Shown: positions 1-39,746 of the stretch, piece by piece
How positions within the stretch are numbered: position 1 is the stretch's first letter
Layout: every line of letters starts with the position of its first letter
Assembly: GCA_025363505.1 (NCBI GenBank)
Contig: JANYDV010000019.1
Location: 1-39,746 of the forward strand
Direction of reading: 5' to 3'
Source of the DNA: Bacteroidota bacterium
Lineage (GTDB): Bacteria; Bacteroidota; Ignavibacteria; Palsa-1295
Length of the DNA: 39,746 bases
Program-made: the position numbers and the translations under genes
Notes under the pieces: model-generated
Told to the model about the DNA's origin: nothing
Databases searched by the model: none
What the model saw: the letters and a program-made list of their open reading frames with translations, nothing else

Positions 1-1409
1 GACGCATTATCACTAATATCATCATTTACAGTAGCTAAATTATTTGCAAATAATGCACCAGAATTAGATATGCGTACTTTTTCATTTGTTGTATTACCTT
101 TTGCATTTGCTGCATTAACCATAATACGAAGTGTACCATTAAAATTACCAAAATCACCGGATTGCAAGTAGCAAGAACGCCATTCATTTGAATTTATGGC
201 TGCTGCTGGATCACTTGCGAACTCAAGTCGTGCAGGTTTAAAAGTACCACTTACACTTGACTGAATTCTTACCGTTGCCGGTTTAAAGCTACCCAGTCCT
301 AATACGGGTGTTGCGTTTACATGGAGAATTGATTTTGGCATAGTAGTCCCAATTCCAACGAAACCGTAATCATTGTTATCTCCAGCTATATTTTCTCCAG
401 CAATTATAGTCATAAGTATATTCCACGAATTATCATTGAAAAGTCCATTTGTATCACCATTTGGGTTTGTACAAGAACTAGTTGAATGACCAGCACCACT
501 AAAAGTAAATCCAAAGCATGGGTTACTTGAACCTGCTGAATATGTGGGAGTATTAGTAGTCATTGCAAATCGTAGTGCCCCACAACAACCATCTTGGAAC
601 TGGTAGGAATTATTTGCTTGACTAAATGCTCGTTCAGAAATAAATGCATTATGTAAAAATTCTGTTTGATAATCTTGACACACAGTAATTCCCCCAGAAT
701 AATTTTTATCCTGAAGCCACCCACCAGCTCCAGCCTGTGTTCCTATTCCAATTTTTTCAGTAGATGATGAAACATTTGATCGAGTGAGGCGCATATCGCC
801 ACCTGTAACATTAAATCTTGTAATAGGAGTGACCGTACCTATTCCTACATTTCCATTCGGAAGCATTGCACCAATATCCCGAGTCATTGTTGCATCACAA
901 CAATCCTCATGTCTAAAAACGAATTTTTCATCCGAGTTGTCACCCCAAACAAGATACGCATCATTAGCGTCCGTACTCCCGAGGTTTTTCATACCTAAAA
1001 ATACGGCATCAGTACTTTGACTAACTTTCAAACCATAGTAATTTGCATTATTAGGTTGCCATGATGGTGAAAGATTCGGTTTCCCGATTAACGACCATGT
1101 CGATCCTAAATCAGTGGCCCCGAATGTTCCGCTTTCTACCTGTCCAATCCTTCCTCCGGATACAATAAACAAATCATTTGGGGTTGAAGTCCCTACCCCA
1201 ACATTACCAGACGGGTCAATTCTCATACGTTCGACATTTGAAGTAATTAGTGGGAGAGGCAATGAATTTGTTGTCCCGAGAACATCACCAGATGATGAAG
1301 CATTGCCGGTTGTTAGCCATTGTGAATATGCTGCCTTAGAATGAATAGAAACTAAAACACATATAAAAAATACGAAGTGTATCCTAAAAATGACAGAATC
1401 TTTACGCAT
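1..1409 (-). CDS. Secreted/surface protein with tail-fibre-like 'GNVGIGT.TP...L.V' repeats (partial, C-terminus beyond left edge)
   Basis: Own translation of the minus strand from ATG at 1409: MRKDSVIFRIHFVFFICVLVSIHSKAAYSQWLTTGNASSSGDVLG...RMRIDPSGNVGVGTSTPNDLFIV...MLPNGNVGIGTVTPITRFNVTGGDMRL...YGFVGIGTTMPKSILHVNATP...EKVRISNSGALFANNLATVNDDISDNA. Open to position 1; signal-peptide-like N-terminus; absent from the ORF track because it has no stop in the window. Confidence 0.85.
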   Translation of the reverse strand, partial: MRKDSVIFRIHFVFFICVLVSIHSKAAYSQWLTTGNASSSGDVLGTTNSLPLPLITSNVERMRIDPSGNVGVGTSTPNDLFIVSGGRIGQVESGTFGATDLGSTWSLIGKPNLSPSWQPNNANYYGLKVSQSTDAVFLGMKNLGSTDANDAYLVWGDNSDEKFVFRHEDCCDATMTRDIGAMLPNGNVGIGTVTPITRFNVTGGDMRLTRSNVSSSTEKIGIGTQAGAGGWLQDKNYSGGITVCQDYQTEFLHNAFISERAFSQANNSYQFQDGCCGALRFAMTTNTPTYSAGSSNPCFGFTFSGAGHSTSSCTNPNGDTNGLFNDNSWNILMTIIAGENIAGDNNDYGFVGIGTTMPKSILHVNATPVLGLGSFKPATVRIQSSVSGTFKPARLEFASDPAAAINSNEWRSCYLQSGDFGNFNGTLRIMVNAANAKGNTTNEKVRISNSGALFANNLATVNDDISDNA

Positions 1410-1630
1410 AATATTCTCCTTTGAGGGAATGAATAATTTGTTTCTGTCCAAACTATTTGAACAGGTGGATTTCTATTCCAACTTCGCAAATGAGATTTGA
1501 TGTATGCTAAAAATTGTCTACTTTATCTCTTAGCTATAATGTTGACAAATGCGATTGTAAATATAAACCTTAATTAGGAATGTATTTCCTCAGCCAAAAT
1601 CCGACATCGGTTTTAAAATAATTGAATTTT

Positions 1631-2130
1631 TTAATTAGAGGCTACCCCACACCCCCGTTTTTTCGCTATTTTCATCAATTTTGTCATAGCACGTTGGTAT
1701 CTTTTCTCGATTGCTTTAGGGTTTTTCCCGCTTTGATAGGCAATTTCTATAAGTGTATATCCCTCAATCTGATTTTTCCAAATAATATCTTTTCTACTTC
1801 TGAAATCTCTTTTAGTAAAATTTGTAGTGTTTCGTACACAACAAGTTGTTCCGCATCATTATCTACTGAAGCAAAATCAACTCCATTTTCTTGAAGCATA
1901 TCGAGTGACCTTTTCCTTCGTTCTTTTTTTGATCTATTAAGCCAAAGATATTCCATGGTTTGGATAAACCAACTTCGTAAAGCAGGTTCTTCTATTTTTT
2001 CAAGTTCATCTAATTTTCCTAAGTAGATCATTGTTGCATCTTGCAGAAGATCATTTACTTGATCATTGCTAATGCTGGGGTGCTTCCTGCTAAACCAAAG
2101 CCTTGCATTTTGAATAAGTTTTTGTTTCAT
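1631..2130 (-). CDS. ECF-type RNA polymerase sigma factor, region 4 in the -1 frame (frameshift near 1773-1777)
   Basis: ORF 1747-2130 has region 2-like text (LLQDATMIYLGKLDELEKIEEPALRSWFIQTMEYLWLNRSKKERRKRS). The -1 frame continues as KNQIEGYTLIEIAYQSGKNPKAIEKRYQRAMTKLMKIAKKRGCGVASN*, a region-4 helix-turn-helix-like segment, to a stop at 1631-1633. Confidence 0.75.
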
Positions 2131-2207
2131 AGGAATTTGAATCGGACTAAGTATATAAGTAAAAAACCCCTGAAAATCTATTTTGTTACATTAAATTGAT
2201 AAAAAAA

Positions 2208-3440
2208 ATGAAAAAGTTTAGATTTTTTTTTACTTCACTCACTTTAACACTATTATTTACAACAAGTTATGGGTCAATTAAAACTGGTCTCGATGTTATC
2301 TCAACATCAAAGACTTCGGTCTTGATGTCGAAACGAATAGGGTTAATTTGTAATCAGACTTCACGGACGCACGATGGGAAGTTTGGTCCGGATGTGTGTC
2401 TGAGAAAAAAGTTGAAATTGGTTGGATTGTTTTCACCCGAGCACGGATTTTCGGGCGTACGCAAAGCAGGTGCAACGAGCGATACGGCAACCACCTATAA
2501 TAACATTCCCATCTATTCGCTCTATGGCACCACGCGCAAGCCGACAAAGAAAATGCTGCGCGGAATTGATATCTTGGTCTTTGATATTCAAGACATTGGT
2601 GTCAGACCATATACATATCTTTCAACAATGATACTGGCAATGGAGGCTGCTGCGGAGGCGAAGATTGAGTTTGTGGTGCTCGATCGCCCCAATCCGCTCG
2701 GTGGCGAGCGCATCGAAGGAAATATACTTGATACGACGCTTCGATCATTCGTCGGGCAAGTTGCTATCCCCTATATTCACGGAATGACACTCGGTGAAAT
2801 TGCAAAGATGGCAGTGGGTGAGCGTTGGTTCAAGTCCGCAGCGAAGCTCAAGCTGACAGTGATTGCAATGACTGATTGGAAACGCACAATGACATGGCAT
2901 GAAACCGGACTCGATTGGACACCACCCAGCCCAAACATTCCGACATTTGAAAGTGCAGTAGGTGCGGCAATGTTTGGCGCCATTGGCGAACTTGGTGTGC
3001 TATCGGTTGGCATTGGTTCGGACACACCATTTCTCCGCCTCGGCTCACGACTTGTTTCGAGAGAGATGCTTTTTGATGCAACAAAAAAATCACTCTCTGC
3101 CGAGTTATCGGTTCGTGCAGAAGATTATACTGTACCTTATGCCGACTCACAAAAAACTTACCACGGTGTTGCACTCACACTTCCAAAAGATATTAATACA
3201 GTTAAATCACTATACCAAGCGCAATTCAAAATATTCTCTGCACTACTCAAGGATACAAATTTTTCCAAATCGTATACGGCGGTAGTGTTTTCATCGAAAC
3301 GGATGTTTGAAAAGGTTACCGGGACGACCGCTCTCTTAAAAGCCTTCCAAACCGCTTCCACCCCTGACTCCGTAATAGCATTATGGAAACAGGATGAATC
3401 TCGTTTTCGTACACTTCGCAAAAAATATTTATTGTATTAA
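2208..3440 (+). CDS. DUF1343 family protein (NamZ-like exo-beta-N-acetylmuramidase), exported
   Basis: RIGLICNQTSRT, LVGLFSPEHGFSG, IPIYSLYG, VFDIQDIGVRPYTYLSTM, VLDRPNPLGG motifs; N-terminal signal sequence. ATG at 2208 preferred over the TTG at 2196 used by the ORF track. Confidence 0.85.
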   Translation: MKKFRFFFTSLTLTLLFTTSYGSIKTGLDVISTSKTSVLMSKRIGLICNQTSRTHDGKFGPDVCLRKKLKLVGLFSPEHGFSGVRKAGATSDTATTYNNIPIYSLYGTTRKPTKKMLRGIDILVFDIQDIGVRPYTYLSTMILAMEAAAEAKIEFVVLDRPNPLGGERIEGNILDTTLRSFVGQVAIPYIHGMTLGEIAKMAVGERWFKSAAKLKLTVIAMTDWKRTMTWHETGLDWTPPSPNIPTFESAVGAAMFGAIGELGVLSVGIGSDTPFLRLGSRLVSREMLFDATKKSLSAELSVRAEDYTVPYADSQKTYHGVALTLPKDINTVKSLYQAQFKIFSALLKDTNFSKSYTAVVFSSKRMFEKVTGTTALLKAFQTASTPDSVIALWKQDESRFRTLRKKYLLY

Positions 3441-3820
3441 TGGCAAATTCGTTTACCTATCATCCGGGCGTTTGTAATATTGATCAGCGCGGAGTTGCGA
3501 TCCGTCGCAAACTTGCATACGCGACGATCATCGGCGGCATTGTTACCTATATAGTATGCTCATATTTCGGTGTTGCTCCGATCTTCAGAGCTATTACTGA
3601 GGCTGGGTTCGGATTCGCTACTGCCCTAAATCTTTTTCAAGCAAAAGAACAATTTTGTGTAATCAATGCTTCGATGAGAACCACAGAAATGGATTTAGTA
3701 AAAACGAAAATTGTTGACGATCTCTATAAAACATTAGACCTAAAAAAACGAAATGCCATGCTGTTGAAAGCAATGGCATTTGCAATAATTATCGGGACAG
3801 TTGCGTATTTACTGCCGTAG
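3440..3820 (+). CDS. Hypothetical membrane protein (two predicted TM segments)
   Basis: 126-aa ORF overlapping the end of the upstream gene; hydrophobic segments YATIIGGIVTYIVCSYFGVAPIF and AMAFAIIIGTVAYLL. Confidence 0.55.
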   Translation: MANSFTYHPGVCNIDQRGVAIRRKLAYATIIGGIVTYIVCSYFGVAPIFRAITEAGFGFATALNLFQAKEQFCVINASMRTTEMDLVKTKIVDDLYKTLDLKKRNAMLLKAMAFAIIIGTVAYLLP

Positions 3821-3823
3821 CGA

Positions 3824-3922
3824 TTATTTCGCGAGCTTCTTCTTTTCTGCCCACACGTCCTTGAAGCAGACATATACGATGCCTACCATTGACAGCACCA
3901 TCACTAAAAAGAATATTACCAT
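3824..3922 (-). CDS. Small single-TM protein (32 aa)
   Basis: Own translation: MVIFFLVMVLSMVGIVYVCFKDVWAEKKKLAK*; hydrophobic helix followed by a charged tail; shorter than the ORF-track cutoff. Confidence 0.4.
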   Translation of the reverse strand: MVIFFLVMVLSMVGIVYVCFKDVWAEKKKLAK

Positions 3923-3985
3923 AGTCGTAATGTAATGTTAATCATCCCAATAAACCGCAAAAGATGAGCATTAGTTTTCGTCTGG

Positions 3986-4471
3986 TTATTCTGCTTTTGG
4001 CTTTATCGGGATCCAAAGCTCTTCTTCCGATTCGGGGTCATCGTTCTTGTATTTTTCTCCGAGAATATCAAAGTGGGGTCGGGCGTCGAGTTCGTAGCTT
4101 GAGTTAGGCAGCCATTCGGTATGGATGTATTGGTAGCTTGATCCGGCGGCACTTGCGGCTCCTTTGTAATCAAAAACAACATAGAGACCGCCGACCAATA
4201 TGAAGCTTTCCATTTCGGTCGGAATTGTACCAAAATCGGTTACTTCAATAGCCGCCCATTTTTCGAACTCGGTCTTTGGGTTGAAATTACGAAAGAACAT
4301 CGGCGGATAGATTTGCACCGAGTACAAATCAGTACCGATATTATTTTGAATCTCCTTTCGACGAGGCATAAACCCACGCCAAAGATCGCGCGTAAGATTG
4401 TTCGAAAAAGACATCACCATTCTTTTCCCGATCAACTTTTTTTCAGGGAGAGTTTCGATTCGTGAATGCAT
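3986..4471 (-). CDS. GyrI-like small-molecule/effector-binding domain protein
   Basis: 161 aa from internal ATG at 4471: MHSRIETLPEKKLIGKRMVMSF...LWRGFMPRRKEI...YSVQIYPP...KWAAIEVTDFGTIPTEMESFILVGGLYVVFDYKG...YIHTEWLPNSSYELDARPHFDIL...EELWIPIKPK. The upstream extension in the ORF track overlaps the next gene. Confidence 0.75.
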   Translation of the reverse strand: MHSRIETLPEKKLIGKRMVMSFSNNLTRDLWRGFMPRRKEIQNNIGTDLYSVQIYPPMFFRNFNPKTEFEKWAAIEVTDFGTIPTEMESFILVGGLYVVFDYKGAASAAGSSYQYIHTEWLPNSSYELDARPHFDILGEKYKNDDPESEEELWIPIKPKAE

Positions 4472-4488
4472 ACTACTGTAAGATTTTC

Positions 4489-4707
4489 TTATCTTCGAAA
4501 AAATGCACCGCCGAAGAACGAGGCGGCAAAGAAACAGGCGACGGCGATGATGCGATATGCCCACATCCAAAATGTTACCGAGGCGCCTTTATCGCCGAGG
4601 AATGCGGCGTGGTCGCGCATATAAGTACTCTCGATATAGGCGAAGATCGAGCCACAGAGGAAAATCAGGATCAGTGCAAGTCTTGGTAACATTTGCTTCG
4701 GTCTCAT
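4489..4707 (-). CDS. Small hypothetical membrane protein
   Basis: 72 aa, TM-like segments LALILIFLCGSIFAYI and WAYRIIAVACFFAASFFGGAFF; lies between photolyase and GyrI-like gene on the same strand. Confidence 0.5.
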   Translation of the reverse strand: MRPKQMLPRLALILIFLCGSIFAYIESTYMRDHAAFLGDKGASVTFWMWAYRIIAVACFFAASFFGGAFFRR

Positions 4708-4715
4708 TACGTGTT

Positions 4716-6150
4716 TTACAAGCGTTCTTTCAACGCTTCAAACATTGCTTTTGCCTTATCTCGTTGCACATAATGATCGACTATCGGAAACGGGTAGTCT
4801 TCGCCCAAAACACAACTATAGTTTGCTTGGTCGAGCGGGGTCATCAGATGAGGTTCGTGAAGAAATTTGATCGGCAGATTTTTTAGCTCAGGTACATATC
4901 GTTTAATGTATTCTCTATCGGGGTCGAAGCGTTTTGCTTGCAGATATGGATTAAAAATTCGGTAATATGGTTGTGCGTCGGTGCCGGTCGAAGCCGACCA
5001 TTGCCAGCCGCCGTTGTTTTGTGCAATATCGCCATCGGTAAGCCAGCGCATAAAATGTAATTCGCCTTCTTGCCAACTAATCAGCAAGTCTTTGGTCAGA
5101 AAACTTGCGACGATCATCCGTGCACGGTTATGCATCCAACCTGTTTCGATCAGTTCACGCATCGCCGCATCAATAATCGGCACACCCGTCTTACCTGATT
5201 TCCATGCTTCAAGAAAAATATCGTTTTGCTGCCACCGAATCCCATCATATTTTTTCTGAAATGCAGAGTATTCGACTTCTGGAAACGACATTAAAATATT
5301 ATAGTAGAACTCGCGCCAAAGCAATTCACTAAGGTAGGTGTTAGCGCCTTCGGAATAATCTACATCTTGCGAAAGCAATAATGCCTCACGGGCAAGTTTG
5401 CGAATCGAAATCGTCCCGAATCTTAAGTGTGGAGAGAGCTTTGAAGTGCCGCCACTCAAAGCAAGACCATCACGGTTGGCTTTGTAGTTTTTTATTCCCA
5501 ATTCTTTAAAGCTACCCCAGCTTTTTTGTGCTTCGATGCTTCCACCAATTTGCATTCTCTTCGGAGAATGTTGATTGTTCGAACGATGAAAGATCAGGCA
5601 GTGTATGGGTTTCAAGGGAGGCAATATTTTTTGTCGGCTTCAAATTGTTTGGACAGATCGTTTCGGCAGACTCGGCGGCAATTCTTTCCCAGACTGATTT
5701 TTTGAATGGCGTAAAAACAGTATACGGTTTCCCTTCTTTTGTTTTTACTTCGCCGCTATCGAAGAGCACGTTCTCTTTTATTTCAACGAATGCCACACCA
5801 AGCTCAGCAAGTATTTTTTTGCAATCGCGGTCGCGTTTGATTTCATGCGATTCATAATTACGGTCGATATACACTTCCGTTGCGCCAGTTTCTTTGATGA
5901 GCTTTGTAAGTTCATCGTTGACATTCCCATTACGAATGACCAGACGCGAACCAGCTTTCTCGAAGGCAGTGATTAACTCAGCGACCGATTCACTGATAAA
6001 CCCAAGTTGATTCGGAGATTGATTTGCACTAAGCACACTATCCCACAAATACAATGGTACGACTTGTTCGGACTCGTGTACTGCACGAGCGAGAACGTTG
6101 TTATCATCAAGACGAAGATTGCGACGGAGCCAAACGATAGATATACTCAT
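4716..6150 (-). pseudogene. phr: Deoxyribodipyrimidine photo-lyase (cryptochrome/photolyase family), interrupted by a one-nucleotide frame change
   Basis: ORF 5512-6150: MSISIVWLRRNLRLDDNNVLARA...PLYLWD...TKEGKPYTVFTPFKKSVW. ORF 4716-5624: SGGTSKLSPHLRFGTISIRKL...WREFYYNIL...GKTGVPIIDAAMRELIETGWMHNRARMIVASFLTKDLLISWQEGE...DGDIAQNNGGWQWSASTGTDAQPYYRIFNP. The two halves are adjacent in different frames. Confidence 0.85.
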
Positions 6151-6161
6151 AGAAAATAAAA

Positions 6162-6192
6162 AATCGCAAACGGTGAACCACCGTTTGCGATT
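6162..6192 (-). terminator. Intrinsic terminator after the 6213-7034 gene
   Basis: 14-nt perfect inverted repeat AATCGCAAACGGTG / CACCGTTTGCGATT with 3-nt loop, followed on the minus strand by TTTTTATTTTCT. Confidence 0.8.
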
Positions 6193-6212
6193 ACAGTGAA
6201 CTTCTATGGTAG

Positions 6213-7034
6213 TTAACGCGAAATGATCTTCAACGGATTGCCTGACGGTATGCCATTGATAAATAATCGGACAAAAAATAAGCCGTGATCATTCGTCATA
6301 AACTCGAATGAATGTAAGCCTTCATTTTGATAGCCAAGATCGGCGCGTCCGTGCTCAATGCCATTTACATCAACGATCAATAATTCAATATTTCCGCTCT
6401 GCATTAGCGAATAATCAATTATTGTCTTCCCCTCGAACGGATTGGGATAGTTTAGTCTGATGCCGGAGCGTTGTACACTTATTTGGTTTTGAGTGACACC
6501 GGTAATATCAAATGTATCCTCGACGAGTGCAACGGCATCGATCGAATAACTTTTTGCACCGTTCGAAGTGCCAAGCCCCGGAAGACTAAATTCCATATAG
6601 GAAAATTGACTGTCGGGTACTTGATAAATATTTATACCATCTTGTAAATAAAAAGGAGTTAATTCGGTTGAATATTCCAAAGCGCCGAATTGGTCAGTTT
6701 TATAGAGTGTCATTTGTCCGGCAGAGCTATCGACTTCTTTGTCCTTTCTTCCCCAAATGACAATTTTTGATTTTGGTAAGATCGGGATGAGGATCGGCTT
6801 TGCAATAATCCCGTTATGGCGCCGAAATGCAAGATCAAACAGCGGTGCGTTGCCACTGATAACAGCAAACTTATTGTCCGGCTTCCCGAGTGCATTTTCA
6901 GGCGAGCTTACACCGGAAACACCTTGTGCATAGATCGAATCTGCAAAGACCGAGTCGATCTTTAGGCTTGTTGCTGATGCAACTGAGCAACACATACTGA
7001 CGAACAGAAATGCAAAAATGTATAAACTTTTCAT
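6213..7034 (-). CDS. Secreted protein with T9SS type A-like C-terminal sorting domain
   Basis: Signal peptide MKSLYIFAFLFVSMCCSVASA; C-terminal RLNYPNPFEGKTIIDYSLMQSGNIELLIVDVNGIE...FVRLFINGIPSGNPLKIISR. Confidence 0.7.
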   Translation of the reverse strand: MKSLYIFAFLFVSMCCSVASATSLKIDSVFADSIYAQGVSGVSSPENALGKPDNKFAVISGNAPLFDLAFRRHNGIIAKPILIPILPKSKIVIWGRKDKEVDSSAGQMTLYKTDQFGALEYSTELTPFYLQDGINIYQVPDSQFSYMEFSLPGLGTSNGAKSYSIDAVALVEDTFDITGVTQNQISVQRSGIRLNYPNPFEGKTIIDYSLMQSGNIELLIVDVNGIEHGRADLGYQNEGLHSFEFMTNDHGLFFVRLFINGIPSGNPLKIISR

Positions 7035-7084
7035 AGGATTACGATTTTAGTAGTTATTGAATAACTTCACTCCTTTCCCAAAAG

Positions 7085-7597
7085 TTACAACACACCTGCG
7101 AGAATATTCTTAAAAATCTGTGAAAGTTGGCTATGTTGGCTTTGCATATCCTCGGAGACCATTTTAATATCAGCAATGGTGGGCATAAAATTGGTATCAC
7201 CATTCCAACGTGGGACGATATGCCAATGCAAATGATCTTCGATACCGGCTCCGGCGGAGCGACCGATATTCATTCCGATATTGTATCCGTGAGGTGTCGA
7301 AAGTGTCTGCAATGCTTGTTGGCTTACTTGCAGAAGATTAGTGCATTCAGCAAGCTCGGAAATACTCAGGGATGAAAAATTTGCTGTATGACGGTTAGGG
7401 ACAATCATCAAATGTCCGCTATTATACGGATACAAATTCATTATAACGAATGCTTCTGTTGAGCGATGGATCACAAGACGTTCTTCATCATTGGAGCCGG
7501 CAAGAGCCGAGCAAAAGATACAGCTGTTTTCGGTCTCGGACTTTCCTTTGAACGTGTCAATGTATTTGCTTCTCCAAGGTGAGTAGAGGCGTTCCAT
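7085..7597 (-). CDS. HIT family hydrolase
   Basis: MERLYSPWRSKYI...CIFC...RSTEAFVIMNLYPYNSGHLMIVPNRH...GYNIGMNIGRSAGAGIEDHLHWHIVPRW; HxHxH triad in HLHWH. Confidence 0.9.
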   Translation of the reverse strand: MERLYSPWRSKYIDTFKGKSETENSCIFCSALAGSNDEERLVIHRSTEAFVIMNLYPYNSGHLMIVPNRHTANFSSLSISELAECTNLLQVSQQALQTLSTPHGYNIGMNIGRSAGAGIEDHLHWHIVPRWNGDTNFMPTIADIKMVSEDMQSQHSQLSQIFKNILAGVL

Positions 7598-7603
7598 TTC
7601 GAT

Positions 7604-8581
7604 TTATACTTTGTTTGCTGCCGCTTTGCGTTTAGCAAAGAATCGTGTGAATGTTTCGCTGCCGAAGAGCCCTTGCGGACGGGCAATCATTAACACGATC
7701 AGCATCAGCGAATAGATGATCATTCGATATTCCGAGAACTCACGGAGTGCTTCGGGCATAATAGTAAGTAATATCGCCGCAAGAATGACACCGTAGGTAG
7801 ATCCCATTCCACCGAGGATCACCATCACAACGATCTCGATTGACTTCAGGAATGTAAAATTGTCGGGCGTGATGTATTGAATAAAATGTGCGAATAATCC
7901 ACCGCCGATTCCGGCAAAAAAAGAACCGATCACGAAGGCACGAACTTTGAAACGCGTTGTATGCACCCCCATTGCTTCGGCGGCGACTTCGTCATCGCGT
8001 ACCGCAAGAAAGCCGCGACCGTAGGTCGAGTTGATCAAATTCTCGACAAAATAAATTGCAACCAGCGCAATGCCGAACACCCACAAGAACGAAGAAAGCT
8101 GTGGCACTGCAAAACCGCGTGCACCACCGACGTAGGATATACCGTCGATCTTAAAATCTACGTTCTGAATGATGACGCGGATAATCTCATTAAAGCCGAG
8201 TGTAACAATTGCAAGATAATCGCCTTTGAGACGTAAACTGGGTATGCCGACGGCGAGTCCTGTTAATGCGGCGGCAAGACCACCGACTAATAACGCAATT
8301 GCCATCACGGGTACACCGCCCATCACCTCCGTGCCTAAGCCGTGTGTCGTAAGAAAAGTGGAAGCGATAGCCGAGACATACGCCCCGACGCCCATAAATC
8401 CCGCATGACCAAGTGAGAACTGACCGGTGAAACCGTTGATCAGATTCAGGCTCGTTGCCATCGTGATGTTGATGCCAATAAAAATAATGACCGTGTAATA
8501 ATACGGATCAATTTTACCGGTTACTAGCGAAAGCCCGATGAGACCGGCGAAGATCAATGCGAATATGAGTTGTGGTCGCAT
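7604..8581 (-). CDS. livM: Branched-chain amino acid ABC transporter permease, LivM type
   Basis: NLINGFTGQFSLGHAGFMGVGAYVSA, SLRLKGDYLAIVTLGFNEIIRV, GRGFLAVRDDEVAAEAMGV, VVMVILGGMGSTYGVILAAILL. Confidence 0.9.
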   Translation of the reverse strand: MRPQLIFALIFAGLIGLSLVTGKIDPYYYTVIIFIGINITMATSLNLINGFTGQFSLGHAGFMGVGAYVSAIASTFLTTHGLGTEVMGGVPVMAIALLVGGLAAALTGLAVGIPSLRLKGDYLAIVTLGFNEIIRVIIQNVDFKIDGISYVGGARGFAVPQLSSFLWVFGIALVAIYFVENLINSTYGRGFLAVRDDEVAAEAMGVHTTRFKVRAFVIGSFFAGIGGGLFAHFIQYITPDNFTFLKSIEIVVMVILGGMGSTYGVILAAILLTIMPEALREFSEYRMIIYSLMLIVLMIARPQGLFGSETFTRFFAKRKAAANKV

Positions 8582-9486
8582 TATACTTTTTCCACTTCGT
8601 TCTTGCCCAGAATACCGCTCGGTTTGAATATTAAGATGCCGATCAAAATCGCAAAGACGATCGCATCACGATAGGTCGAAAGAAAGGTACCTCCGATAAA
8701 CGACTCAACAATACCGATGATCATTCCACCAAGTGCCGCACCGGTAATATTTCCGATACCACCCAGCACAGCCGCTACGAATGCCTTGAGTCCGGGTAAG
8801 ATACCCATCAATGGGTCAATGCTTGGATATTGTGCTGCATAAAGCACTCCGCCGGCAGCCGCAAGCGCAGAGCCTGTCATAAACGTAAACGTAATCACTT
8901 TTGAGATATTAATACCCATCAAGCTGGCGGCTTGTTGGTTGAAACTGACCGCGCGCATTGCAGTGCCGATTTTTGTTTTCATGACGATCACTCGAAGCGC
9001 AAGCATCAATGTAAAGGAAGTGATGATCACGACAGCACCAACAACATCGATCGTTACGGCTTTTGATTTAATGAGTGCATGGTTCGAGATGATCTCAGGG
9101 AATCCACGGGGTGTAGCACCGAAGAGTAATTGTGAAAGATACTCCAAAAAAAGCGAGACTCCGATAGCAGTAATAAGTACGGTAAGCTTGGGGCGTTTGC
9201 GAAGTGGTCGGTAGGCGAGGTACTCAATCAAGGCACCAAGCAAGGCACAGATAGTCATTGACGCAACAAACACAACGATGACAGCACCAATACTACCGGT
9301 CGGCAAAATGTGCGAGACAGCATTAGCCACAAAATAACCGGAGAAAGCACCGATCATAAAAATATCACCATGAGCGAAATTAATGAATCGGAGTACACCA
9401 TAAATCATCGTATAGCCAAGCGCTATCAACGCGTAGATCGCGCCAAGCGAAATGCCATTTACCAGCTGCTGGAGTATTTCTCCCAT
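8581..9486 (-). CDS. livH: Branched-chain amino acid ABC transporter permease, LivH type
   Basis: QQLVNGISLGAIYALIALGYTMIYGVLRFINFAHGDIFMIGAF; GLKAFVAAVLGGIGNITGAALGGMIIGIVES. Confidence 0.9.
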   Translation of the reverse strand: MGEILQQLVNGISLGAIYALIALGYTMIYGVLRFINFAHGDIFMIGAFSGYFVANAVSHILPTGSIGAVIVVFVASMTICALLGALIEYLAYRPLRKRPKLTVLITAIGVSLFLEYLSQLLFGATPRGFPEIISNHALIKSKAVTIDVVGAVVIITSFTLMLALRVIVMKTKIGTAMRAVSFNQQAASLMGINISKVITFTFMTGSALAAAGGVLYAAQYPSIDPLMGILPGLKAFVAAVLGGIGNITGAALGGMIIGIVESFIGGTFLSTYRDAIVFAILIGILIFKPSGILGKNEVEKV

Positions 9487-9666
9487 GTATTACACAAAAT
9501 ATTACTAACAAAGATACCAATAAATCGAGATGGGATCCTCAGATTCTTGCCTCAGAGGCACACGAGATTATACATTCCGAAGTAATCTTAACGCTTCTAC
9601 TCCATTAGAACATTTGGTTCTTCGCTTGTTGTGAATGAAAATATCATTACATTTTTGAAGCAATAA

Positions 9667-9694
9667 AAAAGGGCAGTGTTTGCACCGCCCTTTT
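9667..9694 (-). terminator. Intrinsic terminator downstream of the LivK-type gene
   Basis: AAAAGGGC.GTG TTTG CAC.GCCCTTTT hairpin flanked by A/T runs. Confidence 0.7.
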
Positions 9695-9713
9695 GATCGT
9701 AATAGAAACAAGT

Positions 9714-10922
9714 TTATTTCGCGGGGGCTGTCACCGGAGTGTCGCCGGTTTTGAAGTCGGTTTGTGTTTCGCCGTTTGGTCCAATACGTTGTGCGAAGTG
9801 ATATTTACCATTAACAATTTTTAGAATGGTGATCGGTTTTTCTGCATTTCGTTGTGCATTGAGGGTGATCTTGCCGGTGACGCCGTTAAAGTCTTTTGTT
9901 GCAGCGATAGCATCACGAAGCTTAGCAGCATCGGTTGAGCCGGCACGGGTGATCGCTTGGGTTAAAATGCGAGCCGCATCATAGCCAAGAGCTGCCATAG
10001 CATCCGGATCTTTTTGGAATTTGGCTTTATATTTCGTTACGAAATTTTGAACCGCTGCATCCGGATCTTCGACCGAGAAGTGATTGGAAAGATAGGTGTT
10101 GTTGAACTGTTGTTCGGCACCTTTGGTGAGTTCGTCGGAGTCCCAACCGTCGCCACCCAATAGCGGCACGGTGATGCCAAGCTCACGAGCCTGACGAACG
10201 ATCAACGATACTTCATTATAATATCCGGGAATAAAAATCACATCGGGGTTGGTAGCACGAATAGATGTCAAAGCAGAGCGGAAATCTTTATCACCCGATG
10301 AGTAGGCTTGCTCGCTGACGACATCGCCACCGCTTTTACGGAATGTCTCACGGAATGCATTCGCCAAACCGATAGAGTAATCTTGTTTGGTATCTTGCAA
10401 TACAGCAGCGCGTTTTGCACCAAGCGATTTTTTTGCAAACGATGCAAGGGCATTGCCTTGGAATGGATCAATAAAACAAATACGGAAAATATAATCGCCG
10501 ATTTTCGTAACGTCTTCGTTAGTCGAAGCCGGTGAAATCATCGGGATTTTACTTTGCTGGGCAATCGGTCCGCCGGCTTTCGAACGGCTCGAAGCAACTT
10601 CGCCGAGCAACGCGATCACTTTGTCGCGGTTGATCAATTTTTGTACAGCAGCAGTAGCATCTTCGGTCTTTGATTGGTCGTCCTCACTTTTGAGTACGAT
10701 TTTCTTTCCGATGATTCCGCCGCCCTGATTAATTTCGTCAATCGCCAGTACCGCACCGGCATGAACCGACTGCCCAAATGTGGCAGTCTGTCCGGTCATC
10801 GAGGCATATTCTCCGATGATAATATCATTGCCTTCGGCGACACCTTCTTTTTTGCAAGACGAGAGAAACGTTGCTGATGTAAGTACAACAACAGCGGTAA
10901 CAACTGAAAAATATTTATTCAT
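9714..10922 (-). CDS. livK: Branched-chain amino acid ABC transporter substrate-binding lipoprotein, LivK type
   Basis: Start at MNKYFSVVTAVVVLTSATFLSSCKKEG (lipobox-like LSSC); IIIGEYASMTGQTATFGQSVHAGAVLAIDEINQGGGIIGKKI...PMISPASTNEDVTKIGDYIFRICFIDPFQG. Confidence 0.85.
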   Translation of the reverse strand: MNKYFSVVTAVVVLTSATFLSSCKKEGVAEGNDIIIGEYASMTGQTATFGQSVHAGAVLAIDEINQGGGIIGKKIVLKSEDDQSKTEDATAAVQKLINRDKVIALLGEVASSRSKAGGPIAQQSKIPMISPASTNEDVTKIGDYIFRICFIDPFQGNALASFAKKSLGAKRAAVLQDTKQDYSIGLANAFRETFRKSGGDVVSEQAYSSGDKDFRSALTSIRATNPDVIFIPGYYNEVSLIVRQARELGITVPLLGGDGWDSDELTKGAEQQFNNTYLSNHFSVEDPDAAVQNFVTKYKAKFQKDPDAMAALGYDAARILTQAITRAGSTDAAKLRDAIAATKDFNGVTGKITLNAQRNAEKPITILKIVNGKYHFAQRIGPNGETQTDFKTGDTPVTAPAK

Positions 10923-11002
10923 ACGATGGTTTTCATTAAAAAAATGATAACAGGATAAAAGTAACTTCGCAATGCTCCGGAACATTCCGTATATCACCGA
11001 TC

Positions 11003-11653
11003 TTATTGTACACCCAATTTCTTGAGTGTCTTGCCATATTGTGTCGTCGGATACTCGGCGCGAAGGCGGTCGTACCACATCGAAGCTGCTTGAGTATTGC
11101 CAATGGTATAATTTGCACGAGCCAGTTTATAAAATGCTTGCTCACGCTTATAATTGGGTCCGGCTTTGGTGGTATATTCAAAGTAGGGCAATGCATCGGC
11201 ATATCTGCCGAGCGCATAGTAGCTTTCGCCGATCCAGTAATAGGAATTCGGTACTAATTCCGGTGGGCGGCCGCTGGTTGCGATCTGTGATAGTAAGCCG
11301 ATCGATCGGTCATAGTCGCCACCATTAAATGCTGCAAGTGCTGCTTCATAATTAGAGTAAGCTGTCAAGTCGGGGCGAGGGACATAATTCGCACCCCACG
11401 GAGTACGTGGGTAGTCTTCGGATTTGATATGTGCAACATCAAGTTCGGAGGCGGAAAGTGCATTCACTTTTGCAAGGACACTATCAGCACGATTCATTAC
11501 TTGCGCCGCTGTGGGCGAGTTCGATGGTGGTGTGGTTGGTTTTTGTTGCTGTTTTGTATTCTTAGCAGTTTTTGCACCCCTCGGTCTGCAAGAGTCGCAA
11601 CTGACAATCAAGACTACACAAAGGAGCAAGAGAGAAAAGCGATTGATGTTCAT
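11003..11653 (-). CDS. YbgF/CpoB-like tetratricopeptide lipoprotein
   Basis: Lipobox-like VLIVSCDSC; TPR-like text YEAALAAFNGGDYDRSIGLLSQI...NSYYWIGESYYALGRYADALPYFEY...RAEYPTTQYGKTLKKLG. Confidence 0.65.
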   Translation of the reverse strand: MNINRFSLLLLCVVLIVSCDSCRPRGAKTAKNTKQQQKPTTPPSNSPTAAQVMNRADSVLAKVNALSASELDVAHIKSEDYPRTPWGANYVPRPDLTAYSNYEAALAAFNGGDYDRSIGLLSQIATSGRPPELVPNSYYWIGESYYALGRYADALPYFEYTTKAGPNYKREQAFYKLARANYTIGNTQAASMWYDRLRAEYPTTQYGKTLKKLGVQ

Positions 11654-11665
11654 ACGTTTGCTCCT

Positions 11666-12505
11666 TTAATAAAGATTAATCTTAAAACCAAGACTGAGTG
11701 CAACATTTGATCCCGTACGAGCAGGGTCGCCGGTGGTTTTAGCAACGGTACTTGTTCCGTCGAACGATGTGTAAGTATATTGGTAGATATAATTAGTAAC
11801 CTCACTCAAGCGAAGTTGTGCAAATAAGTCTATCGCACTATTTCCGTCTTCCGGTGAATACAGCAGTGGCAACTCCATACCAATAGCACCATAGAGTTCA
11901 AACGGCAATGGCGGATCGTAAGTAACTTTTGCAGTTTGAGTCGAATTTGAATAGGAAATATTATCCTCATAGATACCTTTGATATGAATACCACCACCGA
12001 CACCGATATAAACCGAGGGCAACCCTGCGCCAAACGATGTCCGGGCATTAAAGCCAAGGGTGATTGGAATATAGGTACTCGTACGAGTGGTGGTCACAAA
12101 ACCGCCCGAGGGAAGTTGATCGTTGGTGGTACCACCGATCGAAAGATGATAGCCGGTTGCAAATTCGAGTTCAAGCCCGACATACGGTATCTTTTCAGGT
12201 CCGTAGGCTTCGCCATCGGAATTGAGCAAATCAATAGGAAGCAATGGGATATCAAATGCCATATCCATCTTTGCCCCTTGACCGGTGCTCCAAAAGATTT
12301 TGTCGGCTCCGTTGTTGCCATATAATTGTCTGCCCCGACCGAGCCCATAGCCCCCGGAAAGTTTTACTGAAAAGAGTGTCGGCAGTGTCGAGCTTTCCTG
12401 AGGATCAAGCACATCGCCTTGTTCTTGTGCCGATGCCACTGAGCTAAGCGAGATGATCGCACAGCAGAATGTCAGGACAACGATGAATTTTGAATGGTTC
12501 TTCAT
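11666..12505 (-). CDS. Outer-membrane beta-barrel protein
   Basis: Signal peptide (ISLSSVASAQEQ), alternating amphipathic strands, aromatic C-terminus SNVALSLGFKINLY. Confidence 0.55.
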   Translation of the reverse strand: MKNHSKFIVVLTFCCAIISLSSVASAQEQGDVLDPQESSTLPTLFSVKLSGGYGLGRGRQLYGNNGADKIFWSTGQGAKMDMAFDIPLLPIDLLNSDGEAYGPEKIPYVGLELEFATGYHLSIGGTTNDQLPSGGFVTTTRTSTYIPITLGFNARTSFGAGLPSVYIGVGGGIHIKGIYEDNISYSNSTQTAKVTYDPPLPFELYGAIGMELPLLYSPEDGNSAIDLFAQLRLSEVTNYIYQYTYTSFDGTSTVAKTTGDPARTGSNVALSLGFKINLY

Positions 12506-12517
12506 TGCTAATATCAG

Positions 12518-13282
12518 TTAATTTAATTTCTTGAGCCGAGCTTCTGCTCTTGCCCGGTACTCAGTATCGGGAAACGAAAGCAATAAACGCTGATAGGCAG
12601 CTTTTGCATTCGTACGTTCGCCCATTTTTTCATAAGCTGCGGCGATCTTAAATTCAGCATCATCGGCTTTCATTGATTCCGGAAAATTATCTAACAATTC
12701 GTGAAATGCTCTGATCGATTCGCTATACTCGCCCATTGCATACAGCGATTCGCCTTTCCAATAAAGATAATTCGGCGCAAGTGGTGAGCTGCGGTCTTTC
12801 CGATAAAGATCATCAAATGCAGTTAGTGCATCATTATATTTGCCGTTATTAAATTGTCTCAGCGCAGAAGTATATTCGTCATTTTGCGGTGTGGTTGTCA
12901 CCATAGCCTGTGGTGGCGGTATCGGAGCACCGGTGACATTACGATCGGGCTGAGCTTGCTGGAGAGAGCCGGATGGCGGAAGTGACGGAGCTGTAACTTG
13001 ATTGCCATTGAGTGCTCGTTCTTCGATGATACTCTTTAGCTTCATTATCTCACGCTCAAGCTCGGAGATGCGTTTGCGATCTTGACTGATGATGCCTGAC
13101 ATAGTATCAACAACCGTAATGAGCTTGTTTTGCACCATCAAGAGCGAATCCATCATTTTGGTTTGAGACGCTACTGCACCTTTGGCTTGCGACTGATCCC
13201 CGCGACGGGTCTGTTGCGAAGGACGACATCCGGAGATCACAACCAGTGCCGTAAGAAATACTAACGTCGATCTAATGGTCAT
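12518..13282 (-). CDS. YbgF/CpoB-like tetratricopeptide lipoprotein with coiled-coil segment
   Basis: Lipobox-like VVISGC; coiled-coil-like RISELEREIMKLKSIIEER; YTSALRQFNNGKYNDALTAFDDLYR...PNYLYWKGESLYAMGEYSESIRAFHELLDNFP...AYQRLLLSFPDTEYRARAEARLKKLN. Confidence 0.75.
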   Translation of the reverse strand: MTIRSTLVFLTALVVISGCRPSQQTRRGDQSQAKGAVASQTKMMDSLLMVQNKLITVVDTMSGIISQDRKRISELEREIMKLKSIIEERALNGNQVTAPSLPPSGSLQQAQPDRNVTGAPIPPPQAMVTTTPQNDEYTSALRQFNNGKYNDALTAFDDLYRKDRSSPLAPNYLYWKGESLYAMGEYSESIRAFHELLDNFPESMKADDAEFKIAAAYEKMGERTNAKAAYQRLLLSFPDTEYRARAEARLKKLN

Positions 13283-13452
13283 ATTGTAACTATAAATATA
13301 CCAAAATTCTATCAGGGTAGAAATCCCTTACAAAACAATATAAACAAATCTACGAAGGAAAACCCCAACTCAGCCGTGAAGAAGCCCTAAATCTTTGTTT
13401 GCGAATTTGATGTGGGGTTATCTTTCCATTGGTATTTTTGTTAGACACAACT

Positions 13453-14862
13453 ATGCGCGCAAATCAACGAACGATAAAAAAGGTCGTACGGCTCGAAGGT
13501 GTCGGTCTTCATACCGGCAATTCCTGTACGATGGAGTTTCACCCTGCGGCTGCCGATTACGGTATTCGCTTTGTCCGTCGCGATCTCGAAGGCGTACCGG
13601 AAATACCGGCTCTAGCAGATTTCGTCACGGATATTTCTCGTGGGACTACCCTCTCACATAACGGGGCAAGTGTTCATACGGTCGAACACGTCTTAGCCGC
13701 CGTAGTTGGCTTGGAGATAGATAACCTTCGGATTGAACTCACTGCAAATGAGCCTCCTGTCGGAGATGGCAGTGCCACACCCTATGTTGACTCATTGCTC
13801 AGCGCAGAATTTGAAGAGCAAGACGCGCCACGAGGTTATCTGGTCATTGACAGCACCATCTCTTACTCCAACGAAGAAAAGGGCGTAGAGATCGTCGCAT
13901 TGCCGTTGCCGAACGATTACCGGATGACAGTGATGGTTGATTATAATAATCCCGCACTCGGCAGCCAGCATACGGGGTTGTTCTCGCTCGAAAAGGAATT
14001 TATTACTGATTTTGCCCCTTCACGGACGTTCTGCTTCTTGCACGAAGTCGAAATGCTTCGCGATCAAGGACTGATAAAAGGCGGCAATCTTGATAATGCA
14101 ATTGTCATCGTTGATGGAAATCCGACCCAAGCAACAATAGATGCACTGACAAAACGTTTGGGTCTTGAAGGCTCTGTCATCTTAGGTCAGCATGGTACAC
14201 TGAATAATAAACCACTTCGTTTCAAGAACGAACCGGCTCGTCACAAACTCCTTGACCTTCTTGGTGATCTAGCGCTCGTGGGGGCTCCCATACAAGCACA
14301 GATCTTGGCTGCCCGACCGGGGCATGCATCGAATGTAGAGTTTGCAAAAAAACTTCGGACAATCTTAAAGAAGAAAAAGCATCTAAAGAAATATACTCCC
14401 GGTGCACCGATCTTTGACATCACTGCGATCGAGCGCATTATGCCGCATCGCTATCCCTTCTTACTGGTTGATCGAATTCTTGAACTTGACCTTGAGCCCG
14501 GCGCCGAGCGCATTGTGGGCATTAAGAATGTCACCTATAACGAGCCATTTTTCACCGGACATTTCCCCGGCAATCCTATTATGCCCGGTGTGCTCATTCT
14601 CGAAGCAATGGCACAAACCGGTGGAATGCTAATGCTTGGTTCGCTGGGCGACCCAAGCTCGAAGTTGGTATATTTTATGGCGATCGACAAAGCTAAATTT
14701 CGTAAGCCTGTCACACCCGGCGATCAATTAGTCTTCGAAGTAAAGTTGATTCGCAACAGAGGAAAATCTTTTCAACTCTCCGGACAAGCGTTTGTCGATA
14801 ACCAACTTGTCGCCGAAGCCGAGTTAATGGCTGCCATTGTTGATCGTGAGGAAGCGAAATAG
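13453..14862 (+). CDS. lpxC-fabZ: Bifunctional UDP-3-O-acyl-N-acetylglucosamine deacetylase / (3R)-hydroxyacyl-ACP dehydratase (LpxC-FabZ fusion)
   Basis: N-half: [25 protein letters not shown]...[26 protein letters not shown]...[12 protein letters not shown]...[25 protein letters not shown]-half: [17 protein letters not shown]...[24 protein letters not shown] at 13453 preferred over TTG at 13429. Confidence 0.95.
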
Positions 14863-15674
14863 TGGCAACGAAGATCCATCCGACGGCAATTGTTAATCCC
14901 ACAGCAGAACTTGCTGATGGAGTAGAAATTGGTGCTTATGCAATCATTGATGGGGATGTAGTCATCGGCGAGGGAACGAGCATTTCACATCATGCTTTCA
15001 TCGCCTCGGGTGCACGAATCGGCAAAGAATGTGTGGTCCATCATAGCGCAGTTGTTGCAAATGTCCCACAGGATCTCAAATTCAGCGGTTCGGAAAAAAC
15101 GTATGTCGAGATTGGCGATCATACTACTATCAGAGAGTTTGCTACGATCCACAGAGCAACCGTTCATTCGACAACTTCAAAAGCCGGTACACACGACTCT
15201 ATCACCAAAGTGGGAAGTAATTGCTTAATTATGGCATATTCTCATATTGCACATGATTGTTTGATCGGCGATCACGTGATTCTTTCGAATGCCGTTCAAG
15301 TAGCCGGGCATTGCACGGTTGGTTCATTCGTAACGATCGGCGGTCTTACCGGTGTTCATCAATTCTCAATGATCGGTGCGTACTCAATGGTAGGTGCTGC
15401 GTTAATGCTCACCAAAGATGCACCGCCTTATTCGTTGATCGCAGACGAACCCCCGCGTTTTGTTGGTGTCAATAAAATCGGATTAGAGCGCCGAGGATTT
15501 ACGAAAGAGGCTATTCAGAACATTCGGGATGCATATAAAACTATTTATTTCGCAGGTTTGAATTTCACTGATGCAATGACTACCATCGAAACAAATCAGC
15601 ATTTGAATATTGCTGAGGTACAAGTGATCCTCGATTTTTATCGTAACTCCGATCGTGGTGTAATTGGCGGATAA
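14862..15674 (+). CDS. lpxA: Acyl-ACP--UDP-N-acetylglucosamine O-acyltransferase
   Basis: Hexapeptide repeats; KIHPTAIVNPTAELADGVEIGAYAII, VPQDLKFSG, TTIREFATIHRAT, LIMAYSHIAHDCLIGDHVILSNAVQVAGH; GTG start overlapping the upstream TAG. Confidence 0.93.
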   Translation: MATKIHPTAIVNPTAELADGVEIGAYAIIDGDVVIGEGTSISHHAFIASGARIGKECVVHHSAVVANVPQDLKFSGSEKTYVEIGDHTTIREFATIHRATVHSTTSKAGTHDSITKVGSNCLIMAYSHIAHDCLIGDHVILSNAVQVAGHCTVGSFVTIGGLTGVHQFSMIGAYSMVGAALMLTKDAPPYSLIADEPPRFVGVNKIGLERRGFTKEAIQNIRDAYKTIYFAGLNFTDAMTTIETNQHLNIAEVQVILDFYRNSDRGVIGG

Positions 15675-15737
15675 ACTCCTTCTTGATTAATTATACTTTA
15701 TTTTCATTTCCTTTTCTATTTCATTTCTTTTAAAAAC

Positions 15738-15771
15738 AAAAAAGCCCCACTCGTAATGAGCGGGGCTTTTT
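15738..15771. terminator. Bidirectional intrinsic terminator between convergent lpxA and T9SS protein genes
   Basis: AAAAAGCCCC.CTC GTAAT GAG.GGGGCTTTTT. Confidence 0.85.
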
Positions 15772-15791
15772 GTTAATGATCTCTTGAGCGA

Positions 15792-18700
15792 TTATTTCGA
15801 CAAGTTCATCTTACGGGTCGCTGTGTAGGATCCGCTATTGATCTTGTAGAGGTACGAACCACTTGCGAGTTCGTTACCGGCATCGTCTTTCGCGTCAAAA
15901 TGAACGGTTGTAGTACCGGTCTTGACATAACCATCGACAAGCGTACGGACGACCTGACCAAGCGTGTTATAGATCACGAGTTTGGTTGGTGCGCCTTCAG
16001 GCAATGTGAAGCTGATGTCAGTTGACGGATTGAACGGATTCGGATAGTTCTGTTCCAACGTAAAGTTCGTTGGAGCACCGATCTCAACATTAACCGTATT
16101 GGTGACATGTTGGCTACCATCAAGATCCATCTGGGTCAAGCGATAGGTATATGTACCAGGTGTGACGTTGCGATCAACGAATGAATATCCGGTTTCGGTA
16201 TTAGAGTTAACCTTACCATTGACGAATGAAATCTTTTCGAAGAATCCGTCAGCTTGGTCAACACGGCGGCGTTCTACGAAGAAGCCTTGGTTGTTCTTTT
16301 CCTGAGCGGTAGCCCATGTGAGAACAGCTTTGCCGTTATCGTTTTTGCCATGCAAGTAAGTAAGCTCGACCGGCAAGATACCGGTTTGGCTAACCATTGT
16401 ACGAATCATAGGATTGTACGAACCTGCATTGTTCCAATAGAACGGTGCAAAGAATCCATCTCCGCAAGGATTACAGATATAAGTACCCCATGCGAGGTAG
16501 TTGCTGAATGCCGATGGATACATCGGAGGCCAGAAGCCGCTACCCGGTGTCCAAAGTGCCCAGTTACCACTGTTGGCAATATTTTCCATTGCATAGACGC
16601 AAGAGATATCACCAATGTTGAGATCCTGACCAATATTCGTTCCGAACGGATCACTATAGATCGGCGGAATGATTGGTACCTGTGGGCTTGTGACAACGAT
16701 ACGACCACCACCACGAGAGATATCAGCACCCATAAAGTAGTTGTTCAAAGACAACTGACTTACAGAAGCCCAATAAATACCAGGTGCCAATACGATCGGA
16801 GTTGGGAAGTAATACGGCCAGTATTGATCGAAGAGCTGACCTTTACGGGTCTCTGGGATCAATGCATTGAATACGGTATCCTGTCCTGGGATACAGCTTC
16901 CTTCTTTACCCTTGAAGATCGTCAAACGGATCGGATCATCTGCCTGGTTACCGGCTGCGAAGTATACGCGAAGACCATAGAGAGTATCTTTGGTGATCAA
17001 ACGGAACTTCATAGCCATACTACCAGAAAGATCATGATAACCAACACCACGTGACTGTTGCTGTGAAATGATTCTTGCAGAACCACTACCTGATGCAGTC
17101 AAATCAACAAGTGCTGTTCCAGGAGCGTCGTTGCTACCGTCATCATAAGCAAATTCTTGCGGTGATCCCGGCTGACCGGCATCAAGGAAGAAGTCTGTGT
17201 ATGTACCATTATCCTGTGTATAAGAATCATACGAAGATGTAGCAAGGAATGCATGGATACGGAACATACCGCCCGTACCGGCATTCTGAGCATTCCAAGC
17301 CGGCATCGTGATTGTTGTATCAGTACCTGCGCGGAGCGAGGTAACAGTCTGCAACGCCCAATACACCGTGTTTTGGTTCGGATCAAGGATCTGAACGCGA
17401 ACAGGGAATGCGATAGCCACATCAGAAGAATTATTTGCTAAGTGCACATAGACCGGAAGCGAAACCGCTTGTGACATTGGTAAATGTGTGTAAGGCGTGA
17501 CAGCGCGAACCCACATTACTTCAATCTCTGGTTTACGTGGTACTTGCAAAGAAAGATTATCGACGAACCATGCATCCGGATCATCATCCGGAGGATATGC
17601 GCCGTTATCGTTTGCCTTCAAGCGAAGACGGAAACGGAAATTATTCGTCAAATAAGTAAATGACGGAGTACTGAATGCATCGAGACGTACACTATAGTGC
17701 TGGAACTCGAAATCATTACCACCATCAATCTGACCAACTTGTACCCAACCACCCGCTGACGGGTTACAGGCAGGCTCAGCAGGTTTTTTGAATTCGATAA
17801 TCATTGAATCACCGGCACGAACTACTGAGTTGCTGGAGTTCAACATTGTTTTTTCCGCACCCTGAAGTACGTTTCCATCCCAATAGAGTGGGAAGTTGAT
17901 CTTACCGGTTCTCTGATAATCAAAAGCAACAGAGCCTTTGGTCTGACCACCGATATTGAACGGGAAGCTGATGAGTGTATCACCGGTACGTGTACCGCTG
18001 TAAATATTACCAGCTTGATCAAGACGATCGAACATAATCACAGGATCCAACATTTGGTTGGTTCCTACGCCGCTACCTGCTTCATAACGTGGTGGTGGCG
18101 GATCAAAAGTATTAATATCACCTTCTTCTACGGTCGGTCCGATAGCAACCCACTTCGTTTGGTCAGGAAGTGCAAAGTTGATCGTTGCAGCGTAGTTATC
18201 TGAAGGATCGTTAAACGGAAGTGCTGTTGTACGAATACCGAATACACGAATACAAACGGTATCGTCAAAAGGCCAACGGTCACCGATATAGTTATCGTTA
18301 CCATCATAGCTCGTAGCAACTGCGCAAGCATTGAAGGTTCCGAGCTGGTTCAAGATGTTCGGGTTGGTTGCATAGGTAGCAAAATCACCCGTTGCAGTTG
18401 AAACCTGACCTGAAGGTAATACACTATTAAGGGTAAACACACGACCATATACAGCAACGCCTGTTACAACGTTACGAATCTGGAATTTCACTTTGAACGT
18501 TTGCGTGTTCAAACTGACGTTCTTGTATGTTGCCTTCGGAGCGACTGTTGTTCCGAGACAGATCTCGTAGTTACGTGTCGGGAAATCAACTGAGATAGCG
18601 CGAACAATGTTTTTCCAACGAACAAGCTTTACAGCATACTGTCCGCCTTGTTTGAAATCTTTGTTACAAATCTTACAATTGATATTCGATGTTGCATCCC

Positions 18701-19607
18701 AACGACCTTTACCAGAATGGGTTCCGGTATTGACCGATGTGAATTCTGCACGGGTCTCATTCATTACACCGATTGTTGAGTTGCGCTGGAATACACGAGC
18801 AGCAGTAACAACAGGCAATGTAAAGATCTGACCGGCGAACGGACCATAGTTGATCTGAACGCTTGAGTCAGTACGAGTAAATACGACCTGCATCTTTTGG
18901 ATGAACAGAGCATCTCTACCACGACCGTTTTCGATGAAGTTCTGATGACCAGATAACGTGCTCATACGTAAATTATAAAAATTTACATAGAATGTATCAA
19001 GCGCAGGGCTGGTACGAACGTAGACTTTTGTTGAGTCATTGCCGGTGACGAATGCAAGATCAGCAAACATTGCAGCAATGATACCTTGAGGAACTCCGCT
19101 CGGCGTATTCTTCATATCAGCGATCGGAGACTGTTTATTCGGCTGTGAATATAACGGTGGCGAACCGGCTAAGCCTTCAGAACGTGGACGGAACCCAAGA
19201 TACCCATTTGAAGAAATGGTGACCGAGTCATAATTTTGACTAAAGAAATTAAAGGTAAATCCGATAGGAAGCGGACCTGCCAAGCAATTGTCAATAGTAT
19301 CCATCGTGTTGAGATTCGCGACTTGATCCGGACGATAGAAGAAATAATTCTGTTCGCCTGGAGCAGAGAACTGACGCGGACCGCTTCTGACACGATGCCA
19401 GAGGAAAGGTTGATACGAAGTATCAACAAAGTAATAGTTCGGGCGCCATGGCAATGGAGCGTCATCGTCCGTATCAACAGCATAGTAGCCTGTTGAAAGA
19501 ACGTTGGGCTCACCGCGGCGGCTTCCCTGCGCAAACGAACGATCTGCTCCGAAAAGCATTACGCTCACCAACGCCAGAAGTGCAAGAGATAGTAGCCGAT
19601 TTTTCAT
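15792..19607 (-). CDS. Large secreted protein with T9SS type A C-terminal sorting domain (1271 aa)
   Basis: Signal peptide MKNRLLSLALLALVSVMLFGADRSFAQ; C-terminal FTLEQNYPNPFNPSTDISFTLPEGAPTKLVIYNTLGQVVRTLVDGYVKTGTTTVHFDAKDDAGNELASGSYLYKINSGSYTATRKMNLSK. Confidence 0.88.
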   Translation of the reverse strand: MKNRLLSLALLALVSVMLFGADRSFAQGSRRGEPNVLSTGYYAVDTDDDAPLPWRPNYYFVDTSYQPFLWHRVRSGPRQFSAPGEQNYFFYRPDQVANLNTMDTIDNCLAGPLPIGFTFNFFSQNYDSVTISSNGYLGFRPRSEGLAGSPPLYSQPNKQSPIADMKNTPSGVPQGIIAAMFADLAFVTGNDSTKVYVRTSPALDTFYVNFYNLRMSTLSGHQNFIENGRGRDALFIQKMQVVFTRTDSSVQINYGPFAGQIFTLPVVTAARVFQRNSTIGVMNETRAEFTSVNTGTHSGKGRWDATSNINCKICNKDFKQGGQYAVKLVRWKNIVRAISVDFPTRNYEICLGTTVAPKATYKNVSLNTQTFKVKFQIRNVVTGVAVYGRVFTLNSVLPSGQVSTATGDFATYATNPNILNQLGTFNACAVATSYDGNDNYIGDRWPFDDTVCIRVFGIRTTALPFNDPSDNYAATINFALPDQTKWVAIGPTVEEGDINTFDPPPPRYEAGSGVGTNQMLDPVIMFDRLDQAGNIYSGTRTGDTLISFPFNIGGQTKGSVAFDYQRTGKINFPLYWDGNVLQGAEKTMLNSSNSVVRAGDSMIIEFKKPAEPACNPSAGGWVQVGQIDGGNDFEFQHYSVRLDAFSTPSFTYLTNNFRFRLRLKANDNGAYPPDDDPDAWFVDNLSLQVPRKPEIEVMWVRAVTPYTHLPMSQAVSLPVYVHLANNSSDVAIAFPVRVQILDPNQNTVYWALQTVTSLRAGTDTTITMPAWNAQNAGTGGMFRIHAFLATSSYDSYTQDNGTYTDFFLDAGQPGSPQEFAYDDGSNDAPGTALVDLTASGSGSARIISQQQSRGVGYHDLSGSMAMKFRLITKDTLYGLRVYFAAGNQADDPIRLTIFKGKEGSCIPGQDTVFNALIPETRKGQLFDQYWPYYFPTPIVLAPGIYWASVSQLSLNNYFMGADISRGGGRIVVTSPQVPIIPPIYSDPFGTNIGQDLNIGDISCVYAMENIANSGNWALWTPGSGFWPPMYPSAFSNYLAWGTYICNPCGDGFFAPFYWNNAGSYNPMIRTMVSQTGILPVELTYLHGKNDNGKAVLTWATAQEKNNQGFFVERRRVDQADGFFEKISFVNGKVNSNTETGYSFVDRNVTPGTYTYRLTQMDLDGSQHVTNTVNVEIGAPTNFTLEQNYPNPFNPSTDISFTLPEGAPTKLVIYNTLGQVVRTLVDGYVKTGTTTVHFDAKDDAGNELASGSYLYKINSGSYTATRKMNLSK

Positions 19608-19841
19608 CTTGTTCTGTGATTAATTGTACTGATGAAGTTATGAATTAGAAAATTTTCGTGCCTTAAGACCCAATGATCATCCAGTACAGTTTAGGATCAT
19701 TCAAGTCAAAAAACCCGTTTCGTGGCTTTATTCACCGATTTCCGTGTGGAGCAGGCGAATTTTGAAATACTAAAATACGCAAAAAACTCTACCCCACCAT
19801 ACAAAAGACCACTTGACCCCCAAAAGGTTACAAACTATTTT

Positions 19842-20966
19842 TTAAAAAATAATGGAAAAGTGTTTTCCGGGTAATTGCCGGATAACATCATTGAACTCTA
19901 ATTCCAATAGTTGTACCAGTGCTGTTTGGACATCAACACCGCTTCGTTCTACGACAGCATCTATATAGATTGGTTCACCGGCAAGATCAAGAATAGCAAC
20001 GAGTTGCTCCTGAATTGCCGACAACCCAACACGGTTGTTTTTCTTAGGTTTTTGGGTGTTTTTTGAGTCTGAATCTAGCCATTCCATCGCCTTTAAGATA
20101 TCAACAGCGGAGCGAAAAGGTCTTGCCCGGTTCTCGGAAAGTAATAAATTGGGTCCTCGACTCATCGGACGGTCAACATCTCCGGGAAGTGCGAAGACCT
20201 CTCGATTTTGGTCAAGGGTGATCGAAGCGGTAATCATTGACCCTCCTCGATCATCACTTTCGATAATAACGCTTGCCGAAGCAAGTCCGCTGACAATTCT
20301 ATTGCGCCATGGAAAATTCTTTGCATCGGGTCGTGCCCCGTAAGCAAGCTCGGAAACGATTAAGCCTCTCCCGGAGGCGATCAACTCCTTGGCAAATGAT
20401 TTATTAGATGCCGGGTAGATCACATTTATTCCTGAACCAAGCACGGCAATGGTCGAACCACCCGCATCAAAAACAGCTCGATGTGCAACGGTATCGACTC
20501 CTGTTGCGAAACCGCTGGTGACCGTGACAGAGTGTTGTGCAAATGTTTTGCATAATTCTGTAGTGATACGTCTGCCATAATCGGTGATCGTTCGAGTACC
20601 AATAACCGCAATATTTCTATCTGACGATAGCAAGTCGATATTTCCGCTATAGAACAATAATGCCGGGGGATTAAAAATATTTCGGAGTGTCTCCGGGTAT
20701 GCTTGATCAAAAAAAGTAAGAATAGAAATATCTTGAGTTATCATATCTAAATGATTCTCAGCAGTTTCGAGTGCCTCGGTTTTTGAGGCAACACATTGTT
20801 CTGCAAGGTTGGGACCAAAGCCCGGGGTTTTTTCGAGTTGTTTAGCCGAAGCTTTAAAGGCACGCTCTGCATCCCCAAAATAGGTTCTGAGGGCGATCAA
20901 TCGTTGTGCGCCGATACCGTCGCAAAGATATAATGCATAATAATACCGAAGCTCGTCTGGGCTCAT
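19842..20966 (-). CDS. dprA: DNA-processing protein DprA/Smf
   Basis: AVIGTRTITDYGRRITTELCKTFAQHSVTVTSGFATGVDTVAHRAVFDAGGSTIAVLGSGINVIYPASN...RNRIVSGLASASVIIESDDRGGSMITA; C-terminal winged-helix-like tail. Confidence 0.93.
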   Translation of the reverse strand: MSPDELRYYYALYLCDGIGAQRLIALRTYFGDAERAFKASAKQLEKTPGFGPNLAEQCVASKTEALETAENHLDMITQDISILTFFDQAYPETLRNIFNPPALLFYSGNIDLLSSDRNIAVIGTRTITDYGRRITTELCKTFAQHSVTVTSGFATGVDTVAHRAVFDAGGSTIAVLGSGINVIYPASNKSFAKELIASGRGLIVSELAYGARPDAKNFPWRNRIVSGLASASVIIESDDRGGSMITASITLDQNREVFALPGDVDRPMSRGPNLLLSENRARPFRSAVDILKAMEWLDSDSKNTQKPKKNNRVGLSAIQEQLVAILDLAGEPIYIDAVVERSGVDVQTALVQLLELEFNDVIRQLPGKHFSIIF

Positions 20967-20981
20967 ATTAGAGAGACATTT

Positions 20982-21782
20982 TTATTTTCCTTGGAATTGA
21001 GCTTTGCGTTTTTCAAGGAAAGCAGACGTGCCTTCATGAAAATCAGCGGTGGTGGTAAGCTGTCCGAAACATTCGGCTTCTCTGCCAAGACCCTCATCAA
21101 TAGATTCATCTATTCCTTCAACGATACATTCGAGAGCAGCACTGATTGCCAGTGGTGCTTTCGATGCTATCGTCATTGCCATTGACACAGCCGTCGGGAG
21201 TAGGTCGTCGATAGGGACCACACGAGCAACGAGACCTTGTTCGAGTGCTTCGCGAGCATCCATTTGCCTTCCGGTTAAGATCAGATCAGTAGCCATTGTT
21301 CTGCCGAGAACACGCGTCAGGCGTTGGGTGCCGCCATACCCCGGAATAATACCGAGATTTACCTCGGGCTGTCCGAATTTTGCATTGTCCGAACAAATTC
21401 TAATATGGCAAGCTAACGCTAATTCACAGCCTCCGCCAAGAGCAAATCCATTGACGGCGGCGATAAATGGTTTTGGAGAAGTCTCGATCAAGCTAAAAAC
21501 GGACTGTCCCATCAGCGCAAATTCTCGCCCTTCTTCGGGATCATTGAGTGCTGCGAGTTCTGAAATATCAGCTCCGGCTACGAAAGCCTTTCCGCCTTTG
21601 CCGGTAATAATGACTGATCGGACGTCGTCGCGCATTCTCAAATCTGTGACTAAATGTCGCAGATCATCAAGTACTGCCGACGAAAGTGAATTTAATTTTT
21701 CCGGACGGTTGATCGTGATCGTCGCTACGAGAGCATCAATCGAACATTCAAGTGTTTGGTAGTCACCAATAGTGTTTGGCAT
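20982..21782 (-). CDS. Enoyl-CoA hydratase/isomerase (crotonase) family protein
   Basis: ATITINRPEKLNSLS, VIITGKGGKAFVAGADISELA, FIAAVNGFALGGGCELALACHIRICSDNAKFGQPEVNLGIIPGYGGTQRLTR. Confidence 0.92.
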   Translation of the reverse strand: MPNTIGDYQTLECSIDALVATITINRPEKLNSLSSAVLDDLRHLVTDLRMRDDVRSVIITGKGGKAFVAGADISELAALNDPEEGREFALMGQSVFSLIETSPKPFIAAVNGFALGGGCELALACHIRICSDNAKFGQPEVNLGIIPGYGGTQRLTRVLGRTMATDLILTGRQMDAREALEQGLVARVVPIDDLLPTAVSMAMTIASKAPLAISAALECIVEGIDESIDEGLGREAECFGQLTTTADFHEGTSAFLEKRKAQFQGK

Positions 21783-21824
21783 TTGGGTACGATGTAAAAA
21801 ATATAGTAACGAATTTTGGTATAA

Positions 21825-22811
21825 CTACTTCTGCGCCTTGCGAAGTTTCTCTTCTAATATCCGCACTCTCTCCAGAAGGTCAGGAAGCATACGGAGAGCG
21901 GCTTCTTGTCGAAATGCTTTTCGCACTTCTTTTGCCGGTGCTCCTTGATAAACTCCGGGTTTCGTTAAAGATTTTGATACTCCCGATTGTGCGATGATCG
22001 TAACTCCATCTGCTGTATGGATATGTCCGATCATTCCGACCTGGCCGGCGATCTGATTTTCTTTACCGATCTTTGTGGAGCCGGAGATTCCTGTTTGCGC
22101 GGCAATGACAGTATCTTCACCAATTTCGACGTTATGAGCGATATGCACCAGATTATCAAGTTTCACACCACGACGAATAATGGTGTTGCTTATCGCAGCT
22201 CTATCTATTGTACAGTTGGCGCCGATCTCGACATCATCTTCGATGACCACGCCTCCGGTTTGAGGTACTTTGAAATAACTTCCGTCACTACTTTTCGCAA
22301 AACCAAACCCATCATAACCAATGACAGTCCCTGCGCCGATGACTACATTCGCTCCGATTGTTACGCCGTCATAGATAGTGCAGTTCGGATGGATGACCGT
22401 TCCTTCGCCGACCACAACATTATGTGCAATAAATGTATGAGCCCCAATGGTAGCTGTCAAAGCGATTACGGCATCGGGGTTGATCACGGCAGTTCGGTCA
22501 AGCCGCTCTGAAAAAACCGATATTCTCGGATTTAATATTGCCGATGCTTTTGCAAAGGCTAAATATGGGTCTTCGCACCGGAGTAATCGAGGTGTTGTAC
22601 CAGATTTTTCAGGCATGACAAATTCTAAACCGACAATAACAGCACGAGCATTCGTCTCGGAAATAAAATGTTCGTATGTCGGATTTGCAATAAAACTGAT
22701 AGTATGTTCATTCGCATCGGTAATCGTTGCGACCGAAGTAATCTCAATGCCTTCGGCATTTCCGTCAATTCTTACGATGTCAATCTTTTTTGCAAGCTCG
22801 TGAAGTAGCAT
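21825..22811 (-). CDS. lpxD: UDP-3-O-(3-hydroxyacyl)glucosamine N-acyltransferase
   Basis: Left-handed beta-helix repeats; [85 protein letters not shown]. Confidence 0.93.
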
Positions 22812-22822
22812 AACAATACGTT

Positions 22823-23515
22823 TTAGTGCGGCTGTGCTTGCGGGTCAAGTTGAATTGGCGGTCTTCTTGAGGGGTCGGTTTGTGACGGCGGCTGTGGCTG
22901 ACCACGTTGGTCCGGCGGAGGCATATTTGTCTGTTGTTGCTGTTTCGTGTTATTAATCAACGGAACACTGAAAATATCGTTTGTTTCAAGACCGAGTTTT
23001 TTTGCGACGGCATTTGTCAGGTCAAATTTTGCATTGGTGTAGAGCAGGGCAATCTCTTTCGAACTTTTGTCGAAAACGTAATCATACTTTGATTCAAGAG
23101 CAACATCTTCAATAGCTTTGAGTAGTTTATCGTATGCCGGTTTCATCAGCCCTTCTTGTTGAGTAACCAGTTCGCCGTTCGGTCCGTATTTTGTCTGGCG
23201 ATATTGATCAATACGTTTTTTTAATTCTGAAATATCCAGTTCGGCTGCGGAGCGTTCGGGGTCACTCATAATTAATTTTTTACGTTCATAGTCTATCCGC
23301 TTGCGGTTGAGTTCGGTTTCCAGATCGGCTACCTCTTTGTTCCATTGCGAAACGAACTGGTTCAGATGCGACTCAGCATCCATCGCTTCGGGAAGTTGCT
23401 TTAAGAGCTTCATAGCATCAACGTAGGCGATGCGGTTTTGTGCAGATGCTTGCTGCTGAAGAATAAACAGCAACGCTATTACACCCAGACAGTTAAAATA
23501 ACGACGAAGATTCAT
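22823..23515 (-). CDS. OmpH/Skp family periplasmic chaperone with proline/glutamine-rich C-terminal tail
   Basis: Signal peptide ending [31 protein letters not shown]...; [53 protein letters not shown]; tail [41 protein letters not shown]. Confidence 0.8.
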
Positions 23516-23551
23516 ACGATAATAAAATTAACGACTAAGGAGAAAATCAAA

Positions 23552-23584
23552 ACGCGTTTGCTCCTATAGTAGAAGCAAACGCGT
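23552..23584 (-). terminator. Intrinsic terminator downstream of the second Skp/OmpH gene
   Basis: 11-nt inverted repeat ACGCGTTTGCT / AGCAAACGCGT, followed on the minus strand by TTTTGATTTT. Confidence 0.7.
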
Positions 23585-23625
23585 CTTAAAAAAATGCCCG
23601 TAAAATAGGGAAGAAAGGTCTACCC

Positions 23626-24153
23626 TTACTTCAATGCTTTCTTTACGTCATCGGTAATGTCGGTAACGCCATCAGCGTTCACGTAAACGACATTGCCTTT
23701 ATCAAGGATCACATCAAGCTTTTTCTTCTTGGCGATCGAAGCAACAGCAGCCTGAATCTTTTCGAGAATTGGCTTTACCATTTCGTTTCTTGCCTTCAGA
23801 ACCAAACCATCCTGTTGGTTGAATCTTGAATTTTGGTAATCTTGAATGTTACGACCTAAGACATCAAGCTCAGCCTGAGCTTTTTGCTTAGCGTCCTCAG
23901 ACATTGTGGAAAGAATTTTCTTGTAGCCTTCAGCTTTTTCCTGAGCGGCTTTGTTCATCATGGTCAAGGTGTCGGTATAGAGCGCACTGATAGCTTTGAT
24001 CTTTTCGTCTGCCTTTTTGGCATCTTCGAATGATCCGAGCACATCGTTACCACTTACGACACCGATTTTCTGTGCGTATGTCTTGATCGAGCCGGTTGAG
24101 AGCAAAGCAGCAATAACGGCTGCAAAGAAAAATAAACGTTTAACGGATAGCAT
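23626..24153 (-). CDS. OmpH/Skp family periplasmic chaperone
   Basis: Signal peptide, KIGVVSGNDVLGSFEDAKKADEKIKAI...ELDVLGRNIQDYQNSRFNQQDGLVLKARNEMVKPILEKIQAAVASIAKKKKLDVILDKGNVVYVN. Confidence 0.8.
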   Translation of the reverse strand: MLSVKRLFFFAAVIAALLSTGSIKTYAQKIGVVSGNDVLGSFEDAKKADEKIKAISALYTDTLTMMNKAAQEKAEGYKKILSTMSEDAKQKAQAELDVLGRNIQDYQNSRFNQQDGLVLKARNEMVKPILEKIQAAVASIAKKKKLDVILDKGNVVYVNADGVTDITDDVKKALK

Positions 24154-24333
24154 TGTAGGTTTTTCCTCCTAAAGTTGCGTTAATAAACAGGGTCTAACCC
24201 CATTGAAAATTGACGCTTGTAAAGTGATTTTATATGGCAAAAGTTTCATTTTTTTGCCTGCTCATACCCTTACGGGAGCTTTTGGCAAGGGTTACAAGGG
24301 TGAATAATTAGTAATGCTATACCCTCAAGGGGC

Positions 24334-24966
24334 TTAATGAATCTTAAAAATATCACGAAGGATCGGCTTCAAACCAGCAAAAAACCACTCTACGGCTATC
24401 ACCATTTCGATGAGTCCCATAAGGCGGAGCACTACTTTGTTGCCACTTTCACCGACGAGTTTTAATATTTTATTGCCACTGATGAGTGCTACAAATCCCA
24501 GCGAGACAATCAAAAACGTCATTCCCAGAACTATTGACTGCTCAGCAACAGTCTCCCCTTGGTTCATTAATACGATAATGGTGGTGATAGCCCCCGGACC
24601 GCAGATCATCGGGATACCGAGTGGGGTAATAGCAATATCTTGCATATATTGCTTTCGGGTTGTCTGCTCGTCGTAGTTAGTTCTCGTCAGACGTGCCTGA
24701 AGCATCTCGTAGCCCATAATAAAGAAGATAACACCCCCGACCAAACGAAAGCTGTGGATAGAAATTTGAAAGAACTTAAAAACAAATTGTCCGGTAAGTG
24801 CAAAAAAGATTAGGGTGATCAGGGCTGTAATTGATGCACGCAGTGCCACCCTCCTAACTTCTTTCGGGGTCAGCGATGCAGTCATCGAGTTGAACACGGG
24901 GATAATACTGATGGGATTGACCATCGTAAAAAGCGACACAAAACAGAGTAATGTAAAAGCAAACAT
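24334..24966 (-). CDS. MarC family integral membrane protein
   Basis: SLFTMVNPISIIPVFNSMT, FKFFQISIHSFRLVGGVIFFIMGYEMLQA, IAITPLGIPMICGPGAITTIIVLMNQ. Confidence 0.9.
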   Translation of the reverse strand: MFAFTLLCFVSLFTMVNPISIIPVFNSMTASLTPKEVRRVALRASITALITLIFFALTGQFVFKFFQISIHSFRLVGGVIFFIMGYEMLQARLTRTNYDEQTTRKQYMQDIAITPLGIPMICGPGAITTIIVLMNQGETVAEQSIVLGMTFLIVSLGFVALISGNKILKLVGESGNKVVLRLMGLIEMVIAVEWFFAGLKPILRDIFKIH

Positions 24967-24969
24967 ACG

Positions 24970-26415
24970 TTATTTTACACTCCAAGTCGTTGTGCCATCT
25001 TTTGCATCTTCGAGCAATACCCCTGCTGATTCGAGGTCGTTTCGAATAGCATCACTCATTTTATAATCTTTGTTGATTCGAGCTTCTTTGCGCCAGCTGA
25101 TGATGGTCTCGATCACATTATGAAGCACGTCGTCGTTTTGAGCATTGCCAGATTGCTCGTTTGGTATAATGCCGAGGATTCCACCTCCGAGAACATTCCA
25201 GAGGTGAAACAACGATCGTAAAGTCTTTGGATCACCGTCTGACAACAATGCTTCGTTGGTAATTCTCGAAAGATCGAAGAGCTGTGCAATGCCTTTCGGA
25301 GTATTGAAGTCATCATTCATATCATCGACAAATTGCCGGACAATGGGATGGGCAAGCTCTTCGGTTGTGAGCGTACCAATCTCGACAACGCCAACTTTAT
25401 CGCGGAGCTTCGCAAATGTTGCAAGCAATTTTTTGTACCCGGTATCAGCCGCAACGATCGCCTCGGTCTTGAATTCGGTGGTACTGCGATAGTGTGACTG
25501 AAGAAGAAAAAAGCGAAGTGTCATGGGGTCGAATTGCTGAAAGAGATCTTTCAGATAACTCGAATTACCTAATGACTTCCCCATTTTTTTGCCATCGACG
25601 GTCACCATATTATGGTGCATCCAATAATGGACAAATTGTTTGCCGGTTGAGGACTCACTTTGGGCTATCTCGCATTCATGATGCGGAAACTGATTTTCTA
25701 TTCCACCACCGTGAATATCAAATGTCTCGCCGAGATATTTCATGCTCATTGCCGAACACTCGATATGCCACCCCGGAAATCCATCGCCCCAAGGCGAAGC
25801 CCACCGCATGATATGTCCTTGTTCGGCTTTTTTCCAGAGTGCAAAATCTTGCGGGTTGCGCTTGTCGCTTCGGGTCTCGACTCTGCCGGAGGCTTCCTGA
25901 TCATCGGCTTTGCGACCGGAGAGTTTTCCGTACTCTGCATCTTTTGAGACTTCGAAATATACATTACCACCTGCTTCATAGGCAAACCCTTTGGCGATGA
26001 GGTCTTTGATAATTTCGATCTGTTCTATAATATGACCTGATGCTCGCGGAGCAATATCCGGTGGCAACACATTGAGTCTTGTCATCTCGTCGAAGAAAGA
26101 CCGAGTGTAGGTCTCGGCGATCTGCATCGGGTGTTGCTTTGTTTCGATGCCTTTCTTTACGAGCTTGTCTTCGCCTTCGTCTGCGTCGTCGGTCAAGTGC
26201 CCGACATCGGTGATGTTTAAGACATAGGTAACTTTATAGCCCAGAAAGCAAAGATAACGACGAACAACATCGAATGTAATGTAACTTTTAGCATGTCCGA
26301 TATGGGTATCTGAATAGACGGTTGGTCCGCAGACATACATTCCGACCTTGTTCGGTTCGATCGGTTGAAAAGTCTCTTTGCTTCGACTGAGGGTGTTATA
26401 TATAGATAATGCCAT
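24970..26415 (-). CDS. cysS: Cysteinyl-tRNA synthetase
   Basis: GMYVCGPTVYSDTHIGHAKSYITFDVVRRYL, DVGHLTDDADEGEDK, GWHIECSAMSMKYLGETFDIHGGGIENQFPHHECEIAQSE, KKMGKSLGN. ATG at 26415 preferred over GTG at 26424. Confidence 0.95.
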   Translation of the reverse strand: MALSIYNTLSRSKETFQPIEPNKVGMYVCGPTVYSDTHIGHAKSYITFDVVRRYLCFLGYKVTYVLNITDVGHLTDDADEGEDKLVKKGIETKQHPMQIAETYTRSFFDEMTRLNVLPPDIAPRASGHIIEQIEIIKDLIAKGFAYEAGGNVYFEVSKDAEYGKLSGRKADDQEASGRVETRSDKRNPQDFALWKKAEQGHIMRWASPWGDGFPGWHIECSAMSMKYLGETFDIHGGGIENQFPHHECEIAQSESSTGKQFVHYWMHHNMVTVDGKKMGKSLGNSSYLKDLFQQFDPMTLRFFLLQSHYRSTTEFKTEAIVAADTGYKKLLATFAKLRDKVGVVEIGTLTTEELAHPIVRQFVDDMNDDFNTPKGIAQLFDLSRITNEALLSDGDPKTLRSLFHLWNVLGGGILGIIPNEQSGNAQNDDVLHNVIETIISWRKEARINKDYKMSDAIRNDLESAGVLLEDAKDGTTTWSVK

Positions 26416-26545
26416 AGACGACACTCAACGTTTGGGAAGCTGTTTCGGGTTCAGATATTGCTCTGTTGCGCCAAAGGATGCGCTAGGGAGGCGGCAAGTA
26501 TGAGGAAAGTACGTCAAATTTAGGTGAAACGCTTTTTGCGGTTTT

Positions 26546-26577
26546 TTTGTCTTAGGTCGGCAAATTCCGTATATTTG
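26546..26577 (+). promoter_or_regulatory. Bacteroidota-type promoter (TTTG, 20-nt spacer, TATATTTG)
   Basis: TTTG at 26546-26549 and TATATTTG at 26570-26577, matching the published Bacteroides TTTG/TAnnTTTG -33/-7 consensus; upstream of the small lipoprotein gene. Confidence 0.6.
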
Positions 26578-26691
26578 CAACTGAGTGTTTTTAATTAAGA
26601 AGTTATGCACAACTGAATCCCTATCATCAAAAGTAGGGAATAGGGGTGTATTACTTGTTTTTTTCACTAATAAATGATTGAGGTAATTACA

Positions 26692-26910
26692 ATGAGGCTT
26701 CGTAATATCCTTGTGCTTTGTGCTTTGACAGCTATGTCTGTTGGTGTTATTTCATGCGGTAAAAAGGCTGAAGAAGTCAAGCCCGCTGATTCTGTAATGG
26801 TTGCACCAGCTCCGGCTCCTGCAACAACTACAACAACAACTACGACTACTACGGTTGTTGACTCGACCAAAAAGGACGAGATGAAAAAAGACGAAATGAA
26901 GAAGAAATAA
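26692..26910 (+). CDS. Small low-complexity lipoprotein
   Basis: MRLRNILVLCALTAMSVGVISCGKKAEEVKPADSVMVAPAPAPATTTTTTTTTTVVDSTKKDEMKKDEMKKK; lipobox-like VISC. ATG at 26692 preferred over the TTG/ATG upstream at 26674. Confidence 0.7.
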   Translation: MRLRNILVLCALTAMSVGVISCGKKAEEVKPADSVMVAPAPAPATTTTTTTTTTVVDSTKKDEMKKDEMKKK

Positions 26911-26932
26911 TTTTCTTTCAATTTGTTCTAGT

Positions 26933-26962
26933 AAAAAGGCTCCGAGTGATCGGAGCCTTTTT
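26933..26962. terminator. Bidirectional intrinsic terminator
   Basis: Perfect 13-nt inverted repeat AAAAAGGCTCCGA GTGA TCGGAGCCTTTTT between convergent genes. Confidence 0.88.
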
Positions 26963-26989
26963 CTGTTTAAAGAATTATGAAGTAGTCGA

Positions 26990-27340
26990 TTATTTTATAA
27001 CAGTCACTTTTACTGTATCAACACCAAAAGTACTGGAGATACGCAATAGTGTTTTCAGGGTATCCACCAATAACTTTGAGCGATCAATTTGAATTGGAAC
27101 AGAGCTATTATCCCAAGTTCCGGTGGTATCTTTGAGCACCCCGTTCGGAGGAACGACCGCGACAGTCCAGTTGAATGGGCAAGTGCATGTATGAGTAATC
27201 GAAAGTGTTTTCGTCGTTTCACCCGATTGATAGGTCAGTACTTTCGGGCTGATGACCATCCTATTAACGATTACCTGAGTGCCGGTATCATTGCAGCCAA
27301 ATATTGTGATAGCAACTAAAACCAATAACAGCGTACGCAT
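26990..27340 (-). CDS. Hypothetical lipoprotein with Ig-like/BACON-like strand pattern
   Basis: Lipobox-like ITIFGC; ISPKVLTYQSGETTKTLSITHTCTCPFNWTVAVVPP...VDTLKTLLRISSTFGVDTVKVTVIK. Confidence 0.5.
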   Translation of the reverse strand: MRTLLLVLVAITIFGCNDTGTQVIVNRMVISPKVLTYQSGETTKTLSITHTCTCPFNWTVAVVPPNGVLKDTTGTWDNSSVPIQIDRSKLLVDTLKTLLRISSTFGVDTVKVTVIK

Positions 27341-27404
27341 AATGTGAAATAAAAAAATATTTGTTCATCTATACTACTTAACTCTTAACATAAGAAGTTC
27401 CGTC

Positions 27405-28796
27405 TTAGGCTTCGAGTGCTTGCTTCATAATATCGAGGGAGATAGTTCTCGAACCGGTTTGTTCGGCAATTTGTGAGAGGCTCGGAAGTTTCCGGACAAA
27501 GTGAAAGGTGAGACCTGCCACCACAAATAATACTGCCGCATCAACCCACATCGAGACGCCGACACTATAACTATGAGCCAAGAAGCCGGCAAGCAAACTA
27601 CCAAAGGGAAACAGCCCTGCGAATGAAAGTGAATAGATACCCATCACTCTGCCACGCAGTTCATCGGGTACGAAACGTTGGATCGTGGAGTTGGCAGTGA
27701 TAAAAAATGTAATAATACTCCACCCGGTCATTCCGAGCAAGATTAGTATTGGAATGATCGTCGCGAAGAGTGGTATCAATGAAATTGAGATCACAAACAC
27801 CAAGATCGAAAAATAAATAACGTACCGTGCACGTAAACGTGGTCCGAATGCCGCTTGTGTCAGTGCCGCAAGCAAAGCGCCGACTCCGTTTGCCGATAGT
27901 AATGCACCATAAGTTGACGAATTTCCGTGTAATACTTCGACGGCGATCACCGGAAGATGAACAGTATAGCTCCAGGCAAATAGTGTCATCGTAACGACCA
28001 AGACCATTAATGCACGATAATTTGGAATGTCATAGAGATAGTTGAGACCTTCGCGCATTGCTGTTACTCTGGAGACAGCCCTGACCTTTTTTTCACGTTG
28101 GATATTTTTTGGCAAGCGCATCATCCATAAGCCAAGAATGACCGCAAGGAAAGAAATTCCGTTGAGCAAAAAGCAGATCTCAATCGAGATTGCTGAAATA
28201 ATAATTGCCCCCAAAGCCGGACCGATCAAACGAGCTCCATTAAAAATAGCGGAATTCAATGCAACGGCATTTGTCAGATCTTCACGACCCACCATCTCAA
28301 CGACAAATGCTTGCCGAGTCGGTAGATCGAACGCAATTACAATTCCGGTCAATAAGTTTATCGACCCAAGAAGCCAGATCTGTGTCCAACCCAAGCCAAC
28401 AAATATTGCAAGAGCGATCGCAAATATCCCTGCGAATGATTGTGTCCAGATCAGGATAGTGCGTTTTGGGTATTCGTCAGCAACAGTGCCGGCATAGATA
28501 CCAAATAGCAGAATAGGAACAGCACCAAGAAAGCTCATCAGACCAAGGGCTCGTGAGTCATGGGTTAATTGATAGACCAACCATGCGAGAGCTGTATTTT
28601 GAAGCCACGTACCCACAAGCGAAATACACTGTCCAAAAAAGAACAGCCGGTAGTTACGATGGCGGATAGAACTAAATGTAGTTCGAACCGCATCAAGAAA
28701 AGGTTTGGAATATCGCTCCGGTATTACTAACATTGGGTGATTGATTGAACGTAAAATTGGCGTTGAAGTTACTGTCTTGTTTTTCTTCGGCGACAA
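27405..28796 (-). CDS. MFS transporter
   Basis: RNYRLFFFGQCISLVGTWLQNTALAWLVYQLTHDSRALGLMSF, GTVADEYPKRTILIWTQS, DELRGRVMGIYSLSFAGLFPFGSLLAGFLA; about 12 hydrophobic segments. Confidence 0.88.
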   Translation of the reverse strand: MSPKKNKTVTSTPILRSINHPMLVIPERYSKPFLDAVRTTFSSIRHRNYRLFFFGQCISLVGTWLQNTALAWLVYQLTHDSRALGLMSFLGAVPILLFGIYAGTVADEYPKRTILIWTQSFAGIFAIALAIFVGLGWTQIWLLGSINLLTGIVIAFDLPTRQAFVVEMVGREDLTNAVALNSAIFNGARLIGPALGAIIISAISIEICFLLNGISFLAVILGLWMMRLPKNIQREKKVRAVSRVTAMREGLNYLYDIPNYRALMVLVVTMTLFAWSYTVHLPVIAVEVLHGNSSTYGALLSANGVGALLAALTQAAFGPRLRARYVIYFSILVFVISISLIPLFATIIPILILLGMTGWSIITFFITANSTIQRFVPDELRGRVMGIYSLSFAGLFPFGSLLAGFLAHSYSVGVSMWVDAAVLFVVAGLTFHFVRKLPSLSQIAEQTGSRTISLDIMKQALEA

Positions 28797-28855
28797 TCAA
28801 TATCACCCCCCTTACTCAATAATCCACGAATTTTACACCGTGCTCTACAATTCCG

Positions 28856-28863
28856 TATATTTG
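28856..28863 (+). promoter_or_regulatory. TATATTTG -7 element upstream of the cytochrome oxidase operon
   Basis: Within AATTCCGTATATTTG, identical over 15 nt to the segment upstream of the lipoprotein at 26692; the -33 element is weak here. Confidence 0.45.
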
Positions 28864-28899
28864 TACTTCGTTATTCACAATTTCTGAAATACTCACGCC

Positions 28900-29730
28900 G
28901 TGTCAGAGATAGCTTTACACAACACTCATTCCGAAGAGCATCACGCAGAAGCTCCGGTCTATACCAGTACCGGAACCCCAATGGGAAAAGTCTTTATGTG
29001 GCTTTTTCTTTGTCAGGATGCCTTGATGTTCATGGGCTTTTTTGCGGCATATATTTCCGTCCGCATCGGTGCCGGCGACCTTTGGCCCGGTCCGGAAAAT
29101 CACGCTCATGGTATCGAGCATTACCCACTCGATATTCCGTTAACAGCTATCAACACCTTTGTGCTGATCTGTTCGAGCGTAACGATGGTAATGGCAGTTC
29201 AGGCGGCGACCTTCAAGAATATCAAGAAAACAATTATGTGGCTCTTGGTCACCGTAGTCGGTGGCTCGATCTTCTTGGGTGTTCAGTATGGTGAATACTC
29301 CCATTTGATTCTCAAAGATCATATGGGTATGGGCAATAGCCTTTTTGATGCCACATTCTTTAGTTTAACGGGCTTCCATGGAATCCATGTGTTTTCGGGA
29401 GTGCTGTATTTATTAGCCCTGACGATTGCCCTCTGGATGGGACCACTTGATAAGCATAAGAAAGATAACTATTGGTTTATTAATCTCTTTCGATTGGTGT
29501 GTCTCGGTGTAACAGTCTTTTTATTTATCGGACCGACAAAAACATGGCCCGGCTTGCCTCACGTACTTATTCCGTTGGTCGCCGGTGCTGCTCCGTATAT
29601 TTTTGTTCGAGGAATTAGCTGGTTCCGTAAACGTCAGGATACAGCTGAAGTTGTCGAAATTGCAGGATTGTATTGGCATTTTGTCGATCTGATCTGGATT
29701 ATTCTTTTCACACTCGTTTATCTCATCTAA
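28900..29730 (+). CDS. Cytochrome c oxidase subunit III (heme-copper oxidase)
   Basis: MGKVFMWLFLCQDALMFMGFFAAYISVRIG, LFDATFFSLTGFHGIHVFSGVLYLLALTIAL, IAGLYWHFVDLIWIILFTLVYL; GTG start. Confidence 0.92.
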   Translation: MSEIALHNTHSEEHHAEAPVYTSTGTPMGKVFMWLFLCQDALMFMGFFAAYISVRIGAGDLWPGPENHAHGIEHYPLDIPLTAINTFVLICSSVTMVMAVQAATFKNIKKTIMWLLVTVVGGSIFLGVQYGEYSHLILKDHMGMGNSLFDATFFSLTGFHGIHVFSGVLYLLALTIALWMGPLDKHKKDNYWFINLFRLVCLGVTVFLFIGPTKTWPGLPHVLIPLVAGAAPYIFVRGISWFRKRQDTAEVVEIAGLYWHFVDLIWIILFTLVYLI

Positions 29731-29746
29731 CTAGATAATAGCGGTT

Positions 29747-30043
29747 ATGGAACACGCTCCTGTAAATCATACGAAGACATACATCACGATTTTCATCGCG
29801 CTTGCGGTGCTCACCCTTATTGAGGTCGGGATGACGATGGTCGGTATGCCTAAGACCCCAATGGTTATTTTGTTGATCGCTCTTGCTTTGGTCAAAGCGG
29901 GGTTAGTGGCGGTATATTTTATGCATTTGAAGTACGATTCAGGTTTTTTATCGGTGATTGCCTATGCACCGCTTGCGGTTGCCAGTATTTTAATCTTGAT
30001 GTTATCGCTTGAGTGGGCATTCCAACCCCACTGGATATTTTAA
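29747..30043 (+). CDS. Cytochrome c oxidase subunit IV family protein
   Basis: YITIFIALAVLTLIEVGMTM...MVILLIALALVKAGLVAVYFMHLKYDSG, typical of the caa3/cbb subunit IV family. Confidence 0.85.
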   Translation: MEHAPVNHTKTYITIFIALAVLTLIEVGMTMVGMPKTPMVILLIALALVKAGLVAVYFMHLKYDSGFLSVIAYAPLAVASILILMLSLEWAFQPHWIF

Positions 30044-30058
30044 CAACCAAAGAGCGCG

Positions 30059-30184
30059 GTGTTACCGGCTCCCCCTCTGACAAACCGTGAGCGTAAATTC
30101 CGATTCGTAATGATCGGCATCGGTATCTGGGTCTTCTTCATTTTTTTCTTTTTATTGCTTGTGATCTTGATAGATTGGCATTAG
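30059..30184 (+). CDS. Small single-TM protein (41 aa) in the oxidase gene cluster
   Basis: Own translation from GTG: MLPAPPLTNRERKFRFVMIGIGIWVFFIFFFLLLVILIDWH*; below the ORF-track cutoff. Confidence 0.5.
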   Translation: MLPAPPLTNRERKFRFVMIGIGIWVFFIFFFLLLVILIDWH

Positions 30185-30257
30185 GAATAGTGCACCATTG
30201 CAATACTTCCTGCTAAAAGACTGTACCTTTGTTCTGCATCTTTGTTTAGAAAAGAAC

Positions 30258-30953
30258 ATGATAAAAACCTTATATTTTTTTGGTGCTGTTTTTTTGAGTA
30301 TACTCTTGTGCTCTTGTGATGCAACACCTTCGGGCAAGATAGAACAAGGACTTCGCAGTTTTCAAAAGTTCAATGATGGTGTTCAGCAAGCTGCTTTTAG
30401 CAAGAACAAACTTGCCCCAAAGATCGAAGATAAAGATCTGACCCCTGAATCACAATTTCGAGTCAATGATTATGATACTCACACCCCACCGTCGGATACG
30501 ACCGAAAATTGGCGGCTGTTTGTGACGGGGCTTGTTAAACATCCCGGATACTATTCTCTTGCTCAGATCAAAGAGCTTCAGAAACAAGTACAAAATTCCA
30601 AACACGTCTGCGTTGAAGGCTGGAGCCAAAATATCAAGTGGGGCGGTGTTGCATTATGGTATTTCCTTGATTGGGTTGGTGCTGATTCGACCGCAAAATA
30701 TATCGCGGTCGAATGTGCAGATAAATATTACGAGGGTTATGATATGGAAAGTGCTCGACACCCCGAAACACTTCTGTGCTACGAAGCCTTCAACAAACCA
30801 CTGACACTTCAGCATGGTGCACCTTGTCGCATTGTCATGCCAACGAAATTAGGGTATAAAAGTGCGAAGTGGATATTAAAATTGGTCGTCACCAATACGA
30901 AGCCCGGGGGATATTGGGAAGACCAAGGCTATGATTGGAATGCAGGACTTTAG
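30258..30953 (+). CDS. Molybdopterin-dependent oxidoreductase (sulfite oxidase/YedY-like) lipoprotein
   Basis: Lipobox-like LLCSC; WRLFVTGLVKHPGYYSLAQIKEL; HVCVEGWSQNIKWGGVALWYFLDWVGA with the conserved Cys; RHPETLLCYEAFNKPLTLQHGAPCRIVMPTKLGYKSAKWI. Confidence 0.85.
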   Translation: MIKTLYFFGAVFLSILLCSCDATPSGKIEQGLRSFQKFNDGVQQAAFSKNKLAPKIEDKDLTPESQFRVNDYDTHTPPSDTTENWRLFVTGLVKHPGYYSLAQIKELQKQVQNSKHVCVEGWSQNIKWGGVALWYFLDWVGADSTAKYIAVECADKYYEGYDMESARHPETLLCYEAFNKPLTLQHGAPCRIVMPTKLGYKSAKWILKLVVTNTKPGGYWEDQGYDWNAGL

Positions 30954-30959
30954 GCGCGT

Positions 30960-31595
30960 ATGAAAATCTCACCCGCCAAAGTGTTTCAGCACCCATTGAT
31001 TATTCGAGTCACTCATTGGCTCAATGTTATTGCATTGTTGATTATGGTCTCAAGCGGAATGCGAATCTTTAATGCATCACCGCTTTTCGATTTCAAATTT
31101 CCCCATTGGATTACTCTAGGTGGTTGGCTTGGGGGCGCGAGGCAGTGGCATTTTTTTGCGATGTGGATCTTTGTCGTTAATGGTATCATTGCTGTTATCT
31201 ATAATGTGGTAACTCGTCACGGCAGAAAAACGACGATCTTTTCACCAAAAGATATTCACGGATTGTTGCCGATGATCAAATACTATCTTCGGATTACAAA
31301 GAAACATCCCACCGTAGAAAAATATAACTCCCTTCAAAAGCTTGCGTATACCAGCGTACCCTTTCTTGGTCTGGGTGTGACACTATCAGGTTTGGCAATG
31401 TATATGCCTGTTACATTTCAAGAAATAGCATTTATCTTTGGTGGTTATGACCTTGCAAGGTGGTTTCATTTTATCTTTATGGCACTGTTTGTTTTCTTTT
31501 TTCTTGGACATATATTTATGGTGGTGATTTCAGGGTGGTGGAATTTCTGGTCGATGATCACCGGATGGAAACGCGTGTCACCAATACAGAAATAA
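30960..31595 (+). CDS. Cytochrome b561-type membrane subunit
   Basis: HPLIIRVTHWLNVIALLIMVSSGMRIF, RQWHFFAMWIFVVNGIIAVIYNV, YDLARWFHFIFMALFVFFFLGHIFMVV. Confidence 0.85.
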   Translation: MKISPAKVFQHPLIIRVTHWLNVIALLIMVSSGMRIFNASPLFDFKFPHWITLGGWLGGARQWHFFAMWIFVVNGIIAVIYNVVTRHGRKTTIFSPKDIHGLLPMIKYYLRITKKHPTVEKYNSLQKLAYTSVPFLGLGVTLSGLAMYMPVTFQEIAFIFGGYDLARWFHFIFMALFVFFFLGHIFMVVISGWWNFWSMITGWKRVSPIQK

Positions 31596-31616
31596 TACTA
31601 CAGTCATTCTTAATTT

Positions 31617-32339
31617 GTGAAACAACAACAAAAAATTCTCCTGGTTGTCGGCGTTGTCATTGCGGTCATGATTGTTTATCTCATCGTTTCAAAACGCACG
31701 ACTGATGCTCCGATCCCGGCTACCGCACTGTCAGTTCAGGCTCCGACGACATTTCATGGCTTCGGACCTGAAGGCACCGGCGGCGATCCTTTACTCAATA
31801 AACAAAAGAATCGATGGTCGGCACCCCAATCATTCCGTGATGTATCGGTAGATGACATTCTCAGTTTTCCACATACAGAACTTGATATGGTCGGAAAAAA
31901 GTATCGATCAAAGTGGGGTAGTTCGGCAAACAATCAACTCGAACAGTATGAATCACAGGGCGTGCGTGTGACGGGTTATCTTGTTGCAGCCAAAGAATCG
32001 GGTCCCGAAAGTTGTAATGGGCACAGTGATTCACTTCGAGATTATCATCTTTGGATCACGTCCTCACCTAATGTCAATAAAAATACCGGTGTGATTGTAG
32101 AAATGACTCCCTATTGGAAAGAACAATTTCCGGAGTGGCGGCTTCGTTACATTCAAGCACTCGTCCGCAATAATGCAAAAGTCCGGATTTCGGGCTGGGT
32201 AATGTGGGACCAAGAGCACCCGGACGAAGTTGGCAAATCACGCGGGTCACAATGGGAAGTGCACCCTGTGACACTGTTCGAAGTACAAAGTGGAGGTTCC
32301 TGGCGCCAACTCAATGGTGATCTTGCGGAAGTTCGGTAA
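31617..32339 (+). CDS. Membrane-anchored hypothetical protein, possibly OB-fold-like
   Basis: Single N-terminal TM; GVRVTGYLVAAKESGPESCNGHSDSLRDYHLWITSS...VIVEMTPYWKEQFPEW...NNAKVRISGWVMWDQEHPDEVGKSRGSQWEVHPVTLFEV; GTG start. Confidence 0.6.
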   Translation: MKQQQKILLVVGVVIAVMIVYLIVSKRTTDAPIPATALSVQAPTTFHGFGPEGTGGDPLLNKQKNRWSAPQSFRDVSVDDILSFPHTELDMVGKKYRSKWGSSANNQLEQYESQGVRVTGYLVAAKESGPESCNGHSDSLRDYHLWITSSPNVNKNTGVIVEMTPYWKEQFPEWRLRYIQALVRNNAKVRISGWVMWDQEHPDEVGKSRGSQWEVHPVTLFEVQSGGSWRQLNGDLAEVR

Positions 32340-32389
32340 CCTATTATCACCGTTTTCGGTTTTGAGAATTCAACTCTATCAATTTAAAT

Positions 32390-33040
32390 ATGAAAGCATT
32401 TGTTGTAGTAATGATCTTCTGCTGTACCTTGGTAGTGACTGCACAAGCACAAAAAGAAAAACCGGGTCGTAGCGTCGCTCGCGAAGAGCTGAGTAATTCA
32501 TACAAAGACAGTATTGAGTATGCCAAGACTTTTAAACAGCTCTATGCGCTGATCGGACCGCAAAAAACGGCGTACATCGATGCCCAAGAATTCTATAATC
32601 GCATCAGCCGTACATTTACCGTGCAAGGCATTGATACTGCTGTGGCACATAAACTTGCTTTGACCGGTATTGATAATAATGCTTACGAAAAAATTTATTA
32701 CTCAATGTACCGTGAGCATTTAGACTTACCCGATCTGAAAAAGTTTTTAGAATTTATTAAAACACCTGAAGGTATGAAGGTGTATCTGGCACTTCCACAA
32801 TTGCAACGCGCCACTACCGAGACCAGCAGTTATGTGACTCGTACGGTGAATGCTAATTTAGCGCCACTCCGCCAAGAAGCACTTCAGAAGATGCAAAAAG
32901 AACGCCCACCGGTGCTAAACCAAAAACTTCCGCCCGGTATGAAGCTTGACTCAGCCGGTCACCCGATTCGCAGAGCACCCGGAGTTCATATTGAAGAAGT
33001 TGCTCCGCATAGTGATTCTTCTTCGTTGAAGCAGAAATGA
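32390..33040 (+). CDS. Exported hypothetical protein with DUF2059-like segment
   Basis: Signal peptide MKAFVVVMIFCCTLVVTAQAQ; HLDLPDLKKFLEFIKTPEGMKVYLALPQL resembles DUF2059. Confidence 0.5.
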   Translation: MKAFVVVMIFCCTLVVTAQAQKEKPGRSVAREELSNSYKDSIEYAKTFKQLYALIGPQKTAYIDAQEFYNRISRTFTVQGIDTAVAHKLALTGIDNNAYEKIYYSMYREHLDLPDLKKFLEFIKTPEGMKVYLALPQLQRATTETSSYVTRTVNANLAPLRQEALQKMQKERPPVLNQKLPPGMKLDSAGHPIRRAPGVHIEEVAPHSDSSSLKQK

Positions 33041-33849
33041 TCGAGTCTTCAATCGGAGTCTTTGATTCGGGTATCGGCGGTTTGACCGTCGTTCATGAGT
33101 TGTTCGAACAACTCCCGAATGAACGTATCGTCTATTTTGGCGACACAGCTCGTGTTCCGTACGGCTCGAAATCAGTGGAGATCATTCGTCGCTATGCTAG
33201 CGAAGATACTGAACTCCTGTTACAGTATAACCCGTCTCTGATTGTTGTTGCTTGTAATACCGTCAGTGCCGTTGCACTTGACGTTGTAAAGGCGACCGCC
33301 GGGAATATTCCTGTTATGGGAATGATCGGACCTGCTTGTCTTGAAGCTGTAGCGACCACAACCAACGGTCGTATCGGCATCATCGGTACACAAGCGACAG
33401 TGACAAGCAAAGCCTATGATAATGGCATTAATGCAGTCGCTTTAGGAAAAAATATCCGGACATTTTCCCAGGCTTGCCCGCTCTTGGTGCCGCTTGCCGA
33501 AGAAGGTTGGCAAGACCATCGTGCAACAACACTTATTGTTGAAGCCTATCTAAGCCCATTAAAAAAAGCTGAAGTCGATACCCTCATTTTAGGTTGTACT
33601 CATTATCCTGTCCTTTCAACAGTGATCGGAAATTATATGGGTCCTGATGTTACACTGATTAACAGTGGTGCTGTTGCGGCTCGGAATATTAAAGGATATA
33701 CAACGAATACAACTAATCTTTCTGCTGAACATCTATTCCTTGTCAGTGATGTTCCGTCAAAATTTCAATCGGTCGGAGAGCGTTTTTTGGGATATAAACT
33801 TCCCCTTACCAAACAAGTAATCTTCAAAGAAGCTTGGGTTGTAGTATAA
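33037..33849 (+). CDS. murI: Glutamate racemase
   Basis: IGVFDSGIGGLTVVHEL, VYFGDTARVPYGSKS, VVACNTVSAVAL, LILGCTHYPVL. Confidence 0.95.
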   Translation: MIESSIGVFDSGIGGLTVVHELFEQLPNERIVYFGDTARVPYGSKSVEIIRRYASEDTELLLQYNPSLIVVACNTVSAVALDVVKATAGNIPVMGMIGPACLEAVATTTNGRIGIIGTQATVTSKAYDNGINAVALGKNIRTFSQACPLLVPLAEEGWQDHRATTLIVEAYLSPLKKAEVDTLILGCTHYPVLSTVIGNYMGPDVTLINSGAVAARNIKGYTTNTTNLSAEHLFLVSDVPSKFQSVGERFLGYKLPLTKQVIFKEAWVVV

Positions 33850-33936
33850 AACACCTTTTATATTTCTCTTTTCTCCCTTATCACTTCTCCGCCCTATATT
33901 TATCGTAGATTTGTACTCTATTTATCTTACTTTGAA

Positions 33937-34962
33937 ATGGAAAATATGAACCCCATAGGCAACCTCACACTTGGCATTGTTATTGCCGCTTTTTTCTTTT
34001 TGATCATTTTGCTCTCGATCATGCGATTGGGTCTTTGGATCACCGCGCTTTCCTCAGGCGTTCATGTCCGTATTTTTGGCGATCTCGTCGGAATGCGTTT
34101 TCGCAAAGTACCGGCAGATGTCATCGTTCGGGCGAAGATTACGGCTACCAAAGCAGGTATCCCGGTTGAAATTCCGCTGCTCGAAGCCCATTATATGGCT
34201 GGCGGCAATGTCCCACGAGTGATCAATGCGCTTATTAGTGCTCACAAAGCGAACATTGATCTCGATTTTGATCGTGCAGCAGCTATTGATTTGGCTGGGC
34301 GTGATGTACTTGAAGCAGTGAAGCTTTCGGTGAATCCGAAAGTGATCGAAACCCCGCCGGTGGCTGCTGTTGCAAAAAATGGTATCCAAGTGACGGCAGT
34401 GGCGCGTGTGACAATCCGTGCTAATCTCGAACGTCTCGTCGGTGGTGCCGGTGAAGCGACTATTCTTGCACGTGTTGGCGAAGGTATTGTTACCACCATC
34501 GGTTCGAGTCAGTCGCATAAAGAAGTACTCGAAAGTCCGGATAATATTTCGAAGACCGTTCTCAATAAAGGTCTTGACTCCGGCACGGCATACGAAATTC
34601 TTTCTATTGATATTGCTGACGTTGATGTCGGACAAAATATCGGGGCGAAACTGCAGAGCGATCAAGCAGAAGCCGAACTGAAAATTGCTCGTGCAAAAGC
34701 CGAAGAGCGTCGTGCATCGGCAATAGCATACGAGCAAGAAATGAAAGCGAAAGTTCAAGAAATGAGGGCAAAAGTTGTCGAAAGCGAAGCGCTCATCCCG
34801 ATTGCGATTGCCGAAGCATTTCGTAACGGTAAGCTTGGGGTAATGGATTACTACAATATGCAAAATGTGCAGTCAGATACGGCAATGCGCAAATCGATCG
34901 CCGAAAGTTCATCGAGCGATATGAGTGCCATGGGTGGCTCATCGACTACAGGCAACGCATAA
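33937..34962 (+). CDS. floA: Flotillin-like protein FloA (SPFH/UPF0365)
   Basis: [45 protein letters not shown]...[56 protein letters not shown]. Confidence 0.95.
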
Positions 34963-35015
34963 TATTTTCAATTCGCGGGGCTCTTGGAGCCACCTCTATT
35001 GATGTTGTGTTACAG

Positions 35016-35047
35016 AAAGAGATGGATGCACTTGTGTCCATCTCTTT
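35016..35047 (+). terminator. Intrinsic terminator downstream of floA
   Basis: AAAGAGATGGA ... TCCATCTCTTT inverted repeat followed by a T run. Confidence 0.75.
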
Positions 35048-35068
35048 TTTAATATATCACACCTTACT

Positions 35069-36430
35069 GTGCTTATTCGCTCCATCTCGGGCCTTCGCGG
35101 GCTCACTGATTCTCAAACCGGCTTGACCGACGATGTTATTATTGCTTATGCATCATCATTTGCAACAATAATCGGCAACTCGGGCATTGTTGCACTTGGC
35201 TTTGATGGCAGAGTCGGAGGCAAACGTATCTTCGATCTTGTCGCAGCCACCCTCTGCGCAGCAGGTTGCGATGTTCTCTCATTAGGCATGGTCCCGACTC
35301 CGACGGTAATGTTTGCTGTAGAGAAGAATAAGAATGTGCTGGGCGGTATAGTCGTCACGGCAAGCCATAACCCACAGCAATGGAATGGAATGAAGTTTAT
35401 TAATTTCAATGGTCTTTTTCTTGATGCAGATGAAAATGCCGACTTATGGAAGTTCGTTGACACCGGTTCATGGAAACTTCAGACTGCTCAAGGAAAAATC
35501 ATTGACGGAAATGAAACGATCGAATCGCACATAGCATCGGTTCTGGCAATTCCATTTCTCGCCCTTGAGGATATCAAGAAAAAGAAATTTCGCGTCGTTC
35601 TTGATACCGTCAATGCAAGTGGTTCGTACATCCAACAAGAATTGCTGAAGCGTCTTGGTGTTGCTGAAGTGATCGGTCTTGCTACCGATGGTTCAGGGAT
35701 ATTCCCTCATTACCCCGAACCGGTACCAGCAAATCTTACTTCGCTTTGTGAAGCTGTGGTGTCAAATAATGCCGATCTCGGTATTGCTATTGATCCCGAT
35801 GCTGACCGGTGCGTGTTGATCACCAATGCCGGCGAGCCGTTCATCGAAGAAAATACTATTGTTCTTGCTGCCGAAGAAGTACTTTTTAATATGGATCGTG
35901 GTCAGAACGTTGTGGTGAATCTCTCTACCACCAGAGCCATCGACGATATTGCCGAGCAATACGGAGCGACAGTACATCGTACTGCGGTCGGCGAGATTAA
36001 CGTTGCCAAGAAAATGATTGATACTTCTGCGGTCATTGGCGGCGAAGGTTCGGGCGGAGTAATTTTTCCGGCTGTCCATATCGGTCGAGATTCATTGGTC
36101 GCTGTCGCGTTGGTGCTCAGTAACCTTGCCCGTAGCGGAATGACTGCCGCCGAAAAGAAACTGTCGCTACCTCAATACGAGATAGTCAAAAACAAAATCG
36201 AACTCTCAAGCAAAGAACAAGCAAGTGAGATGATAGCCGGGATCAAAACAAAGCTTGTATCGTCGGCTCTATCATATAACGAAGAAGATGGCTTGCGTCT
36301 GGACTTCGAGAAGAGCTGGCTTCACGTCCGTTCATCAAATACCGAGCCGATCATCCGTCTCATAGCCGAAGCCCCCACCAAAACCGAAGCCGAAGCACTC
36401 ATCGCCAAAGCGACAAAATCTAAGAATTAG
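35069..36430 (+). CDS. Phosphoglucomutase/phosphomannomutase family (phosphoglucosamine mutase-like)
   Basis: GGIVVTASHNPQQWNGMKFIN active-site serine motif, LGIAIDPDADRCVLI metal-binding loop, GGEGSGGVIFP sugar loop, RSSNTEPIIRLIAEA. Confidence 0.9.
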   Translation: MLIRSISGLRGLTDSQTGLTDDVIIAYASSFATIIGNSGIVALGFDGRVGGKRIFDLVAATLCAAGCDVLSLGMVPTPTVMFAVEKNKNVLGGIVVTASHNPQQWNGMKFINFNGLFLDADENADLWKFVDTGSWKLQTAQGKIIDGNETIESHIASVLAIPFLALEDIKKKKFRVVLDTVNASGSYIQQELLKRLGVAEVIGLATDGSGIFPHYPEPVPANLTSLCEAVVSNNADLGIAIDPDADRCVLITNAGEPFIEENTIVLAAEEVLFNMDRGQNVVVNLSTTRAIDDIAEQYGATVHRTAVGEINVAKKMIDTSAVIGGEGSGGVIFPAVHIGRDSLVAVALVLSNLARSGMTAAEKKLSLPQYEIVKNKIELSSKEQASEMIAGIKTKLVSSALSYNEEDGLRLDFEKSWLHVRSSNTEPIIRLIAEAPTKTEAEALIAKATKSKN

Positions 36431-36460
36431 CTAAAAACGTGAGTTCCAAATGTTTCAAAA

Positions 36461-36610
36461 GCTCCGAAGGAGCGAATTACTCGCAGCCCAGGGTGGAGCG
36501 AAGCGGAACCCTGGGAAAGGGTATGAATAACATTTATAGCCCTGAAAGGGCGAAGTGACCTTCGTGGCTTTTTATCCCATGCCTCGGCAGGGCGAAAGCT
36601 TGGCACGCTA
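36461..36610. repeat. Hairpin-rich intergenic repeat-like element
   Basis: Inverted repeats in close succession: GCTCC-GAA-GGAGC (36461-36473), CCCAGGGT...ACCCTGGG (36487-36515), GCCCT-GAA-AGGGC (36539-36551), followed by CCTCGGCAGGGCGAAAGC. Confidence 0.55.
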
Positions 36611-36790
36611 TTTGTACAATGTAATGGTAGTGTAAATTATTTAAGACACGACTATTATGCATGCCCTCAATTAAATGACCAATCGCTGCTTTCCTTGGAG
36701 CCAATAGTTGGCTTATTAGGAGCACGGCTATACTGAGAAAGTTTTCTTTCTTGGAATAGTGAAGTTCATTTAAAATATGAGGGATAATGT

Positions 36791-37147
36791 ATGAAAAGGA
36801 TTAAGGATTCGGCTCAGTTGTCACTATTTGATATTGAGCCAGCCAACGAAATCAAGATAGATCGCAAACGTGTACGCAAGGGAGATGCTTCAAGCTATCC
36901 CGCCCAATTAGACCTCTTCCATCATGTTGATGGATTCAAAAACCCCGACGGAGAGCCCGATCGGGGTTCTTCTTTTTATTCAAAATATTTAAAATCCTCG
37001 ACAAGCATTCGATATATCTCTTCCTTCACTTTTTTTGTCCTTGTGCTGATTTGTGCAAATAAATCAAGAAGGTCAGCCGCGTTTTCCATCTCAGCATATT
37101 TTTTGATTTGTATTAGACCAGAGTTAGGGGTTAGGAATGGAGCATAA
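36791..37147 (+). CDS. Small ORF with two beta-clamp-binding-like motifs (QLSLF, QLDLF); true 3' end uncertain
   Basis: MKRIKDSAQLSLFDIEPANEIKIDRKRVRKGDASSYPAQLDLFHHVDGFKNPDGEPDRGSSFYSKYLK...; in-frame stop immediately upstream of the ATG; downstream half overlaps the opposing gene. Confidence 0.35.
   Translation: MKRIKDSAQLSLFDIEPANEIKIDRKRVRKGDASSYPAQLDLFHHVDGFKNPDGEPDRGSSFYSKYLKSSTSIRYISSFTFFVLVLICANKSRRSAAFSISAYFLICIRPELGVRNGA
36941..36975. terminator. Bidirectional intrinsic terminator between the clamp-motif ORF and the Type IIG-like gene
   Basis: AACCCCGA ... TCGGGGTT stem (36941-36948 / 36961-36968), T-rich on the plus side (TCTTCTTTTTATT), TTTTTG on the minus side. Confidence 0.7.
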
Positions 37148-39746
37148 AGGAAATATTTGAAATATGGCTCATCTTTTAAACCCTCGTATTTCAGTACTTG
37201 CCCCTTACAATATACTTGATTCCAAACAGAATATAATTCTTTTATCTTGTTAACCAGTTGAATTGCTATTACTGAACTTGGAGAAATAGAAGGTTCTAAT
37301 GTCGTTGACCAAAATGAATCAGGATTATTTGGTGACAAGGGATTGTCTACAAAAACTTCGGGTGCTTCAGGTATCGGATTCCCAGCTTCGAATTTAGTCA
37401 CGATACAATTATTATTTGAAAAGCCAAAAGCAAAACAGAGTGAATAAAAATAATTTTCTTTGTCCACCTGTATTTGCGGAGCCCATACATCCATTTGATT
37501 CGCCCAAACGGGATATACGCCATTAATTGCTTTTGTTATTGCAAACCAAGTAAAAGTAGTTTGAGCGGAGTTTATATCAAATGCACAATAACTTCTATTG
37601 TCAGAAGGTCCCGATTGCATTCTTGTTCTATTAACGCCTTTAAAGTCTTCATCAAGTCTAAACCAAACTCTATTTGGCTGGTTAGTTATTCGTCCTTGAG
37701 TATCCGCCTTTATTCTTACAGGTGTAGTATCATCCATAAACCCAAGGTAGATAGAGTTTGCAATACCGTAGGTTTTCTTATTTCCGCGTCGTTCGTCATT
37801 AAGCGATAATCCTCCATATACACTTCGTGACTCTATTTCTTTTTTTGTTGGGTCTCTCTTAAAATCATACATTGATTGATTTGCCCACTCCTTAATGGAA
37901 ATTCGCCTCGCTGAAAGATTGACCAACTTTGCTTGTTTACAAATATCAACCAGTTGAGTATTGATGATTTTTGCTTCGGCATTCCAATTTAGAACCAAGT
38001 CATTTTTTTCTAACGGAGTCAGATCTAATACTTTAACTTCATTTTTGTTGCCGTTTTCATTTCGTACATAACTCCAGATCGTAAAAGATATTGGGAATCT
38101 ACCATCAATCTTAAAAAACTCATTCCCAGTAATTAAAAAACCTTTTTCAAATTTAAAATACTTATCAAATTCTTCCCTAAAAGCTCTATACGTGGGTCTC
38201 GGAATCAGCCAAGATGTAGGTGTGAAAATCATGATCAAAGGTGTCTCCTTCTTGTCATTCCGCAGTTCTTGATCTATTTGTATATCCATTAAATCCATCT
38301 GCTCCACAGGACGATCACCCATTTGGAGGCGAGCAATGTTAACGATTTGTGCAAGAAAAGCAAGATACCTTTCTTTTCCGGCGTCATCTCCTGTTAGTTG
38401 TAAAATAGACGGGTCTATTTGATACACAGCATTTGCAGCTATGCGAACATTTTCATTTTCATCTGTATTCTTATAAGGCGGGTTAAGAAGAAATGCAATA
38501 GGTTTATCAAGTTTTAAATTTTTTTCCCGAAGACCATTTAACAGTACTTGCAGGTAACTCTCGGCAGACTTATCCAGAAAGTTGAGCCCTTCTTTTTCAC
38601 TGGTTTTTGGTATAATTGTAAATCCCGCTTGTATTTCTTGGGGATCGAGTTTCATACGTTGTTCGATCGTTCTTAAGAGATCGGGCTGTAGTTCGGAAAC
38701 AATTTTATGTTTTAGATGTCCGCGCCAACTTGTCACTAAATTGCCTGACCCACCGGCAGGATCGAGAACAATATATTTATCGCTTAGTTTTTTTTCATAG
38801 TATTGATGAACGAACCACAAAGCAAATTTACTAAGATTATCATCAGTAAAGAAGATACCGTGTTGAATTGCGTACTGCTCATCTAATCTTGAGATTACTT
38901 CATCAAATCTACTAAAGTAATAATCCGCGGTTAATCCACTACCCGAATTTACGAATACATAATGATTTTGAACAAACTTCTTAAAAGTCTCATGAAAGCG
39001 CGGAGAAATTTTTAATGTTTCGCTACTTCTTTTCTTTCGTAGATCTATTAATTGCAGATCATCTGAATTGGCAACTTCCACAACTTCAGAATTAACATCC
39101 CAATAGCCAACCATTGCATAAAAGCAGTGAATTGCAGAGAGCGCATTATTTTGCGGGAAAAATCTTTCAAGTTGTTGAATTTTAGTTATGAAGTTTGATG
39201 GTCTAATTTGTAAACGTCCAGCCTCAAGGTTCTTTAAGTAATCTGAAAATTGGGACAATAATATTTTTGGGTCAGTAACAAACAATTGATTTTCAAATTC
39301 ATGGGGAAGTATTTTGAAGGCAGCGCTTTCCAAAATTTCATTTTTTTGTCCTTGATTTGTTTTTTTTGCATTTATTCTGCCTACTTCATTTGGTGCTTTT
39401 TGATTATCTGAGCTATCGGCATACTCGTTTACAAAGTTTGGTAAATCTTTTATTCTCCAAAGCCCTATAAACTTCTGCGAAATTACACAAATTGAAGTAA
39501 ATGTTAAACCTCGTGTATGATAATGCAATCCTTGATACAATCCAGCATAAATATCTTTTGCATCAGTCTTCAACTCAATAATTAATTTTCCTTCTACATA
39601 ACCATCTGCATCTAATGCCTCTGAGGCTCGAGTATATTTTCCGGGAAATATTTCTCTAAAATAGCTATGGACAAAATCGTCACTGGAGTTTTCAGTACCT
39701 GCCGAAAGCAAATACTTTTTCAATTGTTCTATTGTCTTTGGGTTCA
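36976..39746 (-). CDS. Type IIG-like restriction-modification protein: N-terminal PD-(D/E)XK-like nuclease plus N6-adenine DNA methyltransferase (5' end at or just beyond window edge)
   Basis: N-terminal DGYVEGKLIIELKTDAKDIYAGLYQGLHYH; MTase motif I VLDPAGGSGNLV and motif IV FLLNPPYKN; long C-terminal region consistent with target recognition. Frame stays open to the window edge (NPKTIEQLKKYLLSAG). Confidence 0.85.
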   Translation of the reverse strand, partial: NPKTIEQLKKYLLSAGTENSSDDFVHSYFREIFPGKYTRASEALDADGYVEGKLIIELKTDAKDIYAGLYQGLHYHTRGLTFTSICVISQKFIGLWRIKDLPNFVNEYADSSDNQKAPNEVGRINAKKTNQGQKNEILESAAFKILPHEFENQLFVTDPKILLSQFSDYLKNLEAGRLQIRPSNFITKIQQLERFFPQNNALSAIHCFYAMVGYWDVNSEVVEVANSDDLQLIDLRKKRSSETLKISPRFHETFKKFVQNHYVFVNSGSGLTADYYFSRFDEVISRLDEQYAIQHGIFFTDDNLSKFALWFVHQYYEKKLSDKYIVLDPAGGSGNLVTSWRGHLKHKIVSELQPDLLRTIEQRMKLDPQEIQAGFTIIPKTSEKEGLNFLDKSAESYLQVLLNGLREKNLKLDKPIAFLLNPPYKNTDENENVRIAANAVYQIDPSILQLTGDDAGKERYLAFLAQIVNIARLQMGDRPVEQMDLMDIQIDQELRNDKKETPLIMIFTPTSWLIPRPTYRAFREEFDKYFKFEKGFLITGNEFFKIDGRFPISFTIWSYVRNENGNKNEVKVLDLTPLEKNDLVLNWNAEAKIINTQLVDICKQAKLVNLSARRISIKEWANQSMYDFKRDPTKKEIESRSVYGGLSLNDERRGNKKTYGIANSIYLGFMDDTTPVRIKADTQGRITNQPNRVWFRLDEDFKGVNRTRMQSGPSDNRSYCAFDINSAQTTFTWFAITKAINGVYPVWANQMDVWAPQIQVDKENYFYSLCFAFGFSNNNCIVTKFEAGNPIPEAPEVFVDNPLSPNNPDSFWSTTLEPSISPSSVIAIQLVNKIKELYSVWNQVYCKGQVLKYEGLKDEPYFKYFLYAPFLTPNSGLIQIKKYAEMENAADLLDLFAQISTRTKKVKEEIYRMLVEDFKYFE

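Follow-up and report, generated by a model that had tools for sequence, protein, structure and literature searches.

The split sigma gene and its neighbours

The window, by which we mean the whole stretch of 39,746 nucleotides that was analysed, carries near its left end an ECF-type sigma-70 gene whose two recognisable regions lie in different frames of the minus strand. The features of this end are:

1747..2130, minus strand: zero-frame ORF of 127 aa, with ECF sigma region 2 and the linker, closed by TAG after a few out-of-frame codons
1634..1857, minus strand: -1 frame, about 74 codons open, with sigma region 4
1763..1798, minus strand: probable frame-change interval, in which joins after codons 111-122 are nearly equal; it holds GGAAAAATC at 1779-1771
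3..1409, minus strand: surface- or fibre-type protein with GNVGIGT repeats, which follows the sigma gene directly downstream and is truncated at the contig start
2208..3437, plus strand: NamZ exo-beta-N-acetylmuramidase, the first gene of the synteny with the same-genus genome G001 (G001:C7:168271 onwards)

The zero frame opens with ATG at 2130, and its product ends in ...ILFGKIRLRDIHL before the TAG at 1749-1747; regions 2 and 4 are not in one translated frame. The -1 frame is preceded by a stop at 1858, closed by TAA at 1633 and translated as ...WKNQIEGYTLIEIAYQSGKNPKAIEKRYQRAMTKLMKIAKKR.... Further stops are absent from either half, and sigma-like codons are kept in both. An A7 run, longer than the A5 run in the frame-change interval, is present elsewhere in the gene and stays in frame. 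Reading through both frames gives a protein of 166 aa without a region 3 and with normal ECF spacing. The first-pass annotation had placed the sigma gene upstream of the surface protein and on the same strand, which is the arrangement found, and the truncated product, of 127 aa with the core-binding and -10 region, lacks -35 recognition as it described. Such a product is presumably inactive.

Evidence for a single gene

The joined protein matched the TIGR02937 profile (sigma70-ECF) at 1.7e-10 over residues 12-154, with 40.8 bits, just short of the curated cut-off of 42.9. Presented with the separate pieces, the same profile matched region 4 at 0.0016 and did not match region 2. The Pfam profile Sigma70_r2 matched the zero-frame piece at 0.0067 (residues 21-72; 16.6 bits against a cut-off of 24), and Sigma70_r4_2 matched the -1-frame piece at 0.0003, also under its cut-off, in a segment that aligns with homologues. 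Region 2 is thus under the Pfam cut-off on its own, yet it is supported within the joined protein, while the -1 frame supplies the region 4 (-35 recognition) expected of an ECF sigma factor. PHROG 1740 (RNA polymerase sigma factor) matched the joined protein at 1.2e-10.

A leave-one-out profile was built from 13 relatives, with the window protein excluded. All its members are intact single ORFs except the split gene of G001 that is described below. Against it the best joined protein reached about 95 bits, compared with 55.5 for the zero frame and 5.0 for region 4 taken singly; the joined sequence had served as the query that retrieved the members, which makes these scores mildly circular. The log-odds of codon usage favoured frame 0 upstream and frame -1 downstream, with one switch around 1830-1780. 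Together, the scores of the joined protein and the single switch in coding potential show one gene with one frame change and not two chance ORFs. The split is confirmed as real in the sequence: both halves, their order and the single frame change proposed in the first-pass annotation are present, and the Pfam and TIGR02937 matches agree with its assignment of region 2 to the zero frame and a region-4-like segment to the -1 frame.

The exact base at which the frame changes is not pinned down, as joins after codons 111-122 all scored within about 4 bits of the best with the 13-member profile. The A5 run, which corresponds to codons 118-120, lies inside this interval and is not singled out by the profile, which weakens the arguments built on it.

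Relatives of the sigma gene and its genomic setting

The nearest homologues among 393 genomes of the class are intact single ORFs, mostly with 20-37% identity, too distant to test conservation of the break site. No close orthologue of the window sigma factor was found in these 393 genomes, nor in plasmid records or PDB sequences, and queries with both the window and the G001 sigma factors found none in the GTDB contig collection. A second copy of the window gene is absent from the assembly. The other strong region-4 matches in G000 are within long open frames, except for a lone region-4 ORF of 82 aa at G000:C149:13171-13278 (L029:1672-1779), which has no region 2 visible nearby and is followed by a secreted-type ORF. 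Short-frame sigma matches elsewhere in the family were discarded: those at G002:C141 and G005:C143 are cut by contig ends, and the remaining ones are weak helix-turn-helix matches.

Synteny of the window with G001:C7:168271-197761 begins at NamZ (2208) and extends to about 21 kb. It does not include the sigma and surface genes; different genes precede NamZ in G001, and neither the sigma nor the surface gene had a match in the compared G001 DNA. The GC content at the sigma/surface locus is 0.30-0.39, against about 0.44 elsewhere. Judged by position and composition, the pair is an accessory locus that was possibly acquired. The surface protein has no Pfam match, and short stretches of it resemble phage tail-fibre repeats. 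The neighbourhoods of its distant homologues showed no sigma gene within about 1.5 kb, for which reason a general sigma/surface-protein pairing was dropped; that the sigma factor regulates the surface protein next to it is hypothetical. Further into the window, 15795-19607 (minus strand) encodes a protein of 1271 aa with a C-terminal sorting domain (FlgD_ig / Por_Secre_tail). It has two tandem homologues in G001, with 76% and 53% identity, and tails of this type are common to dozens of proteins in each of the genomes G000 and G001.

A second broken gene at the contig end

Another, unrelated gene is broken 3 kb from the sigma gene:

4719..6150, minus strand: DNA photolyase encoded in two different frames, with the break at about 5563-5576

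Of the two pieces, 5515-6150 encodes the N-terminal photolyase domain and 4719-5624 the FAD domain. In G001 the orthologue (G001:C7:172373-173986) is a single ORF whose alignment spans the two, and the break site in the window has no homopolymer. The photolyase shows that indels arise in this part of the DNA where a recoding signal is absent. In a survey of frame breaks, 466 kb of G000 were compared with 942 kb of G001, and about 97 kb of G000 matched at a protein identity of at least 40%. In these roughly 97 kb no clear break other than that of the photolyase was found; the sigma gene has no counterpart in the comparison. Other candidates in G000 were rejected, as they looked like antisense shadow ORFs, with internal stops and poor identity, and the reverse comparison with G000 gave no clear frame breaks in G001.

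The first 6.2 kb at the left end of the contig thus hold two broken genes, with no other clear case in the compared DNA. Although the numbers are small, this fits a local error of assembly or strain mixture, or local decay. Because the photolyase is broken in another sequence context, ordinary indels or assembly errors are the better reading of the sigma split, an argument that rests on one event. The presence of at least two frame breaks at this end of the contig is useful as a warning.

A (TC)17-split sigma gene in G001

In G001 another ECF sigma gene is split at the corresponding place:

G001:C5:669,732-670,225 (L033:7733-8226), minus strand: ECF sigma gene split by (TC)17, with regions 2 and 4 each recognisable

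The tract lies between regions 2 and 4 and leaves both out of frame with each other. The joined protein matches TIGR02937 at 5.8e-12, over the cut-off, and downstream of the gene is a series of same-strand ORFs whose family is unknown. Among about 100 region-4 matches over the cut-off in four family genomes, no other sigma gene is split within a contig, and the (TC)17 tract is the only one of (TC)10 or longer in 13 family genomes. A similar repeat pattern, which misses tracts starting with C, gave 17 tracts in the 393 class genomes; only (TC)17 was seen in a sigma gene, the genes at the other tracts being identified by eye. Several of the 17 sit at the N-terminal end of proteins of secreted or sensor-like type. 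Tracts of (TC)n/(GA)n with 12-27 units were observed at or near ORF N-termini at L076, L079, L080, L081, L083 and L084 in other genomes of the class, and the genes concerned are possible cases of phase variation.

The (TC)17 sigma gene is a good candidate for phase variation. If it is phase-variable, the sigma factor would place an entire regulon under random on/off switching; a limited full-text search of the literature found no paper describing a phase-variable sigma factor. It is a different gene from that in the window and by itself no proof that the latter switches.

Cause of the frame change in the window gene

An ordinary single-base indel, either a true mutation or an assembly error, very probably accounts for the broken sigma frame. 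The first-pass annotation had rightly cautioned that an indel would look identical to a programmed shift, and the indel is now the favoured reading. The indel would lie between regions 2 and 4 of an ECF-type sigma-70 gene. It may be a real mutation in the sequenced population, giving an inactive allele or a young pseudogene; the alternative would be an error in the consensus close to where a draft contig ends. If the gene is a pseudogene, it must be very young, since both halves are free of stops and have kept sigma-like codons. Its low GC content and its absence from the syntenic place in G001 are as expected of a dispensable gene. As found, an accessory sigma gene that an indel has put out of frame carries little weight.

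A phase switch would have replication slippage in the A run turn the sigma factor on and off, with the assembled genome showing the OFF form. Neither half is damaged beyond the break itself, and the (TC)17-split ECF gene of G001, with its tract between regions 2 and 4, makes frame switching of sigma factors plausible in this lineage. The window gene, however, is at best a distant relative of that gene (33% over region 4), and a long simple repeat is absent from its frame change, where there is A5 only. Hypermutable homopolymers usually have about eight or more residues, and A5 is short for a phase-variable tract, whereas the longer A7 run of the same gene stays in frame. Homopolymers of eight or more are the class studied in PMC8538453. 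As the run is short and the break is not placed exactly at it, the earlier suggestion of a switch at A5 is weak, and we regard a phase switch as unlikely here. The broader proposition, that the genus switches its ECF sigma factors on and off through changes of frame that separate region 2 from region 4, (TC)17 being the clear case and the window gene a second case on a short run, and that a whole regulon including surface proteins would vary between cells, seems decidedly unlikely.

Programmed -1 ribosomal frameshifting on the AAA codon, which would yield a low level of the full sigma factor and the truncated form otherwise, is very unlikely. It is true, as the first-pass annotation held, that AAA re-pairs perfectly after a back-slip of one base, and the fused product retains normal ECF spacing; as an argument for a special site, though, the re-pairing loses its force, being a common property in this A-rich gene, in which 9 codons of the 127-codon ORF re-pair perfectly. 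No canonical heptamer X_XXY_YYZ was found in the overlap of the frames (1858-1747), and the sole heptamer of the gene, A_AAA_AAA at 1930-1924, would run into a -1 stop at 1879. No stimulatory structure was found in the 83 nt downstream, which fold no better than shuffled sequences in a model that leaves out pseudoknots (-9.4 vs -8.9 kcal/mol, z -0.19). A conserved split was not seen among the sigma homologues found, and a literature search found no paper devoted to programmed frameshifting of a sigma factor. With no heptamer in the overlap, no downstream structure and no conserved case among these distant homologues, the signals looked for in a programmed shift were not found.

A two-subunit sigma factor like SigO-RsoA of Bacillus subtilis, with region 2 and region 4 each produced as a protein of its own, would suit their different frames on the same strand but is hardly credible, as the nearest homologues are one-piece proteins and no ATG, GTG or TTG was found ahead of region 4 in the -1 frame (the first is at 1687, within region 4), which makes a separately produced region-4 subunit unlikely.

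Comparison with known systems

The joined gene shares with ECF (group 4) sigma-70 factors (TIGR02937 / Sigma70_r2 + Sigma70_r4_2) the order and spacing of the regions and the lack of region 3; it differs in not being one frame and in a TIGR02937 score just under the cut-off. With programmed -1 frameshifting as in dnaX and IS elements, it has the -1 direction and an A run in common, but not the heptamer or the stimulatory structure, and no conserved split was seen among the distant homologues found. Like genes that are phase-variable through repeat tracts, of which the (TC)17 ECF sigma gene may be an example, it changes frame between regions 2 and 4; unlike the (TC)17 gene, it has no long repeat, and its break is in or near A5. 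The likeness to frameshifted bacterial pseudogenes or inactive alleles comprises the single frame change, the truncated first ORF in an otherwise intact gene and the accessory, low-GC locus, whereas the window gene differs from frameshifted pseudogenes in showing no sign of further decay.
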